From: a virus
DNA length: 64,000 bases
Virus record (IMG/VR): IMGVR_UViG_3300020152_000020
Location: 31,016 to 95,015 of that record
Strand: one strand, 5' to 3'
The position numbers and the translations under genes are program-made. The first letter of the stretch is position 1. Every line of letters starts with the position of its first letter. This document shows positions 1 to 64,000 of the stretch, piece by piece. The notes under the pieces were generated by a model. The model was given only the letters and a program-made list of their open reading frames with translations, was not told the DNA's origin and made no database searches.

Positions 1-2
1 CG

Positions 3-383
3 AATAGGCGCACGGTATTCGTGCATCAGATTGTGGCGTTGCTGTTTAAAGGGCCGTGCCCGCCCGGTCTTGTTGTGAATCACGAGAATGGGAATAAGCT
101 CGATTGCTGCGTTAAAAATCTGACGTACGTAACGTCTAGTGAGAACGCGCGGCACGCTTATCGGGTTCTGGGCCGTCAGCCAAGCCGGACGAATAAGGTT
201 CGCGGGAGCAAGCACCACTTCGCCCGGTTCACGGCTAAGGACGTTTTGAAAATTCGTGCGGCTGTTCGCGCGGGGGCGACGAAGGTGTCTCTCGCCCGTA
301 AGTATGGCGTCAGTGATTCCGCGATTGGCAAGGTTTGCAGCGGGGAAAACTGGGGCCATGTTGGAAACCCGATTACATCGTGA
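3..383 (+). CDS. HNH homing-endonuclease-like protein, 5' end cut by window edge
   Basis: The frame is already open at base 3. The first residues (RRTVFVHQIVALLFKGP) match the lead-in seen in phage HNH endonucleases, so the gene begins outside the window; GTG 21 is the first start codon visible. The core VVNHENGNKLDCCVKNLTYVT is the classical HNH N-H-x-D-G-N-x-x-N-L pattern. After it comes a basic linker and a helix-turn-helix-like tail (SLARKYGVSDSAIGKV), typical of NUMOD-type DNA-binding tails. Such genes are mobile, free-standing selfish elements that cut phage DNA. A strong terminator follows at 403. Confidence 0.75.
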   Translation, partial: NRRTVFVHQIVALLFKGPCPPGLVVNHENGNKLDCCVKNLTYVTSSENARHAYRVLGRQPSRTNKVRGSKHHFARFTAKDVLKIRAAVRAGATKVSLARKYGVSDSAIGKVCSGENWGHVGNPITS

Positions 384-402
384 TCGGGTTGCAGGGGGTG
401 TG

Positions 403-437
403 ACCGGGCGGCGGGGGTGCCGCCGCCCGGTTTTTTT
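403..437 (+). terminator. Rho-independent terminator
   Basis: A perfect 10-bp stem (ACCGGGCGGC with GCCGCCCGGT, 403-412 and 422-431) closes a 9-nt loop and is followed by a run of seven T. It ends the HNH transcript before the zinc-ribbon gene. Confidence 0.85.
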
Positions 438-457
438 GCCGCTTATGGGGTGCTACG

Positions 458-1261
458 ATGCCGAACGATTTGGATTCAGTGTTTTGCCCGTCCTGCGGAA
501 TGAAGACGCACCTTACCGCGTCTGGCCGAAGCATCTGTCCGAACTGTCTGGACCTGAAAGCAAAGCCGTACACGCTCGACCTGTCGCTCCCTGTGCTGCT
601 TGAGGCTCCGATCCCGCCGACTGAGAACCTGAGTTGCACCGTCTGTACGGAGCGCGCGACGCGGTATATCATCATAGCTTCGCACCGCCCGGTGTCGCTG
701 CTCTGCGAACTGCATTACAAAATGTTGCTCACGCAGGAAGTTGAGCGGTTCAAAGCGGGTGCAGCGGCGATGATGGGTCAGGTGACGAAGGCCGCGAGCA
801 TGTTCGATTTCGTGGCGCTTGAGATTTGCCTGCTCTCCATGATGTCGCTGCGGGACGCCGGGAAGAACGCGCAGTTCCGGGATGCGTACACTGCGGTCCC
901 GCTACCGGACGCTCCCGCTCCCAACCTTCAAAACATCGGCACGCAGACGGGCCGGATGCAGTCTGTGGTGCCGAACGAATCGGGGACAGCCAAGCCAGCG
1001 CGCCCGGTTCACTGCCCGCGCTGTGCGCAGGAACGCGGCGTTGCGATCCCGAAGGAATGCCCGCACGTGTCGCCGAACAAGGGCGGGTGCTGGTATTGCT
1101 GGATCGCTGATAACAAGTTGGTCTTTTGCAACGAATTCGATACGTATATCCATATCGACTGCATCAAGGCGCAGTTGGCAGCGTTGCCGCCCGGAACTGA
1201 AGACCCGGAACTTGCGGTGATCGCGGCGGAATTCAAGGAAGCTCTGGCTGAGGGCGGTTAA
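458..1261 (+). CDS. Zinc-ribbon-rich protein of unknown function
   Basis: A 267-aa protein that I do not recognise as a family. Three Cys clusters are visible: CPSCG/CPNC (residues 9-29), CTVC with CELH (about 66-91), and CPRC with later Cys pairs (about 186-230). These suggest two or three structural zinc ribbons. The start follows a GGGG Shine-Dalgarno about 7 nt upstream. The stop codon TAA lies inside a copy of the 15-bp palindrome, which also contains the ATG of the next gene, so translation of the two is probably coupled. It precedes the polymerase, which hints at a replication-associated role, but that is inference. Confidence 0.7.
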   Translation: MPNDLDSVFCPSCGMKTHLTASGRSICPNCLDLKAKPYTLDLSLPVLLEAPIPPTENLSCTVCTERATRYIIIASHRPVSLLCELHYKMLLTQEVERFKAGAAAMMGQVTKAASMFDFVALEICLLSMMSLRDAGKNAQFRDAYTAVPLPDAPAPNLQNIGTQTGRMQSVVPNESGTAKPARPVHCPRCAQERGVAIPKECPHVSPNKGGCWYCWIADNKLVFCNEFDTYIHIDCIKAQLAALPPGTEDPELAVIAAEFKEALAEGG

Positions 1262-1272
1262 CACAATGTCAA
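1258..1272. promoter_or_regulatory. 15-bp palindrome (operator-like), stop/start junction
   Basis: TTAACACAATGTCAA. It supplies the TAA stop of the gene ending at 1261 and the ATG-TCA start of the gene at 1266. Confidence 0.7.
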
Positions 1273-1493
1273 CCGGGAACCCTGAATGCTTTGGGAACGT
1301 GACGCGCAGCCGGGAGTGTAATGGCTGCGCGGTGAAGATGGAGTGCTACGAACAGCAGCAGACGGATTTGGCGGTGTACCTGCTCCCGAAGGACAGGCCC
1401 GCTCCGAAGGACGCACCGCCGAAGCCCGCCCGGTACGTGAAGGAAACGCCGACACCGAAGGTGAACGATGCCGCCGATCAAGAAGACGAATAA
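1266..1493 (+). CDS. Small Cys-rich protein upstream of DNA polymerase
   Basis: A 75-aa protein starting at the ATG embedded in the palindrome (ATG TCA). The N-terminal half carries ECFGNVTRSRECNGCAVKMECYE, a C-F-G ... C-x2-C-x5-C cluster like the short metal-binding motif of many phage and plasmid proteins. The C-terminal half is Pro/Lys/Asp-rich and probably disordered. It overlaps the polymerase start by 26 nt in a different frame, so the two are likely translated together. Function is unknown; an accessory factor of the replication module is possible. Confidence 0.7.
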   Translation: MSTGNPECFGNVTRSRECNGCAVKMECYEQQQTDLAVYLLPKDRPAPKDAPPKPARYVKETPTPKVNDAADQEDE

Positions 1494-4400
1494 CGGGGTC
1501 GCTATCGCGGCTCCCGCTGCGATCAAGAAGCCTGTGCTGGCGAAGCCGGGGGCCAAGCCCGCCGAAGCGCCTGTGCTGTCGCTGCGTCCGCTGGTCAAGT
1601 GCGGCCCGAAGGTCGATAAAAGCGGCTGCGGGTGGTGTCCGCTCATGCCGTTCGCTCTCGACTTCGACCGCTTCAAGGCGGGGTATCAACGCGACGCGAC
1701 GAAGATTCTGGCGAAAGAAAAAGAAGGGCATCTGATCCGCAACCGGAACGTCCGCGAAGAGTGGACCGAAGTGGACATTCTTTTCGTCGGCGAGGCTCCC
1801 GGCGCGGACGAGGATAAGCAGGGCCTGCCGTTCGTCGGTCGTGCTGGCAAGTTACTACGGGACGCGATCAAGGAGATGGTCGAGGTTCCGCCCGAACGTA
1901 TCGGCTTCACCAGTCTCGTGCGCTGCCGCCCGCCACGTAACCGCGAGCCAAACGGAACGGAGAAGGTGTCGTGCGCCCCGGAACTGGTTCGCGAGATCGC
2001 GGCCCGCAAGCCGAAGGTCATCGTGGCGATGGGGAACCACGGGCTTGAGTTCTTGACCGGACAGTCCGGCATCACGACCATGTGCGGTAAGGTGCTCCGC
2101 ACGATCCGTGAAGATGTCGCGAAGCTCCCGGTGGTCGGCTGTCTCAATCCGCTTTACGTGCTCCGCATGGATCACGAGATGGAGAAGTTTCTCAAGGCTA
2201 TCGGTCTGGCATCGGACGTGGCGCTGGGGAAGTACGAAGCGCCGCACGGGATGGGCACGTACAAGGTGCTCACCGAACTGTCCGACGTGCGGAAGATGTT
2301 CGAGAAGTTCCGCAAAGACAAGCGGGTGACTACGTTCGACACGGAAACAGGCGCGCTGACGCCGTTCCAGAGCAAGTTCCCCGCGCTGCTGTGCTTCAGC
2401 TTTTCCAATGGCGAGTTCACCGGGTACACGGTTCCGTACGATCATCCTGATTCGCCGTGGCGCGTCGGTGGCCCGAAGGCGAAAGAGCGCCCGGCGCTGA
2501 CAAAGCTGCTGGTCGATTACTTCATTGATCCCAAGATCGAGAAGGTCGCCCAAAACGAGAAGTTCGACCGCCAGCACATTCGCGCGGCGCTGGGCGTGGA
2601 GCCTGTGCGCGTCGTCCGGGACACGATGATAACGCATCTGGTCACTGACGAAACGCGCGGCACCCACGGCTTGAAAATCCTGTCGTACTCGTTCACGGGC
2701 ATGGGTGGCTACGAGAGGCCGCTGGAACATTACATCGAGACGCATCGCGAAGCGGACCCGGAAGCTGGCGGATCGTACGCCAACATTCCGGGCGATGTCT
2801 TGTTCCCGTACGCCGCGATGGACGCCGACGTGACGTGGCGCACCGACGAGGGGTTGCAGAAAATCCCGGAGTACGCCAACAACAAAAAGTTGCAGAACAT
2901 CGCCACGTTCTACTTGCCGGAGTTGTCCCGCGTGCTCGCCGACATGGAGTACGAGGGCGCGAAGATCAACAAGGAAGTCGCGAAAAAGCTGGACGTGAAG
3001 TACAGCGGTGAAATGAAGAAAAAGACGCAGGATATTTCGAACGATCCCTGCGTGAAGAAGTTCGTGGACGACCGTCGCCGGAAGCTGGTCAACGAGTTGC
3101 CCGCGCCCAAGTTTTACAAGAACGGCAAGCCGCGCCCGCCCACGAAGGCGTTCCAAGAGGCACACAATTTTGAGTTCAATCCGGGTTCAACTGACCAGCT
3201 TCGCGAAGTCCTGTTCGATTACTACGACCTGAAGCCTGTCGAAATGACGGACACCGGGTTTGAGAAGCTGGTCGCCCGGCATAAGCGCCTGAACGACGAA
3301 GCGAAGGCTGACGGCAAAGAGGGGCCGAACTTCTCCAACGTGGTGAACGCCGCCATTGAGAAACGGGAGTGGGAGTTCTTCACGACGAAGGCCGACGTGC
3401 TCCACGAGTACGAGCGGCAGAAGAATCCGCTGGCGAACCACATTTTGCAGTATCGTGACGCGCAGGTTATGCACGGCACTTTCGTCACGCCGCTGCTCCA
3501 CAAGCTCGACCCTCTGGACAAAATTCACGGCACGTTCCTGATCCACGGCACCGTCACTGGCCGTCTGTCGTCTGCCGATCCCAACTTGCAGAACATCCCG
3601 AACAAGGGCGGCGGGTTGATTAAACAGGCGTACGTCTCCCGGTTCGGAGACGAGGGCGTCCTGCTGAACGTGGACTTTTCGCAGATCGAATTGCGCGTCG
3701 CTGCGGCGTACTACCGCGAACCGACGATGATTCAGGCGTACCTCGACAACGCCGACTTGCACACGCTCACGGCGGCTGACATCGCCTTCCCGGCGCTGGC
3801 TCCCGCCGCGCGTCTGGCCGCGTTTAAGAAGCTCCCGAAGGACGAGCAGAAACAATGGCGTACGCGCGCGAAGCGCGTGAACTTCGGCGTGCTGTACGGT
3901 GGTGGCCCGCCCGCGTTGCAGACCACGCTGAAGAAGGACGGCGTGTTCGTGACGGTCGAGGAATGTCAGAAGCTGATCGACCTGTACTTCAAGGCCCGCC
4001 CGGCGCTGAAGAAGGGCATCGAGAAGCTGGAAGAGAAGGTCCGGCGCACCGGGTACTTGGAGTCGTTCACGGGTCGCCGTCGCCGCATCCCGGAAGTGTT
4101 CAGCGAAGACGAGCAGCTTGTGGCCCGCGCGCTACGGCAGTCGGTGAACTTCCCGATTCAGTCCGGCGCAGGCGACATGACGCTTATGGCGCTGATCCTG
4201 ATTCACCGCGTCTTGAAGGCCGAAGGGTTCAAGTCGCGCGTGATCCTGACTGTGCACGACTCGCTGGTGTTCGACTGCCACGTGGACGAGTTGTTCGAAG
4301 TCGCCCGGCTGGCGAAAGAAGTCATGGAAAACATTCCGTCGCTGTCGGACGAAGTGTTGCCCGGTCTTGACTGGTCTTGGCTGCACCCGGTGCCGATTGT

Positions 4401-4593
4401 CGCGGAATGCGAAGCGGGGCCGTCGTGGGGCCAGATGGTCGAGTTCGATCCGACGACCATCGAGACGGGTCTCACCGACGATGCTCCGCTTATCGGCCTG
4501 AACGACAAGCAAAAGGAAGACCTGCTACGCAAGCCTGTTAACGTGGACGAACTGTGGGAAGCGTTCGCGTTCAAGCTGAAGAAGGCGGTGTGA
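1468..4593 (+). CDS. Family A DNA polymerase with N-terminal uracil-DNA-glycosylase-like domain
   Basis: 1,041 aa in three parts. Residues about 40-250 form a family-4-type UDG domain: GEAPGADEDKQGLPFVGRAG (108-127) and four cysteines placed for a 4Fe-4S cluster (C54, C57, C153, C169). The motif that normally reads HP(A/S) is here LNPLYVLR, so the key His is Asn. Residues about 285-500 are a DEDD 3'-5' exonuclease: DTET (291-294), NEKFD, YAAMD. Residues about 550-1000 are a Pol I polymerase: motif A VDFSQIELR (about 735), motif B RAKRVNFGVLYGG (about 800), motif C VHDS (about 928). UDG-polymerase fusions are known from SPO1-like phages. It is the replicative polymerase of the phage. Alternative: the UDG part only binds uracil rather than excising it. 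Confidence 0.93.
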   Translation: MPPIKKTNNGVAIAAPAAIKKPVLAKPGAKPAEAPVLSLRPLVKCGPKVDKSGCGWCPLMPFALDFDRFKAGYQRDATKILAKEKEGHLIRNRNVREEWTEVDILFVGEAPGADEDKQGLPFVGRAGKLLRDAIKEMVEVPPERIGFTSLVRCRPPRNREPNGTEKVSCAPELVREIAARKPKVIVAMGNHGLEFLTGQSGITTMCGKVLRTIREDVAKLPVVGCLNPLYVLRMDHEMEKFLKAIGLASDVALGKYEAPHGMGTYKVLTELSDVRKMFEKFRKDKRVTTFDTETGALTPFQSKFPALLCFSFSNGEFTGYTVPYDHPDSPWRVGGPKAKERPALTKLLVDYFIDPKIEKVAQNEKFDRQHIRAALGVEPVRVVRDTMITHLVTDETRGTHGLKILSYSFTGMGGYERPLEHYIETHREADPEAGGSYANIPGDVLFPYAAMDADVTWRTDEGLQKIPEYANNKKLQNIATFYLPELSRVLADMEYEGAKINKEVAKKLDVKYSGEMKKKTQDISNDPCVKKFVDDRRRKLVNELPAPKFYKNGKPRPPTKAFQEAHNFEFNPGSTDQLREVLFDYYDLKPVEMTDTGFEKLVARHKRLNDEAKADGKEGPNFSNVVNAAIEKREWEFFTTKADVLHEYERQKNPLANHILQYRDAQVMHGTFVTPLLHKLDPLDKIHGTFLIHGTVTGRLSSADPNLQNIPNKGGGLIKQAYVSRFGDEGVLLNVDFSQIELRVAAAYYREPTMIQAYLDNADLHTLTAADIAFPALAPAARLAAFKKLPKDEQKQWRTRAKRVNFGVLYGGGPPALQTTLKKDGVFVTVEECQKLIDLYFKARPALKKGIEKLEEKVRRTGYLESFTGRRRRIPEVFSEDEQLVARALRQSVNFPIQSGAGDMTLMALILIHRVLKAEGFKSRVILTVHDSLVFDCHVDELFEVARLAKEVMENIPSLSDEVLPGLDWSWLHPVPIVAECEAGPSWGQMVEFDPTTIETGLTDDAPLIGLNDKQKEDLLRKPVNVDELWEAFAFKLKKAV

Positions 4594-5312
4594 TGATGGG
4601 ACGGGTTGCGAAGTTGGACCTGACTGGAAAACGTTTCGGTAAACTACGGGTCGTGCGCCGGGCTGCGGAGCGGTCGCCGAAGCACGTACACTGGCTGTGC
4701 GTCTGTGATTGCCTGACGCCGCGTGTCGTGCGCGCCGACGATCTGGATAAGAAGACGCCGGGGTTCGACCGTTGTGTGCTCTGTATGCGGGAGTTGCGCG
4801 CAAGCCGCCCGGCTCCGTTTAAGCGTCCTGACCCGGTGCTGACGAATAAGATCGACAAGGCTCTGTACGCTGCGTGGCTGCGCATGATGCTGCGCTGTTA
4901 TGATCCCTTGCATGCTCCGTATCCGAAGTATGGCGGCGCAGGGATGACTGTTTGCGCTCGCTGGCGAACGGGGAAGTGGTTCGGGTTTCACAACTTTTTG
5001 GTGGACATGAAGCCGTCGTTTAAGCTGGGGTTGTCGTTGAACCGGATTGACAATGACCGCCTTGAGTCCGGGTACTGCCCGGCGAATTGCAACTGGCTGA
5101 CAAAGAAACAGCAGCAGCAGTGGAAGCGGAACACGTCGCTACATATCATCCGGGGTGTGATGTACAGCCTGAGTCAGTTGGCGAAGCTGACGGGCATCGG
5201 AATCGGGGAGTTGAAGTCGCGGTTGAAAGCGAAATGGACGATCTGGCACGCGATTGTTGAACCGTACGTCCGCAGAGGTAAGGTCGTGTATCCACGACCG
5301 CTTCCGGCTTGA
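4593..5312 (+). CDS. HNH/AP2-type selfish DNA-binding protein
   Basis: 239 aa. ATG 4593 overlaps the polymerase stop codon. The N-terminus (DLTGKRFGKLRVV ... WLCVCDC ... CVLC) and the middle (AAWLRMMLRCYD ... YPKYGGAGMTVCARW ... LSLNRIDNDRLESGYCPANCNWLT) match a widespread phage family usually annotated as HNH-like or AP2-domain proteins, often mobile. RIDND ... YCPANCNW resembles an HNH-like metal-binding core. Its insertion between polymerase and helicase, and the return of phage-like genes just after an operator, fit a selfish gene. Catalytic activity is not certain from the sequence. Confidence 0.65.
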   Translation: MMGRVAKLDLTGKRFGKLRVVRRAAERSPKHVHWLCVCDCLTPRVVRADDLDKKTPGFDRCVLCMRELRASRPAPFKRPDPVLTNKIDKALYAAWLRMMLRCYDPLHAPYPKYGGAGMTVCARWRTGKWFGFHNFLVDMKPSFKLGLSLNRIDNDRLESGYCPANCNWLTKKQQQQWKRNTSLHIIRGVMYSLSQLAKLTGIGIGELKSRLKAKWTIWHAIVEPYVRRGKVVYPRPLPA

Positions 5313-5327
5313 TTGACATTATGTTAA
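5313..5327. promoter_or_regulatory. 15-bp palindrome (operator-like)
   Basis: TTGACATTATGTTAA, immediately after the stop at 5312 and 12 bp before the helicase start. It overlaps the position where a promoter or RBS region would lie. Confidence 0.65.
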
Positions 5328-5339
5328 AGGGGGGTCCGC

Positions 5340-6521
5340 ATGGCAGCGCCAGCGCCTGTGAAGAAAAAAGAGTTTAAGCCGACGTTCTCGCCGGACCAAC
5401 AGGCGGCGGTGGACGCGATCATGGACGGCACGGGGCCGTTCTTTCTGACGGGCGAGGCTGGCTCCGGCAAGTCGTACATCATCAAGTATCTGCGGCAGAC
5501 GCTTCCGAACGTGTCTGTCACGGCGACTACGGGCATGGCTGCGCAGTTGATCGAAGGGGCCACCTTGCATAGCTGGGCGTCGATCCACCCGCAGCTTGGC
5601 GTCGTCAACTCGTTCCCGGCGAAGATGCGCGTGGTCGAGACTGAAACGCTGGTCGTGGACGAAGTGAGCATGATGTCCGCGTCGCTGCTCGACCAGTTGT
5701 GGGAGCGGTTCCGCAAGTCGGAGCACACGCCGAAGGTGATTCTGGTCGGAGACTTTTTGCAGCTACCCCCTGTCGAGGGGCAGTTCGCGTTTCAGTCGCC
5801 GATCTGGCAAGACGTGACGATGCTCCGGCTCACGACCAATCACCGCCAGAAAGGCGATGACGGGTTCCTCGACGCGCTGAATGATCTGCGGGTCGGCAAG
5901 TACAGCGAGCGGCTGCGGGCGTTGCTGGCTGAACGGACGTTCGCTGAACTGCCGGACGACTGCACGCAGTTGTACGCGCACCGCGCCAGCGTGGACGATC
6001 TCAACGAGGAAAAGCTCGAAGCTCTGGCGGGCGAAGAGGCAATCTTCGAGCGTGAGATTTGGACGCACCCGAAGTCGGTCGGCGAAGTGGACTACGACCG
6101 CTTCCGGTTCCCGCATCTTCTGCGGTTGAAGCTGGGCGCTCGTGTTGTGTTGCTGACGAACACGGCGGCGTGGGTCAACGGCTCGACGGGGACGGTCACG
6201 GGGATCGAAGACAATCTGGTCAAGGTCCTGCTCGACAATGGCCGGGAAGTGAACGTGCCGCCCGCTGTGGAGAAGCTGATGGACGCGCATCAGGAAACGG
6301 TCGCGACGGCCAATCAGTTTCCGATGATGCTGGCGTGGGCGCTGACGGTCCACAAAGCGCAGGGCATGACGATGGATCGCGTCGGCGTCTGCCTGAACAA
6401 CCACTTCGCGTCGGGTCAGACGTATGTGGCGCTGTCCCGGTGCCGGAGCAAGGAAGGGCTGTATCTCACAGGGAAGTTCGGGTACGTCCCGGTGAGTCGT
6501 CTGGTTCTCAAATACGCATAG
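5340..6521 (+). CDS. SF1 helicase, RecD/Pif1-Dda-like
   Basis: 393 aa. Walker A GEAGSGKS (38-45), TTGMAAQLI (motif Ia region), VVDEVSMM (Walker B), LVGDFLQLPPVEG (motif III), and C-terminal HKAQGMTMDRVGV and YVALSRCRS (motifs V/VI) identify an SF1B DNA helicase of the RecD/Pif1/Dda group. It would unwind DNA at phage forks or strip proteins from DNA during replication and recombination. The start has a strong GGGGGG Shine-Dalgarno 6 nt upstream, directly behind the operator. It heads the recombination cluster (UvsY-like, SSB, RecA). Confidence 0.9.
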   Translation: MAAPAPVKKKEFKPTFSPDQQAAVDAIMDGTGPFFLTGEAGSGKSYIIKYLRQTLPNVSVTATTGMAAQLIEGATLHSWASIHPQLGVVNSFPAKMRVVETETLVVDEVSMMSASLLDQLWERFRKSEHTPKVILVGDFLQLPPVEGQFAFQSPIWQDVTMLRLTTNHRQKGDDGFLDALNDLRVGKYSERLRALLAERTFAELPDDCTQLYAHRASVDDLNEEKLEALAGEEAIFEREIWTHPKSVGEVDYDRFRFPHLLRLKLGARVVLLTNTAAWVNGSTGTVTGIEDNLVKVLLDNGREVNVPPAVEKLMDAHQETVATANQFPMMLAWALTVHKAQGMTMDRVGVCLNNHFASGQTYVALSRCRSKEGLYLTGKFGYVPVSRLVLKYA

Positions 6522-6532
6522 GATTCGCGCGC

Positions 6533-7021
6533 ATGGCTGCACCGCAGAAGAAAACGAAACACGGGGAAGACTACCTGTCGTCGCTGGAACGGATCGAGAT
6601 TCGTCTCGAAAACGGCGAGAAGGTGGACTTCTCTTGGGAGACGGAACTGTCGATCCCGGACGGTCCCGACGAGCAGTTGCGCGCTGCCCGCAAGGCTCCC
6701 GCCCGGCTGGCGTTCTTTGCGTACCAAGCTGAACGGATGCTCCACAAGGTTCGCACCCTTGAAGGTGAGTTAGCGGAGAACGAAGGCTTGGCGGATTTGA
6801 CTTGGCGTAAATACTACGAGGAACACACGAGCGAAGAGTACACAGAGCAAATGATCCGCTCCCGGATCGCGATGGATGGAAAAGTAAAAACTACGAAAAT
6901 TAACTTGAACTACGCGAGAAAGTGTTATGGTTATTTGCGCGCACTACGGGACAGTCTGGACCACCGGGTCTACGTCCTGAACGCGTTGGTCGGCCAAAAG
7001 CCAAACGCCAATCGGGACTGA
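6533..7021 (+). CDS. Possible UvsY-like recombination mediator
   Basis: 162 aa, ATG at 6533. The predicted protein is mostly charged helices. The layout of a helical region (RLAFFAYQAERMLHKVRTLEGEL), a central Tyr/Glu-rich segment, and a C-terminal stretch ending in TTKINLNYARKCYGYLRALRDSL recalls T4 UvsY, which loads UvsX on SSB-coated ssDNA. No catalytic motif is expected. The main support is context: the next genes are a gp32-like SSB and RecA/UvsX, the exact partners of UvsY. Sequence similarity is weak by eye, so an unrelated coiled-coil protein remains possible. Confidence 0.45.
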   Translation: MAAPQKKTKHGEDYLSSLERIEIRLENGEKVDFSWETELSIPDGPDEQLRAARKAPARLAFFAYQAERMLHKVRTLEGELAENEGLADLTWRKYYEEHTSEEYTEQMIRSRIAMDGKVKTTKINLNYARKCYGYLRALRDSLDHRVYVLNALVGQKPNANRD

Positions 7022-7069
7022 GTTCCCACAAGGCAAACGGCAGTAGGCCAAAACTAGAAAGGGGCGATC

Positions 7070-8308
7070 ATGCCTAAGAAAGTGTCCGCCGAAGTTCTCA
7101 ACAAGTTGCGCAGCCAGCAGAAGGAAATGGGTGGTGGTTTAATTATCACCAACAAGAACTTCACCAAGCTCCGCTGCCGCATCCTGCCCATCGCCGAAGA
7201 CGCTCCCGGTAAAGAGTACATCGGCCTGTACTGCGAGTCGCTGAAGAAGGGCACCACGTCGCCCCGCACCTTCGGCAATAAGTGCCCCGTGATGGATTAC
7301 ATCGACAAGGTGAAGCGCACGGGCGAGAAGGACGAAAAGGAACACGTCAAGAACTACGTCAACATCCAGCGCGAATACTGGATGGGCGTGGTGTCGCAGG
7401 AAGATCGCGACACCCGTGAGTCGAACGCCGTGGCGATCCGCATTCTGTGCGCGAAGCGTTCGGTGTACGAAGAAATCATCAAGTTCATGATGGACGAAGA
7501 TGACGGCGAAGACATCACTGATCCGAAGGAAGGGCGCGACATCCGGGTGAAGAAGGAAGGCTCCGGGATGGACACGCAGTGGACGGTGAAGTTCCTCGAC
7601 CGCGAGCCTGTGTCGAACGACGAAGACTACGTCTCCGCGTTCGTCGAAGCCGCCAAGGGCTTCAACGTCGAAGACCACTTCTTCAAGGTGGACTATGACA
7701 CGTTGGGTGAGATTTACACCAACCTGACGGGTGAGCCGATCCCGGATGAATACCTCGAAGGCGTTGACACAAAGTCATCCGGCAAAAAGTCGGGCGGCAA
7801 GGTGTCGAAGGTGGTCACGAAGGACGACGACGAAGACGACAAGCCCGCTGCTGCTCCGGCCAAGTCGAGCAAGCCCGCTACGGCTGGCCCGGCGAAGAAG
7901 AAGACGGTTGAAACCGAACCGGAACCCGAAGCCGACGAGGCTGCTGAGTTCCCGCGCGAAGGTGCTCGCTGCTCGTTCAAGGACGCGGACGGCAACGACA
8001 TCGAAGCCGAAGTGCTCAAGCAGAACGAAGACGGTTCGTGGGACGTGAAGGACACCACGGGCGAAGTCTGGGGCGTCAACGCGGACGATCTGACGGAGAT
8101 CGCGGCGGAAGAAGCGGAACCGGAAGCCGAACCCGAAGCGGAAGAAGAAGCGCCCGCTCCGGCCCCGGCTAAGAAGGGTCCGGTCGCGAAGGGCGGCGGT
8201 ACTCCGGCTGCTCCGGCGAAGCCCGCCACTCCGGCTGGTCCGCGCAAGCCGACCCCGACGAAGGCGTCCGGTTCGATCAAGGATCGTCTGGCTTCGGCCA
8301 AGAAGTAA
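7070..8308 (+). CDS. gp32-like single-stranded DNA-binding protein
   Basis: 412 aa with a strong GGGG Shine-Dalgarno. Residues about 1-230 (KFTKLRCRILPIAED ... FGNKCPVMDYID ... TQWTVKFLDREP) have the look of T4 gp32-type OB-fold SSBs, with CPVMDYID near the usual zinc/OB region. The tail holds an Ala/Pro/Lys linker, a small SH3/Tudor-like segment (ARCSFKDADGNDIEAEVLKQ, about 300-345), a run of acidic residues, and finally GSIKDRLASAKK. Acidic tails recruit partners in known SSBs. The terminal SIKDRL recurs at the start of the neighbouring RecA (SLKDRM). It coats ssDNA during replication and recombination. A terminator follows. One degenerate palindrome lies inside the gene at 7764. Confidence 0.8.
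   Translation: MPKKVSAEVLNKLRSQQKEMGGGLIITNKNFTKLRCRILPIAEDAPGKEYIGLYCESLKKGTTSPRTFGNKCPVMDYIDKVKRTGEKDEKEHVKNYVNIQREYWMGVVSQEDRDTRESNAVAIRILCAKRSVYEEIIKFMMDEDDGEDITDPKEGRDIRVKKEGSGMDTQWTVKFLDREPVSNDEDYVSAFVEAAKGFNVEDHFFKVDYDTLGEIYTNLTGEPIPDEYLEGVDTKSSGKKSGGKVSKVVTKDDDEDDKPAAAPAKSSKPATAGPAKKKTVETEPEPEADEAAEFPREGARCSFKDADGNDIEAEVLKQNEDGSWDVKDTTGEVWGVNADDLTEIAAEEAEPEAEPEAEEEAPAPAPAKKGPVAKGGGTPAAPAKPATPAGPRKPTPTKASGSIKDRLASAKK
7764..7778. promoter_or_regulatory. Degenerate copy of the 15-bp palindrome, intragenic
   Basis: TTGACACAAAGTCAT within the SSB gene, read as V-D-T-K-S-S. It is weaker than most copies. Confidence 0.4.
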
Positions 8309-8321
8309 CGCACGCACTACC

Positions 8322-8358
8322 GGGCAGGGGGCGCTAGGTGCCCCCTGCCCTTCTCTTT
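8322..8358 (+). terminator. Rho-independent terminator
   Basis: A perfect 11-bp stem GGGCAGGGGGC (8322-8332) pairs with GCCCCCTGCCC (8340-8350), loop of 7 nt, then TTCTCTTT. It lets the SSB gene be expressed apart from RecA. Confidence 0.85.
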
Positions 8359-8391
8359 GATACGTCCCTCTTTCCATCGGAAGGAAACGTG

Positions 8392-8790
8392 ATGCTCAAG
8401 CCCGGCGATAAAGTCGCTTTGTCACTTAACATCTCAGTCGAGATTGCGAAGTACAAAAGCGTCAAACCACACGCCTCTCTCACCCGCGTCTTCCCCGAAG
8501 GTGCCGACGAAGAAACGTTCCTGTCCGAATGCGAGACCGCGCTGCGCCGTATGGTGATGCGCGGTGTTCTCATGCAACTGGACGTGGAGAACGACCTCTA
8601 CGACGCGCTGGGTGCGGAACCCGACGTTGAGAACTTGGCGAAATTCTGCAAGAAGGAGTTAGGATATGTCGCTCAAAGACCGCATGTTGAAATCGAAGGC
8701 GGAACCGAAGCCGGAGCCAGCGCCGGAGTCGGACGTGGTGCTGACGCCCAAAGCGCCGCCCGAAAAAAAGGCCCCGTTAAAAAAGGGTAA
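8392..8790 (+). CDS. Small protein overlapping recA start, unknown function
   Basis: 132 aa from ATG 8392 (SD GGAAGGAA about 8 nt upstream). Residues 1-95 look like a normal folded protein (GDKVALSLNISVEIAKYKSVKPHASLTRVF). The last 42 codons, from 8666, overlap the RecA gene in another frame and are low-complexity Gly/Ala followed by KKGPVKKG. The family is unknown. Position between SSB and RecA suggests a recombination or replication helper. Confidence 0.6.
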   Translation: MLKPGDKVALSLNISVEIAKYKSVKPHASLTRVFPEGADEETFLSECETALRRMVMRGVLMQLDVENDLYDALGAEPDVENLAKFCKKELGYVAQRPHVEIEGGTEAGASAGVGRGADAQSAARKKGPVKKG

Positions 8791-9862
8791 AACGCAGGTC
8801 CCCTACGCGCAGGCTGTGGTGGATAAGCTGAAGAAGAAGCTCACGTCGAAGAAGGCCGAAGCGTCGAATGTCTCGCTGCTCTCCGGTGGCGAGGTTTTGT
8901 CTGACGTGTCGGAGTGGATTCCGACCGGGTTTCCGCCGCTGGACAAAATCATGGGCGGCGGTTGGGCTGTCGGGCGCGCGACGGAGTTGTTCGGAAAGGA
9001 AGGCTCCGGCAAGTCGGCGCTCTGTCACCGCGCGATCAAGCAGTGTCAGGACATGGGCGGCATGGTCATTTACATCGACTTCGAGAACGCCCTCGATTCG
9101 GACAAGATGGAACAGATCGGGATTGACCCGGATCGACTGATTTACTGCACGCCCGACTACGTTGAACAGGCGTGGGACATCGTGTGGGAAGCCATTGACC
9201 ACATGAAGCAGTTCCCGCCCGAAGCCCCGACGCTTATCATCTGGGACTCTGTAGCGGCTTCGGTTCCGAAGGCTGAACTGCAAGAGGAAACGGCGGAAAA
9301 CTCGCACGTCGGCCTGCTCGCCCGCGCAATGGCGAAGGGGTGCCGGACCATGTACCGCGCGATTGCGAAGGTCCGCGCGCACATGATTTTCGTGAACCAC
9401 ATGACGTTCAAGATCGGTGGCAACTCCCGCTTCCCGGAAATCATCACGCCGGGCGGTGTCGAGGTTAAGTACGCGGTGTCGGCGCGCGTGCAGACTTCGA
9501 TCCGGCAGCGGATCAAGGGCAAGGATGACGGCCCGTCTGGTTACATGATCGCGTGCAACACGCACAAATGCCGCTTGTTCCCGCCGCACCGAAAGGCGAA
9601 CTGGGTACTGGACTTCAAGTACGGCCCGTCCCCGGAAATGACTGCACTACACTTGATGATCGCGGCGGGTGCGATTAAATCTGTGGGGCAGGGTGCGTAC
9701 GTCGGTTCGTGGTCGAAGAAGCAGTTCACGAAAGACAACTGGATGTCCCGGCTGGAAGAAGACCCTGAGTTTAAGGCTGCGGCTCTGGCGACCTTCGAGG
9801 AAGGCGTGAAAAGCGGAAAATTCCCCGTCACGATTGATGACGCAAGCGAGGACGACGATTAG
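8666..9862 (+). CDS. RecA/UvsX-like recombinase
   Basis: 398 aa with a clear SD (AAGGAGTTAGG) before ATG 8666. An extended Lys/Pro-rich N-terminus (residues 1-65, opening with SLKDRM) precedes the RecA core: IPTGFPPLDKIMGGGWAVGRATELFG, Walker A GKEGSGKS (110-117), VIYIDFENAL, Walker B LIIWDS, and HMIFVNHMTF. The C-terminus is acidic. It is the strand-exchange recombinase and acts with the SSB and possible UvsY-like neighbour. The first 125 nt overlap the upstream gene. Confidence 0.92.
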   Translation: MSLKDRMLKSKAEPKPEPAPESDVVLTPKAPPEKKAPLKKGKTQVPYAQAVVDKLKKKLTSKKAEASNVSLLSGGEVLSDVSEWIPTGFPPLDKIMGGGWAVGRATELFGKEGSGKSALCHRAIKQCQDMGGMVIYIDFENALDSDKMEQIGIDPDRLIYCTPDYVEQAWDIVWEAIDHMKQFPPEAPTLIIWDSVAASVPKAELQEETAENSHVGLLARAMAKGCRTMYRAIAKVRAHMIFVNHMTFKIGGNSRFPEIITPGGVEVKYAVSARVQTSIRQRIKGKDDGPSGYMIACNTHKCRLFPPHRKANWVLDFKYGPSPEMTALHLMIAAGAIKSVGQGAYVGSWSKKQFTKDNWMSRLEEDPEFKAAALATFEEGVKSGKFPVTIDDASEDDD

Positions 9863-9887
9863 CCTTACGTGAAAGTCGCATAAATTT

Positions 9888-9941
9888 CTCGCGTTGCGCG
9901 GGAAAAACCGCGTTGACATTGTGTTAACCGGGGGGTAAGTT
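9888..9941 (+). promoter_or_regulatory. Promoter with upstream hairpin/A-tract element, for ParB-like gene
   Basis: CTCGC-GTTG-CGCGGGAAAAA (9888-9907) lies 5 nt before TTGACA (9913-9918), a 17-nt spacer and TAAGTT (9936-9941). The -35 is part of a full palindrome copy, so a bound protein would block RNA polymerase. The -10 is weak. Confidence 0.5.
9913..9927. promoter_or_regulatory. 15-bp palindrome (operator-like)
   Basis: TTGACATTGTGTTAA, overlapping the -35 box of the probable promoter of the ParB-like gene. Confidence 0.75.
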
Positions 9942-10029
9942 TCGGATGTCGCAGTTGGGGTTTCAGGGTTCACAAAGCAAATGTCGCGGTGGCAGTCCAC
10001 CGTAAATGCTGGCAGGGGTGGGAGCGTGG

Positions 10030-10044
10030 TTGACACAGCGTCAA
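10030..10044. promoter_or_regulatory. 15-bp palindrome, second copy in ParB-like leader
   Basis: TTGACACAGCGTCAA, one extra mismatch in the centre-right arm. Two copies 117 bp apart before one gene is the densest upstream arrangement in the window and suggests autoregulation. Confidence 0.6.
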
Positions 10045-10073
10045 TCGCCCGGCTCCGGGCAAGGCCACAAAAA

Positions 10074-11210
10074 ATGGAGAAAATCACCGTGGCTGTAACA
10101 AAGAAGAAAAGTCTCGACGAGGGCAAGGGTGCGGCAGCGGTTGCCGAACAGCCGACCATTCACGGCGTGCTGGTCAATTCGGGCGACATCAAGCACGGCG
10201 GCACGGCGAAGAAGCCGTTCGTCTGCCTGCTGAACCGCAAGGTCATTCACGTGCAGAAGGGCTTCAACCCGCGCACGAGCGGTCTGGGCGAGATCGACAC
10301 GCTCGCGGAGTCGATCAAGAAGGACGGTCTGCTGTCTACTCCCGTCGTTCGCCCGGACGCCGACAAGCCGGGGCACTTCCTGCTGGTCGCTGGCGAGCGC
10401 CGCCTCAAGGCGTGCGATCTGATCGGTCTGGAAGAAATTCCGGTCCAGATTCGCACCGACCTGACGGGCGATGACGACAAGGCGAAGGCTGTCGCCGTCG
10501 CGGAAAACTCCGAAGACGGGCGCACCAACCTCAATTCGATTGAAGTCGGTCGCGTCTGCAAGGACCTCGAAGACAAGGGCTGGACCGTGGCGCGCATCGC
10601 GTCGGAGTGCGGTCTGCATCCGATGAAGGTCCGGCGCTGTCTCACGCTGGTCAACGCGCCCGAAGACGTTGTGAAGAAGGTGGAGAAGGGCGAAATCTCC
10701 ATGATCGCCGGGCTGGAACTGGCGAAGCTCGACGACGACACCCGCAAGAAGATCAAGGGCGATCTGACGGCGGAAACGTCGGCGGCGGAAGTGAAGAAGC
10801 TCGCCAAGGCGGCGGCGAAGGAGAGCGAGGGCGCTACGGACGGCGCTGGCAAGCCGAACCAGAAGAAGACGGGTAAGGCGCGCGACGCGGCGCTGTACAC
10901 GTGGCAGGGGTCGAAGGCGAAGCAGGCCAAGATCGCGGAACTGGCTTATTACATCGCCAACGCGGGCGAGGACAAGGGCACGGGCGACTGGCACGAACTG
11001 CGCGGCTCGCTGGCGGCGCTGCTCTGGGATCGCGGCGACCTGACGGAGATCATGCTCCCGAACGCGGAGAGCGAGAAGCCCGCCGATAAGAAGGCGCTGA
11101 AGAAGTTCGAGGAACTGGTCGAGAAGGAAGCGGCCAAGCACACGCCGCCCGCTGTCGAGGGCGAGGGTGCCGAAGCCGAACCGGAAGAAGCGGCGGCGGG
11201 GAAGAAGTAA
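10074..11210 (+). CDS. ParB/Spo0J-like DNA-binding protein
   Basis: 378 aa from ATG 10074. A GTG at 10089 with GGAGA upstream is an equally good start. Residues about 60-150 form a ParB N-terminal domain: GFNPRTS ... LAESIKKDGLLSTPVVRP ... LLVAGERRLKACDLIGLEEIPV. The GERR motif (about residue 107) is the nucleotide-binding signature of ParB CTPases. A helix-turn-helix follows (WTVARIASECGLHPMKVRRCLTLV, about 180-205). The C-terminal half is charged. ParB proteins bind palindromic parS sites. No ParA is seen in the window, so a role in transcription or replication control is as likely as partition. It may bind the 15-bp palindrome; this is untested inference. Confidence 0.85.
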   Translation: MEKITVAVTKKKSLDEGKGAAAVAEQPTIHGVLVNSGDIKHGGTAKKPFVCLLNRKVIHVQKGFNPRTSGLGEIDTLAESIKKDGLLSTPVVRPDADKPGHFLLVAGERRLKACDLIGLEEIPVQIRTDLTGDDDKAKAVAVAENSEDGRTNLNSIEVGRVCKDLEDKGWTVARIASECGLHPMKVRRCLTLVNAPEDVVKKVEKGEISMIAGLELAKLDDDTRKKIKGDLTAETSAAEVKKLAKAAAKESEGATDGAGKPNQKKTGKARDAALYTWQGSKAKQAKIAELAYYIANAGEDKGTGDWHELRGSLAALLWDRGDLTEIMLPNAESEKPADKKALKKFEELVEKEAAKHTPPAVEGEGAEAEPEEAAAGKK

Positions 11211-11230
11211 CTTCCCTGTCCTGCGGGGTG

Positions 11231-11264
11231 AAGAACGGGCGGGAAACCGCCCGTTCTTTTTTTT
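11231..11264 (+). terminator. Rho-independent terminator
   Basis: A 12-bp perfect stem AAGAACGGGCGG (11231-11242) with CCGCCCGTTCTT (11247-11258), GAAA tetraloop, then a T run. Confidence 0.9.
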
Positions 11265-11282
11265 ATGCGAAAGGGCGACTAC

Positions 11283-12275
11283 GTGACTCCGATCCTGATT
11301 GACGGCAACAATCTGATTAAGCGCGCCTGTATGGCGTCGGCTCTCGACGACCTGAAGGCTGGGGGCGTCTTCACCGGGGGTATCTATGGGACGCTCAACT
11401 CGCTCGCGTCGTTCCTGAACATGCCTGAAGTCATGGCGGGGCCGATCTGGTGCTTCATGGACGGGGGCACGCCGCCCTTCCGGTTGAAGCTGCTCCCTGA
11501 GTACAAGTCGAAGCGCGCGGAGAAGCGGGACTTGCTCCCGCCCGCTGAACAGAAGAAGTGGCTTCAGCAGTTCGTGCTCTCCGGTGAGATGCTGGAATTG
11601 CTGGGGGTGTCCTGCATCAAGTACAAGAACTTCGAGGCCGACGACGTGGTGGCTGCGGCTGTCCGGCTCTGCGTTGAAGCCGGGCACGTCCCGGTGGTGG
11701 TGTCCAGCGACAAAGACTTGTGGCAGGTTGTCCGCATGGGTGCGGTCGTCTACGATCTGGCAAACGACCGTTGGGTCATGGACGAGAACTTCGAAGAACT
11801 GGCTGGCACGCGCCCGGAGACATACCTGCTTTATCGTACGCTGGTCGGTGACACGTCGGATTCGATTCAGGGCTGTCGCGGTTGTGGCAAAGGGACGGCT
11901 CCCAAGGTAATCGCGGAGTTGCATGAGGCGCTGGGTGACGATCTTTACGGGTACGATCCGCTGGCGCAGCTTGATTTCGTCCGCGCGGTTATCACTGAGA
12001 AGCCGGAGAAGGAACGTAAGGCGTACGAGCGCAATTTCCTCGACGACTACGGGCGGCTCGTGAACGTGATGAAGGGAATCGACCTGTCGGCGTCGTTCAC
12101 TGACATCGACGATCTGCGGGCGAAGATGCAAACGCGGCTCCCGGTCCAGATGAAGAAGCTGCTGCAACTGGCCGTCAAGCTGAAGTTCAGTTCTGTCATG
12201 GGTTCCCCACAACGCTACATTCGCCCGTTCAGCGAGGCACAGGAACGCTGCAAGCAGCCCGTGTTCCCGGCTTAA
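11283..12275 (+). CDS. 5'-3' exonuclease / flap endonuclease
   Basis: 330 aa. I choose GTG 11283 because AAAGGG lies about 8 nt upstream and the conserved N-terminus ILIDGNNLIKRA starts there. ATG 11265 lies in the terminator T-run with no SD. Motifs: IDGNN (metal-binding Asp), FEADDVVAAAVRL, SSDKDLWQVV, GDTSDSIQGCRGCGKGTAPKVI (helix-3-turn-helix DNA-binding element). This fits T5 D15 and Pol I 5'-nuclease family enzymes that remove RNA primers and flaps. The polymerase of this phage lacks its own 5'-nuclease domain, so this gene completes the set. Confidence 0.88.
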   Translation: MTPILIDGNNLIKRACMASALDDLKAGGVFTGGIYGTLNSLASFLNMPEVMAGPIWCFMDGGTPPFRLKLLPEYKSKRAEKRDLLPPAEQKKWLQQFVLSGEMLELLGVSCIKYKNFEADDVVAAAVRLCVEAGHVPVVVSSDKDLWQVVRMGAVVYDLANDRWVMDENFEELAGTRPETYLLYRTLVGDTSDSIQGCRGCGKGTAPKVIAELHEALGDDLYGYDPLAQLDFVRAVITEKPEKERKAYERNFLDDYGRLVNVMKGIDLSASFTDIDDLRAKMQTRLPVQMKKLLQLAVKLKFSSVMGSPQRYIRPFSEAQERCKQPVFPA

Positions 12276-12286
12276 CACAATGTCAA
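12272..12286. promoter_or_regulatory. 15-bp palindrome (operator-like)
   Basis: TTAACACAATGTCAA. It contains the TAA stop of the exonuclease. Its ATG-TCA opens only a 13-codon peptide ending at 12321. Confidence 0.7.
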
Positions 12287-12295
12287 AAAATAATT

Positions 12296-12345
12296 CTCGC
12301 TACACGCGGGAAAAACGTTGACACACGCGGCATTTATCCTAGACT
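12296..12345 (+). promoter_or_regulatory. Sigma70-type promoter with upstream hairpin/A-tract element
   Basis: CTCGC-TACA-CGCGGGAAAAA (12296-12315) is followed after 2 nt by TTGACA (12318-12323), a 16-nt spacer and TAGACT (12340-12345). A related inverted element, CCGCG-TTA-CGCGGGAGAAA, lies between the -10 and the start at 12376. Confidence 0.6.
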
Positions 12346-12375
12346 TATCCGCGTTACGCGGGAGAAAGTTTCAAG

Positions 12376-13311
12376 ATGATTTTCGACAAGCTCTGTGCGA
12401 TCTGTGAGAAGTTCAACACTCCGGCGTTGAAGGCGCTGCATGACGCGCGCATCTTCAACTTCCCGTATCGCTCGCATGAAATCTTCTCTGGCGCTGACGG
12501 GTCGCCGACCATCTCGAACGACGAACTGGCTGCGATGCGGGATATGTTTTTCCTGCCCTTCCCGGTGATCGCGGTCGAAGACACGGCGTCCTGTATCGTC
12601 ATGTGGGATTCGGAAAAGGACCAGCAGGGGTTCGGAAAGACGCGGTACTTCATCGAGTGCATGTCGGTCCACAGCAGTTCCGAAGAGTTCAACGACGACG
12701 AGGAAGTGATCAAACAGGTGCGGGAGCAGAATGTCGCGTCGGCTCTGGGTATCACGGACCCAGACGCCTGCTACGTAAACTTCGGGCGGTTCCTCGACCT
12801 TGAAGTGATCCCGCAAGAGGACGTGAAGAACCGCCTGCTCTTTAAGGGCCACGGCGACATGTTCTTTATCGCGTCCAAGCGCGAGATGTTCTTTAAGCCT
12901 GTGATGTTTTCGCAGGTTGATCCCCGCGCTGAACAGGCCGTGCTCCGCAACGTTCTCGCGTCGGTGTGCGAAGTCTTTTACTTCAACCAGCCGAACCGCT
13001 TCATTCTCGAAGCCACCCCGAAGAAGTGCCACGATGATCGTCCGGTGCAGCCGGGTCGCGTCCTGCGCTCGCCGTTCCGGCGTCAGTACACCATTCTCAA
13101 GCCCGACGAGATTCGCGAGCGTCTGGGCTTGCCGCCGTCCGGCTCCGGTGGTCCCAAGGCTCCGCATGAACGCCGCCGTCACACGCGGACGTACAAGGCG
13201 GATCGCTACGTTGAAATGAAAGGTAAGACCGTCGTGATTCCTGCGACGTGGATCGGCCCAAGCGAGGCCGTCGTCAAGGGGACGAAGTACAAAGTTTTGC
13301 TCGACATCTGA
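12376..13311 (+). CDS. Unknown phage protein
   Basis: 311 aa, preceded by GGGAGAAAG as SD. I recognise no enzyme motif. The C-terminus HERRRHTRTYKADRY ... MKGKTVVIPATWIGPSEAV has the basic His/Arg-rich ending followed by a beta-hairpin seen in many conserved phage and bacterial hypothetical proteins. It has its own promoter, so it may be expressed at a different time from its neighbours. Codon use matches the surrounding genes. Confidence 0.7.
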   Translation: MIFDKLCAICEKFNTPALKALHDARIFNFPYRSHEIFSGADGSPTISNDELAAMRDMFFLPFPVIAVEDTASCIVMWDSEKDQQGFGKTRYFIECMSVHSSSEEFNDDEEVIKQVREQNVASALGITDPDACYVNFGRFLDLEVIPQEDVKNRLLFKGHGDMFFIASKREMFFKPVMFSQVDPRAEQAVLRNVLASVCEVFYFNQPNRFILEATPKKCHDDRPVQPGRVLRSPFRRQYTILKPDEIRERLGLPPSGSGGPKAPHERRRHTRTYKADRYVEMKGKTVVIPATWIGPSEAVVKGTKYKVLLDI

Positions 13312-13323
13312 TCGGGCGGCGCT

Positions 13324-13338
13324 TTGACACTGTGTTAA
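13324..13338. promoter_or_regulatory. 15-bp palindrome (operator-like)
   Basis: TTGACACTGTGTTAA, 9 bp before the start of the MazG-like gene. It directly precedes or overlaps its SD (AAGGGGG). Confidence 0.7.
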
Positions 13339-13347
13339 GGGGGTATC

Positions 13348-14085
13348 ATGCCTGAGTTGCTTTCGCTGTACGAGTATCCGTCTGCCTGTTTGCGCACGGA
13401 GTCGCCGTATCCCGGTGCCGCGTTGCCACCGTTGGACGAGTTCACGTACCGCCTTCAGCACGGCGCTATCGGCGTCATCACGGAAGCCGGGGAGTTGTTC
13501 GACGCGCTCGCGCTGAACGAGATGGACGCGGTGAACGTGAACGAGGAAATCGGCGACGGGTGCTGGTACGCCGGGCTGCTCGCGCACATTCTGCGCAAGG
13601 ACTTCCGTCTCATGGTGGACAAGGCCCGCAAGGAAAACGATCAGCGCCTCGACCATTACAGCCAGTACGCGCCGGACATCAAGAAGGACAACCTGCATCT
13701 GGCTACGGCTATGTGGGTGCGCGGCGCGGGCATCATCCTCGACGAGTGCAAGCGCAAGGTGTATTACCGCCTGCGCTCCGTCAAATCGACGAAGGACAAG
13801 TTCTTCACCACGTTGTCGGTGGATCATCAGGGTCTCGTGCTGCGCGGCGAGACGGTCAAAATCCCGTACGAGATCGACGTGGAACGCTGCGGGAAGGCGC
13901 TTGAACTGGTCGTGCGCGGTCTGTACATGGCTTCGACCAGCGGGTTCGGCGAAGACATCGAAACGATCTGCACGAAGAACATCATGAAGCTCGCCAAGCG
14001 GTACGGCGACAAGTTCAACGAGTTCGGCGCGATCACGCGCAATCTGGAAGCGGAGCGCAAGCTGCTCGAATCCCAGCCGACGTAA
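13348..14085 (+). CDS. MazG-like nucleotide pyrophosphohydrolase
   Basis: 245 aa. The pattern GAIGVITEAGELFDAL (about 35-50) followed by NVNEEIGDGCWYAGLL (about 60-76) is the E-x2-E ... E-x2-D magnesium site of all-alpha NTP pyrophosphatases (MazG/phage type). The C-terminus NIMKLAKRYGDKF ... RNLEAERKLLE is also typical of this group. The middle (residues 85-175) is an insertion not usual in the short phage enzymes. It would hydrolyse (d)NTPs or alarmone-related nucleotides, shifting host metabolism during infection. Confidence 0.75.
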   Translation: MPELLSLYEYPSACLRTESPYPGAALPPLDEFTYRLQHGAIGVITEAGELFDALALNEMDAVNVNEEIGDGCWYAGLLAHILRKDFRLMVDKARKENDQRLDHYSQYAPDIKKDNLHLATAMWVRGAGIILDECKRKVYYRLRSVKSTKDKFFTTLSVDHQGLVLRGETVKIPYEIDVERCGKALELVVRGLYMASTSGFGEDIETICTKNIMKLAKRYGDKFNEFGAITRNLEAERKLLESQPT

Positions 14086-14125
14086 CGGCTGGTCGTGTCC
14101 CGGTCAAACTTGAGAGGGTTCGTCG

Positions 14126-14893
14126 ATGTCTGGTCTGGCAAAAGGCGTTCGCAAAGAGGGGAAGATCATCCAGCGGTGGAAGTTCCGCTGTGAGGGGTAT
14201 TCGGGTGAACTGGAAATCCCGCTACGCCTGATTGACGACTCCGATTTGAAGACCACGCGCATTTCGTACTGTGTGGACATCGACGAACCCTTGAAGTTGA
14301 AGGAGTACGACAAAGACCTTGAGCGTCTGAAGCGAACGGTGCTCGAAAAGGTCCAGAGTTTTTTCACGATCAAGTGGGAGAACTTTCTGCACGTCCGGGT
14401 CGATTCTGCGAAGACGTGCAGGTTCAGCAATCGTCAGCACGAGAAGACGCGGTTCCTGCGTCTGGCTTACACTCGCGTCTCTGTCGGCACGCGGCTTGAC
14501 GGAACGAAGTGTTATTACGAGGTTGAGGATCGCCAGTACAGCCGTGCTCGCACGAATCAAGGGGAGCCTGAAGTCGGCGTGCGGGATCACCCTTTTGAGC
14601 GGGACGAAGTGCAGAGTTTCGCGCTCGTGGCTGACACGCCGGAGAACTTGGCGAGCCTCGACCGCATCATGGCCGCGATGGAAGATTTGAGCGACCGGGT
14701 CAAGAATCTGATGTCGCCCGACCAGATTCAGAAGTCGCTACAGATGTCGAACGTGCTCGCGCTCCCGGCTCCGGCTAAGGAGAAGAAACGGCACGTGCTC
14801 GCGCCCGGTCTTGACGGTGCTGAACCGATTCAGGTTGAAGTGTCTGAACAAGAGTACCAGCGTCTTTTGAAAGCTCGCGGGGGTAAGTGGTGA
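14126..14893 (+). CDS. Unknown protein
   Basis: 255 aa with an AGAGGG SD. No recognisable motif. It is charged, with long predicted helices at about 45-75 and 165-190. The middle includes RFSNRQHEKTRFLRLAYTRV. It ends in a 4-base overlap (GTGA) with the next gene, so the two are probably co-translated. Context is the DNA-repair cluster before SbcD. Confidence 0.6.
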   Translation: MSGLAKGVRKEGKIIQRWKFRCEGYSGELEIPLRLIDDSDLKTTRISYCVDIDEPLKLKEYDKDLERLKRTVLEKVQSFFTIKWENFLHVRVDSAKTCRFSNRQHEKTRFLRLAYTRVSVGTRLDGTKCYYEVEDRQYSRARTNQGEPEVGVRDHPFERDEVQSFALVADTPENLASLDRIMAAMEDLSDRVKNLMSPDQIQKSLQMSNVLALPAPAKEKKRHVLAPGLDGAEPIQVEVSEQEYQRLLKARGGKW

Positions 14894-15198
14894 GCCTGAA
14901 GGAACGGATCGCTGCTGATCGCGCCCGGCACGAACGGGAGAAAGGGCTGACGGAGTTTCAGCGGCGGATTCTTCACCACCTTCGCACGTGGCCGAACGGG
15001 TCGGCGAGCACGTGGGAAATTGCGATGACCACGTTCCCGGAGAAGTGGACGAAGAAGACGGGGCGGGCAAGGTCGGGGCGGGCTGCGTTGATCGGCCATA
15101 TTCAACGCGAGGCCCGGAAGATGGGTCTGATAACGTGGCGGGGCGAAGGCATTCACGCGGCGACGTATATTGCTCTGGGAGAAAAATGGCGCAGCTAA
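14890..15198 (+). CDS. Small winged-helix-like DNA-binding protein
   Basis: 102 aa from GTG 14890, overlapping the upstream stop. It opens with MSLKERI, like the SLKDRM motif of RecA. Residues 22-90 (EFQRRILHHLRTW ... STWEIAMTTFPEKW ... ALIGHIQREARKMGLITWRG) look like a winged helix: helix, helix, recognition helix, then a beta wing ending in Gly. It may be a repressor or an architectural factor. I infer the fold from pattern only. It is one candidate for binding the dispersed palindrome. Confidence 0.55.
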   Translation: MSLKERIAADRARHEREKGLTEFQRRILHHLRTWPNGSASTWEIAMTTFPEKWTKKTGRARSGRAALIGHIQREARKMGLITWRGEGIHAATYIALGEKWRS

Positions 15199-15404
15199 TG
15201 AAGGAAGTTTCGAGTGGGAACGACTGGTGCCACGTCTGCGGTGGTCGGGGCCAGCGAACGTTCGTGCTGATTGATTACCCGGCGAATGCGGAGCATGATA
15301 AGAAGAACACGAAGTTCCTACGTATCTGTAAGGACTGTGTTGAGGCAGCGCACAAGCTGGTGAACGATCCGGCTGGCGGCAAAGTGAAAGTAGGTGGCGC
15401 TTGA
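15186..15404 (+). CDS. Small zinc-ribbon protein
   Basis: 72 aa. Two Cys pairs, CHVCGGRG (15-22) and CKDC (about 49-52), with a hydrophobic strand between, make a four-Cys zinc ribbon. It starts 13 nt inside the previous gene and its stop overlaps the TTG start of SbcD. Function is unknown. Confidence 0.65.
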   Translation: MAQLMKEVSSGNDWCHVCGGRGQRTFVLIDYPANAEHDKKNTKFLRICKDCVEAAHKLVNDPAGGKVKVGGA

Positions 15405-16414
15405 AAACGGCTGGGCGATGGGTGGTGACTGCGGACCTTCAGTTCGACGAGCACGCGAGCCTGTCTACGCTCACGCCGTCCGGGGTCACGTCGCGGTTGA
15501 AGGATATGATCGACTGCTGGCACTGGATCATGGCGACGGCGATTAAGCGGAACTGCGAAGGCATCATCGTCATCGGCGACATCTTCGATTCGCGGACGGT
15601 GATCGACTTGTCTGTGCTGGATCAGGTCTGCCGGGGGTTCCATGCCGCTCATGAGAAGGGGCTGCGGCTTATCATCGTCGCGGGAAACCACGACAGCTAC
15701 CTGCGCTCCCCGAAGATGAACAGCCTTCAGGTGTTCAAGGGGTACGCGCAGGTTGTGGAAGTGACGCACGTGGAAGACGGGATGGGCTTCGTCGCTTGGA
15801 CCGAAGACATCACGGCGCTGCGGTCGGGCATTGACACTGTGTTAAAGGGCGGGGCGAAGTACCTGTTTACGCACGTGTTGCTGCGGGGTGCGGTCACTGG
15901 CGGCGACAAAGGCGTCCCTGTCGATGCGCTCCGGCCTGAGAAGTTCGAGCAAGTGTTTCTGGGCGACGTGCACGATCCTCGCGAGATCACGGAGAACGTT
16001 CGCTACGTTGGCTCCCCGTTGCAGATCAATTATGGCGACGCGGGTGGTTGGCGCGGCATCGTGGTGTTTGATCGCAAGTCTGGCGAGATCGAGACGGTCG
16101 AAAACACGGTGTCGCCGAAGTTCCACGTGATCGAAGACGCCACGGTCGAGGGTGTGAAGTCGAACGATTTCGTCCGGGTGAAGACTGACGATCCTGAGAT
16201 CGCGGCGGAAGCCGAAGCGGCGGCGAAGGTGAAGACGGGCTGGGTGGAGTCCACGTTCGTTGAGAAGCCGGACATCAAGCCGCGTCTGGACGTTCGCACG
16301 AGCCACGCGCATGAAGTCGTGCTCGCCCGGTACTGCACGCATCAGGGGATCGAAGAGGTTGACTCGCTCGTGAAAGTCGGCATGGAGATTATCGAGGAAG
16401 CGAAGCATGGGTAA
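15401..16414 (+). CDS. SbcD/Mre11/gp47-like nuclease subunit
   Basis: 337 aa from TTG 15401 (TTGA overlap with the previous stop). Metallophosphoesterase motifs in order: VTADLQFD, IVIGDIFDS, IIVAGNHDS, THVLL, FLGDVHDPREI. These are the D-x-H / GD / GNHD / H / GDxH signature, with the first His replaced by the spacing D-L-Q-F-D. It pairs with the SbcC-like ATPase at 19127 to make a Mre11-Rad50 type end-processing complex, feeding ends to RecA. A full operator palindrome sits inside the gene at 15831. Confidence 0.87.
   Translation: MKTAGRWVVTADLQFDEHASLSTLTPSGVTSRLKDMIDCWHWIMATAIKRNCEGIIVIGDIFDSRTVIDLSVLDQVCRGFHAAHEKGLRLIIVAGNHDSYLRSPKMNSLQVFKGYAQVVEVTHVEDGMGFVAWTEDITALRSGIDTVLKGGAKYLFTHVLLRGAVTGGDKGVPVDALRPEKFEQVFLGDVHDPREITENVRYVGSPLQINYGDAGGWRGIVVFDRKSGEIETVENTVSPKFHVIEDATVEGVKSNDFVRVKTDDPEIAAEAEAAAKVKTGWVESTFVEKPDIKPRLDVRTSHAHEVVLARYCTHQGIEEVDSLVKVGMEIIEEAKHG
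15831..15845. promoter_or_regulatory. 15-bp palindrome, intragenic (SbcD)
   Basis: TTGACACTGTGTTAA, read in frame as I-D-T-V-L-K with Leu codon TTA. Confidence 0.65.
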
Positions 16415-16547
16415 CGAGGGGTCAACGACTCACTACGTTTTCGTTCCGTGGTGGGCTTTGCCGGAAAGTGAGCGGTCGTGGTGGATCACCAACACCACGG
16501 CGGCGTACACCTTCAGGCGTTTTGGGGGTGCAGATGTCGTCATCTAA
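16407..16547 (+). CDS. Trp-rich 46-aa miniprotein
   Basis: ATG 16407 overlaps the SbcD stop and has GAGGAAG about 7 nt upstream. Sequence: MGNEGSTTHYVFVPWWALPE, then SERSWWITNTT and a basic end. Four Trp in 46 residues. The stop at 16545-16547 overlaps the next gene by 14 nt. No family recognised. The good SD and gap-filling position support it as real. Confidence 0.5.
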   Translation: MGNEGSTTHYVFVPWWALPESERSWWITNTTAAYTFRRFGGADVVI

Positions 16548-16905
16548 GGGTAAGCCCGTGAAGAAAGGGCTGTCTCCGGTGGACGCGGAGATCGCCGAAC
16601 GTTACCGCGACGCTGCGCGTCCGACGCCTGCAACGAAGCCAAAGCCCAAGCCCGCTACGAAGAAGCTGTACATCGCTCTGGATTATGCGGGCAAGGTGTT
16701 GAGTGTCTTGCTCGCGAACGCGCGGGATGAAGCCGATCTGGTCTGGACGGGGATGGGCGTGTACGCGTCGAGTGTTGAAGAACTGGACCCGGCTGGGCCG
16801 GACCTTCCGCGCGTCGTGTGCCTGCTGTCCAGCCAAATTAAGACCGTCCGGTTGTGGGACGGTTCCCAGACGGAGATGGTGGTTTTGAAGCGAGGTATGT
16901 CTTAA
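16534..16905 (+). CDS. Unknown protein
   Basis: 123 aa, GGGGG SD. The N-terminal third is Lys/Pro/Ala-rich and probably disordered (KGKPVKKGLS ... KPKPKPATKK). The rest is a compact beta-rich domain (LYIALDYAGKVLSVLLANARDEADLV). Its stop (TAATG) overlaps the AAA+ gene start, which suggests translational coupling and a possible functional link to that ATPase. Confidence 0.6.
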   Translation: MSSSKGKPVKKGLSPVDAEIAERYRDAARPTPATKPKPKPATKKLYIALDYAGKVLSVLLANARDEADLVWTGMGVYASSVEELDPAGPDLPRVVCLLSSQIKTVRLWDGSQTEMVVLKRGMS

Positions 16906-18692
16906 TGAATTTTCATGTTCCTGTAAAACTGTTGAAGGTCGCGATCAAGCAGTGGCCGAAGGAGTTCACGAAGGACATCGTGGACATGTCGGAACTGTGG
17001 GGTGGCGAACGTGAGCTAACTCTGAGTGCTACGCGTCTGCCGCGCTCCCGGCTCGCTGACTTTCAGAAGCTCGCGAAGATCAACGGCGCGAATGGGCTGG
17101 CAAATAAAATCGGCCTGTACATGAATCTGATCGACAACGTGGCTGGGAAGCGTATCACACGGCTGGAAGAACTGAACACGGCGCTGAAGCTGTATCTGAA
17201 GTCGGCTCCGAATTTCTGGGTCTTTGGTGAGCAGGACGACGGGTATCCGGTTCCATTCTTTGTGTCGCATATCAAGAAGGTGGATCGGTACAAGGACACG
17301 CCGCCGTACGTCCGCATGACGCTTCAGTTCATGGATGCCGGGAAGCCGGACGAGAGGTACGTTGACTGGGAAACGAAGGACTTGGGTAAGAACCTTGTCG
17401 AGTTGCTCAACGAGGCCGGGTATTACCGGGCGACGAAAAGTGCCATCGAGCAGTACCAGAAAGACATTGAGATTTTCAAGAAGCTCTCGCCGATGGTTGG
17501 GCAGCAGTTCACTGCTACCGGGTTCGGGTTCTTTGCTGAGGAAGGTTACGATAATCGTTTTGAGTGCTCGTCCCTCGAATGTGACGGCCAGCCTGCCCGA
17601 CTTGTGCTCGACGATCTGTCTGAGGAAAAGGACGACGATAGTTCGAGTCGCCGCTGGCGTGGTAAGTCGGTGTGTGATGAAGGGCTGGGGCTGCTGTCGT
17701 TCTGGGAGAAGGATGAAGACCCGGATGACGTTGACGAGCAGGACGAAGCGGCGAAGACCTGTGCGCTCCCGGTCCATCCGTACCTGAAATGCTTCGATCT
17801 GGTCCGGCACGAATTCGTCTGGGTCCACTGCTCGAACATGGTCCAGTATGTGTACGATTCGGAGTTGGTGGACAAGCTCGTGCTACCGTCTGACACGAAG
17901 TCGCTGGTCAAGATTCTGATGCACGGCGCGTCGATCAAGATGGACGACATCATTAAGGGCAAGACAGGCGGCGTCATCGTGATCGCCAGCGGCCCGCCCG
18001 GCACCGGAAAGACGCTCACGGCGGAAGTGTTCTCCGAACACATTAAGTGCCCGCTGTACGTGGTTCAGTGCTCGCAGCTTGGCATCGACGAAGAAACGGT
18101 CGAGGGGCGGCTCCGCACCGTGCTGGCGCGGTCGCAACGCTGGGGTGCGTTGCTGCTGATCGACGAGGCCGACGTGTACGTCCACGAACGCGGTCACGAC
18201 ATTCACCAAAACGCGATTGTCGGCGTGTTCCTGCGGGTGCTTGAGTATTATCGCGGCATCCTGTTTATGACTTCGAACCGGGCGACCATCATCGACGACG
18301 CGATCATGTCGCGAGCTACAGCGTGGCTGAAGTACGACTTCCCGACGCCGGACGAATTGAAGTCGCTCTGGCAGATTCTGGGCAAGCAGTACGGGGTTGC
18401 GCTGTCGGATCGCGACATCGACCTGCTGATCCGCGACTTCCCGATCCTGTCCGGGCGCAACATCAAAAATATGCTGAAGCTGTCGCGAATGCTCGCGGCG
18501 GAAAAGAAGGCAAAGGTCACGACGGACACGATCCGGTACTGTGCCAAGTTCCTTGACCTGTCTCATGGAGAACGCGCAGATGGAAAGAGCAATAACGGAG
18601 CGGTGGCAAGTGGTCGAAACCGTGTTCCTGCGAAGCGAAAAGCCGGGGGCGATGACGGACCCGACTTCTCCGAACTCGATGGTCAACGTTGA
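16905..18692 (+). CDS. AAA+ ATPase
   Basis: 595 aa from ATG 16905. The N-terminal 340 residues have no recognised domain. The C-terminal AAA+ module has Walker A SGPPGTGKT (about 361-369), Walker B ALLLIDEAD (about 416), sensor 1 FMTSNR and a downstream SRAT that may provide the arginine finger, then a helical lid (GRNIKNMLKLSRML). This places it with BCS1/p97-like classic AAA proteins that remodel or unfold proteins. It sits between the two Mre11-Rad50 subunits, so a role in DNA-complex remodelling is possible. Its stop codon lies in a palindrome copy. Confidence 0.8.
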   Translation: MNFHVPVKLLKVAIKQWPKEFTKDIVDMSELWGGERELTLSATRLPRSRLADFQKLAKINGANGLANKIGLYMNLIDNVAGKRITRLEELNTALKLYLKSAPNFWVFGEQDDGYPVPFFVSHIKKVDRYKDTPPYVRMTLQFMDAGKPDERYVDWETKDLGKNLVELLNEAGYYRATKSAIEQYQKDIEIFKKLSPMVGQQFTATGFGFFAEEGYDNRFECSSLECDGQPARLVLDDLSEEKDDDSSSRRWRGKSVCDEGLGLLSFWEKDEDPDDVDEQDEAAKTCALPVHPYLKCFDLVRHEFVWVHCSNMVQYVYDSELVDKLVLPSDTKSLVKILMHGASIKMDDIIKGKTGGVIVIASGPPGTGKTLTAEVFSEHIKCPLYVVQCSQLGIDEETVEGRLRTVLARSQRWGALLLIDEADVYVHERGHDIHQNAIVGVFLRVLEYYRGILFMTSNRATIIDDAIMSRATAWLKYDFPTPDELKSLWQILGKQYGVALSDRDIDLLIRDFPILSGRNIKNMLKLSRMLAAEKKAKVTTDTIRYCAKFLDLSHGERADGKSNNGAVASGRNRVPAKRKAGGDDGPDFSELDGQR

Positions 18693-18703
18693 CATTGTGT
18701 CAA
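18689..18703. promoter_or_regulatory. 15-bp palindrome (perfect), at stop of AAA+ gene
   Basis: TTGACATTGTGTCAA, containing the last two bases of the TGA stop at 18690-18692. A second short palindrome GTCAACGTTGAC overlaps its left side. Confidence 0.75.
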
Positions 18704-18720
18704 TTAAAACTGAGGGCGGC

Positions 18721-18972
18721 ATGATGGTCGTCCCTCAGATGCAGAAGGCTGCTGCGGAGCACGTGGTTCGGCTACACAACGAGGAACTGGAACACGGAGC
18801 GCGGATCACTGAAATCTGGTTGCAGCGTCGGGGCGTTGAGAACGATCCGCACGCTAAGGCTGTGGTGATGCTCCGAACGAAGGGCGGGACGTGGGTGAAG
18901 GGGCTGGAAGAACCGCTTGATGGGAACTTCAGCCATTGCCTGCATGTCCGGGCTGCGACGTTGAAGGGTTGA
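18721..18972 (+). CDS. Unknown small protein
   Basis: 83 aa. I choose ATG 18721, which has GAGGG just upstream. A GTG-TCA start inside the palindrome (18697) is in frame but lacks an SD. Sequence features: MMVVPQMQKAAAEHVVRLHNEEL, then ITEIWLQRRGVE and a beta-rich end. No family recognised. Confidence 0.55.
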   Translation: MMVVPQMQKAAAEHVVRLHNEELEHGARITEIWLQRRGVENDPHAKAVVMLRTKGGTWVKGLEEPLDGNFSHCLHVRAATLKG

Positions 18973-18974
18973 CA

Positions 18975-19130
18975 GTGCGAAAACGGGAAGACCCGAAGCA
19001 GGCGCTCAAAGAAGGGACTCGCTGCATGATCTGCGATGGGCGGGCGACCCGGTTCGAAGATTGCGGGCACGTGTGGTCGTATTACTGCCGGAAGTGCTGG
19101 GCTGCGATGAAGGGGAAGAAAACAAAATGA
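18975..19130 (+). CDS. Zinc-finger miniprotein
   Basis: 51 aa from GTG 18975 (SD AAGGG). It has CMIC, CGHVWSYYC and CRKC: C-x2-C ... C-G-H ... C-x2-C, a treble-clef or RING-like zinc knuckle. It overlaps the SbcC start by 4 nt (ATGA), implying coupling. Function is unknown. Confidence 0.6.
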   Translation: MRKREDPKQALKEGTRCMICDGRATRFEDCGHVWSYYCRKCWAAMKGKKTK

Positions 19131-21079
19131 CTGGCTACGTCGTCGGTGTAACGCGGTACGAGAACTTCGGTCCCTTTCAGGACGCCACGGTGGACTTCTC
19201 GAAGCCGGGCTTGACCGTGATCGAGGGGCTGATCGACAAGAAACGCGGCTGCGACTCCAACGGCGCGGGCAAGTCGTTTCTGTTTGACGGTGTGGTCTGG
19301 GCGCTGTACGGGCGCTGCATCCGGGAAAAGTACAGCGGGGACGACGTGATCCGCGTCGGCCAGAAGGGCGGCACCTGTGTCACGGTCACGATCAAGGGTG
19401 ACGTGACGATCACGGTGAAGCGGCACCGCAAGCACCCCGTCCACAAGGACAACGTGCTACTCTTTGTCGGCGGCGAGAACGTCACGCGCGGCACGAACCC
19501 GGAGACGACGCTCGCCATTGAGCAGGCTATCGGGATGGATTTCCTGTCGTTTGTGAACTCCGTCGCGTTCGGTGCTCGCGATGACGTTAAGAGTTTCTTC
19601 GTCGCCCCGGACTCCGAACGTAAAAAGATCATGGAGAAAATTCTGGGCTTGGAACTGTACGCCGAAGCGGAGAAGGTCGCCCGGCGTCGCGCGCGTGAAG
19701 CGGCTGAGTCCATGAACACGCTGAACTCCACCCGGACCACGCTACAGGCCACCATCGCGGAGAAGAAGGCCAAGCTGGACCAGATGAAGAATTCGCAGTC
19801 GAAGGCTGAACTCGAAGTCGAGCACAAGCGGCAGGCGCTCGTGGTGAAGAAGCTCGAAACCAGCATCACGCAGATCGACGTGCTTATCAGCACGCTCAAC
19901 GCCGGGCTGGAAGAGGAAACGGAAAAGGCGCAGGACGCGGTGCGCAAGTACGAGCGGGCACTGGCGGATTACAACAACGCCAAGCTGAAGGCTGAAACGG
20001 AGAAGCGCCGGGCAGAGCGCGAGATCGCTACCATCGACGGCCAGCAGAAACAGATCGAGGCGCGCAAGCAGAAGATCACGGCGCAGGCCGGGAAGAACTG
20101 CCCGACGTGTCAGCAAGTGGTCGCGAAGAAGCTGACCGACACGATGATCGCTGCCTGCGACGACGAAATGAAGGCGCACCGATCCGCCCGGCTCAAATTC
20201 GAATTGGTGCTCGACCAGCAGGACGCGGTGCTCAAGGACTTGAAGGCTCCGGTCGAACCGGAGTTTCCGCAGATCGACGAGAAGAAGGAACAGCTACAGA
20301 AGGAACGGCTGCGTCGGACGGAGACGGTCGGCAAGAAGAACACCGAATCCGCGAAGCTCAAACAGATCGGTGACGAAATCGCCCGGCTCGAAACGATGGC
20401 GTCGGACCTGAAGGACGAATTGAAGGACGCGGAGAAAGAACTGGCCGATACGGACAAGCAGTACCGCGAACTGGAAGTGAAGGTCAACGAGTTGCAGTTC
20501 TGGGTCGATGCGTTCGGCAACTCCGGCTTGAAGTCGTTCCTGATCGAAGCGGAAATTCCGGCGATCAACGAGAAGGCCACGGGGTACGCGCGGCGCTTGC
20601 TGGGGGACGGCGCGCACGTCCGGCTGTCGGCGACCAAAGAGTTAAAATCCCGCGCGGCGCTGAAGGAAGAGTTGACCGTCGAGGGTTATATTCCGGGGTG
20701 CACGAACAGCTACAACGGTGCGTCGAAGGGGCAGCGTAAACGGCTCGACCTGTGCCTCGTGCTGGCGTTCCGTGATCTGGTCGCGTCCCGGACCAGCAAG
20801 GCGTTCCGGCAGATGTTTGTGGACGAATTGTTCGACGGCTTGGATCGCTCCGGCTGTGAAAGTGTGGTGACGTTGCTGCGGGACATCGTGAAGGATTGCC
20901 CGATTTCCATGATTACTCACGATCCGCGCATCAAGCCCGCTGGCGATCAGTTTATTTTCGTTCATCACAACGGGTCGCTCGATAATCCTGTGGCGAAAAT
21001 ACTTGCGCATGGTGCGACACAAGCTACCATACCTGTCGGGAAGCCGCTGAAAAAGACGATCAACAAGGTGGCAGTATAA
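19127..21079 (+). CDS. SbcC/Rad50/gp46-like ATPase
   Basis: 650 aa. Walker A CDSNGAGKS (42-50), a long heptad-rich coiled coil, a zinc-hook NCPTCQQ (324-330), the ABC signature region YNGASKGQRKRLDLCL (about 530-545), and Walker B/D-loop MFVDELFDGLD (about 562-572). This is the SMC-like ATPase partner of the SbcD-like nuclease at 15401; together they resect or clean double-strand ends for recombination-driven replication. Confidence 0.92.
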   Translation: MTGYVVGVTRYENFGPFQDATVDFSKPGLTVIEGLIDKKRGCDSNGAGKSFLFDGVVWALYGRCIREKYSGDDVIRVGQKGGTCVTVTIKGDVTITVKRHRKHPVHKDNVLLFVGGENVTRGTNPETTLAIEQAIGMDFLSFVNSVAFGARDDVKSFFVAPDSERKKIMEKILGLELYAEAEKVARRRAREAAESMNTLNSTRTTLQATIAEKKAKLDQMKNSQSKAELEVEHKRQALVVKKLETSITQIDVLISTLNAGLEEETEKAQDAVRKYERALADYNNAKLKAETEKRRAEREIATIDGQQKQIEARKQKITAQAGKNCPTCQQVVAKKLTDTMIAACDDEMKAHRSARLKFELVLDQQDAVLKDLKAPVEPEFPQIDEKKEQLQKERLRRTETVGKKNTESAKLKQIGDEIARLETMASDLKDELKDAEKELADTDKQYRELEVKVNELQFWVDAFGNSGLKSFLIEAEIPAINEKATGYARRLLGDGAHVRLSATKELKSRAALKEELTVEGYIPGCTNSYNGASKGQRKRLDLCLVLAFRDLVASRTSKAFRQMFVDELFDGLDRSGCESVVTLLRDIVKDCPISMITHDPRIKPAGDQFIFVHHNGSLDNPVAKILAHGATQATIPVGKPLKKTINKVAV

Positions 21080-21087
21080 CGCGAGGG

Positions 21088-21102
21088 TTAACACAGTGTC
21101 AG
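21088..21102. promoter_or_regulatory. 15-bp palindrome with embedded GTG start
   Basis: TTAACACAGTGTCAG. SD GAGGG precedes it directly and the GTG-TCA start codon of the next gene lies inside. Confidence 0.7.
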
Positions 21103-21761
21103 ACGGGCGGAAGAAGGGCCTCGCGTTCGAGAACGACATCTGCCGGGCGTTCTCAGTCTGGATGTTCCCCGGTCAAGGCTTCGAGGAAGCCGTTGTTCCG
21201 GCCCTTCCGTTCCGCCGAAGGTTCACCGACTCAACGCCGCTGGATGGGCACTGGGAAGGTGCGGGTGATGTTCTTCATCGCCCGGACGTGAAGTTCCCGT
21301 TCTGTACTGAGTGTAAGAAGGTTGAAGGGTGGGAGTTGGACGGGATGCTCGCGAACGAGCAGTGGCCTGTTTGGGATTGGTGGAGTCAGTGTAAGGCCCA
21401 AGCAGAGGCGGTCGGTCAGGTTCCCTTACTTGTGTTCACGCGGAACCGTCGTGGCATCTACGTTTTAGTCGAAGAAGGAGTTCTCCAATGTCTCAGACTG
21501 CAACCAAAGCACGGACCCGTTCTGGTGGTGCGGCGTGGAAACGGGGAAAGACTCGCACTGCTACTGCTCGCCGATCTCGTGGCGACGCCGTGCAACTTGG
21601 TGGCTTGCTTGACGGTGAAAAAACCAAAGTCGCCAGCCGTGAGATCGAAGAATATCTCTGCGTCACCTTCGGCATCCAGAAGCCCGCTGCCACGCGCGTC
21701 TGGGATGCGATCCTCGAACGGCTCCGTGGCTCGCTTCTCCAAGGTCGCCCGGTCACGCTGA
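21096..21761 (+). CDS. PD-(D/E)XK nuclease-like protein with long 3' overlap
   Basis: 221 aa from GTG 21096 inside the palindrome. Residues 1-125 look like a resolvase or restriction-endonuclease fold: KGLAFENDICRAF (N-terminal helix with Glu), DVLHRPDVKFPFCTECKKVE (D ... E-x-K), then WWSQCKAQAEA and PLLVFTRNRRGIYVL. This suggests a Holliday-junction-type or other structure-specific nuclease. From 21488 the frame overlaps the HU-like gene for 274 nt and becomes Leu/Ala/Ser-rich, so that C-terminal part may not be functional or a frameshift may have removed an earlier stop. Confidence 0.55.
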   Translation: MSDGRKKGLAFENDICRAFSVWMFPGQGFEEAVVPALPFRRRFTDSTPLDGHWEGAGDVLHRPDVKFPFCTECKKVEGWELDGMLANEQWPVWDWWSQCKAQAEAVGQVPLLVFTRNRRGIYVLVEEGVLQCLRLQPKHGPVLVVRRGNGERLALLLLADLVATPCNLVACLTVKKPKSPAVRSKNISASPSASRSPLPRASGMRSSNGSVARFSKVARSR

Positions 21762-21907
21762 CGAACATCGGGACCATCGAACCGTACACGAAGAAGGAGT
21801 CCACGTTCCGGCATCCGACGACGGGCAAGTTGGAGAAGGTTCCGGCTCGCCGCTACGTTCGCTTTTTGCTGTCGCCCAGCTTGAAGACTGAACTGCGCGC
21901 GGAGTAA
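21488..21907 (+). CDS. HU/IHF-family DNA-bending protein (paralogue 1)
   Basis: 139 aa, strong SD GAAGGAG. An Arg/Thr-rich basic N-terminal extension (residues 1-45) precedes an HU-like domain: IEEYLCVTFGIQKPAATRVWDAILERLRG (dimer helices), VTLTNIGTIEPY, RHPTTGKLEKVPARRYVRF (DNA-binding arm with conserved R-x-P-x-T-G and P) and a final LSPSLKTEL. It would bend and compact phage DNA. A second HU-like gene lies at 26718, either side of the packaging genes. Confidence 0.82.
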   Translation: MSQTATKARTRSGGAAWKRGKTRTATARRSRGDAVQLGGLLDGEKTKVASREIEEYLCVTFGIQKPAATRVWDAILERLRGSLLQGRPVTLTNIGTIEPYTKKESTFRHPTTGKLEKVPARRYVRFLLSPSLKTELRAE

Positions 21908-22034
21908 GATAAGGCTGTGGTGTACGTTGCACTTCGGGGTCTTTGCGGGTTCCTGACAGGGACTCCCCGCTGATCCCGGTGGACAAGGGTTGAAGTCCCT
22001 TGCAGCCTTTCTAGTTCAACCGGGGGTCTTCAGC
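21908..22034 (+). other. Structured leader of the packaging genes
   Basis: 127 nt without a gene. A CAAGGG/CCCTTG stem (21984-21989 with 21997-22002) encloses a 7-nt loop, and GCGGG/CCCGC can pair further upstream. There is no T-run, so it is not a standard terminator. It does not fold as a tRNA by eye. Confidence 0.35.
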
Positions 22035-22733
22035 ATGGCTTTGACGGAACAGGAAAAGAACATCGTACGCCGGGCCTTCTCAATGGGTCCGGCTGCTTTG
22101 TTAGACGACGGGTACACATGGGCCAACATCGGCGATTTCCTCGCCCGCCCGGACGTTAAAGCTGAACTCGAACTGTTGCAGTCAGAGTTTAACAATCAGG
22201 ACGCACTACTGACGCGCAGCAAGTTCGTCGCCAAGCGCCAACTCGCCCGGTTCGCACAGGGCGCTGTTGCCGTGCTGGGTCAGGCTCTGGCTGGTCCGGT
22301 GTACGCCCGCGACAACAAGGGCAACATTTTGATGGACGCGCAGGGCCGTCCGATCATGCAGTCAGCCCCGCCGCACGAAATGCAGTACAACGCTGCGACG
22401 CAGATTTTGAACCGTCTGGGGGTCGATACGGACAAGCCTGCTGATCGCGCGGGTGACATGAACGTTCAGCTTTTGTTCAAGTCGGGCGAGGCGTCGGCCA
22501 AGGTTCAGATCACGACCGATCCGGCGTTGCTCACGTCTGAAGAACAGGCGCTGTCGCGCGAGCGCGTGCGCAACGCGTTCGAGAAGCTGGCAAAGCGTCT
22601 GCCCGAAGCGCAAGCCAAGATCAAGGCCGCGCTGGGGAATCCTCAGCCGGAAGAAGCAGCCGCGAAGAAACCAAAGAAGAAATCCAAGGCCAAGCCGAAG
22701 CCCGTTAACACAGTGTCAACCACTACGGAGTAA
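22035..22733 (+). CDS. Candidate small terminase subunit
   Basis: 232 aa, ATG 22035 with GGGGG upstream. Support is mainly position directly before TerL. The protein has an N-terminal helical region (EQEKNIVRRAFSMGPAALLDDGYTWANIGDFLARPDVKAEL), a central coiled-coil-like helix (SKFVAKRQLARFAQGAVAVLGQAL), and a Lys/Pro-rich tail. That fits TerS: DNA recognition, oligomerisation, TerL contact. A palindrome copy lies in the tail coding region. Confidence 0.55.
   Translation: MALTEQEKNIVRRAFSMGPAALLDDGYTWANIGDFLARPDVKAELELLQSEFNNQDALLTRSKFVAKRQLARFAQGAVAVLGQALAGPVYARDNKGNILMDAQGRPIMQSAPPHEMQYNAATQILNRLGVDTDKPADRAGDMNVQLLFKSGEASAKVQITTDPALLTSEEQALSRERVRNAFEKLAKRLPEAQAKIKAALGNPQPEEAAAKKPKKKSKAKPKPVNTVSTTTE
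22705..22719. promoter_or_regulatory. 15-bp palindrome, intragenic, 20 bp before TerL start
   Basis: TTAACACAGTGTCAA, read as V-N-T-V-S-T near the end of the candidate TerS. Confidence 0.65.
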
Positions 22734-22738
22734 AGGCT

Positions 22739-24847
22739 GTGGCATCGAAGGTGAAGGCAAAGAAGAAGACGTATCCCATCTCCCGCCCGGAGAATCTTAG
22801 CGAAGAGGCGAACAGGTTGTTCGACCGCATCGCCGAAGAGATGATCCACGGCGACCGCGAGTTATTCGACACGCTCTCGACGCACGAAAAGAAGACGGTC
22901 ATCGACTGGCTGTCGGATGCGATAGTCACGGGTCCGGCGAACGCCGTCCACGACTTGTTCTGGGAAGTGGACTATGTCCGCAAGCCTGTCGGCATTGACG
23001 AGTTCCTTGAAAACGACGAGTACATGGGTCGCGTCTGCTCTGACTTGCATCCCCGCTGGCGTGAAGACATGCGGATCGTGCTGGGGCCGGGCAGCAAGGT
23101 CGCCGAATGGATTATGACGGGCGGCATCGGCATCGGCAAAACGACCATCGCCATGTCGGCCATCGCATACAAGATTTACTGCCTGTCGTGTTTGAAAAGC
23201 CCTGCCCGGTACTACGGACTGTTGCACGACTCTCTGATCGTGTTCGGCATTTACTCGATCACGAAGCGCCAAGTCGCCGACGCGGGTTACTTCAAGCTGC
23301 GTGGCTTCATCGACACATGCCCGTACTTCCGTCTGCATTATCCGCGCTCCCGGAAGATCGACTCCAAGGTGGTCTTCCCGGAAAAGAATGTGAACGTCAT
23401 CCCCGGCTCGCAAGAACTGCACGCGCTGGGCTTGGACTTGTTCTCGTTCGCGATGGACGAAGTGAACTTCATGCGCGTCAAAAACGACAAGGAAGGCGGT
23501 AAGGCGACGGGTCAGGCGTACGACCTGTACAACGCGGTGCACGCTCGTATCCTGTCACGCTTCATGCGCCCCGGTGGAACGATCCCCGGACTCATGCTAC
23601 TGATGTCGTCCCGCAACGCGCAGACATCGTTCCTTGAAGAACATCTGAAGAAGGTCAAGGGGTCGGCGAGTTCGTACGTCAGCGATTATCCGCTGTGGGA
23701 GTGCAAGCCCAAGCACCGCTTCCAGCTTCCGAAGTTCAACGTGGAAGTCGGCGACCGGATCGCACGCTCCCGCATTCTGGGTGAGGGTGATAATCCGCGT
23801 AAGGGTGCGCGCGTTGTTACGGTGCCCGGCGAGTTCAAACAGACGTTCCTTGAAGATATTGACCAAGCTCTGCGTGACATTGCTGGCGTTGCTACGTTCA
23901 ACGTGTCGCCGTTGATCCGCGACCGTCAGTCGATCTTCGATGCCAGCCGGGCTGAGATGCAGCATCCGTTCACGAAGCCTGTCGTTACGCTGGACGTGCT
24001 CGACGATACGCTGCTCGACGAATACTTCATGACGAAGCTGGTCTGTAAGGTCGAAAGTTCCATTTACAAGCCGCGCTTGAATCCGGGGTGCCCGCGCTTC
24101 ATGCACATTGACATCGGCCTGCGCGGTGACTGCGCGGGCATTGCCATGTCGCATATCAGCGGGATGAAGGTGAATCAGCGCGTGAACCCGGACGGGACGC
24201 TCTCGACGGTGCGCAATCCGTTCGCGGTCGTGGACTTCATGCTACGGATCGTTCCGCCGCCCGGCTCTGAAATCGACTTGTCGAAGCTGCGGGCGTTCGT
24301 GCTTTTCATCAAACGGTTGTACCCGCTCGTTCAGGTGACGTTCGACGGCTTTCAAAGCGCCGACTCCGTGCAGATTCTCAAGAAGCAGGAAATCGACGCG
24401 TGCCTGCTCTCCGTGGATCGCACTGATGTTCCGTACCTGTCGCTGCGCTCTGCGTTCTTTGATCGCCGCATCGCCTGTTACGAGTACACGCCGTTCATTG
24501 ACGAAATGCTCGACCTTGAACGCGACGCCACGTCCGGGAAGGTGGATCATCCCGCGCGCGCAACGAACGGCGGCAAGGGCAGCAAAGACGTGGCCGACGC
24601 GGTTTGCGGTAGCGTGTACATGGCGCTCACCGACGAACGCTCCAAGTCGCAAACGCTCCCGGTCATCGGCGAAGACCAGATGCTCCCCGTCAAGGCCATT
24701 GATCCGGCTGACACCGCTACGATGACGATCACTCGACCCGATCCGACGAATCCTGAAGTGACTGAAATTGTCCCGGCATCAAACGTTAGACTTATTGGCG
24801 GCAAGGCTGTAAACTGGGATGTGCTTCAGGCGAACGTTGACGCATAG
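22739..24847 (+). CDS. Large terminase subunit
   Basis: 702 aa from GTG 22739 (SD GGAG). ATPase domain: Walker A GGIGIGKT (about 128-135) and Walker B FSFAMDEVNF (Asp about 240), followed by LLMSSRNAQTSF as coupling motif. RNase H-like nuclease domain: MHIDIGLRGDCAGIAM (first Asp about 457), VTFDGFQSADS, and SKDVADAVCGSVYMAL with the final acidic residue. This is the motor and nuclease that cuts concatemers and pumps DNA into the prohead with the portal that follows. Confidence 0.92.
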   Translation: MASKVKAKKKTYPISRPENLSEEANRLFDRIAEEMIHGDRELFDTLSTHEKKTVIDWLSDAIVTGPANAVHDLFWEVDYVRKPVGIDEFLENDEYMGRVCSDLHPRWREDMRIVLGPGSKVAEWIMTGGIGIGKTTIAMSAIAYKIYCLSCLKSPARYYGLLHDSLIVFGIYSITKRQVADAGYFKLRGFIDTCPYFRLHYPRSRKIDSKVVFPEKNVNVIPGSQELHALGLDLFSFAMDEVNFMRVKNDKEGGKATGQAYDLYNAVHARILSRFMRPGGTIPGLMLLMSSRNAQTSFLEEHLKKVKGSASSYVSDYPLWECKPKHRFQLPKFNVEVGDRIARSRILGEGDNPRKGARVVTVPGEFKQTFLEDIDQALRDIAGVATFNVSPLIRDRQSIFDASRAEMQHPFTKPVVTLDVLDDTLLDEYFMTKLVCKVESSIYKPRLNPGCPRFMHIDIGLRGDCAGIAMSHISGMKVNQRVNPDGTLSTVRNPFAVVDFMLRIVPPPGSEIDLSKLRAFVLFIKRLYPLVQVTFDGFQSADSVQILKKQEIDACLLSVDRTDVPYLSLRSAFFDRRIACYEYTPFIDEMLDLERDATSGKVDHPARATNGGKGSKDVADAVCGSVYMALTDERSKSQTLPVIGEDQMLPVKAIDPADTATMTITRPDPTNPEVTEIVPASNVRLIGGKAVNWDVLQANVDA

Positions 24848-24855
24848 GATGAATC

Positions 24856-26715
24856 ATGGCGCTTCCGCAGAATGATCCCAAAGCTCCCCCCGTGGGCCAG
24901 CCGCACACGGTAAACTGGTTTTATCGTTTGTTCGGTCTGTATGATCGGCAGTCGCATCCGTTCGACTTCGACACTGATCAGCAGAACGAAGACGCCGCCG
25001 CGAAGAAGACAGCGGAATGGTGGTCCGATCAGTTCAAGCTGGGGCAGGATCGCAAGGAACGGTATCGCATCTTCGACGAGATGGATGCGTCCGGTCTGGC
25101 CGGGGCGATCCTCGATTTGTTCGCCGAAGAAACGACGCAGATCGACTACGAAAAGGGCCGCGCGGTCTGGATCGAGTCGAAAAGCAACGAGATGATTAAG
25201 CGCGGCGACGAATGCCTGCGCAATCTCATGGTTGAAGACAAGCTCTTTGCCATCGTCCGGGGCATGTGCAAGTACGGTGATCACTTCCGCCGCCTGATTT
25301 ACAGCGCCAAGAAAGGCGTGCTGGGCTGGCAGCAGGCTCCCGTCGATAAAACGCACCGCCTCGATGATCGGTACGGGCGTCTGATCGGGTTCCGTGAAGA
25401 CGGGAAGACGTTCCGGGGCGCGCGCAAGCGCCCTGTGTCGTGGCCGTGGGATTATGTGCACTTCCGCATGATGGGTAAGGACGAGAACACGGGCTACGGT
25501 ACGTCCATCCTTGAACCGATGTTCAATCCGTGGCGGCGGCTCATGCTGGCCGATGACGCTGTGTTAATGTACCGCCTGCGTCGCGCGCCGGATCGCAACA
25601 TGGTGCTGGTCGATGTCGGCAACATGGAAGAACACGAGGCGCTGGAATACGTGAACGCGTGGCGCAAGCGGTTCCGCAAACACGAGTTCGTGGACCCCGC
25701 GTCGCCGAACTATCGCAAGCAGTACAATCCGCTCACTCCGCTCGAAGACTTCTTCATCCCGATTCGCGGCGGCGAGAACAACAGCCGGGTCGAGAATCTG
25801 TCTGGGTCTTCGAACGCCGACCAGTTATTCGACCTGAACTACTACCGCGACACGTTCTTCGGTGCGGGCAAGGTCCCGAAGGCTTACATGGGTTTCGAGG
25901 GCGACGTGAACGCGAAGGCGACGTTGATCCAGCAGGACGTGCGCTTCGCCCGCACGTGTAAGCGCGCCCGGAAGCACGCGCTGTACGGTCTGCGGCAGAC
26001 GCTCGACATCCACTACACGCTGCTGGCCGACAGCGAGACGGATACGAAGTACGACTTCTCCCGCCCGGAAAACAAATACCTGATCCAGATGACGCCGATC
26101 TCGTACCTCGACGAGTTCGAACGGCTGGAACTGATTCAGTTGCGTTACCAGATCGTCGAGGCAATGGCGAACGTCGCCACGTCCATGCAGATTGACGTGC
26201 GGGTCTGGGCGACGTACATCCTGCTCGAATACGCGAAGCTGCCCGAAGACTTGGTGATGAAGCTGATCGCCAAGACGCCGGAAGGTCCGCTTGCGCCGGG
26301 TGGGATGATGCCGCCCGGTGGCGCTCCGGGTGAAGAACCTGCGTTCCCGCCCGAAGGTGGCAGCGCCAACGCGGGCGTGCCGCCTGCTGAGGCCGCGCGC
26401 TTCAAGCGTCCGATCTGGATGCAGATAACCGAAAACATGGGTAAGCGCGGCTTCTATCCCTTGAGCGAAGCAGAGAAGACGCAGATCGCGCGCCTGATGC
26501 ACGAGTCGTGTGCGCTACGGAAGGTCGTCGGCGACATCACGGAGTACCACATTGACGACCTGATGAACTTCCAGACTGATCCGTCGCTGCTCCCGGTGAT
26601 CTCCAAGGGCGCGGAGTTGACGGACGTGGTGAACGAAGACACTGAAGTCATCCTGCTCCGGGAAGACCTTGCGGCTCTGAAATCCGCCACCCTCAACGAA
26701 GAAAAGAAGAAATAA
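24856..26715 (+). CDS. Portal protein (T4 gp20-like)
   Basis: 619 aa. The block RRAPDRNMVLVDVGNMEEHEALEYVNAW ... NPLTPLEDFFIPIRGGENNSRVENLSG ... LNYYRDTFFGAGKVPKAYMGFEG is the hallmark of T4-type portals (R-A-P-E-R ... D-V-G-N-L ... L-E-D-F-W-x-P). Residues about 485-520 form a Gly/Pro-rich linker (GGMMPPGGAPGEE). It forms the dodecameric DNA gate of the capsid vertex. It points to a myovirus-like particle. A divergent palindrome copy lies at 25553. Confidence 0.88.
   Translation: MALPQNDPKAPPVGQPHTVNWFYRLFGLYDRQSHPFDFDTDQQNEDAAAKKTAEWWSDQFKLGQDRKERYRIFDEMDASGLAGAILDLFAEETTQIDYEKGRAVWIESKSNEMIKRGDECLRNLMVEDKLFAIVRGMCKYGDHFRRLIYSAKKGVLGWQQAPVDKTHRLDDRYGRLIGFREDGKTFRGARKRPVSWPWDYVHFRMMGKDENTGYGTSILEPMFNPWRRLMLADDAVLMYRLRRAPDRNMVLVDVGNMEEHEALEYVNAWRKRFRKHEFVDPASPNYRKQYNPLTPLEDFFIPIRGGENNSRVENLSGSSNADQLFDLNYYRDTFFGAGKVPKAYMGFEGDVNAKATLIQQDVRFARTCKRARKHALYGLRQTLDIHYTLLADSETDTKYDFSRPENKYLIQMTPISYLDEFERLELIQLRYQIVEAMANVATSMQIDVRVWATYILLEYAKLPEDLVMKLIAKTPEGPLAPGGMMPPGGAPGEEPAFPPEGGSANAGVPPAEAARFKRPIWMQITENMGKRGFYPLSEAEKTQIARLMHESCALRKVVGDITEYHIDDLMNFQTDPSLLPVISKGAELTDVVNEDTEVILLREDLAALKSATLNEEKKK
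25553..25567. promoter_or_regulatory. Divergent 15-bp palindrome, intragenic (portal)
   Basis: ATGACGCTGTGTTAA, in frame as D-D-A-V-L-M. The same variant core recurs at 47630 and 57214. Confidence 0.45.
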
Positions 26716-26717
26716 TC

Positions 26718-27242
26718 ATGTTTAAGGTACGCATCCCGTTCATTAGCAGAACGGTTGACGGTCAGCCGCTACAGTGGGTGCTCGAAGAAACGGCGAAACA
26801 GTGCGACATGACCCCGCATGACGTGATGATCGTCATCACGCACGTCTTGGAGAACATCGCGCGGGCGCTGACGAAGGGCTGGATCGTCCGCATCCCCGGC
26901 TTCGGAATGTTCGGGCCGTACACGTGGTGGCCGCGCAAGGCTGGCTCCCATGAGCCTGACAAAACGAAGGCGGCGCACGTGCTGCCCCGGTTCGTTGCGG
27001 CGAAGGGGTTCGTGTCGGAGATCGACGTGTCGTGCCGCCCGTCTGAGGAACGAAACAAGAAGCTGGACGTGTATCGCAAGAACCACGCGTACTACTCAAA
27101 GGCGACGCCGGATGATCGCAGGGTGTTCACGGCGATGTCAAAGTTCCGGGAGAGCGTTGTGGCCGATAAGCGCAAGCTGGGGATGGACGATAAGATGTTC
27201 AAGGTGCGGCAGTCCGCGCTTAAAAACATGGAACACTTATGA
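26718..27242 (+). CDS. HU/IHF-like protein (paralogue 2)
   Basis: 174 aa starting 3 nt after the portal stop. Residues 12-105 fit an HU-like fold: QPLQWVLEETAKQCDMTPHDVMIVITHVLENIARALTKG, IVRIPGFGMFGPYTWW (the G-F-G-x-F turn before the arm), then a long arm and HVLPRFVAAKGFVSEI. The tail (110-174) is basic and Tyr-rich. Placement between portal and head-morphogenesis genes suggests a virion or packaging role rather than chromosome organisation. Confidence 0.7.
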   Translation: MFKVRIPFISRTVDGQPLQWVLEETAKQCDMTPHDVMIVITHVLENIARALTKGWIVRIPGFGMFGPYTWWPRKAGSHEPDKTKAAHVLPRFVAAKGFVSEIDVSCRPSEERNKKLDVYRKNHAYYSKATPDDRRVFTAMSKFRESVVADKRKLGMDDKMFKVRQSALKNMEHL

Positions 27243-28105
27243 TCGACGACGACTTTGATCCGTTCGTGTTCGCTCCCAGCTTCCAACTGGCTGAATCTCT
27301 GGAAGCCGGGGGCGAGTTGTTTGAGGGTAAAGCAATCGGCACAGCCAAGCTGCAAGACTTGAAGCTGATGCAGAACATTGCTTCGTTCCCCTACACGCTC
27401 GCGCCCAACGCGAACACGGAAGCGAAGAAGGGTCAGACGGTCGGTCGCCGCAAGATGCTTGAAGTTCAGCAGCGGACGAAGGCTGCGCTGCTCTCCCTGA
27501 TCCTGAACTTTCAGTCCAAGAAGATCAGCGAGAGTGAGTTCCGTAAATCCGCTACGAAGACAATGAAGACGGCGTGGCGCGACGTGTACCTCGCGGGCAT
27601 TCGCGCGTCCGGCGTGTCCGGTACTGGCGCGGGCAAGGGAAAGGTGCTGGTCAATCTGCACGCGATGGACGAGGGCTGGCTCAAGGGGGCCATGTCGCAC
27701 GAGATGTCGTTCCTGAACGGGTTTCTCGAAGACATCGTGACGGACTCGTACAAGATGCCGCTCGAACGCCGGGCTGAGATGTACGTCCGCGCGCTCACGT
27801 CGTTTTACGAGTCGGCGCGGGTGATCGGGATGCCTGAGAACGTGCTGATCCACTGGGCGGGTCCCGGCGATAAAAAGACGTGCCTGTCCTGTCGGTATCT
27901 CTTCGAAAACTCTCCGTACACGAAACTCAACCTGCCCACTACGCCGCGCGCGGGCATGACGCTCTGCCTGACGAACTGCCGCGACCGCTTGTTTGTCCGG
28001 CGCGTTGATCTCAAGGAAGTGCAGACGCGGCTGGAAGAGTCGAAGTACACGCGCGGCGGGCATGTCGCCAATCTGCGGCGCATCAAGCGCACGGGTTCCC
28101 TGTAA
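27239..28105 (+). CDS. MuF-like head morphogenesis protein
   Basis: 288 aa, overlapping the previous stop (ATGA). A long helical N-terminal part is followed by a compact C-terminal domain with KTCLSCRYLFENSPYT ... PTTPRAGMTLCLTNCRDRLFVRRVD: two Cys pairs (C-x2-C, C-x3-C) and the P-x-P ... C-x-x-N-C-R ending typical of phage MuF/SPP1 gp7-type domains. These are minor head proteins that follow the portal and may be ejected with DNA. It ends the structural block visible in this window. Confidence 0.7.
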   Translation: MIDDDFDPFVFAPSFQLAESLEAGGELFEGKAIGTAKLQDLKLMQNIASFPYTLAPNANTEAKKGQTVGRRKMLEVQQRTKAALLSLILNFQSKKISESEFRKSATKTMKTAWRDVYLAGIRASGVSGTGAGKGKVLVNLHAMDEGWLKGAMSHEMSFLNGFLEDIVTDSYKMPLERRAEMYVRALTSFYESARVIGMPENVLIHWAGPGDKKTCLSCRYLFENSPYTKLNLPTTPRAGMTLCLTNCRDRLFVRRVDLKEVQTRLEESKYTRGGHVANLRRIKRTGSL

Positions 28106-28127
28106 TGCAGGCTTTTGTCCTGCTCTG

Positions 28128-28179
28128 CTCGCATAACGCGGAAAATATAGTTTGACATTGTGTCATTCCCGTGTAACTT
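28128..28179 (+). promoter_or_regulatory. Promoter with upstream hairpin/A-tract element
   Basis: CTCGC-ATAA-CGCGGAAAAT starts at 28128, then TTGACA (28152-28157), a 16-nt spacer and TAACTT (28174-28179). The -35 is shared with the palindrome at 28152. A near-palindrome TGCCGGGTGCCCGGCA follows in the leader. Confidence 0.5.
28152..28166. promoter_or_regulatory. 15-bp palindrome (operator-like)
   Basis: TTGACATTGTGTCAT over the -35 of the promoter for the gene at 28262. Confidence 0.75.
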
Positions 28180-28261
28180 GCTTTGTGTCTGGCGGCTGAA
28201 GCTGCCGGGCCGAATGCCGGGTGCCCGGCAAGGACAACAAGCGAAGCGGGAGATGCGATCC

Positions 28262-28918
28262 ATGTGGCTTTTCTCGAAGTACGGTTTCTTCAGCGCGGTG
28301 TGCACAAAGGAAAACCCGGAAGAGTTGAAGGTCCGGGCGCGGGATGTTGACCATCTGCGTGAACTGAAAAAGAACTTCCCGATGCTCGCGCCGTTCGAGA
28401 TTTCCGAAAGTCCGAAGGCTGATTATCGCTGCCGGATGATCGTGCCGAAGGCAATCTGGACAAAGGTCTGCGAGGCGCTGGCTGAAGACATCGACTATGA
28501 CAATTTCAAGTCGGGGGTCGCCGCGCATCGCGGTCGTGATGCTTACGAGCACGCGCTGCATGAAATCTGGTCGGTGATGTACGGCGTTCAGGTGCGCAAG
28601 TACGGCCAAGGGATTTATGCGTACCAGAACCGCAAGCACGGCGTGGGTGTGAAGTCGCTGGTCGATGGCGGGCTGTTCGAGCACGAGGCCGAATCGGAGC
28701 ACCCTGAAACGGAAGTTGAGGTTGATCTCGATGTCGGCGATCTGGTGGCGAAAGCGACGGCTGAACCGCGCTGCAAGTGCGGGCATTCGGAGTCGCGGCA
28801 CAACACACAGAACGGCGATTATGAGTGTAATGTTGTCGGGTGTTCCTGCGCGAATTACTCCCCGGTTGCGCCGAAGCGGGGCAATGTGCGGGGCGGTAAA
28901 AAGAAGGCGGCGAAGTAA
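28262..28918 (+). CDS. Conserved hypothetical protein (MWLFxKYGFFSxVC family)
   Basis: 218 aa. I choose ATG 28262 because the family N-terminus MWLFSKYGFFSAVC starts there and GGGAG lies 10 nt upstream. Residues 15-125 (VRARDVDHLRELKKNF ... DYRCRMIVPKAIWTKVCEALAEDIDYDNFKSGVA ... YEHALHEIWSVMYGVQ) match a small conserved family widespread in bacteria and present in phages, of unknown function. This copy has an added C-terminal Cys/His cluster (CKCGHSESRHN ... CNVVGCSCANY) that may bind zinc. A promoter and operator lie upstream and a terminator downstream, so it is a single-gene unit. Confidence 0.75.
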   Translation: MWLFSKYGFFSAVCTKENPEELKVRARDVDHLRELKKNFPMLAPFEISESPKADYRCRMIVPKAIWTKVCEALAEDIDYDNFKSGVAAHRGRDAYEHALHEIWSVMYGVQVRKYGQGIYAYQNRKHGVGVKSLVDGGLFEHEAESEHPETEVEVDLDVGDLVAKATAEPRCKCGHSESRHNTQNGDYECNVVGCSCANYSPVAPKRGNVRGGKKKAAK

Positions 28919-28920
28919 TT

Positions 28921-28986
28921 GAGCCGCGCGGCGCTCCGGGGGGTTGTCCACCCTTCTCCCCGGTGCTAACCGCGCGGTTCTTTTTT
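28921..28986 (+). terminator. Rho-independent terminator with branched loop
   Basis: GAGCCGCGCGG (28921-28931) pairs with CCGCGCGGTTC (28970-28980) with one G-U pair, then six T. The loop contains its own CCGGGG/CCCCGG hairpin. Confidence 0.75.
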
Positions 28987-29004
28987 GCTTGGGGGTTGCT
29001 ACAG

Positions 29005-29217
29005 ATGGAAGGCCGCGAACTCGTCTCTGGCGAAATCTTCATCGTTGAGAATGCGATCAAGGACCCAACGTATGCGCCGTACTGCGGTCGCTGCTCCGGG
29101 TTGCATCGCATGACGCGGGTTGAGCCGTTCCTCTGGAAGCATCGCTGCGGGGCGATCCATGATTCCCGCGACACGAAAATGGTCCGCGAGCATTTGGCGG
29201 GGAAAGCGCAGGCGTAA
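29005..29217 (+). CDS. Zinc-ribbon miniprotein
   Basis: 70 aa, ATG 29005 with GGGGG upstream. CGRCSGLHRM (about residues 27-36) and HRCGAIHD supply two Cys and further Cys/His, a likely zinc knuckle. Unknown function. It abuts the next gene (TAAATG). Confidence 0.6.
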   Translation: MEGRELVSGEIFIVENAIKDPTYAPYCGRCSGLHRMTRVEPFLWKHRCGAIHDSRDTKMVREHLAGKAQA

Positions 29218-29529
29218 ATGGGTATCGCGATTTGGCTGGGCGTCACATTGTTGGGTGTGTTAAAGTGGGGGCCGGGTGACGAGTCTGCGCTGTGCTGCGC
29301 TCTGGGACTGGTCGCCGGGCTTTTGTACGTGAGCGCCGTCTCTCAGAAAGGGGTTGACACAATGTCACAGGAAACTGACAAACCGAAGCCAAGGCCGGGG
29401 CCGCTGGTCGAAGACGAAACGGTCGTGGGTGGCTACGACGAACAGACGGGCGCGGCGGTGATCCGGCCCAAGACGCCGGACGGTCGCGCGGACGAATCGA
29501 CGCGGCCTACGGATCGCCGCGAGAAGTAA
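29218..29529 (+). CDS. Two-helix membrane protein with internal start
   Basis: 103 aa from ATG 29218. Residues 1-42 hold two hydrophobic segments (GIAIWLGVTLLGVLKW, CCALGLVAGLLYVSAV). The rest is soluble and charged. An in-frame ATG-TCA at 29362 lies inside a palindrome copy and has AAAGGGG as SD, so a 55-aa soluble form (MSQETDKPKPRPG...) may be made separately. Function is unknown. Confidence 0.5.
   Translation: MGIAIWLGVTLLGVLKWGPGDESALCCALGLVAGLLYVSAVSQKGVDTMSQETDKPKPRPGPLVEDETVVGGYDEQTGAAVIRPKTPDGRADESTRPTDRREK
29354..29368. promoter_or_regulatory. 15-bp palindrome with embedded in-frame ATG
   Basis: TTGACACAATGTCAC, preceded by AAAGGGG; ATG 29362 is an internal start of the surrounding gene. 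Confidence 0.7.
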
Positions 29530-29604
29530 CGCCAGTAAGATCGACCGCTAACTGGAAGCGGTGACGCCTGATCGTCCAGAGACTTCGGGCGCTCTGACTG
29601 GCTC

Positions 29605-29634
29605 GATGCCGGGGAAACCCGGCATCTTTTTTTT
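29605..29634 (+). terminator. Rho-independent terminator
   Basis: GATGCCGGG (29605-29613), GAAA tetraloop, CCCGGCATC (29618-29626), then eight T. Confidence 0.9.
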
Positions 29635-29657
29635 GTCGGAATGTGCGAAAAAAGAAT

Positions 29658-29685
29658 TTGCGCTTTCCGTGTCACGCGGTATAAA
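29658..29685 (+). promoter_or_regulatory. Sigma70-type promoter
   Basis: TTGCGC (29658-29663), 16-nt spacer, TATAAA (29680-29685), about 80 nt before ATG 29776. No palindrome copy overlaps it, so this unit may be constitutive. Confidence 0.6.
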
Positions 29686-29775
29686 TGTCTTTGTAAACGC
29701 TGGGCAGCGCGCCCGGCGAACCGGAAACAAAGACCCTTCACTGGGTCGAGACAACGGAAAGGCAGGGCAGTACCG

Positions 29776-30108
29776 ATGGCGAACGACAACGGCGACAAGT
29801 TGGGCGGCGAGCAGTTCGACGAGGCGATGGAGCAGGAGAAAATCGCGAAGGCGAAGGATCAGTTGCTCGATCCGAAGGGCACCGCGAAAGACAGCGAGGG
29901 CAAGGAGTTCCCGGTCTGTCTGCTGGAAATCGAAGTTAAGAAAATTCGCAACGTCACCACGCACCTGCTCCGCGTCGTAAACCCGACCGCGTACGCTGAG
30001 TACAAGGCCATGAAGCAGGCCGATGCGTCGCTGGCTGGCAAGCGCAAGGCGTACGCGTTCGCCTTCACTAAGCTGCTCGAAGTCGGTTACAACATCAGCG
30101 GGCTGTAA
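29776..30108 (+). CDS. Unknown protein in its own transcription unit
   Basis: 110 aa. N-terminal half acidic and helical (GEQFDEAMEQEKIAKAKDQLLD). C-terminal half KKIRNVTTHLLRVVNPTAYAEYKAMKQ ... RKAYAFAFTKLLEVGYNISGL. No family recognised. It is flanked by a terminator and promoter before and a terminator after, an insulated unit that suggests strong or separately timed expression, such as an early regulator or an abundant protein. Confidence 0.65.
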   Translation: MANDNGDKLGGEQFDEAMEQEKIAKAKDQLLDPKGTAKDSEGKEFPVCLLEIEVKKIRNVTTHLLRVVNPTAYAEYKAMKQADASLAGKRKAYAFAFTKLLEVGYNISGL

Positions 30109-30120
30109 CTTTGTGGGGGG

Positions 30121-30166
30121 CCGGGTGTGCGTCGAGAGGGTTCGGCGCGCGCCCGGTTTTTCTTTT
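30121..30166 (+). terminator. Rho-independent terminator abutting an operator
   Basis: CCGGGTGTGCG (30121-30131) pairs with CGCGCGCCCGG (30146-30156), two G-U pairs, then TTTTTCTTTT, which runs into the palindrome at 30165. Confidence 0.75.
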
Positions 30167-30179
30167 GACACTGTGTTAA
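30165..30179. promoter_or_regulatory. 15-bp palindrome (operator-like)
   Basis: TTGACACTGTGTTAA, starting in the terminator T-tract and 15 bp before the next start codon. Confidence 0.75.
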
Positions 30180-30194
30180 TGAAAGGGGTGTACG

Positions 30195-30752
30195 ATGGCG
30201 GTCAAGAAAGCTCCCGCGAAGAAGAAGGTCGATGCTCCGGCTCCGGCTGTGGTCGAGGCTCCCGCGCCTGATTCGCCGCTGGGACAGTTGGACGGCGCGC
30301 TGGTGGCTCTGCAAGGTGCGGCGGCGCACGTGACGCTGATAGTTCAGCGCGGCTGGGATCACTCGCAGCCGATCCCGTCCGATATGCTCCGGGTCGCGAA
30401 GATTTTCGAGACGGTTGAGCGGCTGGCGAAGAAGACGGGCGAGTTGATCGACTCGCTACTGAAGGCACACAAGGCCGCGAATGGCACGTACGAACCGGGC
30501 GCGTACACGGTGGTGTTCTCGTCCACTGATAAGCGGTCGCCGAAATGGAAGGAAGAAGCCGTCCGGCTGGGCCGCGAATGCTTCTTGCTCCGGCAGGAAC
30601 TGGCCGAACTGCGCGGCGAGGCGTTCACCGAAGTCTGGGACGAGAAGGTGTTCTGCGCGCAGATCGTCGCGAAGTATCCGCCGTCCACTGGGTCAAGCGT
30701 TAAGGTTCTCGCGCAGGGTGAGACGGTCCAGCCTGAGTCGCAAAGCTGCTAA
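30195..30752 (+). CDS. Unknown protein
   Basis: 185 aa, SD AAAGGGG. Lys/Ala/Pro-rich N-terminus (residues 1-27), then a helical domain (SPLGQLDGALVALQGAAAHVTLIVQRGW ... MLRVAKIFETVERLAKKTGELIDSLLKAHK). No recognised motif. First gene of a run of closely spaced small genes after a terminator/operator block. Confidence 0.6.
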   Translation: MAVKKAPAKKKVDAPAPAVVEAPAPDSPLGQLDGALVALQGAAAHVTLIVQRGWDHSQPIPSDMLRVAKIFETVERLAKKTGELIDSLLKAHKAANGTYEPGAYTVVFSSTDKRSPKWKEEAVRLGRECFLLRQELAELRGEAFTEVWDEKVFCAQIVAKYPPSTGSSVKVLAQGETVQPESQSC

Positions 30753-30763
30753 CCGGGGGTCCC

Positions 30764-30961
30764 TTGAGTCAGGCGTATTGCATGTCCTGCGTTGAGACGA
30801 CGCGGGCTGAAATGGTGAGCGGGTACTGTCTGCGAACGATGAAGTGCGACCGCTGTGGTCGCACTGGGGATTTGGCTCTCGTGGCGGTAAAGGATTCCAA
30901 CGATGAAAAGTCTGCTCATGGCGGTCCTGCTGGCGTGCTCTCTCAGCGCCGTCCGGGCTGA
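30764..30961 (+). CDS. Small zinc-ribbon protein
   Basis: 65 aa from TTG 30764 with GGGGG upstream (ATG 30782 is possible). CMSC and CDRC (C-x2-C twice) form a zinc ribbon. Its last 59 nt overlap the RlpA-like gene, where the sequence becomes Gly/Pro-rich. Confidence 0.5.
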   Translation: MSQAYCMSCVETTRAEMVSGYCLRTMKCDRCGRTGDLALVAVKDSNDEKSAHGGPAGVLSQRRPG

Positions 30962-31340
30962 GTCGGACACCGGGAAGGCGACCTACTACACTTGCGAGTC
31001 GTGTCAGCGCGAGGGAACGTCGGGCGTGTACACGGCGTCTGGCGAGCGGTACGACGAATCGAAGTTGACCTGTGCGCTGCCCCGGCGCGGCTGGGGTGGG
31101 ATTTACAAGGTCACAAACCTCGACAACGATCTCTGCATTTACGTCCGGCATAACGACTTCGGGCCGGGCAAAGGTCCGCGTGCGAAGGGCGTCGTGATCG
31201 ACTTGACTCCGGCTGCGTTTCAAGCTCTGGGTGGCAAGTTGAAGGACGGGATCATCAAGCGGGTGAAGTACGAGCGGCTGGACGCGGCTGAAGTCCGGGT
31301 GCTGAAGAAACAGGGTAAGCTCGCTGGAACAGAAAAATGA
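30903..31340 (+). CDS. RlpA-like double-psi beta-barrel protein with signal peptide
   Basis: 145 aa. Signal peptide MKSLLMAVLLACSLSAVRA, cut after about residue 19. The mature part has GKATYYTCESC ... GVYTASGERYDESKLTCALP ... YKVTNLDNDLCIYVRHNDFGPGKGPRAKGVVIDLTPAAFQALGG, the RlpA pattern (G-x-A-S-x-Y, T-A-x-G-E, V-x-N-D-x-G-P, R-x-I-D-L-S). The Asp of NDFGP is kept, but the catalytic His of RlpA (TAAH) is replaced (LTCALP). RlpA enzymes cut denuded glycan strands. This exported form may aid lysis or remodel the wall, or may only bind. Confidence 0.75.
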   Translation: MKSLLMAVLLACSLSAVRAESDTGKATYYTCESCQREGTSGVYTASGERYDESKLTCALPRRGWGGIYKVTNLDNDLCIYVRHNDFGPGKGPRAKGVVIDLTPAAFQALGGKLKDGIIKRVKYERLDAAEVRVLKKQGKLAGTEK

Positions 31341-31591
31341 TGCGTTGGGTAACGATCTCTTCCTGCTGGGAACTTCAAAGCAAGCCGCTACTGGCGGCAT
31401 TGACTGCGAAGTTCCCGCAGTTTTCTTTTCGTTTGGGTGGTCGTGGTCGCGGCGAGTTTGCTGAAGTGGTGAACATCCACGGTCGGCTTCCGTATCCGCA
31501 TCCGAATGACTTTGCGCGCGAGGTTTCTACGTTCGCAGAAGAGTGGTGCTCTAAAAATCCTGTGTCGTCTTTACTTGGGCCGAAGGAGTGA
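31337..31591 (+). CDS. Unknown small protein
   Basis: 84 aa, 4-nt overlap with the RlpA-like gene (ATGA), so co-translated. It opens MMRWVTISSCWELQSKPLLAALT; the middle is basic. No domain recognised. Confidence 0.5.
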   Translation: MMRWVTISSCWELQSKPLLAALTAKFPQFSFRLGGRGRGEFAEVVNIHGRLPYPHPNDFAREVSTFAEEWCSKNPVSSLLGPKE

Positions 31592-31594
31592 TCC

Positions 31595-31783
31595 GTGCAC
31601 TGCACTCACGAGAAGTGCTGCTGTGGTTGCGATCAGCCGTTGGAACGCCGGACGTTGAGCGTGCAGATCGCGAACGCCGGGGGCTGGGAAGAGTTTCATC
31701 AGCGCCGTCGCGAACCGCAGGCTGACTGGTGGAAGGCACGCCGCTTGAAGATGGAAGCGGAGTATCGGGCGAAGTGGGGCTGA
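31595..31783 (+). CDS. Cys-rich miniprotein
   Basis: 62 aa from GTG 31595 with GAAGGAG upstream. The N-terminus HCTHEKCCCGC packs five Cys and two His into 11 residues, a likely metal-binding knot. The rest is a charged helix (WWKARRLKMEAEYRAKW). Confidence 0.55.
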   Translation: MHCTHEKCCCGCDQPLERRTLSVQIANAGGWEEFHQRRREPQADWWKARRLKMEAEYRAKWG

Positions 31784-31787
31784 TCCG

Positions 31788-32300
31788 ATGAAGGAAGCTG
31801 GGCGGTGCGACGGTTGTGGCGAGTCGCTTAACACGCAGACGACGGCGATCCGCTGGCGCACGGGCTACGGGCTGTGCGTCGATTGCTGGTCTGATTTTAC
31901 GCCGTTCGAGCGTGTAGCTCTGGCTCTGCTCATGGATATCCGCGATAAGGTCCACGGCGAAACGGAGCCAACGGCGGAACCGCACAGGGCGCTCACTCTG
32001 GCGGCTCCGGTCGATGAAGGCGGGTCTGGGCCGGATAAGGCTGAGAAAACGTCACCACGTCGCGCTGGACGCTCGCGCGAGCCTAAGCCTGTGCGGGTGT
32101 CTGAGGAAGGTCATAAGTTCTATGACCGAAAGGCGATCCCGGCGAAATGCCCCTCGTGCGGCTTTCCGCTGCGGGAGAAGGACGGGCGGTACGGGCCGTT
32201 CTTTGGTTGTACCAATTTTCCGAACTGTCGGCGCACGTTTACCATCGAGGTCCCGGCGTCTCCGGCTCAAGCTCCGGCTGCGTCGGATTCTCCGTACTGA
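31788..32300 (+). CDS. Protein with topoisomerase-type C4 zinc finger
   Basis: 170 aa. N-terminal zinc knuckle CDGCGESL ... CVDCWSDF (7-35). C-terminal CPSCGFPLREKDGRYGPFFGC then TNFPNC (about 124-150) is the four-Cys finger found at the end of bacterial topoisomerase I and in small DNA-binding proteins. The middle is basic and disordered. Binding of single-stranded DNA is likely; no catalytic domain is present. Confidence 0.7.
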   Translation: MKEAGRCDGCGESLNTQTTAIRWRTGYGLCVDCWSDFTPFERVALALLMDIRDKVHGETEPTAEPHRALTLAAPVDEGGSGPDKAEKTSPRRAGRSREPKPVRVSEEGHKFYDRKAIPAKCPSCGFPLREKDGRYGPFFGCTNFPNCRRTFTIEVPASPAQAPAASDSPY

Positions 32301-32311
32301 GGGTTGTATTT

Positions 32312-32566
32312 ATGGCGAGCGTTACTACGGTGCTGGCGAGCGAGTTCCTGAAGCGGGGTCCTCGCCCGGTTCCGTCTCTGCGGGTCGTCCCGCGTCCGCG
32401 CCGGATCGGCGTGCGTAAGCCGCTGGGTGAAGTGATGGAAGGGCCGGACGGCGTGGTGTATGTTTTTAAGGTCGAGGAACTGTGGAAGCGTGTCCGGCGC
32501 TGGGCGCGTCGCAACGGCAAAGAGTACATCCCGACGTATGGCGTGAAGGGCGTTGCGCCGACATGA
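32312..32566 (+). CDS. Small basic protein
   Basis: 84 aa, SD GAGGG. Arg/Pro-rich first half (RGPRPVPSLRVVPRPRRIGVRKP), then a Trp/Arg helix (VEELWKRVRRWARRNGKEY). Possibly nucleic-acid binding. No family recognised. Confidence 0.5.
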   Translation: MASVTTVLASEFLKRGPRPVPSLRVVPRPRRIGVRKPLGEVMEGPDGVVYVFKVEELWKRVRRWARRNGKEYIPTYGVKGVAPT

Positions 32567-32611
32567 GGGTATTACATCAACGTCTGGTTCAGACGACTCC
32601 GGGTTAAGTTC

Positions 32612-32695
32612 GTGCACGGTACGATTAATATGTGGGAAGAGAATAACGCTGACGGCACCGACACGGAGTGGGTGGCGAGCTACCGAAGGGAATGA
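32612..32695 (+). CDS. Short ORF, start uncertain
   Basis: GTG 32612 gives MHGTINMWEENNADGTDTEW and a basic end; the TGA stop lies in the palindrome at 32692. The frame is open back to 32567 with a protein-like reading (YYINVWFRRLRVKF) but no normal start codon, so the gene may use an unusual start or carry a frameshift against the ATG at 32563. Confidence 0.3.
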   Translation: MHGTINMWEENNADGTDTEWVASYRRE

Positions 32696-32706
32696 CACAA
32701 TGTCAA
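32692..32706. promoter_or_regulatory. 15-bp palindrome with embedded ATG
   Basis: ATGACACAATGTCAA between SD GAAGGG and the ATG-TCA start at 32700. Confidence 0.7.
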
Positions 32707-32942
32707 AGAAGAAAACGCGGGCGAAGGGCGGCTCCCGTCTTCTGGGTGTGGCTGGCTCTGACGGGCATACGCGGATCACGAACGGGCCGGGGTACACGTT
32801 GTCGGGCGGCGATAAAGAAACCCACGAGCGAATGCAGACGACGGCGGAAAAGTTTAACGAGCAGCTTCAGAAGAAGGGCAAACGGCTTGAAGACATCGGG
32901 CCGTCTGAGTTCCGGGACATGATTGGAGACGCGCAACGATGA
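32700..32942 (+). CDS. Unknown small protein starting inside the palindrome
   Basis: 80 aa, MSKKKTRAKGGSRLLGVAGS, then a helical C-terminus (HERMQTTAEKFNEQLQKKGK). SD GAAGGG sits just before the palindrome. It overlaps the next gene by 4 nt. No domain recognised. Confidence 0.6.
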   Translation: MSKKKTRAKGGSRLLGVAGSDGHTRITNGPGYTLSGGDKETHERMQTTAEKFNEQLQKKGKRLEDIGPSEFRDMIGDAQR

Positions 32943-33295
32943 TAACGAAATCGAAGACGGAGAAGGTTCACCCTGACCAGATGGAGTGTCTGGTTATGGT
33001 GTTCAAGGAAGGCACGCCTGCGATCCAGATGCAGATGCACGTGGACTACATCACGCAGTGGCCGGAGATGTACTCGTGCCAGCCTGTCAAGCCGGACTCG
33101 AAGATGGAGTGGGTGCGCCGGATGTTCCTGATCCGCTGCACGAAACAGCAAGTCGGCGGCGTCCCGGTCGCGACGTACCTGATCGACCGCATGAAGCAGT
33201 ACCCGTTCGTGGCCGACTGCTATGTCCATGAGCGCGTGTTGACGAATCCAGCGGCGGGTTCTCCGAAGGCCAAGGCCAAGCGCAAGGCGTCGTAA
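32939..33295 (+). CDS. Unknown protein
   Basis: 118 aa, ATGA overlap with the previous stop. A mixed alpha/beta core (MECLVMVFKEGTPAIQMQMHVDYITQWPEMYSC ... MEWVRRMFLIRCTKQQVGG) ends in a Lys/Ala tail (KAKAKRKAS). A T-rich run follows the stop but no stem is visible. Confidence 0.55.
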   Translation: MITKSKTEKVHPDQMECLVMVFKEGTPAIQMQMHVDYITQWPEMYSCQPVKPDSKMEWVRRMFLIRCTKQQVGGVPVATYLIDRMKQYPFVADCYVHERVLTNPAAGSPKAKAKRKAS

Positions 33296-33324
33296 TTTTT
33301 TTTTGTTCTCTGGGAGCTACTACG

Positions 33325-33852
33325 ATGACGGACTATGTGGCAGGGTTCCTTTTCAGCGAGGATCGAAGTCAGGTGGTGTTGATCCTCAAGGATCATCCCG
33401 AATTTCAGCGCGGGAAGTTCAACGCTATCGGCGGCAAGATCAGGCCGGGTGAGTCTCCGTTTCAGGCGATGCGCCGGGAGTTTCTCGAAGAAGCGGGTGT
33501 GGACATCCCGGAAGGACTCTGGGAACCGTCCGTTCTGCTGGCGGGCGACTGCTGGCGGGTCTTCACGTTCGCGGCGTACGGCGACGTTCGCAAGGCACGC
33601 ACTACCGAAGCCGAACAGGTGTACACCTTCCCGGTGTCGCACGTGTCGAATCTGCCGACGCTGCGGAACGTGCCCATGTTGATCGCGCTCTGTCTCGACG
33701 TGACGATCCACAAGCCGATCCTGTTGACGGACGCAGAGATCAGGAAGACGCCCGCCGACGTGACGAATGTGTTTCACAGGTTCGCGATGCCGTCTGAGGG
33801 GCCTGTGCTGGTCTCGCCGCCCGGCGATCCCGACGACGCGATGCACGGTTGA
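33325..33852 (+). CDS. Nudix hydrolase
   Basis: 175 aa. The Nudix box G-x5-E-x7-R-E-x2-E-E-x-G is complete: GGKIRPGESPFQAMRREFLE then EAG (residues about 36-58). A nucleoside-diphosphate-linked substrate such as an oxidised dNTP, ADP-ribose or NAD is expected; the sequence does not decide. It sits with other nucleotide-metabolism genes (HAD nucleotidase, kinase, ThyX). Its stop lies in an imperfect palindrome. Confidence 0.85.
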   Translation: MTDYVAGFLFSEDRSQVVLILKDHPEFQRGKFNAIGGKIRPGESPFQAMRREFLEEAGVDIPEGLWEPSVLLAGDCWRVFTFAAYGDVRKARTTEAEQVYTFPVSHVSNLPTLRNVPMLIALCLDVTIHKPILLTDAEIRKTPADVTNVFHRFAMPSEGPVLVSPPGDPDDAMHG

Positions 33853-33863
33853 CACAAGGTTAA
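33849..33863. promoter_or_regulatory. Imperfect 15-bp palindrome
   Basis: TTGACACAAGGTTAA, containing the stop at 33850-33852. It is followed by AAAGGAG, the SD of the next gene. Confidence 0.5.
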
Positions 33864-33881
33864 CGCAAAGGAGCGCACGCG

Positions 33882-34352
33882 ATGGGTGTCCCGATTCGCA
33901 AAGGCAAAGTGACTACGGGGGTGGTGGGCAAGCTCGCCGCTCTCAAGTCGTCCCGGTTCGACGTGACGGAGCCAGCGCCGCCAGCGAAGCGCGGGGGTCA
34001 TCGGAAGCCGGGCCTGTGGTTCTCGAAGATGAAGGTCGAAGTGCAGACCGTGAAGGGGCAGCACAAGTCGCCGTGCTGGGTCTGCGAGGAAAAGCCGAAG
34101 GATCGGCGCTTGGCGGTCATGCAGGGTTCGGGGCGGCACGGCTGGACCGAAGTGTACTGCATCGCCTGCGGACTACAGTGGCTTCAGAACAAACGCAAAG
34201 AGGCCGCGAATGCGTGGGAGTTGCTGGGCACCGGGTCTGGCTGTATCCGCGAGGATTTGGTGTACTCCGTTAAACGGGGCGGCGAGACGCTCTCGATCCC
34301 GCAGCCGAAACGGGCCGACAAAGCAAAGGGTGAGGCCGATGACGGGCAATGA
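33882..34352 (+). CDS. Zinc-ribbon protein with MG(V/L)P N-terminus
   Basis: 156 aa. Opens MGVPIRKGKVTTGVVGKL, similar to the protein at 35457 (MGLPVKKTGVTTPVRKG). CWVC (about 66-69) and CIAC (about 92-95) give a zinc ribbon; between them RLAVMQGSGRHGWTEVY. Function unknown. Confidence 0.6.
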   Translation: MGVPIRKGKVTTGVVGKLAALKSSRFDVTEPAPPAKRGGHRKPGLWFSKMKVEVQTVKGQHKSPCWVCEEKPKDRRLAVMQGSGRHGWTEVYCIACGLQWLQNKRKEAANAWELLGTGSGCIREDLVYSVKRGGETLSIPQPKRADKAKGEADDGQ

Positions 34353-34605
34353 TTTTCTGCGGTTCGAGTTCATGTCGATGGTGGACATTTATCTCGTGAA
34401 ATCGCCGCACATTCAGTCGCTCACGGCGCTGAACATCTTCGATCAGGCGCGCTTCGTGGACCCGGACTGCCTTGACACGACGAACTTGATGGAGAAGGTG
34501 GTCGAGTTCTGTGACTACTACCGGGAACAACTGGCTGCGAAGAAGGCGCGGACGGCGTTCGAGAAGCCGCGCCCGCTGTGGATCAAGTTCATCTACGAAA
34601 CGTGA
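34339..34605 (+). CDS. Unknown small protein
   Basis: 88 aa, SD AAAGGGTGAGG, overlapping the previous gene by 14 nt. Helical, with conserved-looking aromatic patches (FLRFEFMSMVDIYLVKSPHI, PRPLWIKFIYET). No domain recognised. Confidence 0.5.
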   Translation: MTGNDFLRFEFMSMVDIYLVKSPHIQSLTALNIFDQARFVDPDCLDTTNLMEKVVEFCDYYREQLAAKKARTAFEKPRPLWIKFIYET

Positions 34606-34614
34606 GTGTGACGA

Positions 34615-34821
34615 ATGCCTCTGAACGTATCACCGGACAAGTTCGACGACGTGGAGATTCTTGTGCGGACCTTCCCGTGGTGGAAGCGGGCGGTCGCGTG
34701 GTGTCTCTGGAAGACACCGATCCGGCTGCTGCTCCGGCGTCGCTTTGTCAATCCGTATGGTTTCGTAATTGGCATAGTGCGAGTAAAAAATTCCAACCCG
34801 CCGCATAATGCGAAAAAATAA
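34615..34821 (+). CDS. Small hydrophobic protein
   Basis: 68 aa. The Trp-rich middle (FPWWKRAVAWCLWKTPIRLLL) followed by YGFVIGIVRV could be membrane associated. No signal peptide and no known family. Last gene before a promoter. Confidence 0.45.
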   Translation: MPLNVSPDKFDDVEILVRTFPWWKRAVAWCLWKTPIRLLLRRRFVNPYGFVIGIVRVKNSNPPHNAKK

Positions 34822-34850
34822 GTTGCGTCCCTGTAAAAATTAGCTAACGT
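34801..34850 (+). promoter_or_regulatory. Promoter with upstream hairpin/A-tract element
   Basis: CCGC-ATAAT-GCGAAAAAATA (34801-34820) precedes TTGCGT (34823-34828), 16-nt spacer, TAACGT (34845-34850). A TGCCG/CGGCA hairpin follows in the leader. It drives the HAD nucleotidase gene. Confidence 0.45.
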
Positions 34851-34896
34851 TCGTTTTGGCGATTGCCGAAACGGCATACAGGAGATTGGCTACATA

Positions 34897-35457
34897 ATGC
34901 CCAAACCCTTGATCTATTTGGACATGGATGGTGTCTGCACCGACTTTGTGTCAGCCGCGCTCCGGCTTCACGGCGTGGAGCCAGAGGCGTTCCTCGCCCG
35001 GTGGCCTGAAGGGCAGTTCGACATGGCTACGGTCATGGGTATCTCTCAAAACGCATTCTGGAAACCGATAGGCAAAGCCGGGCATGAGTTCTGGACCGGG
35101 CTTGAGGCGTATCCGTGGTTCATTGAGTTGTTCGGCGTCTGCAACCAGATCGCGGACGTGGCGTTCCTCACGTCGCCGTCACTCGACCCGTTCGCCGCGT
35201 CCGGTAAGGTCGCGTGGCTTCAGGAACGGTTCGGAACCGGGTTCCGCGCCTACAACATCACAAACCAGAAGTGGCGCTGCGCGCGTCCGAACGCGATCCT
35301 GATTGACGATCATCCCGATCACTGCACGGAGTTTCGTGAGCACGGCGGGCAGGCTGTTCTTTTCCCGGCGATCTGGAATAAGCGCCGCCCGAAGGGTTCG
35401 TTCCCGCTCGCGCTGGTCATCAGCGAAATTCGGGCTGCGGTCAGAAAGGTTTCCTAA
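34897..35457 (+). CDS. HAD-family 5'(3')-deoxyribonucleotidase-like protein
   Basis: 186 aa. DMDGVCTDF (9-17) is the HAD nucleophile motif I, LTSPS (about 90) motif II, a Lys near residue 125 and AILIDDHPDHC (about 134-144) motifs III/IV. Length and the D-M-D-G-V opening fit phage deoxyribonucleotidases that dephosphorylate dNMPs. It fits with ThyX and the kinase gene nearby in dNTP pool control. Confidence 0.8.
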   Translation: MPKPLIYLDMDGVCTDFVSAALRLHGVEPEAFLARWPEGQFDMATVMGISQNAFWKPIGKAGHEFWTGLEAYPWFIELFGVCNQIADVAFLTSPSLDPFAASGKVAWLQERFGTGFRAYNITNQKWRCARPNAILIDDHPDHCTEFREHGGQAVLFPAIWNKRRPKGSFPLALVISEIRAAVRKVS

Positions 35458-35816
35458 TGGGTCTGCCAGTGAAGAAGACCGGGGTGACGACTCCGGTTCG
35501 GAAGGGTCCGGCTGTCGTGGCGGCTCCGGCTAAGGCTGCTACGACGCTCAATCGCACGGTGCCGGACAAGGACACGAAGCCGCCGTACCACGTGAACCAG
35601 TGGGGGAAGATCAACGATCCGCACTGGTTCGATGTCCGGCTGCTGGTCCCGCGTGCGTCAGGTGAGGGGCATGATTGCCTGTTTGTGGCGGTGAAGGGAG
35701 ACACGCCAGAGAAACGGGCTGAGGCGCTGAAGACGGCGTTGCTGCGGATCGCGAACATGCGTGAAGCCATTGCTGCGGAGTACCTGAAGTTCCTCAACGA
35801 AGGGTCAGACCGTTGA
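35457..35816 (+). CDS. Unknown protein with MG(V/L)P N-terminus
   Basis: 119 aa, start overlaps the previous stop (TAATG). N-terminus MGLPVKKTGVTTPVRKG resembles the protein at 33882. A disordered Ala/Pro segment leads to a small domain (VNQWGKINDPHWFDVRLLVPRA ... DCLFVAVKGDTPEKRAEALKTALLRIANM). Its stop codon is part of a palindrome copy. Confidence 0.55.
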   Translation: MGLPVKKTGVTTPVRKGPAVVAAPAKAATTLNRTVPDKDTKPPYHVNQWGKINDPHWFDVRLLVPRASGEGHDCLFVAVKGDTPEKRAEALKTALLRIANMREAIAAEYLKFLNEGSDR

Positions 35817-35827
35817 CATTGTGTTAA
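35813..35827. promoter_or_regulatory. 15-bp palindrome (operator-like)
   Basis: TTGACATTGTGTTAA, sharing the TGA stop at 35814-35816, followed 53 bp later by the next gene. TGTAAG downstream may be a weak -10. Confidence 0.75.
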
Positions 35828-35880
35828 CGAGACGGTTGTAAGCTGGGGGCGGAAGGCAATGTTCATCATAAGGGTGGTTA

Positions 35881-36330
35881 ATGAAGGCGAAAGTCACCGT
35901 GGTGTCGGAAGAGGACGGTGCGCAGCTACAGATTGAGGAACGTGAGTCTTCTGTCACGCTGCGTCTCGTGGATTTTGAAACGAATGGGATGGTCGCAAAT
36001 ATAACGTGTCGGAAGGGTATCGCTCTTGAGTCGTTCCGGGGGTTCCTGCGAAGTCTGTCTGCCTGCGAAGACGTTTACACGGAAATGCTCGAAGGGCATC
36101 TGCGCAAACCAGACCCGAAGCAGAAGGTGCGCTCTGGGTCGCTGAAGGATCGAATGAAGAAAGGTCAGGTAAATGGAAAAGGAAGGCAAGGGGTTCTTTC
36201 TGACGCTGCCGAAGGCGAACGATACGGTGGTGGGGCCGCTACCGAACCGCCTGCATCTCGTGTCATTTACGGGGTCGCATGGGGTCGGAAAATCGACACT
36301 GATCCGGGAGTTGCACAAGCGGTTGAATAA
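35881..36330 (+). CDS. Unknown protein with SLKDRM motif and long 3' overlap
   Basis: 149 aa. Residues 1-85 look folded (VTVVSEEDGAQLQIEERESSVTLRLVDFETNGMV). SGSLKDRMKKGQ (about 84-96) repeats the SLKDRM peptide of RecA and SSB. From 36173 the frame overlaps the P-loop kinase by 158 nt and becomes Gly/Ala/Pro-rich; the natural end may be near there. Confidence 0.5.
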   Translation: MKAKVTVVSEEDGAQLQIEERESSVTLRLVDFETNGMVANITCRKGIALESFRGFLRSLSACEDVYTEMLEGHLRKPDPKQKVRSGSLKDRMKKGQVNGKGRQGVLSDAAEGERYGGGAATEPPASRVIYGVAWGRKIDTDPGVAQAVE

Positions 36331-37015
36331 CATGGGCGGGGACGTAAATGCGTTGATCGTCCCGTCCGCGTCGTCGGTCTGGTTCTCGCAGCAGCAGACA
36401 CAAACGCCCGAACTGAAAAAGTACGACGATCTCGACACTCTGACGCTCCCGGCGTCGGCTCTGGTCACGGGTGTCAGCACGGCTCCGATCCAAGACGTTA
36501 CGCTCCGGGTGAAGATGCAGGTTGAGTTGCCGACCGTTATGCGTGGGCTGATCGCCGATCAGGTGTCGTACGTCCACGAGCACGTCCCGGCTACCCGGCG
36601 CGGCGTTCAAACGTATCTGCTCGTGGATCGCTGGTTCGTGGACATCATGGCGTACACGAGCCTGAAGGTGCAGGACCCGGTGCTCGCGCGTGATATCAAC
36701 AATGAAGCGCGGTCGCAGGAACGGCAGTTGTTCCAGTGGCTGCTACATCAGTGCATCACGCACGGGCACCAGCTTTACATGACGCACGTGCTGATCCCGG
36801 CGAAAGCCTGCGACTTCAAGGCCGCAGACGACAAGCCGAACCGTGGAACCGACGACGCTCGCAGTTGGGAGTTCTTTGCGGATCGGCACGTGTTCGAGAC
36901 GATGATTCCGTCGCGGGTGATGTCGATTTCGCGCTCGCCTCTGGAAGAACGGGTGAGTGACGTGCTCGCCCGGATTCAGACGCCGTACGCTGGCAAGGAA
37001 TGGATGGGCGGCTGA
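36173..37015 (+). CDS. P-loop kinase, dNMP-kinase-like
   Basis: 280 aa. LVSFTGSHGVGKSTLIRELHKRL contains Walker A GSHGVGKS (about 35-42). LLVDRWFVDIMAY (about 150-162) resembles the D-R-(W/Y) motif of thymidylate and deoxynucleoside kinases. The length exceeds simple dTMP kinases, with an insert at residues 65-125. Next to ThyX and a nucleotidase, a nucleotide-phosphorylating role is most likely; an AAA-like regulatory ATPase is possible. Confidence 0.65.
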   Translation: MEKEGKGFFLTLPKANDTVVGPLPNRLHLVSFTGSHGVGKSTLIRELHKRLNNMGGDVNALIVPSASSVWFSQQQTQTPELKKYDDLDTLTLPASALVTGVSTAPIQDVTLRVKMQVELPTVMRGLIADQVSYVHEHVPATRRGVQTYLLVDRWFVDIMAYTSLKVQDPVLARDINNEARSQERQLFQWLLHQCITHGHQLYMTHVLIPAKACDFKAADDKPNRGTDDARSWEFFADRHVFETMIPSRVMSISRSPLEERVSDVLARIQTPYAGKEWMGG

Positions 37016-37060
37016 TCGGTCGCTCTGTTTTTGGTGGGGACTTTTTTAGAAGGGGATTCC

Positions 37061-38293
37061 ATGAATTTGATTGACCCGAATATCCGGGCGCGGCTGGTGT
37101 ACGACGGGCAGTACCTGAACGTCCCGGACGAGATGAAGCCGAAGTGCGCTGACTTCCGGGAACTGATGGATCGCAAGAAGCAGCTTCAAGGATCGAACGA
37201 AGAGAAGCTGTGCGAACTGGCTGGGCGCATCTGCTACGATTCGCTGGGCGGGGGCCGGAACAGCGAGGCGTACTGGCAGCATATCCGGGAAGTCGGGCAT
37301 CTGTCGGTGATTGAGCACGCGCGCTTCACCGTCGCCTTTGACATCCGGTCGCTGGCTGACGCGCTCGCGTTTCTGAACCGCAAGGGCGTGTGGGTGAACA
37401 TCGAAGAGAACCATCTCCCCGCGCACGCGAACGAACCGGACACGTTGCGGGCCACGGTGAATCTGCGCACGCTGCTCGAATGGAACAAGTGGACGGAGCG
37501 CATCGGCGGGCCGTACAAGTCCAACGGTGATCGCGTGGGGCAGGCGCTGTACTCCGTCGTGCAGCCGTTCGTGCCGCTGATTCTGCCGATTGATGATCCG
37601 CGCGTGGTGCCGCAGGGCAATTCGATGCGTCTGCCCGCCCGGCTGGTCGCGCCGAAGGACAACGAAGAACGGTACGTGTCGTTGTACCTCTCCGGCTCGC
37701 GCGGGTTCTCGCATGAGCAGGTCCGGCACCGGATGTCGATGTCCCAGCGCAGCACGCGCTACGTTGACGAGAACGAATCGCCGTACGTCGAGCATCCGAA
37801 CACGGTTCAGTTGCTCGACCGCCTCAACCGTAACGAAAGCCGGGGGCAGTACGAGAAGATCAAGGGGGCATTGGACAAGGCCAAGGATACGGCGCGCGAG
37901 GCGTACGTCCTGCTCGCGGCGCAACTCGAATCGGCTCTGTTCGACCAGATGGTCGTGCAGAAGGGTGTTGATCGGATCGAAGTCGAGGCCGACCGGAAGC
38001 TGATGGTCGCCATGTGTAAGAGCACGGCGCGCAAGCAGGCGCGTGGTGCGGCTCGCGGGTATCTGGGCAACGCGCTACTGACCGAAATGATTTACACGGC
38101 ATCGGTCGCTGAGTGGCGTGGGATCATCGCGCTCCGGCTCCACGAGGCTGCGGACGCGGAGATTCGCGTGCTGTACGCTGAAGTGCTGCGGGAGTTGAAG
38201 CGGTCGCAGTACGCGCGGGAGTTCAACGACATGAACATGATCCCGTCGCCGGACGGGCTGGGCTGGGTTCTGGGCGAACCGCGCGAGCAGTAA
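37061..38293 (+). CDS. thyX: FAD-dependent thymidylate synthase
   Basis: 410 aa, ATG 37061 with AAGGGG upstream. GRICYDS, REVGHLSVIEHARFTVAFDI and EQVRHRMSMSQRSTRY (about residue 220-235) are ThyX hallmarks. The usual signature RHR-x7-S is RHR-x6-S here, one residue short. The protein is much longer than the usual 230-260 aa, with an N-terminal extension and an insert at about 110-190. It makes dTMP from dUMP with FAD and methylene-THF and would supply thymidine for phage DNA. Confidence 0.87.
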   Translation: MNLIDPNIRARLVYDGQYLNVPDEMKPKCADFRELMDRKKQLQGSNEEKLCELAGRICYDSLGGGRNSEAYWQHIREVGHLSVIEHARFTVAFDIRSLADALAFLNRKGVWVNIEENHLPAHANEPDTLRATVNLRTLLEWNKWTERIGGPYKSNGDRVGQALYSVVQPFVPLILPIDDPRVVPQGNSMRLPARLVAPKDNEERYVSLYLSGSRGFSHEQVRHRMSMSQRSTRYVDENESPYVEHPNTVQLLDRLNRNESRGQYEKIKGALDKAKDTAREAYVLLAAQLESALFDQMVVQKGVDRIEVEADRKLMVAMCKSTARKQARGAARGYLGNALLTEMIYTASVAEWRGIIALRLHEAADAEIRVLYAEVLRELKRSQYAREFNDMNMIPSPDGLGWVLGEPREQ

Positions 38294-38500
38294 CCGGGCA
38301 AGACAGCGGCGTGGCGTGCCGGGGGCCTAAGCCAAGGCGTCTCTCCCCGGCATACAAAAACGGCTCGTGCACGGGCTTCATGCGTCACAGGCTAAGTGAG
38401 GGCGATAACGCGGAACTGGTGAGCACGTTTGGTCGGCGACCGTGGTAAACCGGAGCACCCGGTACGAGTCGCCGACCCGCTGTCTTGAAAGGGTGGAAAC
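38294..38500 (+). ncRNA. Candidate structured noncoding RNA or leader
   Basis: 207 nt without a supported gene but full of inverted repeats. TGCCGGGG (38317-38324) pairs with CCCCGGCA (38345-38352) with a GCCT/AGGC inner pairing. CGTGC pairs with GCACG around 38366 and 38423. GGTCGGCGAC (38431-38440) pairs perfectly with GTCGCCGACC (38468-38477), enclosing an ACCGG/CCGGT hairpin. There is no T-run, so it is not a simple terminator. It could be a riboswitch-like leader of the 38501 gene or an independent RNA. I recognise no known family. Confidence 0.4.
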
Positions 38501-39178
38501 ATGATCGAAGTCGTGGTGAAGGCTCCAAGCAAAGGCGGGAAGACGACCGTGGCGCAGGTGATCTTGCAGGCGCTACAGAAGTACGGCGTGGCGAACTTGA
38601 AGGTCTCCGACCCGGACTTGAACCGGAATTTCCTGCGCCCGGAGAAGGTCGAACTGGCAATGCGGAACTTGGTCGCGTCCGGGCTGTCGGTGGAACTGGC
38701 GACGGAGCAGACTCCGAAGCCGACCGCGCCGCCGCCGTCGTATCCGCCCGGCTTGTACAAGCTCCGGCTGATCCTCGCTGTCCTGTCGTTCGCTGAAGAC
38801 GAGAACGATCCTGAGCCTGTCCGCATCAAGTGGGTTTCGCGGGACGTGTTGGTCCCGGTCGCGCACGACGGTCTGGTTCTGAAGGTTGGCGGGCGGGGTT
38901 GGTTGCTCGATTACACGGAGTTTGACGTTGACCGCTCTGAGTACGTGTCGGTTCAACATCTCTGTGGGTGCAAACACACGGTCGAGTCGCTGCTGAAAGA
39001 CGGCTGGCAGCGCGTGTGCGACTTGCGGAGTGAAGACATCGACCGCTACAGCGCGCTGGTGCTTGAGCAGCACGGCCAGTGTGTGCTAGAAAATGTTCAA
39101 GCCAGTCTGAACGTCGATTCTGAAGACGACGAAGAGGAAGATGAAGACGGGGACGGCGAAGGGCCGAACCTGAACTGA
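38501..39178 (+). CDS. P-loop protein of unknown function
   Basis: 225 aa, SD AAAGGGTGG. N-terminal EVVVKAPSKGGKTTVAQVILQAL holds a P-loop-like K-G-G-K-T-T at residues 11-16. The middle has a Cys cluster (HLCGCKHTVESLL) and the end is a run of Asp/Glu. Walker B is not obvious, so ATPase activity is uncertain. It follows the structured region at 38294. Confidence 0.55.
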   Translation: MIEVVVKAPSKGGKTTVAQVILQALQKYGVANLKVSDPDLNRNFLRPEKVELAMRNLVASGLSVELATEQTPKPTAPPPSYPPGLYKLRLILAVLSFAEDENDPEPVRIKWVSRDVLVPVAHDGLVLKVGGRGWLLDYTEFDVDRSEYVSVQHLCGCKHTVESLLKDGWQRVCDLRSEDIDRYSALVLEQHGQCVLENVQASLNVDSEDDEEEDEDGDGEGPNLN

Positions 39179-39192
39179 AGCGAGGGGATCAA

Positions 39193-39384
39193 ATGGCAAA
39201 CGATACGTTGTCGAAGTTGCTGTCGTCGATGGACCTGCCCGCGCACAGAAAGATGTCCCGGTCGCCGGACAATCTGCGCTGGCTTTTGAAGAACTTGGGC
39301 GCTAGAAATTCGCAGAACCCGAACTACAACGCCGCGCTCGCGGAAGTGCGGGCTGAAGCTGAAAACCAGAACGTGTCTGTCTGA
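39193..39384 (+). CDS. Small unknown protein
   Basis: 63 aa, SD AGGGG. Helical: DTLSKLLSSMDLPAHRKMSR, then LRWLLKNLGARNSQNPNYNA. No family recognised. Confidence 0.5.
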   Translation: MANDTLSKLLSSMDLPAHRKMSRSPDNLRWLLKNLGARNSQNPNYNAALAEVRAEAENQNVSV

Positions 39385-39409
39385 CCATCGGTCAGGCGAA
39401 GGGGGTCGA

Positions 39410-39886
39410 GTGGCAAAAAATCATACCATTTCCGGGGTGATCGCGGTCGGTGGCGCGCAGCAGCCGCAGACGCCGCCTAACACCACACCGCCACCGCCGA
39501 ACGCGGCGGGCGGGCCTGTCCGGTTCGTCTTCAAGTCGGAGCAATACTACGATCAGCGGGGTGGCCGCGTTGAGCACCGCGTACTGATCTCTGGCGCGTT
39601 CCCGCCGAACTGCCCGCCGTTCTGGGGGCACGTGACGGTGCGCGTGGAAACGCCGGAAGGACTGCTGAACGAACAGATGCAGTTCCCGATTGAAGGGGCT
39701 ACTACGCTTGAAGAAGCGTTCGCCCGGTTCGAGCCTGCGTTGCAGGCCGCTGCCGAACGACGGCGGCAGGAATTGATGAAGCGTTATCACGGGCCGCAAC
39801 TGGCCGTACCGGGGGTGAACATGCCCGCTGGGATGCGTCTTCCGCCCGCTCCCCAGAAGAAGTCGGGCCTGATTATCCCGCCCTAG
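39410..39886 (+). CDS. Unknown Pro-rich protein
   Basis: 158 aa from GTG 39410 (SD AAGGGGG). A Gln/Pro/Thr-rich disordered segment (residues 15-35) precedes a beta-rich domain (VRFVFKSEQYYDQRGGRVEHRVLISGAF ... HVTVRVETPEGLLN) and a Pro-rich tail. It ends before a terminator. Confidence 0.5.
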   Translation: MAKNHTISGVIAVGGAQQPQTPPNTTPPPPNAAGGPVRFVFKSEQYYDQRGGRVEHRVLISGAFPPNCPPFWGHVTVRVETPEGLLNEQMQFPIEGATTLEEAFARFEPALQAAAERRRQELMKRYHGPQLAVPGVNMPAGMRLPPAPQKKSGLIIPP

Positions 39887-39918
39887 TATTTTCTCGCGCT
39901 CTCCAAGAAAGAAGTTGC

Positions 39919-39950
39919 AATATGCCGCGTCATGCGGCATATTTGTTTTT
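39919..39950 (+). terminator. Rho-independent terminator abutting an operator
   Basis: A perfect 10-bp stem AATATGCCGC (39919-39928) with GCGGCATATT (39934-39943), 5-nt loop, then TGTTTTT that runs into the palindrome at 39949. Confidence 0.8.
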
Positions 39951-39963
39951 GACACAATGTCAA
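39949..39963. promoter_or_regulatory. 15-bp palindrome (perfect)
   Basis: TTGACACAATGTCAA, a fully symmetric pair of arms, directly after the terminator and before SD AAGGGGGG. Confidence 0.8.
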
Positions 39964-39975
39964 AGGGGGGCAGCG

Positions 39976-40245
39976 ATGCGCGAAGTCTGGGTGGTTCTCG
40001 AAAAGTCTTACTCCGACCGCTCGCTGGAAGATGTCGCCGTGGTCGGCGTGTATGACGATGAAGTGGCTACTGAGATTCTCGTCGCGGAGCGTGTCTCTGC
40101 GTACATGCGGGCCAATCCCGGCGTGAAGGCGGTCCATACCGCGCCCAAGCCCGGCGAGTGGGTTGTGACGTTCAGTGGCGCTGACGACGCGCCTCTGCTT
40201 ACGCTTTTACGCCTGTCCCGGATCGTCAACCGTACGACGGAATGA
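39976..40245 (+). CDS. Unknown small protein
   Basis: 89 aa, ATG 39976 with GGGGGG upstream. A compact alpha/beta protein (MREVWVVLEKSYSDRSLEDVAVVGVY). No family recognised. Controlled by the operator just upstream. Confidence 0.6.
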   Translation: MREVWVVLEKSYSDRSLEDVAVVGVYDDEVATEILVAERVSAYMRANPGVKAVHTAPKPGEWVVTFSGADDAPLLTLLRLSRIVNRTTE

Positions 40246-40262
40246 AATGGGTGCGTGAAGGG

Positions 40263-40277
40263 TTAACACAATGTCAA
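40263..40277. promoter_or_regulatory. 15-bp palindrome with embedded ATG
   Basis: TTAACACAATGTCAA between SD GAAGGG and ATG-TCA at 40271. Confidence 0.75.
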
Positions 40278-40771
40278 AGCTCAAAGAGAAAATCGAGAAG
40301 GTGAAGCGGCCCCGGATGACGCTGCTGTTTATTCGCATGGGCTGGTCCCCGTCGAAGAAGCCGCTGCAAATCTGGTATCGCCTGAATGGCGAGACGCCGG
40401 AAGAACAGCGTCAGTCGTACGACAGCTACGATGATGCGCGGGAGATGGCGTTCAGTCCCAAAGGGATGCCGCCTGTGTCGCCCGGCATGACGTACACGTT
40501 CGAGTTTAACCCGGACAATCCGGGTTCGATTTACCCGTCGTCCCGGCACTTCGCCGGGGTGTTCAATCACGACAATGTGACGGAGTGGCTGGCTCAATTC
40601 GAGGCGTTCAAGACGGCTGCGAAAGTTCGCCGTCAAGAGACGCAGGCCAAGCACCGCAACATCTTCGAGAACCTCGATCCGTTCCGGCGCGCGTACCGGA
40701 ACCTTCCAGCCGATCAGGGCGCGGCGCTGCTCGCCCGGATGATCCAATACGTTCAGGGGTATAAGCGATGA
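40271..40771 (+). CDS. Unknown protein starting inside the palindrome
   Basis: 166 aa. N-terminus MSKLKEKIEKVKRPR resembles the SLKDRM-type opening of other proteins here. The body (TLLFIRMGWSPSKKPLQIWYRL ... YTFEFNPDNPGSIYPSSRHFAGVF) is beta-rich, with a helical end. It overlaps the next gene by 4 nt. Confidence 0.55.
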   Translation: MSKLKEKIEKVKRPRMTLLFIRMGWSPSKKPLQIWYRLNGETPEEQRQSYDSYDDAREMAFSPKGMPPVSPGMTYTFEFNPDNPGSIYPSSRHFAGVFNHDNVTEWLAQFEAFKTAAKVRRQETQAKHRNIFENLDPFRRAYRNLPADQGAALLARMIQYVQGYKR

Positions 40772-41103
40772 ATGCTACGTACCAAACGTCTCTGCTGCCC
40801 GGTTGGGTTCTCATGAACGAGACTCACCGCCCAGAGTGCGAAGAGTATCATCAGTCGTGGTCCTGTATGTTCCGCCGTGAACGGGACGGGTTCATCGCGC
40901 ATGGCCACAGCAATGAATCGTCGCAGCAGGCGCTCGCGAATGGAATCGTTGCGGCGAAGAAGCGTGACGAGTTTGACGCTCTGCTGCCGCTCGACCGGGT
41001 GAAGTTCATGCTTGCGGGTTGTGCGCGAGGGGATTACCTGAATCCCCACCAGATGACAGATGCTCTGCGGGCCTTTGTGGAGCACTTGGAGAAGAAGCCG
41101 TGA
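40768..41103 (+). CDS. Unknown small protein
   Basis: 111 aa, ATGA overlap upstream, GTGA overlap downstream. Contains a Cys/His patch (HRPECEEYHQSWSCMF) and a helical end. No family recognised. Confidence 0.5.
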   Translation: MNATYQTSLLPGWVLMNETHRPECEEYHQSWSCMFRRERDGFIAHGHSNESSQQALANGIVAAKKRDEFDALLPLDRVKFMLAGCARGDYLNPHQMTDALRAFVEHLEKKP

Positions 41104-41675
41104 AACCGAAGCGAAACAAACCAGTTGACTTGCTTAAGTTCGAGAAGCTGCTTGCGAAGGCGAAGGACCGCGCTGATCTGTGCGGTCAGCTTGTGTACAC
41201 GGCATTCGGGCTGGGCGTCGTCACGATGGTCGGGCCAGCTAAGACGCTGGTCGCCCGGACGTTGATGCCGTGCCACGGTGCTCTGTGCAAGAACGACGTG
41301 GTGGTCTTCATCGGCATCGGCTCTGCGTTCGGGTATTGCTACGATCCGAAGTCCGGGCGGCACTTGGCGAACCTGCGCGATCATGTCGTGACGTGTGAGC
41401 AGTGCCAACGGCAAGAGCGTTTCCCGCGTACCAAGTGCGACAGCGCGTACGCCTTTTTCTGCGTCGAATATAAGCCGCGCATTCACCGCTTGTGGCTGGA
41501 CGAGAATTTCGTGTGGGACCGCGAGTTCCATCTCCGAATGCTCCGTCCCGGCGACAAGGATGAAGCGGCGGCTCACCTGAACGAACTGCGGCGTGGTAAA
41601 CGGGAAGGCATGGACGGTGCCTGCGTGCAGATGTTCGATCTGATTCCGCAAGGGTTCATCCAATGGCCGGAGTAA
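41100..41675 (+). CDS. Unknown protein with Cys pairs
   Basis: 191 aa from GTG 41100 in the previous stop. CHGALC and CEQCQRQERF plus later Cys may form a zinc site. A hydrophobic stretch (GFGLGVVTMV-like) is short. No recognised domain. Confidence 0.5.
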   Translation: MKPKRNKPVDLLKFEKLLAKAKDRADLCGQLVYTAFGLGVVTMVGPAKTLVARTLMPCHGALCKNDVVVFIGIGSAFGYCYDPKSGRHLANLRDHVVTCEQCQRQERFPRTKCDSAYAFFCVEYKPRIHRLWLDENFVWDREFHLRMLRPGDKDEAAAHLNELRRGKREGMDGACVQMFDLIPQGFIQWPE

Positions 41676-41938
41676 CGCAGCTACGGACTCAAGTGCTGGG
41701 CAATCACCTGCGGGTCTGGCGGGAAGATGGCCGGGACGGCATCTCGTGGGATGAACTGCAACAGGCGAAGAACGATGCGTGGGGTGAGCACGCCACCGCC
41801 GTCGAAATTTATCCACCGCAAGACGAAATGGTTAACGAGGCAAATATGCGTCACCTGTGGCTGATCGAACACCCTGAGAAACTGCCGTCATTGTATCGCC
41901 GGGGGGAGAAAGAAGGGTGCGCTACGACGAGTCCTTAG
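41663..41938 (+). CDS. Small phage protein (ISWDELQ-type)
   Basis: 91 aa overlapping the previous gene by 13 nt. NHLRVWREDGRDGISWDELQQAKNDAWGEHATAVEIYPP ... NEANMRHLWLI matches a small conserved phage family (pattern W-x-E-L-Q-x-x-K ... G ... A-x-E-x-Y-P ... N-x-R-H-L-W) of unknown function. Confidence 0.6.
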   Translation: MAGVTQLRTQVLGNHLRVWREDGRDGISWDELQQAKNDAWGEHATAVEIYPPQDEMVNEANMRHLWLIEHPEKLPSLYRRGEKEGCATTSP

Positions 41939-42183
41939 TCGCTCAGGTCGCTTTCAAGACGACGGGTGCGAACGCGCACACCGTCCGCTGCGTCGTAATG
42001 AATTATATCAACTGCTCCGCTCTGTCCGAAACCGAAAACGTCCCCGCTGAAGCCCGCCTCAGAATGCTCAACCGCGCCATTGAACTTGAGCGCCAACTTC
42101 GCGTGCTGGTCGCCACCGGGTCACTGCCGCCCGGTGTGGATCGGTATGCTTCCAGCAACGCTCTGCCCGCCGTCAAGGCTTAA
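41917..42183 (+). CDS. Unknown small protein
   Basis: 88 aa from GTG 41917 (SD AGAAAGAAGGG), 22-nt overlap with the previous gene. Helical middle (ARLRMLNRAIELERQLRVLVATG). Last gene before the tmRNA promoter. Confidence 0.5.
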   Translation: MRYDESLVAQVAFKTTGANAHTVRCVVMNYINCSALSETENVPAEARLRMLNRAIELERQLRVLVATGSLPPGVDRYASSNALPAVKA

Positions 42184-42193
42184 CCGTTTTTCG

Positions 42194-42221
42194 TTGGATT
42201 CCCGCCCGGTTTTGATACACT
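42194..42221 (+). promoter_or_regulatory. Promoter of the tmRNA gene
   Basis: TTGGAT (42194-42199), 16-nt spacer, TACACT (42216-42221), about 20 nt before the predicted mature 5' end. No palindrome overlaps it. Confidence 0.55.
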
Positions 42222-42240
42222 TTCCCCTGTGAACTACTAC

Positions 42241-42612
42241 GGGCGTGAACAGGTTTCGACGGGACAATGGATCGAGGGCACGGCGTGTCGAGGTTGTTCG
42301 GCGGCCTCGTAAAAAACCGAACAAACGTTTAAATGCGAATCCCTTCGCACAGCAGTCCCGCGTCGCGGCCTAATAACCCGCGATCCGTGGTTCGGGAAGC
42401 CCCGCCTGTGGCGTCCCGAACTGCGCAACCGAAACAGGCTGGCCGATCCACTCTCTGTCCGGGGGTGGTTCGGTGAGATAACCGGGCTGGCTCTTACCGG
42501 GCGTGCTGGGCACCGCTGGGTGGGAGCGAGAAGGAAACAAGTAGGCCAGCTACACACGTAGATGTACTTCGTGAAAGGTCTTCGGACGCGGATTCGATTT
42601 CCGCCACGTCCA
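42241..42612 (+). ncRNA. ssrA: Transfer-messenger RNA (tmRNA)
   Basis: The 5' end GGGCGTG (42241-42247) pairs with CACGTCC (42605-42611) to form the acceptor stem, with a G3-U pair, the alanine identity signal. Conserved AGGTTTCGAC follows the 5' strand. The T-arm GCGGA-TTCGATT-TCCGC (42588-42604) lies at the 3' end. Pseudoknot 1 is clear: CGAGG/CCTCG interleaved with TTGTTCGG/CCGAACAA. The tag frame begins at GCG and reads ANPFAQQSRVAA before TAATAA (about 42332-42373). CCA is not encoded. The RNA would rescue stalled ribosomes and tag products for proteolysis. Some phages are known to carry tmRNA. Confidence 0.92.
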
Positions 42613-42621
42613 CTTCAAATC

Positions 42622-42679
42622 GGTGCGGCAGTCCGCAGGTCATCCTAAGCCTTGGGCCGGGAACCCTGCGGACGGCACC
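42622..42679 (+). other. Long hairpin downstream of tmRNA
   Basis: GGTGC (42622-42626) with GCACC (42675-42679) and GTCCGCAGG (42631-42639) with CCTGCGGAC (42665-42673) make a strong stem with a 25-nt loop. No T-run follows, so it may be a 3' processing or stability element of tmRNA or a leader for the 42705 gene. Confidence 0.45.
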
Positions 42680-42704
42680 CCAGATAAAACGCGAGGGCTT
42701 AAAG

Positions 42705-44468
42705 ATGCTGACGGAAACGGAACAGGTGGACGAAGCGGGCGTGAAGCGCATGGTGAAGAAGCGGTCGCAGGGTGATCGTCTCAAAGCCCGCCGCTACTAC
42801 AAACAGAACAAGCGCCGCATCAAGGCGATCCGCACGGGCAAGATTCGCGTGCGCCTGACCATGAACCAGAAGAAGGCCGTCGCCGCCCGGAAGCGCACGG
42901 GCCAGTACAATCGCATCGCGAAGCTGTACAACAGCGCCGACCAACTCCCCGCGACCGTGCTGGGTGAGATCGCGCACTCGAAGGACTACATTAACACTGT
43001 GTTAGAGGTTGCCGCCGCGTTCAACGATAAGCCGGACGCGCGTGAGTTCGCGAAGTTCTTCCTCGACCGTGACCCGGTGTACTCCAACACGAAGGCCGGG
43101 CTGCACGCGCTCATGTTCGAGAACTGGCTGGCCGACGAAGCCGACAGCATCTACGGAAAGCTGATCGAGACGCACGTGTCGCCCGCCGAAGAGAGCTTCC
43201 TCGCGATCTTCGAAGGCAAGCTGACCGACGAGGAACGGAAGCTGGTCAACGAGAAGGCTGAGTTCATCAAGGCTGAGATGCTGCTCGAAGCCGGAGCCAT
43301 GATCCCCGACGAAGGCGAAGTGTCGGACGTGACGATCATCGAGTGCTTCCCGGTCAAGGGTAAGCACTACGAACCGAAGGACGACGAAGCGTCCGCTCCC
43401 ATCGACGCCCCGAAGCCGGAAGATAAGCCGACCGACGAAGCCCTCACTGAAGGCGTCCGGTTCGAGAAGACGATCCGGGCCACGGACGCAACGCTGAAGG
43501 CGCTCGTGTCGTCCAACAGCGACTTCAAGGACATTGACCCGGCGCTGGCTTCGCTGGCTGGCACGGGCGGCACGAAGTACAGCCTCGTGACGGACGGCAC
43601 GGTGGGCGTGATCGTCAACGCGGAAGGGTACGACTATCCCCGCTACAAGTCCCCGCGCATGATGATGACGATCATCAACAAGCTGACGCCGGAGCAGATC
43701 GAGAAGTGTGTGGGCCGGAAGGAGAACTTCCCGCCGAAGATGCTGGTCCACGATCCGGTGTCGCTCGACCGCCTCATGCAGATGTTCGAGGGCGTCAACG
43801 AAGGCCGCGTGCTGCCCACTGAGAATGAATCGTACGGCTTCTACGGAACCTGCATCACGGCAGGGAAGACGGAAGCCGAAGCGAAGAATCTCTGGGATGA
43901 AGCCAGCAAGGGGCTGAAGAAGCTGAACCCCAAGGCGACTCCCGAACAGATTCGCGACTTCCTCGACTCGCGCATCGGTCGCCATATCGCCGATCAGGTC
44001 GCGGGGGATAACAAACCCGTTGACACTGTGTTAAAGGAAAAGTGGGTCGGCAAGGACTTCAGCAAGTTCGTCGGCACGGGGAAGGTGCGCGGCTTCGGGG
44101 AAGGAACCGACACCGTCACCAAAGACGACGGTAACGATCTGGCGGAAGAGATGGGCCGCTACGAGTCCAGCAAGCTGAACGTGAACGAAGGGGGCGACGA
44201 CGAGGAAATCACCCGCCTCACGTTCGGGAAGATTCCGGCGTGGAAAGAGTTCGAAGCCGCGTTCGATGACCGCGTTGAAGGCAATGGCTACAATATCAAA
44301 CTCAGCAGCAGCGATTCCAAGGCGGCTGAAGGAACCAGCATCGGGGATGGACGACTGAAGGCACCCGCGCTGTACAAGGGCATCAAGGAACTGATCGCGA
44401 AGGGCGACGAAGATGCGGACGACCTCGCCAGCAGCATCCTGTACACGCTGGGCTTCGAGTGGGTGTGA
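42705..44468 (+). CDS. Large unknown protein, possible processed virion protein
   Basis: 587 aa, SD GAGGGC. Residues 1-75 are very basic (SQGDRLKARRYYKQNKRRIKAIRTGKIRVRL). A helical part follows (80-200), then an acidic/Pro linker (210-245) and the sequence ALTE-GVRFEKT at 246-256, which fits the T4-type prohead protease site (L/I/V-x-E before G/A/S). The remaining part has no recognised fold. Two palindromes (42991, 44020) lie inside. Its neighbour at 44605 has seven such sites, so both may be head-internal proteins. Function otherwise unknown. Confidence 0.6.
   Translation: MLTETEQVDEAGVKRMVKKRSQGDRLKARRYYKQNKRRIKAIRTGKIRVRLTMNQKKAVAARKRTGQYNRIAKLYNSADQLPATVLGEIAHSKDYINTVLEVAAAFNDKPDAREFAKFFLDRDPVYSNTKAGLHALMFENWLADEADSIYGKLIETHVSPAEESFLAIFEGKLTDEERKLVNEKAEFIKAEMLLEAGAMIPDEGEVSDVTIIECFPVKGKHYEPKDDEASAPIDAPKPEDKPTDEALTEGVRFEKTIRATDATLKALVSSNSDFKDIDPALASLAGTGGTKYSLVTDGTVGVIVNAEGYDYPRYKSPRMMMTIINKLTPEQIEKCVGRKENFPPKMLVHDPVSLDRLMQMFEGVNEGRVLPTENESYGFYGTCITAGKTEAEAKNLWDEASKGLKKLNPKATPEQIRDFLDSRIGRHIADQVAGDNKPVDTVLKEKWVGKDFSKFVGTGKVRGFGEGTDTVTKDDGNDLAEEMGRYESSKLNVNEGGDDEEITRLTFGKIPAWKEFEAAFDDRVEGNGYNIKLSSSDSKAAEGTSIGDGRLKAPALYKGIKELIAKGDEDADDLASSILYTLGFEWV
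42991..43005. promoter_or_regulatory. 15-bp palindrome, intragenic
   Basis: TTAACACTGTGTTAG, read as I-N-T-V-L-E. Confidence 0.6.
44020..44034. promoter_or_regulatory. 15-bp palindrome, intragenic
   Basis: TTGACACTGTGTTAA, read as V-D-T-V-L-K. Confidence 0.65.
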
Positions 44469-44604
44469 GCTTGATCCCTGCTCCAAGCTCCAACACACTA
44501 AACGTACCCCACTCTCCAAGCTCCCCGGTCAAGCTCAAAGAAGGCCGGGGAGAACTGCTAACCGGACACCTGACTCCAACCACTAAACTCAAAGGAACCT
44601 GCCG
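44469..44604 (+). other. Intergenic leader with hairpin and direct repeats
   Basis: 136 nt without a gene. CTCCAAGCTCC occurs twice. CTCCCCGG (44521-44528) pairs with CCGGGGAG (44545-44552). No T-run. It may be a partial attenuator before the 1,322-aa gene. Confidence 0.4.
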
Positions 44605-47600
44605 ATGCCTAAGCCTGTCACGAACGAAACCCCCGCGCTGTACGAAGTCCAGAAGACCAAGCTCAGTAACCTCAAGCTCGATCTCGAACGGTGCCTGTCG
44701 CACTACGATGCGTGGGTGGTGGAAGAACAGGATAACGGTAAGGCGCTCGTACAGGTCCCGCTTAACGGGAAGACCCATCTGGCGTATCTGAATCTCCCCT
44801 ACGAACACGTGAAGGCCACCATCGACGAGAACGCGAAGACGTATGCCGATCTCCCGGAAGAGTTCGATACGGTGATCGAGAAGTGGCTGGTCGAACAGGT
44901 CAAGGACCCGACACTGTGTGAGCAGGACGTTGTGTTAAGCGGCCTGAATGAAGGGGTAGGAGCCACCAGTAGGTATACCGTAAGGTCAGCAACGGTCGCG
45001 CGCTCGTGTTCGCTCCGGCAACTGGCTGAAGGGAAGGCTCAGGCGAAGGCCACTACGGGATCGAACGACGAGGCTAAGGCTGACGATCTGCCCGCCCGGT
45101 TCCGCAAACGCAAAGGGGTGAAGTCGATGGAAGAAGTCTTCCCGGAGTCCGGCGTTGACATTGTGTTAATCGAATCCAAGGCCGCGCTGGCTTACCTGTG
45201 CGCGGCTGAAGTGTACGACGGCGGCACCCTGTCGCCCCAGCGGTCGCGTGAGTTCCAGCGCATCTGCGGGCTTGGCCTGCGTGAAGCCAGCGCGGTGCAG
45301 ATCGGGGACCGCATCGTACTACCGAACGGGCTGACGATGCGTGTGGTCGTGCTCTCCCCCGACGATCTGAACAACATCAAGGCTGAGGGCGGCAAGCTCT
45401 CCCCGGAGCGCATCGTCGATCTGATGGAAGCTGATCCGCTGGCTCCGAAGAAGAAGGACCACTCCACGAAGGAGAAGGACGGCGAGTTCAATTTCGAACT
45501 GAAGGACGTGCAGGACTACTACGACATCCAGATCATCCAGTCCGTCGATCAGGGTGAGGCGCTGCGCAAGACTGAACTGAAGTTCGGCGTGAAGGGCAAG
45601 CTCACCGTCTCCCCGGTTGGCGTCATCTCTGTGGACGGGCTGCTGTCCGACAAAGAGCAGGCCGAACTGGACGCGGAGCAGGCGGCTAAGGATGCGGAGA
45701 AAGAAAAGGCCGCTGCACAGGCCAAGGCTGACGCGGACGCGCAGGCCGCGAAGGACCATGAGATCGAACTGGCGAAGGCGTCGTCCAAAGGTGGCCCCAA
45801 GGTGGTCATCCAAGCGGACAAGGACGGCGATGGTAAGCCGGACAAGCCGAAGCCTACTACGAAGCCCAAGCCGACTGACGAAGCTGAGTTCCGGGTGGGC
45901 AAGAGCATCCCGGCGTTGCAGGGCTGGTCGTCTGCCAGCGCGTACGCCGTGGTGGACGGCAAGGGCCGCAGCGTCCGCAAGCACACGTTCCAGTTGATCG
46001 GCAAGGGCACGTACACGATTGTCTGGAACGCGGAAGGCAAACGCGATCTGATGTTCAACGGCCAGACGATCAGCGTGCACGAGACGCCGGAAGAAGCGGT
46101 CATTGCTGCCCGGACTCACGCGAAGTCGGTGAAGGAAAGCGTGGCCGTCGAAATGGCGCGCATCGCTGGTGTGCGTCTGGGCGGGAAGCGCGTGGCTCAC
46201 CTGACCGAAGGCGTGACGCTCCCGGAACCCATCGCGGAACGTCTCTTCACGGTCGAGGAACTGAAGGCCAAGGCTACTACGCTCCCGCTGTACAAGCTGG
46301 ACGAACGCCTGAGTCTGGCGAAGCTCGCTGCCCGGCGCGGTGAAACGCTGGATCAGGTGATGCAGAACACCGACGAGGCTCTGAAGTATGCCGGGATCAT
46401 GGTCGGTGACGAACCGCGCGCGTTCTCCCTCGACGAACTGAAGATCGTGTACAAGGCGAAGAACCCGAAGTACGACATCGGCTTTGACGAGTGGGTGTCG
46501 GCCCACTGGAAGCGCGCCAACGAGAACGCGACGCTGACGTGTCCGAACTGCAATGGCACCGACGCGGTGTCCAAGACGGAGAAGGGCTACTACTGTGACG
46601 CCTGCGACAGCGCCTTCTCCGTGAACGAAGTGTTCAAGCCGATCAGCGAGTCAGTGACGGTGCGTGAGATCGCCGAACGCGATAGCCGGGCGCTCGCCTC
46701 TGGTCCCGGCCCGGTCAAGGCGTCTGACGAACCGCTCGCCAAGCGGTACACGACGTTCCTGAAGCGTGGCAACACGTTCAGCCCGTCCGGCCCCGTGGTG
46801 GTGGCTGAGAAGCTGGACGCTTGCCCGTACGAGATCGTGCTCACGCCGTGGGGTGTTGAGTTCACGAAGGTCAAACCGAAGACGGACGAGCTACTGAAGT
46901 TCGAGTCGTCGGTGATGAACGAAGTGGTCAAAGAGGTTGACCGCTTCTGGGAGCGCCAGCAGAACTATGCCGATCTGGGTCTCATGCACTGTCGCGGCAT
47001 CCTGATGTACGGCCCGCCCGGCTCCGGCAAGTCGTGTGCGCTACAGCAGGTCACGGAGATGATGGTCGAACGCGGGGACGTGGTGTTCTTTGCCAACAAC
47101 GTCGAAGCGATCACTGAGGGCTTGAAGGCGTTCCGTGAAGTCGAAGAGAAGCGCCGCGTCGTGGTGTGCTTCGAAGAGGCTGAGGCGCTGGTCCGGTACA
47201 ATGAACGCGCGCTGCTCCGGCTGCTCGACGGTGACGCGAAGGTGAACAACGTTCTGTATCTGGCGACGACCAACTACATTGACCAGATCAGCGAGCGTAT
47301 GCTGCGGCCCGGTCGCTTCGATAAGAAGATTTACGTGGGGCACCCGCCGCTGGCCGGGCGTCTGGCTTACCTTGAGCACAAGCTGAAGGGTGCCAAGCTG
47401 GCCGAAGACGGCACGATCAAGGAACTGGCGAAGGCTACGGAAGGTCTGAGCTTCGGACACATGCGAGAGTTGCTGGTCGGCGCGTTCGCAATGGGGGAGC
47501 CTGTGAAGGACGTACTCGCCCGGCTGAAGGAAGGGATCGGGTCCATGAAGGCCAAGCTGTACGGTGAGCGCGTGACTGAAGCCGTGCAGTCGCTCGACGA

Positions 47601-48573
47601 GTCGGCTACTACGGCGCAGTGCTTCGCGTGTGACGCTGTGTTAAACGAAGCGGTCGAGAGCAAGTATGCGCTTTGCCCGGCGTGCGAAAGCAAGATCGAC
47701 GAGGCTGAGTTGTCCGACGAGACGGCGCGTAAGTTCCTCGTGCCGGGTAAGTCCGTGGTGATCGACAACGTGTGGTGGACGATCAAGAACCGCGACATCG
47801 ACGCGAACAAGGTGACGCTGCGCGTGTCGGACTGGGCGATCAAGGACGGCAATAAGCCGGGGACGAAGGACGTGTCGTTCACCGATCTGGTCGCCAAGAT
47901 TCGCAAAGGGACGTGGGGCGCGCGCATCAACGGTAAGGCGATTGGCAAGCAGCAGGACCAGACCGTGCGCGCCAAGCTGCGGGCGAAGAACGGACTACGG
48001 AAGGCTCCCGGTACGCCGGACGTGAAGGAAAGCGAGCCTGTCGTCATCGACTTCTGCGAAGCCACGCTCCCGGCGCTGCTCGCGCTGTACACCGTCGAAG
48101 GCATGAAGGGGATCGACGAGGGCGACACGTTCACTCCCGACGCTGTGCGTGACTACGCAACGAAGGCCGCTGACATTGTGTTAAGCGGAAGCTGGTCGAA
48201 GGGCAACGCGAAGGAGCACAAGCTCTGCCGGGAAGTCCTGAAGTCCACCGGGCTGACGAAGGTCTTCGAAGAGATGGACAAGGCTGCGCAGGAACTGGAC
48301 TGGGACGGCGGCGGTGAAGACCTGACGAAGCCGGAAACGGATCGGCTTGAGAAAGCCTACGAAGCGGTCAAGGAACTGGCTGAGAAGGCGAACGCGGTGA
48401 TCGAGGCGGCGTATAACCGTCTGCGGGACTGGTCGGAGAAGAAGCTGCGCGTGTCCGGCAAAGACCTGAAGATGGACGCGGCGCTTGAGTCCGATCAGGC
48501 TCTGGTCCACGTGCTCACTGTGAACGGTGTTCGCTCCCTGCTCTCGAAGATCATGCGCGCGCGTCCGCTGTAA
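44605..48573 (+). CDS. Giant AAA+ ATPase with zinc ribbons and protease-like cleavage sites
   Basis: 1,322 aa. The first 640 residues lack a known domain and contain an Ala/Lys coiled-coil stretch (about 350-420). A zinc ribbon CPNCNGTD ... CDACD lies at about 645-670. The AAA+ core has Walker A GPPGSGKS (803-810), Walker B-like VVVCFEEAEAL (about 851), LYLATTNY and RMLRPGRFDKKI (arginine finger, FtsH/p97 style). A second zinc site follows (CFACD ... CPACESK, about 1003-1030). Seven L/I/V-x-E-(G/S/A) sites occur at E116, E142, E535, E682, E992, E999 and E1015. Three clear palindromes are inside. It may be a virion-packaged remodelling ATPase. Confidence 0.75.
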   Translation: MPKPVTNETPALYEVQKTKLSNLKLDLERCLSHYDAWVVEEQDNGKALVQVPLNGKTHLAYLNLPYEHVKATIDENAKTYADLPEEFDTVIEKWLVEQVKDPTLCEQDVVLSGLNEGVGATSRYTVRSATVARSCSLRQLAEGKAQAKATTGSNDEAKADDLPARFRKRKGVKSMEEVFPESGVDIVLIESKAALAYLCAAEVYDGGTLSPQRSREFQRICGLGLREASAVQIGDRIVLPNGLTMRVVVLSPDDLNNIKAEGGKLSPERIVDLMEADPLAPKKKDHSTKEKDGEFNFELKDVQDYYDIQIIQSVDQGEALRKTELKFGVKGKLTVSPVGVISVDGLLSDKEQAELDAEQAAKDAEKEKAAAQAKADADAQAAKDHEIELAKASSKGGPKVVIQADKDGDGKPDKPKPTTKPKPTDEAEFRVGKSIPALQGWSSASAYAVVDGKGRSVRKHTFQLIGKGTYTIVWNAEGKRDLMFNGQTISVHETPEEAVIAARTHAKSVKESVAVEMARIAGVRLGGKRVAHLTEGVTLPEPIAERLFTVEELKAKATTLPLYKLDERLSLAKLAARRGETLDQVMQNTDEALKYAGIMVGDEPRAFSLDELKIVYKAKNPKYDIGFDEWVSAHWKRANENATLTCPNCNGTDAVSKTEKGYYCDACDSAFSVNEVFKPISESVTVREIAERDSRALASGPGPVKASDEPLAKRYTTFLKRGNTFSPSGPVVVAEKLDACPYEIVLTPWGVEFTKVKPKTDELLKFESSVMNEVVKEVDRFWERQQNYADLGLMHCRGILMYGPPGSGKSCALQQVTEMMVERGDVVFFANNVEAITEGLKAFREVEEKRRVVVCFEEAEALVRYNERALLRLLDGDAKVNNVLYLATTNYIDQISERMLRPGRFDKKIYVGHPPLAGRLAYLEHKLKGAKLAEDGTIKELAKATEGLSFGHMRELLVGAFAMGEPVKDVLARLKEGIGSMKAKLYGERVTEAVQSLDESATTAQCFACDAVLNEAVESKYALCPACESKIDEAELSDETARKFLVPGKSVVIDNVWWTIKNRDIDANKVTLRVSDWAIKDGNKPGTKDVSFTDLVAKIRKGTWGARINGKAIGKQQDQTVRAKLRAKNGLRKAPGTPDVKESEPVVIDFCEATLPALLALYTVEGMKGIDEGDTFTPDAVRDYATKAADIVLSGSWSKGNAKEHKLCREVLKSTGLTKVFEEMDKAAQELDWDGGGEDLTKPETDRLEKAYEAVKELAEKANAVIEAAYNRLRDWSEKKLRVSGKDLKMDAALESDQALVHVLTVNGVRSLLSKIMRARPL
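45155..45169. promoter_or_regulatory. 15-bp palindrome, intragenic
   Basis: TTGACATTGTGTTAA, read as V-D-I-V-L-I. Confidence 0.65.
47630..47644. promoter_or_regulatory. Divergent 15-bp palindrome, intragenic
   Basis: GTGACGCTGTGTTAA, read as C-D-A-V-L-N. Confidence 0.45.
48170..48184. promoter_or_regulatory. 15-bp palindrome, intragenic
   Basis: CTGACATTGTGTTAA, read as A-D-I-V-L-S. Confidence 0.55.
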
Positions 48574-48626
48574 CCGGGCGCGCTGGGCTGTCTGTCTCAC
48601 ACAAACCAACCTGAAGGGCTACTACG

Positions 48627-49022
48627 ATGCTCGAACTGAAGATGCCGACCGCGAAGGAATGCGAGAACAAGTCCTTCGGGTCGTCCGGGGTGCTTTCGAT
48701 CACGCTGGCTGACGGGAGCGCGCCGCTCGACGGGTATCCGCTGGCGGTGTGCACGCTGTACCGCGTGCAGCTTGCGGACGGGTCGGCCTGCTACCGAACG
48801 GGGGCTGAGTTGCGCCTCTGGTATCGCGACGCAATGGCTCCGGTCCAGTCGGCCTGCGATCATCCGAACTGTCAGCGCGTCGCGAAGTTCACGCTCGACG
48901 TGTCGCCGACTGATCGGTACGACGGCAAGCTCCGCATCTGCGCGGAGCACTTGTCTGTCGTGCTGGCCGATTGCTGCAAGGACACGCCGGGCGGGGTGCT
49001 GGTGAAGAATTACTGCCATTAA
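48627..49022 (+). CDS. Unknown protein with Cys/His cluster
   Basis: 131 aa, SD GAAGGG. A beta-rich first half (SSGVLSITLADGSAPLDGYPL) and a possible zinc site: CDHPNCQRVAKFTL ... CAEHLSVVLADCC. No recognised family. The stop codon lies in the palindrome at 49019. Confidence 0.55.
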   Translation: MLELKMPTAKECENKSFGSSGVLSITLADGSAPLDGYPLAVCTLYRVQLADGSACYRTGAELRLWYRDAMAPVQSACDHPNCQRVAKFTLDVSPTDRYDGKLRICAEHLSVVLADCCKDTPGGVLVKNYCH

Positions 49023-49033
49023 CACAATGTCAC
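49019..49033. promoter_or_regulatory. 15-bp palindrome at stop codon
   Basis: TTAACACAATGTCAC, containing the TAA stop (49020-49022). It lies 24 bp before the -35 of the next promoter. Confidence 0.7.
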
Positions 49034-49056
49034 GCGGATAAATTTCGCGTAGGGCA

Positions 49057-49085
49057 TTGACGGCGACACCAGTTTCACGTATAAA
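49057..49085 (+). promoter_or_regulatory. Strong sigma70-type promoter (copy 1 of duplicated promoter)
   Basis: TTGACG (49057-49062), 17-nt spacer, TATAAA (49080-49085). The 32 nt at 49072-49103, from the spacer through the likely start site, are identical to 55516-55547. Confidence 0.75.
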
Positions 49086-49112
49086 GCGGCAAATCCACTA
49101 CGGGGGCGGGTG

Positions 49113-49934
49113 ATGCCAACAGCGCAGATCGACGTGATCGAGGAACTGGCGGTGCAACCTGAGACAGCGGTAAGCTCAAGCGCGAGCGGCTCCGGCCAGC
49201 ATCGCGCCGTGGTGGTAAACAAGGGCAATCGAAAACCGGACGAGGCGTTGCTGTTTCCCGGCTGGCTGCTGCAAGAGAAGGTCCGCAACATCCAGCACGG
49301 AGCAACCATCGTCGGAACGACTACGGAACTGATCGCGGAGTCGCTGTTCGGCTGGCGGCTCCAAGGCAATGCGCGCGAAGAAGACGCCAACCTCTTCCCG
49401 GACCTGTACAACACGCGAACGAATTGGATGATGGAAGTCAAAGCGTGCAAGGCGCAGGGACGGTTCCTGCTCGAACTGGAACAACTCAGGGACTACGAAG
49501 CGCGGGGCAACTGTCTGTACGCCTTCTGCTGCTATTCGCACCCGCACCCGGTGGGCCTCAAAGCGAACCGCTGGGCCAGCATCGGGGAAGTGGTCGAGAA
49601 CGTGGCACAGACGTTGACCGACATGTACGTGCTCGACATTCGCGTGCTGAGTGCGATGCGCCGTTTCCCGCCGCCCGGTACGTCGTTCCGAATGGGAGTG
49701 CAGATCAGGTTCCCCGGTCGCGAAGTCATGGTGCGGGATTATCTGACGATCAACCAGAAGGCGTTGCACGCACTACGGGACGCGCCAGCGCCGTTCCTCG
49801 CGGCAATGAACCTGCCGCCGTCTGACTGGACGCTGAAGACGACGAAGCGCCGCGCCCGGTTCAAGTTCAACGATGTCGTCTTCAGCACGAAAAAGTTTGC
49901 AGTGCACGAATTGAGTGAGACAATCCCTTTCTAA
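49113..49934 (+). CDS. Possible PD-(D/E)XK nuclease
   Basis: 273 aa, ATG 49113 with GGGGGCGGG upstream. NLFPDLYNTRTNWMMEVKAC (about 92-111) has the PD ... E-V-K arrangement of restriction-endonuclease-like folds. ELIAESLFGW gives an upstream Glu and LELEQLRDYEARGNCLYAFCCY a following helix and strand. It could act on host or phage DNA. The rest of the protein has no recognised domain, so the call is tentative. Confidence 0.45.
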   Translation: MPTAQIDVIEELAVQPETAVSSSASGSGQHRAVVVNKGNRKPDEALLFPGWLLQEKVRNIQHGATIVGTTTELIAESLFGWRLQGNAREEDANLFPDLYNTRTNWMMEVKACKAQGRFLLELEQLRDYEARGNCLYAFCCYSHPHPVGLKANRWASIGEVVENVAQTLTDMYVLDIRVLSAMRRFPPPGTSFRMGVQIRFPGREVMVRDYLTINQKALHALRDAPAPFLAAMNLPPSDWTLKTTKRRARFKFNDVVFSTKKFAVHELSETIPF

Positions 49935-49946
49935 CGTGAGGGTCTT

Positions 49947-50711
49947 ATGAACAAGCCGTACGTGTCGATCACTGGGTTTACTACGCCACAGGAAGTGAAG
50001 GCCGTCGAGGCTCCCGTCATGCACGGGTACGACGTGTTCCTTGCCGTGCTGACGCGGCATGAAACGCTCGCCGGGCTGGGGGCCACCAGTCGCTTCCCGA
50101 ACCGCGACATGTTCGAGCGCACGCTGAACGCCATTGAGTGCCAGCCGAACGTTCAGCCCGCCGTGCACTACTGTTTCTCTGACCGGGACATCCCGCACTT
50201 GGAACAGGACTTGGGCTTGATCCTGCGGCATCCGATCCACGCGCTGCAACTTAACACTGTGTCAACGAAGGCGCTCCGGGAAGCGGTGCATATCATCGCG
50301 CGCGCGGCGGTGCAGCCGTACCTGATCTTCCAACTGAACAACCCGGTGATGAACCGCTTCAAGCTGAACGCGGGGAAGGCGATCCAATTCTTCTCTGCGT
50401 CGGTGCCCGTGAACGACACGGCATATATTCTTCTCGACTTGTCGGCTGGGCACGGTCGGCCAATGGACTACGAAACGGCTGGCGCGGTGAAGATGGTGTG
50501 TGGTACGTTTAAGAATGTCCGGTTCGCTGTGGCAGGGGGCATCAAGCCGAACACTGTTGACGAAGTGATCGAAGTCATGGGCTACGGCGTCTCAGTGGAC
50601 GCCGAAACGCATCTGAGAGACGCTGCCAACGACGTGCTGAATCCGCAGAAGGTTCATCAGTTCCTTCGGTCAGCGGCGTGGGCCGTCGAAAAGGTCGCCA
50701 AGAAAGGCTAG
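49947..50711 (+). CDS. TIM-barrel-like protein, possible sugar-phosphate or phosphoribosyl enzyme
   Basis: 254 aa, SD GAGGG. The opening YVSITGFTTPQEVKAV recalls V-K-I-C-G-L-T of phosphoribosylanthranilate isomerases. Near the end, VRFAVAGGIKPNTVDEVIEVMGYGVSVDAETHLRD has the G-G-I-x-P-x-N ... G phosphate-binding pattern of TIM barrels. Between them alternating strands and helices fit a barrel. Substrate unknown. A palindrome lies inside at 50251. Confidence 0.4.
   Translation: MNKPYVSITGFTTPQEVKAVEAPVMHGYDVFLAVLTRHETLAGLGATSRFPNRDMFERTLNAIECQPNVQPAVHYCFSDRDIPHLEQDLGLILRHPIHALQLNTVSTKALREAVHIIARAAVQPYLIFQLNNPVMNRFKLNAGKAIQFFSASVPVNDTAYILLDLSAGHGRPMDYETAGAVKMVCGTFKNVRFAVAGGIKPNTVDEVIEVMGYGVSVDAETHLRDAANDVLNPQKVHQFLRSAAWAVEKVAKKG
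50251..50265. promoter_or_regulatory. 15-bp palindrome, intragenic
   Basis: TTAACACTGTGTCAA, read as L-N-T-V-S-T. Confidence 0.65.
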
Positions 50712-50716
50712 GCTCC

Positions 50717-51514
50717 GTGGACTCTGAAAAGGATTTCAAGCCGTCGTCTGGAAGCCTGTACTCGCCCGGCTTCCCTGTCTTCATCATCGTCGTGCTGCTG
50801 ATCGCGCTGTGTCTGATCTTCGCTCGCAATGTCCGCGCGCAGGACGGCGATCTGCCGCCCGTCATCATGTGGTCGGTCGCGAAGGTCGAAGCGCAGCGTA
50901 CGCTCCCGCCTGTGTTCGAGAACGGCCAGCGGGTTCTCCCGGTCAAGACCAATCACGGGACGGCGTTCGCGGTGGACGTGACCAACTACAAACGCCCGCA
51001 GTTCCGGTACGTCCTGACGAACGCGCACGTCGTCTTCGATCCGGTCATCAAGGACGGCAAGCTGACCGGGTACGTCGAGTCCGAAACGATCCGGCTGGTC
51101 AGTCCGAAGGTGAACGCCAAGGCGAAGGTGCTGGCGGTGGACCACGACGAAGACCTGTGTTTGCTGCTGGCCGACGCCGACTTCCCGGCCAAGCTGGCGC
51201 TTGCCGATGAATTGCCCCGCGAAGGCGACAAAGTGCTGCTCATGGGTGGCCCCGGACCCGCGTACGCCGGGCCGTACGACGGTTATTTCGTGTCGGGGGC
51301 GGTAAACGGTGGGGATCGCTGTCAAATCGCCGTACAGTTCTTCCACGGCTGCTCTGGCGGGCCGTTTTTGAGGGGTGTGAGGGTGTTCGCCGTCGCTGTG
51401 GGCGGCGTGCCGGACGGGAAGGGCGAACTGATACCCGGAGTCGCCACTGCAATCCCGCTGACTACGGTACGGGGGTTCCTTGAGAAAGCTCTCAAGGTGA
51501 AGCGAGGGGATTAA
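50717..51514 (+). CDS. Membrane-anchored trypsin-like serine protease
   Basis: 265 aa from GTG 50717. A single hydrophobic segment (FPVFIIVVLLIALCLIFA, about 16-33) acts as signal anchor. The protease domain has TNAHVV (His 104), DLCLLLAD (Asp 146) and GCSGGP (Ser 213), a complete S1/DegP-type triad. It should face the periplasm or outside. It might degrade envelope proteins, act in superinfection exclusion or assist lysis; none can be chosen from sequence. Confidence 0.8.
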   Translation: MDSEKDFKPSSGSLYSPGFPVFIIVVLLIALCLIFARNVRAQDGDLPPVIMWSVAKVEAQRTLPPVFENGQRVLPVKTNHGTAFAVDVTNYKRPQFRYVLTNAHVVFDPVIKDGKLTGYVESETIRLVSPKVNAKAKVLAVDHDEDLCLLLADADFPAKLALADELPREGDKVLLMGGPGPAYAGPYDGYFVSGAVNGGDRCQIAVQFFHGCSGGPFLRGVRVFAVAVGGVPDGKGELIPGVATAIPLTTVRGFLEKALKVKRGD

Positions 51515-51525
51515 CACGATGTCAT
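51511..51525. promoter_or_regulatory. 15-bp palindrome with embedded ATG
   Basis: TTAACACGATGTCAT. It contains the TAA stop of the protease and the ATG-TCA start of the next gene; SD GAGGGG precedes it. Confidence 0.7.
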
Positions 51526-51923
51526 CGAAGCTGCCGCCCGGTGTGCGGGCTTACATTTCGTTCTGGGCTTTCTTCGTGGACAAGTACGGCGAACCGTCTG
51601 AGCCTGTCGAACTGAAGGCGCACACGGGAGAGGGCGCGGAAGAACTCGCCCGGTCCATGTTCAACAATCGCTACCCGGACGGGATCAGCTTCCGCGTGTG
51701 CGCTTCCAAGTTCGAGTGTGAGCGCGCGGTCGAGGCTTTGAACACGGCGAACGCGGCTTTCAAGTTGCAGAAGAAGTTCGGTGCTGACGCCCGGCAGATC
51801 ACGAGGGCTGTGGAACGAACCGTGGACCGAAACGAACGGCTGCATCGCGCCGAACGTGAGCGTCAGGAAAGGCTGGCAGCAAATGCCGCGCATTCATTCA
51901 AAGGCAAAGGACCGGGGAATTGA
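51519..51923 (+). CDS. Unknown protein starting inside the palindrome
   Basis: 134 aa. Alpha/beta N-terminal part (VRAYISFWAFFVDKYGEPSEPVELKAHTGEGAEELARSMFN), then a long Arg/Glu-rich helix. No recognised family. The end overlaps the next small gene by 41 nt. Confidence 0.55.
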   Translation: MSSKLPPGVRAYISFWAFFVDKYGEPSEPVELKAHTGEGAEELARSMFNNRYPDGISFRVCASKFECERAVEALNTANAAFKLQKKFGADARQITRAVERTVDRNERLHRAERERQERLAANAAHSFKGKGPGN

Positions 51924-52017
51924 GTATCACCACTGCCCGACTACGGGCTGCGGTGTGACGAAACATCAGGTGGTCGGGAAGATCGTTAAGTGCACGCGCT
52001 GCTGTAAACCTCGCTAG
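51883..52017 (+). CDS. Zinc-ribbon miniprotein
   Basis: 44 aa, ATG 51883 with AGGAAAGG upstream. HHCPTTGCGVTKHQV ... CTRCC forms a Cys/His metal site. Unknown function. First of three consecutive zinc miniproteins. Confidence 0.5.
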   Translation: MPRIHSKAKDRGIEYHHCPTTGCGVTKHQVVGKIVKCTRCCKPR

Positions 52018-52030
52018 GGGAGCCAGCCAG

Positions 52031-52219
52031 ATGCGAACGCGCCGGGGAGTGACGATCCATTATTGCGCCGGGTGTGCGTGCTCCACCCGGCACGAGGAAG
52101 GGGTTACTACGGTCGTCTGTCTGCGCTGTGGGACTGTGAAGCACAAGACGTACAACATTCGCCCGGTGGCCGCGTGGGAGATCAATCGGCTCCCGCCGCC
52201 GTGGACGGAGAAAGCCTAA
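52031..52219 (+). CDS. Zinc-ribbon miniprotein
   Basis: 62 aa. CAGCACSTRHEEG (12-24) and CLRCGTVKHK (30-39) form a C4 ribbon. Basic N-terminus. Abuts the next gene (TAATG). Confidence 0.55.
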   Translation: MRTRRGVTIHYCAGCACSTRHEEGVTTVVCLRCGTVKHKTYNIRPVAAWEINRLPPPWTEKA

Positions 52220-52401
52220 TGCCGACGCTTGAAGCTCTCGAAGCCGAACGGAAAAGCCAGCCGCAGCAGACCTGCTGCCAAACGTGCGGGACTCAGACGC
52301 GCTTACTACATAGCGGTCGGTGCTCGTTCTGCTATATTCAGTTCGTCCGTATGTTCTGCAACCAGTCGAAGGAATCGAAGCTGATCTCACGAGGGGTCTA
52401 A
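52219..52401 (+). CDS. Zinc-ribbon miniprotein
   Basis: 60 aa. CCQTCGTQTRLLHSGRCSFC (19-38) is a C-x2-C ... C-x2-C ribbon, followed by an aromatic helix (YIQFVRMFCNQSK). Unknown function. Confidence 0.55.
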   Translation: MPTLEALEAERKSQPQQTCCQTCGTQTRLLHSGRCSFCYIQFVRMFCNQSKESKLISRGV

Positions 52402-52406
52402 TAACG

Positions 52407-52673
52407 ATGTCACGCGGGCGCGACAAGAAACCGCGCCGCAGAAGGAAATACCCAGACGTGGAACCGCAGATACCAGCGTACCTGCCAGTCACGCCCGAAA
52501 TGACGCCCGGCCAATGGTCGGACATCCAAGGGCACAATTCTGCGGTGCACGGACTACTGATCGAGAAGGCTTTGCGCGATGAACCAGAAACTCTGCGACA
52601 GGTTGGAAGCGAAGATCGCCAGCGGCGAACTCGACCCTCAGACTCCGGTTTGCGTGATGCTGTCGGTGGCTGA
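52407..52673 (+). CDS. Small basic protein
   Basis: 88 aa, ATG-TCA start in a degraded palindrome-like context (ATAACGATGTCAC) with SD GAGGGG. Arg/Lys-rich N-terminus (SRGRDKKPRRRRKYPD), then PAYLPVTPEMTPGQWSDIQGH. The last 95 nt overlap the next gene. Confidence 0.45.
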   Translation: MSRGRDKKPRRRRKYPDVEPQIPAYLPVTPEMTPGQWSDIQGHNSAVHGLLIEKALRDEPETLRQVGSEDRQRRTRPSDSGLRDAVGG

Positions 52674-52953
52674 CTGGGCGAACCTGCTGTACGCACTACA
52701 GAACCCGGTCCCGGTCGATCAGGGGGCCGGGCTGCAACTGGGACGGCGCGGCTGGATGTCGGTCCAAGAGATTGAACGCAAGGTCGATGACGTTGTGTCA
52801 CACGTCACGCGCCCGAAGCCCGCACTGCTCTGCATGGTCGAAGAGATCGCCGCCCGGAACCCTGAGTTTGCGGTGAAGCGCGTGCCCGCCCGGAACCCCA
52901 ACACGATTGCGCCGCCGAAGCCGTGGCCTCGACCGGGAGCGACGAATGCTTAG
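52579..52953 (+). CDS. Unknown protein
   Basis: 124 aa. Helix-rich N-terminus (QKLCDRLEAKIASGEL, VCVMLSVADWANLLYALQ), Pro-rich end. No family. A palindrome variant is inside at 52787. Confidence 0.5.
   Translation: MNQKLCDRLEAKIASGELDPQTPVCVMLSVADWANLLYALQNPVPVDQGAGLQLGRRGWMSVQEIERKVDDVVSHVTRPKPALLCMVEEIAARNPEFAVKRVPARNPNTIAPPKPWPRPGATNA
52787..52801. promoter_or_regulatory. Divergent 15-bp palindrome, intragenic
   Basis: ATGACGTTGTGTCAC, read as D-D-V-V-S-H. Confidence 0.4.
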
Positions 52954-53281
52954 TGGCTGGCCTGCTGGGCAGTGGCACGAAGTCCGGCCCAACTCGCGCC
53001 TGTACTGGCATCAGGGTTTGTGCGTCAGCAGTGAGTGCCGGGTGCAGATCGGGATTGCGACGTGGACGCTGCGGCCCGGCGACTGGATTGTCTACTACGT
53101 ATCGCACGGTCCCGGCACGTTCCGCGCGGGAGCCAAGGTTCAGATCGACGTGGTGCGGCAGGCTGACTTCGACAAGCTGTACAACGTCGGCGTGAAGATG
53201 GACGGCCCGTCCGGCGCGGCTGCAAAGAAACCGCTGCTGATCGAGCCTGTGAAGGGCGCGACTGTGGTGCTTAATGTTTGA
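52946..53281 (+). CDS. Unknown protein
   Basis: 111 aa. Beta-rich: QWHEVRPNSRLYWHQGL, VQIGIATWTLRPGDWIVYYVSHGPGTF, then a basic stretch and VKGATVVLNV. Possibly a small SH3-like barrel. It overlaps the previous gene by 8 nt and the next by 4. Confidence 0.5.
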   Translation: MLSGWPAGQWHEVRPNSRLYWHQGLCVSSECRVQIGIATWTLRPGDWIVYYVSHGPGTFRAGAKVQIDVVRQADFDKLYNVGVKMDGPSGAAAKKPLLIEPVKGATVVLNV

Positions 53282-53556
53282 CGAAACCCAGAGCCAAGGA
53301 TCACCCTGTGCTTGTCACCGATGCTGACGGGAAGGTGTGGACATTCACGCATAAGGATATGCCGCAATGGAGAGCGTGGGAGAGTTTGGCTGCTACCGAA
53401 GAGGGCGTGTGGAAGACGCTCGAAGCGTGGGGGCGTACGCGCGCGATGGGCGAGGCGGGTGGTCTGATCCCCGTCCAAGTTCATATCTCCGAAGTACCGG
53501 AGCGGTATCGCCCGGCATGGCGCTTCCCGAACGATCCGTACGACATGATCCGGTGA
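53278..53556 (+). CDS. Unknown small protein
   Basis: 92 aa from TTG 53278 (TTGA overlap). VLVTDADGKVWTFTHKDMPQWRAWESLAATEEG is Trp-rich alpha/beta. No family recognised. Confidence 0.45.
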   Translation: MTKPRAKDHPVLVTDADGKVWTFTHKDMPQWRAWESLAATEEGVWKTLEAWGRTRAMGEAGGLIPVQVHISEVPERYRPAWRFPNDPYDMIR

Positions 53557-53756
53557 ACCCGCTTGACGTTGTGTTAATCGGCGGGTTTCTGGTCACGCTG
53601 CTGATCGGGCTGCTGTACCAGCGCGGCCCGCAGTGTCCGAAGTGTCGGCACGGGCACCTGTCGTTTCTGGACACCGACGACGGGTCCACACTGATCTGCC
53701 GCAATGCACGCTGTGACTACGCGCTGCATGAAGTCTTCCAGCGAACTCCGGTTTAA
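53553..53756 (+). CDS. Membrane-anchored zinc-ribbon protein
   Basis: 67 aa from GTG 53553. One transmembrane segment (VVLIGGFLVTLLIGLLY, about 6-22) followed by a C4 ribbon, CPKCRHGHLSFLD ... CRNARC. The palindrome at 53563 lies in the codons for the membrane segment. Confidence 0.6.
   Translation: MNPLDVVLIGGFLVTLLIGLLYQRGPQCPKCRHGHLSFLDTDDGSTLICRNARCDYALHEVFQRTPV
53563..53577. promoter_or_regulatory. 15-bp palindrome, intragenic near start
   Basis: TTGACGTTGTGTTAA, read as L-D-V-V-L-I. Confidence 0.6.
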
Positions 53757-53759
53757 GCC

Positions 53760-53787
53760 TTTTCACTGACGCGGCTGCGCATATAAT
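53760..53787 (+). promoter_or_regulatory. Promoter with consensus -10
   Basis: TTTTCA (53760-53765, weak -35), 16-nt spacer, TATAAT (53782-53787). The leader carries GGATCGAGGGCACGGC (53800-53815), identical to tmRNA 42269-42284. Confidence 0.5.
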
Positions 53788-53816
53788 GCCGTGATCCAAG
53801 GATCGAGGGCACGGCA

Positions 53817-54146
53817 ATGGCAAAGCAGAGACGGTTCGTGAAGGAAGCACAGACGATCAGTGCAAACGAAGTGGGTTCGCTGGACGCGGTACTCGCCCCG
53901 GCTCCGGTCAAACCCGCGCGCCCGAACACGGTTCCGGCTGTGCTGGCTGAACGCCGCTGTTGTTACGTCGATTCGGCTGGCCGTTGCCCGAATCCGGCTG
54001 TCGGTCTCGTGGCGAACACGAAGGACGATAACGACTACACGATGACGTGTGACCTGCACGTCAAGAAGCTGCGCCGCCCGCAGGACGAAGTGGTGCGCGA
54101 GGGACAGCCGGGCTTCCCGTGGGCCGCGCCTGTCGCGAAGAAGTAA
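53817..54146 (+). CDS. Unknown protein
   Basis: 109 aa, SD GAGGG. Middle contains RRCCYVDSAGRCPNPAVGLV ... TMTCDLHVKKL with three or four Cys plus His, a possible zinc site. Overlaps the next start (TAATG). Confidence 0.55.
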   Translation: MAKQRRFVKEAQTISANEVGSLDAVLAPAPVKPARPNTVPAVLAERRCCYVDSAGRCPNPAVGLVANTKDDNDYTMTCDLHVKKLRRPQDEVVREGQPGFPWAAPVAKK

Positions 54147-54352
54147 TGGACCTGATCCGCGCGCTCATGGTCTTTCTTATCCTGCTGTCAGTGTGGGTCG
54201 TCATTCATCTGATCCGCACTGCTCTCGAAACGTGCCACCACGAATGGGTGTATCGGCGTACTACGTATCGCCGTCCGTGGTTCGGCGGTCAGACGTGCGT
54301 CGTGATCCACGAAGACTGCGCACTCTGTGGTGCGAAGCGCCGCCGTCGTTGA
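54146..54352 (+). CDS. Small membrane protein with Cys/His tail
   Basis: 68 aa. One transmembrane helix (LIRALMVFLILLSVWVVIHLI, about 3-23), then CHHEWVYRRTT ... CVVIHEDCALCGAKRRRR, a likely zinc knuckle with basic end. Its stop (TGA) is in the palindrome at 54349. Confidence 0.6.
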   Translation: MDLIRALMVFLILLSVWVVIHLIRTALETCHHEWVYRRTTYRRPWFGGQTCVVIHEDCALCGAKRRRR

Positions 54353-54363
54353 CATAAAGTCAT
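54349..54363. promoter_or_regulatory. Degenerate 15-bp palindrome at stop codon
   Basis: TTGACATAAAGTCAT, 11 bp before the -35 of the next promoter. Confidence 0.5.
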
Positions 54364-54373
54364 AAAAAAGTTA

Positions 54374-54402
54374 TTGCATAGCGCGCAAAGTCTCGATAGA
54401 GT
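54374..54402 (+). promoter_or_regulatory. Promoter for the 54557 gene
   Basis: TTGCAT (54374-54379), 17-nt spacer, TAGAGT (54397-54402). About 150 nt of leader follow. Confidence 0.5.
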
Positions 54403-54442
54403 CTGTGCATCCTCGCTGTTTCATCCGTGCTTTGCTCGACCA

Positions 54443-54534
54443 ATGAAGGCTGAAAATTAAAGATGCGGCGACCGGGACGGGACCTTTCCAACCCCGTTGC
54501 TCACCCCAACGCAAAGAACGATCCCGTCCCGGTC
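54443..54534 (+). promoter_or_regulatory. Leader with mini-ORF and large hairpin (attenuator-like)
   Basis: ATG 54443 opens a 5-codon peptide (M-K-A-E-N-stop). Twelve bases later GACCGGGACGGGA (54470-54482) pairs perfectly with TCCCGTCCCGGTC (54522-54534) over a 39-nt loop, then AGGGGTTTTGGAG, which includes the SD of the next gene. Confidence 0.5.
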
Positions 54535-54556
54535 AGGGGTTTTGGAGAACGACACC

Positions 54557-54862
54557 ATGTGGCATGAGTTGACTCAATTTGCGAATGCGCGCCGGACGGA
54601 GTTGGCTGGCGCTGGTCTGGAAGTGGCCGCAGGTCATCCGGCGCATCCCGATAACCTGCTGGCACAGCTTCAGCAGAAGTTTGCTACGAAGGATCACCCC
54701 ACGACGTTGTTCACGTTCGCCAAGCCGCTTGAAGAGAACGGCACGGTGCGCGTGCTGATCGCTGCTGGTGTTGCCCGGCGCGCGGCAGTCGGTGGCTTCG
54801 AAGTCTCGACGGAGAACGCCGACATCGTGGCGCACGTCAAAAGCGAGTTGCCGAACGGCTAA
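54557..54862 (+). CDS. Unknown protein behind a structured leader
   Basis: 101 aa, SD GGAG at about 11 nt. Compact alpha/beta: MWHELTQFANARRTELAGAG ... TTLFTFAKPLEENGTVRVLIAAGVARRA. No family recognised. Its own promoter and long leader point to special regulation. A GCCAGC/GCTGGC hairpin follows at 54877-54895. Confidence 0.6.
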   Translation: MWHELTQFANARRTELAGAGLEVAAGHPAHPDNLLAQLQQKFATKDHPTTLFTFAKPLEENGTVRVLIAAGVARRAAVGGFEVSTENADIVAHVKSELPNG

Positions 54863-54915
54863 CAGTTTTTTAAGTCGCCAGCGTGTAAAGCTGGCCAGTC
54901 CAAGGAGAGGGAAAC

Positions 54916-55359
54916 ATGCGTTTCGCATCGTGTTGGTTCGTGGTGGCTTTGCTGCTCGTGATGGTCTTACTGACCACGCCGTCGCTTCTGATCGCCGGGG
55001 AAGGTAAGCCCGCTACGGAAGCGTTCGCCGTGAAGGTGGACGCCAGCTTCAAAAGCGATAAGGTCCAACTGAAGGCCGAAGTATTCGTGCCCGCCGACAA
55101 GGCCGCTGAGTCGAAGGACGGATACGTCAACGCCTGCAAGGACCGCGCCTTGATCGCGCTCGAAGCTGCCCGGTCGGAGATCGACCGCCAGATCGAGAAG
55201 CTGAAGATCGAGAAAGCCAATCGCGCGAAGGAAGCGGAAGCCACCGATAAGCCGGGCTTGAAGGGCAGCTACATCAGCGATACCTTCGTGGTCATCAACG
55301 GCAAAAGCATGACGGTGCCGGAGTACAACCGTTGGGCTGAGTCCCAACGAGGCCGCTGA
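54916..55359 (+). CDS. Exported protein of unknown function
   Basis: 147 aa, strong SD AAGGAGAGGG. N-terminal signal peptide (CWFVVALLLVMVLLTTPSLLIAGEG, cleavage near residue 27). The mature part is charged with a helix (RALIALEAARSEIDRQIEKLKIEKANRAKEAE) and ends FVVINGKSMTVPEYNRW. It would act in the periplasm or envelope. A terminator follows. Confidence 0.65.
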   Translation: MRFASCWFVVALLLVMVLLTTPSLLIAGEGKPATEAFAVKVDASFKSDKVQLKAEVFVPADKAAESKDGYVNACKDRALIALEAARSEIDRQIEKLKIEKANRAKEAEATDKPGLKGSYISDTFVVINGKSMTVPEYNRWAESQRGR

Positions 55360-55434
55360 CGGATCATCCTCGACAAAACGGGCAAGCCTGCGCTGGACTG
55401 CTTGCAACGTTGACCGCCCGGTCGGGTGGTCAAG

Positions 55435-55466
55435 AACCCCGCCCCACACGGCGGGGTTTCTTTTTG
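55435..55466 (+). terminator. Rho-independent terminator abutting an operator
   Basis: AACCCCGCC (55435-55443) with GGCGGGGTT (55450-55458), then TCTTTTT, which runs into the palindrome at 55464. Confidence 0.8.
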
Positions 55467-55478
55467 ACATTGTGTCAC
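55464..55478. promoter_or_regulatory. 15-bp palindrome (operator-like)
   Basis: TTGACATTGTGTCAC, beginning in the terminator T-tract and 22 bp before the next -35. Confidence 0.75.
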
Positions 55479-55500
55479 TGAAAATATTTTCGTATCACGC

Positions 55501-55529
55501 TTGACGCGCGTACACGTTTCACGTATAAA
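55501..55529 (+). promoter_or_regulatory. Strong sigma70-type promoter (copy 2 of duplicated promoter)
   Basis: TTGACG (55501-55506), 17-nt spacer, TATAAA (55524-55529). 55516-55547 is identical to 49072-49103. Confidence 0.75.
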
Positions 55530-55554
55530 GCGGCAAATCCACTACGGAGCCGCC

Positions 55555-55836
55555 ATGAGCGATCAAGCGAAGACGCCGAAGACCAAAGTTGCGTCCGGCA
55601 TTCTCGCTCTGCTCCGGGAACAAAATCAGGCCAGCAGTCTCAGGTATCTTCCACCGTTCAACCCGAACGAAGGTCCGTTGTCGGACACGAATGTTGCGGC
55701 GGCGGTGCAGCGGGACTGGAAGTGGGACGCTCTGGGCGGCTACTACGTGGACGAGTGTGGTCCGATTGCGGATCGAACAGGGAGATACTTCAGTGCCGAC
55801 GAAGCAAACAAACTCCGGGCTTTCAAAAGAAGCTGA
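55555..55836 (+). CDS. Unknown small protein
   Basis: 93 aa, ATG 55555. N-terminal Lys/Thr-rich, then SGILALLREQNQASSLRYLPPFNPNEG and a Trp/Tyr part (AVQRDWKWDALGGYYVDECG). No family recognised. First gene after the strong promoter. Confidence 0.55.
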   Translation: MSDQAKTPKTKVASGILALLREQNQASSLRYLPPFNPNEGPLSDTNVAAAVQRDWKWDALGGYYVDECGPIADRTGRYFSADEANKLRAFKRS

Positions 55837-56239
55837 GGACGCGCTGGCGCTCATGGGTGCCAAGCTCGAATTGACGGACGGCTTCTATCACGCCGCCCGG
55901 ACCATGTGCTTCATTCTGGGCGAAGAGAACGGCCCGTACGCGCGCCCGTGTGATCTGAAGGCAATGCGTGAGCGGTATCTCGCCTGCTTTGCGGCGCTCG
56001 ACAAACCCGTCGCTGAACAGAATGTGTCGCGCATTCTCAAGTGCTTCGAAGATGCCGCGCACTTCGTCCGCAAATACGAGAAGCTGCACGGCATGGAAGA
56101 AGAAGTCGCCCGGTCAATGGGTTACGGTGCGGGCAAGTCCAGCAACGAGATCAACCGCAACCACTACCGAAGGGGCACGAAGCTCTGGCAGGTGTACGAG
56201 GAAGCGTTCGCGCAGGGGAAGGCCGCGCTCAACGTCTAA
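55793..56239 (+). CDS. Unknown helical protein
   Basis: 148 aa from GTG 55793 (SD GGGAG), 44-nt overlap with the previous gene. Helical with conserved-looking ELTDGFYHAARTMCFILGEENGPYARPCDL and FEDAAHFVRKYEKLHG. No recognised domain. Confidence 0.55.
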   Translation: MPTKQTNSGLSKEAEDALALMGAKLELTDGFYHAARTMCFILGEENGPYARPCDLKAMRERYLACFAALDKPVAEQNVSRILKCFEDAAHFVRKYEKLHGMEEEVARSMGYGAGKSSNEINRNHYRRGTKLWQVYEEAFAQGKAALNV

Positions 56240-56242
56240 GGG

Positions 56243-56257
56243 ATGACATTGTGTCAA
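56243..56257. promoter_or_regulatory. 15-bp palindrome with embedded GTG start
   Basis: ATGACATTGTGTCAA, preceded by AAGGG. GTG-TCA-ATG gives two in-frame start codons. Confidence 0.7.
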
Positions 56258-56667
56258 TGTTCAAGCTCGACACGCTGGACCCGAAGTGTCCGGTCTGCGA
56301 ACAGATCGCCAAGCAGATGACGGGCGTGCTGTGCCGGGAAGCGATCATCCGTGAGTTCGGCGACGTGCGGTACGAGTTCGACGTGTCGAAGGCCCGGACG
56401 TTCTGTGAGAATAAGTCGCCTGTGCTCGTGCCTGTGCTACTACGGGACTTGTTCCTGCGGATCGGCGGGGTGACGACGCGGCACGTGGACCATGTGAGCA
56501 CGGACCATCCCGGCATCATCGCTTCGATCCAAGACGCTGTGTTCCTGATCGACGGCCACCATCGAGCGTCGAAGTGCAAGAAGCTCGACAAGCCGTTCTT
56601 TGCGTACGTGCTGACCGTGGCTGAGTCAGCACGTTGTACAAGTCGCTCGCGCGACTGCGACTACTAA
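56251..56667 (+). CDS. ParB/Srx-like small protein
   Basis: 138 aa from GTG 56251 (ATG 56257 possible). N-terminal zinc-like pair CPVCEQIA ... C. The middle VFLIDGHHRASKCKKL (about 88-103) is the I-D-G-x-H-R motif of ParB-like nuclease and sulfiredoxin folds, which in those families binds nucleotides. KPFFAYVLT fits the following strand. It may be a small NTP-binding or DNA-nicking protein. Confidence 0.55.
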   Translation: MSMFKLDTLDPKCPVCEQIAKQMTGVLCREAIIREFGDVRYEFDVSKARTFCENKSPVLVPVLLRDLFLRIGGVTTRHVDHVSTDHPGIIASIQDAVFLIDGHHRASKCKKLDKPFFAYVLTVAESARCTSRSRDCDY

Positions 56668-56705
56668 TCGCGTGCCCAGCGGGTGCGCCAGACAGGGGGT
56701 GTATC

Positions 56706-57503
56706 GTGGCAGTGAAGCAGCGTGAGGTTCCGTCCGAAGTGCAGGCCGTGCTCAAGAGCGCCAAGGTCGAAGGCGGCGTGCTGAAACTCCCCGGCCAGAT
56801 GGATCGAAAGCTGTACGTCCGCACCGACGAAGTGCTCCGGGCGTTCGGCTTCCAGTGGAACAAGAAGGCGGGTGGGCACGTGAACGCCATTGCCGACGCG
56901 ACGAAGACGTTGGAAGAGATGCGCGGCGGCGGGACGTTCTCCAAGCAGAGCGACTACGGTTTCTTTCCCACGCCGGAGCCTGTGCTCGATCTCATGTTCG
57001 CCGGGCTGTGCCTGAAGATCACCGATCAGGTTCTCGAACCGTCCGCTGGCAACGGCAACATCGCGATGCGTGCCCGGTCGCACGTGTACACGAACAATGT
57101 CTTCTGCATCGAACTGCAAGAGCCGTACTGCGCGTTGCTCCGGCAGAAGGGTTTCCTGAACGTGCTCTGCTGTGACTTCCTGACGTACGCGGTCGGCCCC
57201 AAGGGTCCGGCGTTTGACGCTGTGTTAATGAACCCGCCGTTCGCGAACCAGCAGGACATCGACCACGTGACGCACGCGATCAAGCACCTGAAGCCGGGCG
57301 GCAAACTACGGGCGATCATGGCGGGCGGCTTGGAGTTCCGGTCGAACAAGAAGACGGAGCATTTCCTCGACCTGCTCAATGCGAGCGGCGTCTTCAACAT
57401 CCACACGCTGCCTGAAGGATCGTTCAAGGAATCCGGCACGCAGGTTAACACGGTGCTGGTGTCGCTCGACAAGACGCCTCTGAAAACGAAGGGCAAGAAG
57501 TGA
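56706..57503 (+). CDS. N6-adenine-type DNA methyltransferase
   Basis: 265 aa from GTG 56706 (SD AGGGGG). SAM-binding motif EPSAGNGNIA (about 111-120) and catalytic NPPF (176-179), with YGFFPTPEPVLDLM upstream, define a class I amino-methyltransferase acting on adenine. It could protect phage DNA from restriction or methylate host DNA. No cognate endonuclease is adjacent. A palindrome lies over the codons for D-A-V-L just before NPPF. Confidence 0.82.
   Translation: MAVKQREVPSEVQAVLKSAKVEGGVLKLPGQMDRKLYVRTDEVLRAFGFQWNKKAGGHVNAIADATKTLEEMRGGGTFSKQSDYGFFPTPEPVLDLMFAGLCLKITDQVLEPSAGNGNIAMRARSHVYTNNVFCIELQEPYCALLRQKGFLNVLCCDFLTYAVGPKGPAFDAVLMNPPFANQQDIDHVTHAIKHLKPGGKLRAIMAGGLEFRSNKKTEHFLDLLNASGVFNIHTLPEGSFKESGTQVNTVLVSLDKTPLKTKGKK
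57214..57228. promoter_or_regulatory. 15-bp palindrome, intragenic (methyltransferase)
   Basis: TTGACGCTGTGTTAA, read as F-D-A-V-L-M directly before the catalytic N-P-P-F. Confidence 0.55.
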
Positions 57504-57772
57504 GTTCCCCGGTCCCAGATGACGGGATGCCGAAGCTGGTTCCGGGTGTCGTGGCTTCATGCTCGCGGTGCCCGGAACAGCTTTCGGTCGTACTACCGAA
57601 TCCCCTGTACTGCTCGCAGTTCACGTACGCGCTGATGAAGGCGATGGAGAAGGGCTGGATTATGTGGGACGGGCGCATGGTGTGCCCGGCGTGCAAGGAA
57701 AAAGTGCAGGCCGTGTACGCGGCTGAGTTAATGGCGAGGAAGCCCTGTGAACCCGAACCCGACGCGACGTGA
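57500..57772 (+). CDS. Zinc-ribbon protein
   Basis: 90 aa from GTG 57500 (GTGA overlap). CSRCPEQ (21-27) and CPACKEK (62-68) make a C4 ribbon. Overlaps the next gene by 26 nt. Confidence 0.55.
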   Translation: MSSPVPDDGMPKLVPGVVASCSRCPEQLSVVLPNPLYCSQFTYALMKAMEKGWIMWDGRMVCPACKEKVQAVYAAELMARKPCEPEPDAT

Positions 57773-58250
57773 GACGTTCCGCAATCCTGAGACGCTGGAC
57801 GACTGCGGGAAGTGCGCCCGCGCGCTGAAGCTGTACAACAAAGACGAAATGCGAATCCTTCAGGCTAAGGTCGGTGACGTGTTCCGCCGCGTCGCCCGGC
57901 TCACGAAGCAGAACTATCCCATCGAGGCGCTGACGACGCTGCACGAATTGTTCTGGACCACGATCCCGCTGCTCCGGGATTGTCGCATCACGTCGGCGCA
58001 CTCACATCTGTATCTGTGCCGGGCGGTGAAGCTGTGGCAGGAAAAGGTTTCGCTGGAAGGGATCGACTACAGAGACAAAGAGAAGATCACTCGCCACGAC
58101 TGGGCGATCCTTTACATTCAGGACCGCCACGAACGCCGCCCGACTGAAGAAATCATCGGACAGATCGACGCCTTCCGGCGTTATCAGGCGCACAACGACA
58201 AAGAGGAAGCGAAAAGGAGATCACAGAGATGTCAACCGAACCGCGCGTGA
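57747..58250 (+). CDS. Unknown helical protein
   Basis: 167 aa from GTG 57747. One Cys pair (CGKC), then long helices (DEMRILQAKVGDVFRRVARLTK ... LWQEKVSLEGIDY ... DAFRRYQAHNDKEEAKRR). No family recognised. Overlaps the next gene by 22 nt. Confidence 0.5.
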   Translation: MNPNPTRRETFRNPETLDDCGKCARALKLYNKDEMRILQAKVGDVFRRVARLTKQNYPIEALTTLHELFWTTIPLLRDCRITSAHSHLYLCRAVKLWQEKVSLEGIDYRDKEKITRHDWAILYIQDRHERRPTEEIIGQIDAFRRYQAHNDKEEAKRRSQRCQPNRA

Positions 58251-58846
58251 CGTACGCCTGCCCGGTCTGCCTGAAGAAGTATTCGTCCGCTGAGGTTCAG
58301 GTCGCTGGGGCCGACCGCTGCTGTAAGACGGTGCAGTGCGGCGGCTTGATCGACTCGATCAGCTATTCGTGCATCAACTGTTCGGCTCCCTTCGATCTGA
58401 AGGACGAAGACATCCCGCACCAGAACGACGCGTATGTACGGCGGCTGACGTGCTACGGGTGCCGACCGACGTTCCTCGATCTGGTCCCTGACGCCCTGCT
58501 CGCGCGCGTGAAGGATGCACTCTTCCGGGAAGCTCTGGACGAAATGGAGAAGGGCATCAAAGCGGACCCCAAGGCGCTTGCTGCGCTGCTCTCCGTCCGG
58601 GTTCCCTGCAAGGTGGACTTGATCAGCCTCAAGACGCAGTTCATCGGATCGTCCACGCCGGACGGGACGTTCATCGGCCCGCTGGGTTTCTGGAACGGGA
58701 TTATGATGCGGCTGTTTGGTCGCCGCGTCGCTGGTAAGTGGAAGGATACGCGCAACCCGGCAACGGGCGCGCAGTCGTTGGAACTGGTCGGTGTCATGTG
58801 TTACGAGCAGGCCCTTAAAAATCAGAAGGAGCAGCGCAAGAAATGA
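58229..58846 (+). CDS. Multi-zinc-ribbon protein
   Basis: 205 aa, SD AAAAGGAG. CPVCLKKY, CCKTVQCGG, CINCSAPFD and CYGC give two zinc ribbons in residues 11-80. The C-terminal half is a mixed domain (FIGPLGFWNGIMMRLFGRRVAGKW). Function unknown. Confidence 0.6.
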   Translation: MSTEPRVTYACPVCLKKYSSAEVQVAGADRCCKTVQCGGLIDSISYSCINCSAPFDLKDEDIPHQNDAYVRRLTCYGCRPTFLDLVPDALLARVKDALFREALDEMEKGIKADPKALAALLSVRVPCKVDLISLKTQFIGSSTPDGTFIGPLGFWNGIMMRLFGRRVAGKWKDTRNPATGAQSLELVGVMCYEQALKNQKEQRKK

Positions 58847-59169
58847 AATTCGATCTGAACGCTTTGTTTGAGACGAATATGCTGGCCGGGTTGCTGGTGT
58901 GCGTGATGATCCTGCTCGCCACGCTGTCGCTGATGCACTACGCATTGCTGTTTGGTAAGGCGGCACTGAGCGCGTTCCGGGTCGCTGTGCGCGGCTGGCC
59001 CCCGCCGTACCTCGACGCGGACGGCGACGCCAACCCGCACGTGACGACCGTGTTCTCCCAACACGGCGCAACGCCGATCTTCAACCCCAAGGCACCGCCG
59101 CCGCCACCCCCGCCCGCCGCTGAGACGGCTAACGATCTTCACGGCAAGGACACCAACCCCGGAGTGTGA
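58843..59169 (+). CDS. Membrane protein with Pro-rich tail
   Basis: 108 aa, ATGA overlap. One or two membrane segments (NMLAGLLVCVMILLATLSLMHYALLF, residues 12-37). The tail includes eight consecutive Pro, unusual for the window. No signal for holin function beyond size and topology. Confidence 0.5.
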   Translation: MKFDLNALFETNMLAGLLVCVMILLATLSLMHYALLFGKAALSAFRVAVRGWPPPYLDADGDANPHVTTVFSQHGATPIFNPKAPPPPPPPAAETANDLHGKDTNPGV

Positions 59170-59172
59170 GTC

Positions 59173-59706
59173 ATGCTGGTCAATTATGAATGTCGCTCGT
59201 TGCCGGATAACGTCGTCCACGCGCTCGCCGCTGACGGCTGGACGCCGCTGTGGTGTAAGGACGACGAGCACTGCAAGCCGCATCTAGACGAAGACGGTCA
59301 GCACTACATGGGCACGCTCGCCAACGAGTTCGTGAAGGATGTCCCTTCTGTCGCCGACGCGATCCGGTCGGTGGACGCGGTGCTCCGGCGCGAACTGAAA
59401 AGCGACGTGTTCCTGACCGATCAGGACGGCTGCGCCGTTCACTGGTTCATGGTGACGCCGCAAGCTGGCGCTGGCGAGACGCAAGTGTACGCCGGGTTCC
59501 AGTTGTTCCACGCGCTGCACCCTGAACTGAAGCCGATCATCCCCGACGAGAAGGCTGCGGTGTCGGCGCTGCTCGTGGCTCTCGACATCCTTGAGGCCGA
59601 CTACGGTAAGCTGACGGGTGCCACGCGCGCGGACATCGTCGAACGCATCCGGCAACGCTTGCCGCCACCGCCCGCTGACGAAACGAACGAACAGGTCGTG
59701 TCTTGA
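59173..59706 (+). CDS. Unknown protein
   Basis: 177 aa. Alpha/beta throughout (NVVHALAADGWTPLWCKDDEHC ... SVADAIRSVDAVLRREL ... DGCAVHWFMVTPQAG). No family recognised. Ends in an acidic tail before a hairpin. Confidence 0.5.
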   Translation: MLVNYECRSLPDNVVHALAADGWTPLWCKDDEHCKPHLDEDGQHYMGTLANEFVKDVPSVADAIRSVDAVLRRELKSDVFLTDQDGCAVHWFMVTPQAGAGETQVYAGFQLFHALHPELKPIIPDEKAAVSALLVALDILEADYGKLTGATRADIVERIRQRLPPPPADETNEQVVS

Positions 59707-59712
59707 TCTGCG

Positions 59713-59750
59713 CTCCCTGAACGGTTATGCTGCGGGCATCGTTCAGGGAG
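59713..59750 (+). promoter_or_regulatory. RBS-sequestering hairpin
   Basis: CTCCCTGAACG (59713-59723) pairs perfectly with CGTTCAGGGAG (59740-59750). The 3' arm contains AGGGAG, the SD for ATG 59762, so folding would block ribosome access. Confidence 0.55.
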
Positions 59751-59753
59751 TGC

Positions 59754-59768
59754 TTAACACAATGTCAA
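59754..59768. promoter_or_regulatory. 15-bp palindrome with embedded ATG
   Basis: TTAACACAATGTCAA, 3 bp after the hairpin; ATG-TCA at 59762. Confidence 0.75.
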
Positions 59769-60046
59769 ACGAGCAACCGCTCCACGTCAGCGACGTGATG
59801 GTGATGCAGTGTAACAAGGCGGGGTGCGAAGGGACGGAACACGGCTGCAATGGGCAGTCCTGTGCGCCCCAGAGAGGCTTCCGCTACTGGTCGCATCAAC
59901 GCTTCGAAGACACGTATGGTCGCTGCCCGGCTGCGTGCCCGGCGAATAAGCTGGTCAAACCCGGCAATCTCAAAGCCCGGTTCAATCCGCCGCCCAAACC
60001 CCCGGCAGTGCCGGGAAAGGTCGCCAAATGGAAGATCAAAAAGTAA
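59762..60046 (+). CDS. Cys-rich protein starting inside the palindrome
   Basis: 94 aa. MVMQCNKAGCEGTEHGCNGQSC ... CPAACPANK supplies eight Cys, a probable metal-binding or disulphide-rich domain. C-terminal half Pro/Lys-rich. Overlaps the next gene by 19 nt. Confidence 0.55.
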   Translation: MSNEQPLHVSDVMVMQCNKAGCEGTEHGCNGQSCAPQRGFRYWSHQRFEDTYGRCPAACPANKLVKPGNLKARFNPPPKPPAVPGKVAKWKIKK

Positions 60047-60495
60047 GACACGAGAAGCTGCGGGCGCGTCTGCGTGAGATCGACACGAACGCCACACGCG
60101 TTTACCAAAAGCGACTACCGACGAGCCTGTGCCCGCGCTGTGCGAAGGACGTAAGTGTCTCCGCGCTGGGCCTGTACACGTGCGAGTGTGGTGCGGAGTG
60201 GTCGCGGTACTTCCATGTGTATCTGCCGAAGCCGTCTGCGCTGCTCCGGCGCACGGTGTCGAATCCTGAGTTCAAGAAGAACATGCTGCGTGATTTGCCT
60301 GTGGTCGCTGCCCGGTTTGCGGCCCTCGCACAAGATGCCCGCACGATTGGCGTGCAGGAAACGCTCAAACGAGCGAAGACGGGTTACTACAAGACGTTGA
60401 TACCTCAGCGTCAGGAAGGGGAGAACGATGGAAGCGGGAGCCAGCCCGGAACCGGGCACACCGAAGAAGGAAGTTCCGCCGCTCGCGTGCAGTGA
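60028..60495 (+). CDS. Zinc-ribbon protein
   Basis: 155 aa. CPRCAKDVSV ... CECGAEWSRYF (35-61) is a C4 ribbon. Helical C-terminus and a Gly/Ser-rich tail that overlaps the next gene by 68 nt. Confidence 0.55.
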   Translation: MEDQKVRHEKLRARLREIDTNATRVYQKRLPTSLCPRCAKDVSVSALGLYTCECGAEWSRYFHVYLPKPSALLRRTVSNPEFKKNMLRDLPVVAARFAALAQDARTIGVQETLKRAKTGYYKTLIPQRQEGENDGSGSQPGTGHTEEGSSAARVQ

Positions 60496-61018
60496 CGCTG
60501 CGGAGATCGTCGCGACGATGAAGGCTGCGGAGAAGCACTGGGAGAACCTGATCGCCGCCGCCGAAGGCATCCAGCAGTGTGCCGACGCCCTCAAGAAGTC
60601 CACGCGCTCGCGGGACGGCTACGACATGGAGAAGGCTTTGGGGTGGCATCGCATCGAGAAGATGCGGGTGCATCTTCAAGGACTGCGCTTACACTGCGCA
60701 GCGCACGGAATCAGCCTTGTTTCCAAAGCCGAAGCCGAACGGCGGGATGGGGAGCCTCATGGCTCTCAGCCTAATGTGTGCGATGGGGTCCGTGGGAATG
60801 CGCCGTCCCCGGTGAGCACGTGGGAGACGGGTCGCCCGTTCGTGTCGGAGCCTGTGGTCGCCGCCGAACAGCCGTACTCGCAAATCCCCGTTCCGGTCAT
60901 GGGCTTCAAGGCACCGGAACTGAATGTGGACCTGCGCAATGCCCACGATCCGGTTCCGCTTCACGTCTCGACGATTGACAAAGTTATCGAACAAGAGGAT
61001 GATGGGCACACCGATTAA
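60428..61018 (+). CDS. Unknown protein
   Basis: 196 aa, SD GGGGAG. Helical first half (DAAEIVATMKAAEKHWENLIAAAEGIQQCADALKKS), disordered Pro/Gly second half. No family recognised. Confidence 0.5.
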   Translation: MEAGASPEPGTPKKEVPPLACSDAAEIVATMKAAEKHWENLIAAAEGIQQCADALKKSTRSRDGYDMEKALGWHRIEKMRVHLQGLRLHCAAHGISLVSKAEAERRDGEPHGSQPNVCDGVRGNAPSPVSTWETGRPFVSEPVVAAEQPYSQIPVPVMGFKAPELNVDLRNAHDPVPLHVSTIDKVIEQEDDGHTD

Positions 61019-61034
61019 AAAGGAACTGCCTGTC

Positions 61035-61157
61035 ATGGCGACGAAAAAAGAAAAGCCTGAGCCTGAACAGCCGGGGGTCAAAGCGCCCCCGGCTTCCACG
61101 ACTACGGACCATAAGCTGAGTGACATCCCGCGCCCGCGTCGCACGATCCGCCGTTGA
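61035..61157 (+). CDS. Short Lys/Pro-rich protein
   Basis: 40 aa from ATG 61035, chosen for SD AAGGA 9 nt upstream (ATG 60999 would give 52 aa). MATKKEKPEPEQPGVKAPP is disordered; the end is Arg-rich. The stop lies in the palindrome at 61154. Confidence 0.4.
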   Translation: MATKKEKPEPEQPGVKAPPASTTTDHKLSDIPRPRRTIRR

Positions 61158-61168
61158 CATTGTGTTAT
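61154..61168. promoter_or_regulatory. 15-bp palindrome (operator-like) before sigma factor
   Basis: TTGACATTGTGTTAT, 22 bp before the sigma-factor start. Confidence 0.7.
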
Positions 61169-61190
61169 CCCACTCGCCCCGGACGGACCT

Positions 61191-62210
61191 ATGACCGCCG
61201 ACGAGTTGTTCCGCGACCACTTTGTCTGGGCTAAGAAGGTCGCGACCAATTTCTGCAAGGCTCGCAAGTTACCGCCGCACCTGATCGAACAGGTCACGAA
61301 CGCGGGCGTGTTCGGCATGTGGCAGGCGGCGTGTCGCTTCGATCCCGCGCGCGGGTGTACGTTCAAGACGGCTGCGATGGGCCGGATGCAGGGCGAGATG
61401 AAGGACGAGTTGCGGCGGCAGGATTTCGTCTCCCGGCGCGCGAACCGATACCGCCTGCACGGCGAAACGATCCCGACGCAGTTCCACATAAGCTCGTTTG
61501 CCAAAGACGACACTGACGCAAGGAACCCGTTCGGTTTCGTGGTCGATAACCGGGACCGCAAGGCCAGCGAGCAGAAGGAATGGCTGCTGTCCATGCTGCC
61601 TGACGCCAAGGCCAGAGAAATCGTTGAGATGTACTACTTCAGCGGATATAGTCAGCGGGAGATCGGTGAACATTTCGGAGTGTGTGAGTCGCGCGCGAAC
61701 CAGTTGTTGAAGAACGCTCTGTCGGAAGCCCGGCAGACCGCGCGCAAACGATACCCGCTCCATTTCAAAGAAGGGGCAGAACCCATGTCTGATCAGAGTG
61801 GCGGCACCGCAGTCTTGGAACCCGTGGTCGGCAAAAAGAAGCGGTACTTCGCGACGGAAAAGCGCGCGATTGTCCTGCGCGTTCAGCAGCACGCGAAGAC
61901 GGTGACGGTGTACGAGGCGTGCCGGATGGAAGGTGTCAGCTACGCGACGTACTCGAACTGGAAGAAGAAGCTGGGCTTGGAAGACCCGCTCCCCGAAGCG
62001 GTCACGAAGATCACGCCCGCCGCCCCGGTTGAAGTCAAAGAGCCGACGCTGGAAGACGCGCTCGCGATCATCAAAAAGCACGCTGACTCGTACGTGATCG
62101 CGTTCGCCAAAGGCGACACGGTGACGGCGACGATCCACGGCACGAAGAATGACTACGACACGATGCAGGTCATGCTCGCGCACCGGGCCAATCGGGACTT
62201 CACGAAATGA
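61191..62210 (+). CDS. Sigma-70-family factor fused to a second HTH domain
   Basis: 339 aa. Region 2 at about 5-88 (FRDHFVWAKKVATNFC ... GVFGMWQAACRFDPARGCTFKTAAMGRMQGEMKDELRR). Region 4 at about 128-180 (LPDAKAREIVEMYYFSGYSQREIGEHFGVCESRANQLLKNAL). From residue 199 a new segment starts at an in-frame ATG (61785) with AAGAAGGGG upstream. It holds KRYFATEKRAIVLRVQQHAKTVTVYEACRMEGVSYATYSNWKKKLGL, a transposase-like HTH. The gene likely redirects host RNA polymerase to late or middle promoters. The C-terminal HTH may also be made alone. Confidence 0.82.
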   Translation: MTADELFRDHFVWAKKVATNFCKARKLPPHLIEQVTNAGVFGMWQAACRFDPARGCTFKTAAMGRMQGEMKDELRRQDFVSRRANRYRLHGETIPTQFHISSFAKDDTDARNPFGFVVDNRDRKASEQKEWLLSMLPDAKAREIVEMYYFSGYSQREIGEHFGVCESRANQLLKNALSEARQTARKRYPLHFKEGAEPMSDQSGGTAVLEPVVGKKKRYFATEKRAIVLRVQQHAKTVTVYEACRMEGVSYATYSNWKKKLGLEDPLPEAVTKITPAAPVEVKEPTLEDALAIIKKHADSYVIAFAKGDTVTATIHGTKNDYDTMQVMLAHRANRDFTK

Positions 62211-62614
62211 TTCCAAGGCATCAGACGATCTTCGGCAAACGCGGCAACTGTTACGCCGCGTGCATTGCGTCGATCCTCGAATTGCCTTTGGAAATCGTTC
62301 CGAACTTCTGCGAGCACCGTGACTGGCAGCAACGCTCGAAGGCTTGGCTCGCCGAACGCGGGCTGGGCATCGTGACGATCTCGTATGCCAGCGTCTTCCC
62401 CTTCCCGGACGGTTCCTTCCCACTGCCGTCCGGGTACTGCATCCTGAGTGGTCTGGGGCCGCGCGGATACCGCCATTGCTGCGTCGGCTTCGAAGACAAA
62501 GTGGTGTTCGATCCACACCCGTCCGGCGCTGGTCTGGTCAAACCTGACGAGATCGAATACTTCGTGATCCTGAACCCGCACTACACGATCTTGGAGCCAA
62601 GCGACGGGAGATAA
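62207..62614 (+). CDS. Cysteine-peptidase-like (papain fold) phage protein
   Basis: 135 aa, ATGA overlap. GNCYAACIASILELPLEIVP (Cys about 14), YRHCCVGFEDKVVFDPHPSG (His about 88, Asp about 99) give a Cys-His-Asp order as in C39/NlpC-like papain folds. This conserved phage family usually reads Q-T-x-x-x-x-G-N-C-x-x-A-C-x-A-S. Activity and substrate are unknown. Confidence 0.65.
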   Translation: MIPRHQTIFGKRGNCYAACIASILELPLEIVPNFCEHRDWQQRSKAWLAERGLGIVTISYASVFPFPDGSFPLPSGYCILSGLGPRGYRHCCVGFEDKVVFDPHPSGAGLVKPDEIEYFVILNPHYTILEPSDGR

Positions 62615-62620
62615 GCAGCC

Positions 62621-62758
62621 ATGAGGCTTTTTCAAATCGACAGCCGTGACCGTTTCTTACTCAAGCTGTCGGCCCTCGCTGCACTCGTGCTCATGCTTTC
62701 GATCACCGGGCTTTGTTTCGCCCTTTTCTTCCTAGTCGTACGCCTGCATCTGATATAG
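62621..62758 (+). CDS. Single-pass membrane miniprotein
   Basis: 45 aa from ATG 62621 (SD GGGAG). Residues 13-44 are hydrophobic (LALKLSALAALV-like start, then SITGLCFALFFLVV). N-terminus charged (RLFQIDSRDRF). Could be a holin-like or regulatory membrane peptide; nothing decides. Confidence 0.55.
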   Translation: MRLFQIDSRDRFLLKLSALAALVLMLSITGLCFALFFLVVRLHLI

Positions 62759-62769
62759 GATTAAGCATC

Positions 62770-63024
62770 ATGGCCGCGCACGCTGAGAAGCCTCTACTTG
62801 AGGAACAGTTCTATAACGGCGGGCCGCTCGACGGCGGGCACCTTCAGATTCGTGACATTAAGTCATTGAAGAATTATTCGCACGGGGAACTGATCTGGAC
62901 GCACAACTTCATGACGGGCCAGCCGCTGATCCGGGCTGCGGCGTACGTCCGCGTGAGCAAGAAAGAAAAGGTTGCGCGCTACGAGTTCTCGCGATACGTT
63001 GATCCGAACGAAACCGCGTCTTGA
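62770..63024 (+). CDS. Unknown small protein
   Basis: 84 aa, ATG 62770 (SD AGGA). LEEQFYNGGPLDGGHLQIRD then beta-rich ELIWTHNFMTGQPLIRAAAYVRV. No family recognised. A very degenerate palindrome-like GTGACATTAAGTCAT lies inside at 62852. Confidence 0.5.
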   Translation: MAAHAEKPLLEEQFYNGGPLDGGHLQIRDIKSLKNYSHGELIWTHNFMTGQPLIRAAAYVRVSKKEKVARYEFSRYVDPNETAS

Positions 63025-63033
63025 GGTACTTAT

Positions 63034-63552
63034 ATGAACCCGCGAACCACGACGGGGCGTTTGTTTGCTCCCCGCATCACGCTGCCCGGCGCTCCCGGCA
63101 ACATGGCGATGATTAACCCGAACCTGTTTCGCGGTGAAGACCCGTCCCGCGAGGGTATGAAGTGGCTGAAGGATTTCGGGATCAGGACGGTCATCAATCT
63201 GCGGTACTGGGGTGACGAACGGAAGGAAGTCGAGTCGCTGGGCATGAATGCGATCAGCATTCCCTTGCAGGCTGACATCCGTGGCAGCGAGCCGCCGACT
63301 GAAGACCAACTACGGTACTTCTTTTACGTGCTCCGGGACAAGTTGCTGGGTCCGGTTTACTTCCACTGCATGCACGGCAAGGATCGCACTGGCACGCTCG
63401 CGGCGGTGCACCGGATCGAAAGCTGCGACTGGTCGCCCGACGAGGCGTTTGAGGAAATGCAGTATTTCGGGTTTCACGATAACTGGGTGGACCTGAGCAA
63501 GTTCGTGCTGGGCTATAAGAAGCGGGGGTATTGTCGTGAGGCAGTGGCTTAA
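63034..63552 (+). CDS. Dual-specificity / tyrosine phosphatase
   Basis: 172 aa. VYFHCMHGKDRTGTLAAV carries the C-x5-R signature (Cys 112, Arg 118) of protein tyrosine phosphatases, with an upstream IRTVINLRYWGDERKEVESLGMNAISIPLQAD typical of small DSP/PTP-like enzymes. It could remove phosphate from host proteins, lipids or inositol phosphates during infection. Ends overlap a small GTG ORF. Confidence 0.8.
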   Translation: MNPRTTTGRLFAPRITLPGAPGNMAMINPNLFRGEDPSREGMKWLKDFGIRTVINLRYWGDERKEVESLGMNAISIPLQADIRGSEPPTEDQLRYFFYVLRDKLLGPVYFHCMHGKDRTGTLAAVHRIESCDWSPDEAFEEMQYFGFHDNWVDLSKFVLGYKKRGYCREAVA

Positions 63553-63622
63553 CGAATTGATCGACCGAATTACACGGGCGCTGGATCGTCGGCGTCGCCA
63601 GACGCAGGTTGCGACCGCATAG
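63536..63622 (+). CDS. 28-aa basic peptide
   Basis: GTG 63536 with GGGGG 8 nt upstream. MRQWLNELIDRITRALDRRR, then RQTQVATA: an amphipathic basic helix. Short, but the SD and placement support translation. Confidence 0.35.
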   Translation: MRQWLNELIDRITRALDRRRRQTQVATA

Positions 63623-63625
63623 CCG

Positions 63626-63640
63626 TTAACACAGTGTCAA
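63626..63640. promoter_or_regulatory. 15-bp palindrome with in-frame GTG
   Basis: TTAACACAGTGTCAA. GTG-TCA (63634) is in frame with the next gene but lacks an SD. Confidence 0.7.
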
Positions 63641-63675
63641 ACCCGCTACCAACGGTGGCGCTGACAGGGTGGTAC

Positions 63676-64000
63676 ATGAACAGTCGCGTGCACTTCATCC
63701 CCAAGTCGCAGAACGTCAAGACCGGGCCGATCCCGGTGACGATCACTGCGAAGACGACCTGTCCCAACTCTTGCCCGCTCAAGAACAATGGCTGTTACGC
63801 CAACTCCGGCGCGCTGAACGTCCACTGGATCAACGTCACGTGGAACGGCGCGGGCCTGAACTGGCTTGAGTTCTGTCAACGCATCGCCGACTTGCCCAAG
63901 GGCACGCTCTGGCGGCACGCGCAGGCGGGCGACCTTCCCGGCGACGGTGAGAAGATCGAGATGATTGAACTGGCCCAGCTTGTTCTCGCCAACGCGGGCA
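63676..64000 (+). CDS. Phage protein with CPNSCPL motif, 3' end cut by window edge
   Basis: At least 108 aa from ATG 63676 (SD AGGG); GTG 63634 in the palindrome is an alternative start. TTCPNSCPLKNNGCYANSG (four Cys) and GTLWRHAQAGDLPGDGEKIE match a conserved phage family with a C-P-x-x-C-P-x4-x-C-Y cluster and R-x-x-x-x-G-D motif. The family may bind an iron-sulphur cluster or zinc. Function unknown. The frame is open at 64000. Confidence 0.6.
   Translation, partial: MNSRVHFIPKSQNVKTGPIPVTITAKTTCPNSCPLKNNGCYANSGALNVHWINVTWNGAGLNWLEFCQRIADLPKGTLWRHAQAGDLPGDGEKIEMIELAQLVLANAG

Follow-up and report, generated by a model that had tools for sequence, protein, structure and literature searches.

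A complete one-piece tmRNA gene in the metagenomic record of a deep-branching T4-like phage

When a phage genome carries a gene for a tmRNA, the bacterial RNA that releases jammed ribosomes and marks their incomplete proteins for degradation, it has to be asked whether the gene is whole, whether it truly belongs to the phage, where it came from and what the phage could gain from it. We addressed these questions for a locus in a virus record of 95,015 bases, which is a linear-ended contig from a metagenome and of which positions 31016-95015 were analysed as one stretch of 64 kb (the window, numbered from its first base). The reading that we favour, with good though not full confidence, is that the locus encodes a complete and functional-looking one-piece tmRNA that performs ordinary trans-translation for a T4-like phage.

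Structure of the gene and its RNA

The window contains a complete one-piece tmRNA (ssrA) gene on the + strand, found by two methods independent of each other. The Rfam covariance model RF00023, for which the gathering score is 47 bits, matched 42241-42615 (+) over its full length (model positions 1-374), and ARAGORN called a tmRNA at 42241-42613 with the tag ANPFAQQSRVAA followed by two stops. The covariance check that had been proposed for the initial tmRNA call thus came out well above threshold, and no element besides the RF00023 match was returned by the Rfam scan of the 64-kb window. The limits first given for the gene, 42241-42612, proved exact, since 42612 is the discriminator A; the bases after it are CTT, and so the CCA end is not encoded. 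The features of the locus are as follows.

42194..42221, +, promoter-like TTGGAT - 16 nt - TACACT, TG upstream (TGATACACT, extended -10 type); lax pattern search, below the sigma-70 scan threshold
42241..42612, +, one-piece tmRNA (ssrA) in its mature form, CCA not included; RF00023 160.9 bits, E 1.4e-63; ARAGORN
42241..42247, +, acceptor stem 5' arm GGGCGUG; 7/7 pairs with CACGUCC at 42605-42611, G3.U at 42243/42609
42289..42324, +, PK1: S1 CGAGG/CCUCG, S2 UUGUUCGG/CCGAACAA (8 bp); pairing and comparison with bacterial homologues
42335..42376, +, reading frame of the tag, ANPFAQQSRVAA, then double stop UAAUAA; ARAGORN, frame ends TAATAA in the sequence
42362..42384, +, helix H5 over the tag-frame end, GUCGCGG/CCGCGAU, with the stop codons in its loop; 7/7 pairs, present in the minimum free energy fold
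42390..42439, +, PK2: GUUCGGGA/UCCCGAAC and GCCUGU/ACAGGC; 8/8 and 6/6 pairs
42443..42487, +, PK3: CCGAUCCAC/GUGGUUCGG and GUCCGG/CCGGGC; 8/9 and 6/6 pairs
42490..42550, +, PK4: GCUCUUACC/GGUGGGAGC and GCUGG/CCAGC; 9/9 and 5/5 pairs
42588..42604, +, T-arm GCGGA-UUCGAUU-UCCGC; 5/5 pairs, aligned in RF00023
42628..42680, +, hairpin lacking a U-run, downstream of the tmRNA and ahead of the next gene; 42613-42704 folds at -34.5 kcal/mol, z -1.82

All the features of a tRNA-Ala-like domain are present, namely the acceptor stem with its G3.U pair, the discriminator A and the T-arm, and the stem and the T-arm (GCGGA/TCCGC) had both been read correctly in the initial annotation. The same holds for the tag frame with its VAA end and double stop, on which ARAGORN and the sequence (TAATAA) agree. 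The tag begins with Ala-Asn and finishes with Val-Ala-Ala directly before the stop, i.e. it is of the hydrophobic-Ala-Ala type, and contains no Asp or Glu and a single Arg. The E. coli tag is ANDENYALAA; it had been said to have only the terminal Ala-Ala in common with the phage tag, but the A-N at the start matches as well. V-A-A ends and PFAR-like stretches are also features of cyanobacterial tags. A degenerate search with the tag-coding sequence found no match in 2.9 million viral contigs.

The PK1 pseudoknot, whose stems S1 and S2 are linked by UAAAAAA, stands upstream of the tag, and the stems of PK2 to PK4 lie downstream. In 23 bacterial tmRNAs with the same S1 (a sequence that formed part of the pattern by which they were retrieved), the sequence of S2 differs and a complementary stretch of 4-10 pairs is found in each, the 4-pair cases being possibly due to chance and two of the 23 extractions (L113, L115) having begun at a wrong upstream CGAGG. 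Stem 2 can pair across this set, which suggests that the pairing, and not the sequence itself, is what is conserved. The stems of PK2 to PK4 can be drawn (8+6, 8/9+6 and 9+5 bp), but G+C-rich shuffles fairly often do equally well, the count of H-type pseudoknots being reached in 21 of 200. Because this count by itself is not significant, the case for the tmRNA rests on the covariance model, ARAGORN and the PK1 comparison. An interleaved pseudoknot was indeed readable, as first noted, while the number needed correction, since stems for four are drawable and not for one. The fold check that had also been proposed placed the minimum free energy of the RNA 3.75 sd below 100 shuffles.

A consensus scan for sigma-70 promoters and terminators around the tmRNA found nothing, and no intrinsic terminator. 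The promoter-like element in the list would have transcription begin about 12 nt upstream of the mature 5' end; it is suggestive only, and its weak consensus is a point against the favoured reading. The hairpin at 42628-42680 may be a processing signal ahead of the next gene.

Phage setting and related virus records

The tmRNA had been taken to be phage-encoded, and the contents of the record bear this out. It lies among genes for a T4-type portal, a family-A DNA polymerase, a UvsX-like recombinase and an SbcC-like nuclease subunit, and the record further holds a partial terminase match, helicases, a gp32-like protein and a ParB-like protein. Judged by these genes the record is that of a deep-branching T4-like phage, the nearest isolate portals being only ~30% identical to its own. 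Two genes may be mentioned for themselves: 61191-62210 encodes a 339-aa protein with sigma-70 region 2, region 4 and an extra helix-turn-helix, probably a phage sigma factor, and 9981-11210 is the ParB-like gene (ParB_N and ParB HTH), here in a T4-like phage. Neither the 64-kb window nor the first 31 kb of the record yielded a tRNA gene, and a search for SmpB (PF01668) at E <= 10 gave nothing in the record, which is possibly incomplete.

Neither of the virus records closest to it, G002 (portal 55% identical) and G035 (polymerase 49%), contains a tmRNA. Since the nearest phage contigs are without one, the tmRNA seems to be an accessory gene that this phage has and they do not. Two virus records with distant portals (L084 and L086) carry short one-piece tmRNAs with the tag AEETTEYALAA, so that the gene recurs among distant relatives. 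The gene right after the tmRNA (42705-44468) has a homologue in G002 whose start is only 68 bases from the preceding ORF; this homologue came from a direct search of G002, and a scan of viral contigs for relatives of the 42705-44468 protein gave none. This gene (587 aa) and 44605-48573 (1322 aa, the part that carries an AAA+ domain) both match a single 2081-aa open frame in G002 (L131), apparently a split or fusion of the gene for a large protein. An HNH endonuclease-like ORF at 21-383 has its G002 homologue directly before the homologue of the post-tmRNA gene, and the HNH homing-type gene is placed differently in the two phages.

Search for relatives and origin

In overall structure the phage gene is like the bacterial one-piece tmRNAs of RF00023, with which it also shares the PK1 motif GUGUCGAGG...CCUCGUAA, a motif that served as the search pattern. 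Relatives close in sequence did not emerge. Against 50,697 phage records, BLAST with the tmRNA gene gave no match at E 1e-5, and at a lax limit the alignments, among the matches listed, spanned only 32-41 bases of the 3' end. The exact 5' end had no match in the genome collection. A looser 5'/PK1 pattern retrieved 34 bacterial loci from several phyla, with tags unlike that of the phage and no close relative among them, and none from the viral contigs; a shorter 5' pattern found six viral contigs, the tmRNAs of which were called permuted by ARAGORN. The nearest sampled bacterial tmRNA by pairwise score is that of the MAG L124, with the tag ANYDLAMAA, and a BLAST of 8 genomes of its phylum matched its own genome only. 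For the phylum to which the Myxococcales MAG L102 belongs, BLAST of 284 genomes matched only short conserved parts, mostly the 3' tRNA-like end. Also among the nearest sampled are Myxococcota tmRNAs with 13-residue tags, e.g. ANNNNFYPARMAA (L102), and the phage tag is unlike these and every other bacterial tag in the sample, though the bacterial tag bodies themselves vary widely.

In a tree of 38 tmRNAs, which were picked by a common 5' sequence and hence are no survey, the phage end branch was the longest (1.02 changes per column, where the median was 0.19), and the placement of the phage was unsupported (29/68). The lack of a close relative in phages or in the sampled bacterial tmRNAs speaks against a recent capture from any sampled host. 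Because the long, isolated branch keeps all the features of a tmRNA intact, selection seems a better description of its history than decay.

Function, alternatives and place among phage tmRNAs

The RNA appears to hold all that ordinary trans-translation requires of it. If it follows the general tmRNA pathway, it would be processed by the RNase P of the host, receive its CCA from the host CCA enzyme and be charged with alanine by the host AlaRS. Host SmpB and EF-Tu would bring it to ribosomes that a broken or non-stop mRNA has stalled; because the record is without SmpB, the phage tmRNA would depend on that of the host. The stalled chain would gain Ala and ANPFAQQSRVAA, the ribosome would be freed at UAAUAA, and the C-terminal V-A-A would direct the tagged product to ClpXP-type or other AAA+ proteases of the host. 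For the phage, the gain would be that free ribosomes and recycled amino acids stay in steady supply while mRNA decay is high during infection or, alternatively, support where the host ssrA falls short. Keeping ribosomes free is the expected role of a phage tmRNA.

Several other readings must be set against this one. The RNA could be a decoy: by binding the SmpB of the host, or its AlaRS, it would dampen host trans-translation and not perform it, as would suit a record that encodes no SmpB; a tRNA-like-domain fragment in phage DS6A indeed resembles a molecule shown to inhibit tmRNA (PMC4131195). But a decoy needs only the tRNA-like domain, while here nothing is missing from the tag frame or its double stop and the stems of four pseudoknots can form, which leaves the decoy improbable. 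That the gene is a passenger or attachment-site copy, i.e. a host ssrA brought along by the imprecise excision of an integrated ancestor, is suggested by the use of ssrA as a common integration site (PMC9004378, PMC12656738), but is a little harder still to accept given a complete gene, nearest sampled bacterial tmRNAs that are far off and a record in which no tyrosine integrase was found by a search that did not cover serine integrases. Bacterial contamination, the stretch being host DNA or part of a chimera, would be conceivable for any metagenomic contig with linear ends, but it is extremely improbable here: the genes on both flanks are nearly all on one strand, the G+C of the tmRNA gene (0.605) matches that of the record (0.596), and the homologue of 42705-44468 in virus record G002 belongs to the same block as the portal gene.

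The remaining alternatives concern the fate of the tagged products. The initial annotation had raised the idea that the tmRNA redirects them to a chosen protease, and the divergent tag could in principle serve a phage-encoded or phage-altered enzyme, its body being unlike the sampled bacterial tags and the AAA+ gene at 16854-18692 matching a PHROG named ATP-dependent protease. In Pfam, however, this gene has AAA domains only, and both AAA+ proteins of the record show AAA/NTPase domains and no peptidase; no ClpP was found in the record, the V-A-A end is ordinary and suits the usual host route, and tag bodies differ widely among bacteria anyway. The claim found no support, and we regard such retargeting as very unlikely. 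It is also unlikely, if slightly less so, that the phage tmRNA supplants the host ssrA in infection with a tag that, lacking Asp and Glu and having one Arg, escapes host adaptor proteins; were this true, phage-tagged products would be handled differently from host-tagged ones. Ordinary trans-translation by a complete tmRNA is the reading that we retain.

How unusual is such a gene? In one survey, 402 of 18,146 phage genomes (given as 2.3%) had a tmRNA, and 133 unique structures were distinguished (PMC9004378); an earlier list of tmRNA phages named Bxz1-like phages, Wildcat and phage G (PMC4131195). As in the one-piece tmRNAs of the mycobacteriophages of the Bxz1/C1 group and Wildcat, of Bacillus phage G, of Streptomyces BE2 phages and of Bradyrhizobium elkanii phages, the gene on the phage genome is complete. 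The B. elkanii phages further resemble this record in having a tmRNA without tRNA genes (PMC12656738), unlike the C1 and BE2 phages, which have 33-44 tRNA genes together with the tmRNA. The Methylophilales phage Melnitz and related marine phages likewise carry a tmRNA on a myophage with T4-like genes, but theirs is a permuted two-piece form with a glutamine riboswitch (PMC9004378), whereas that found here is in one piece. With a few percent of phages already known to carry a tmRNA, the find is real but rather ordinary; the class and its presumed role have been described, and this gene joins it as a new and divergent member. Its contribution is a divergent tmRNA of an uncultured T4-like phage lineage and, because neither tRNA genes nor SmpB were found in the record, it is a fairly clear-cut case in which to ask what a tmRNA by itself brings a phage.
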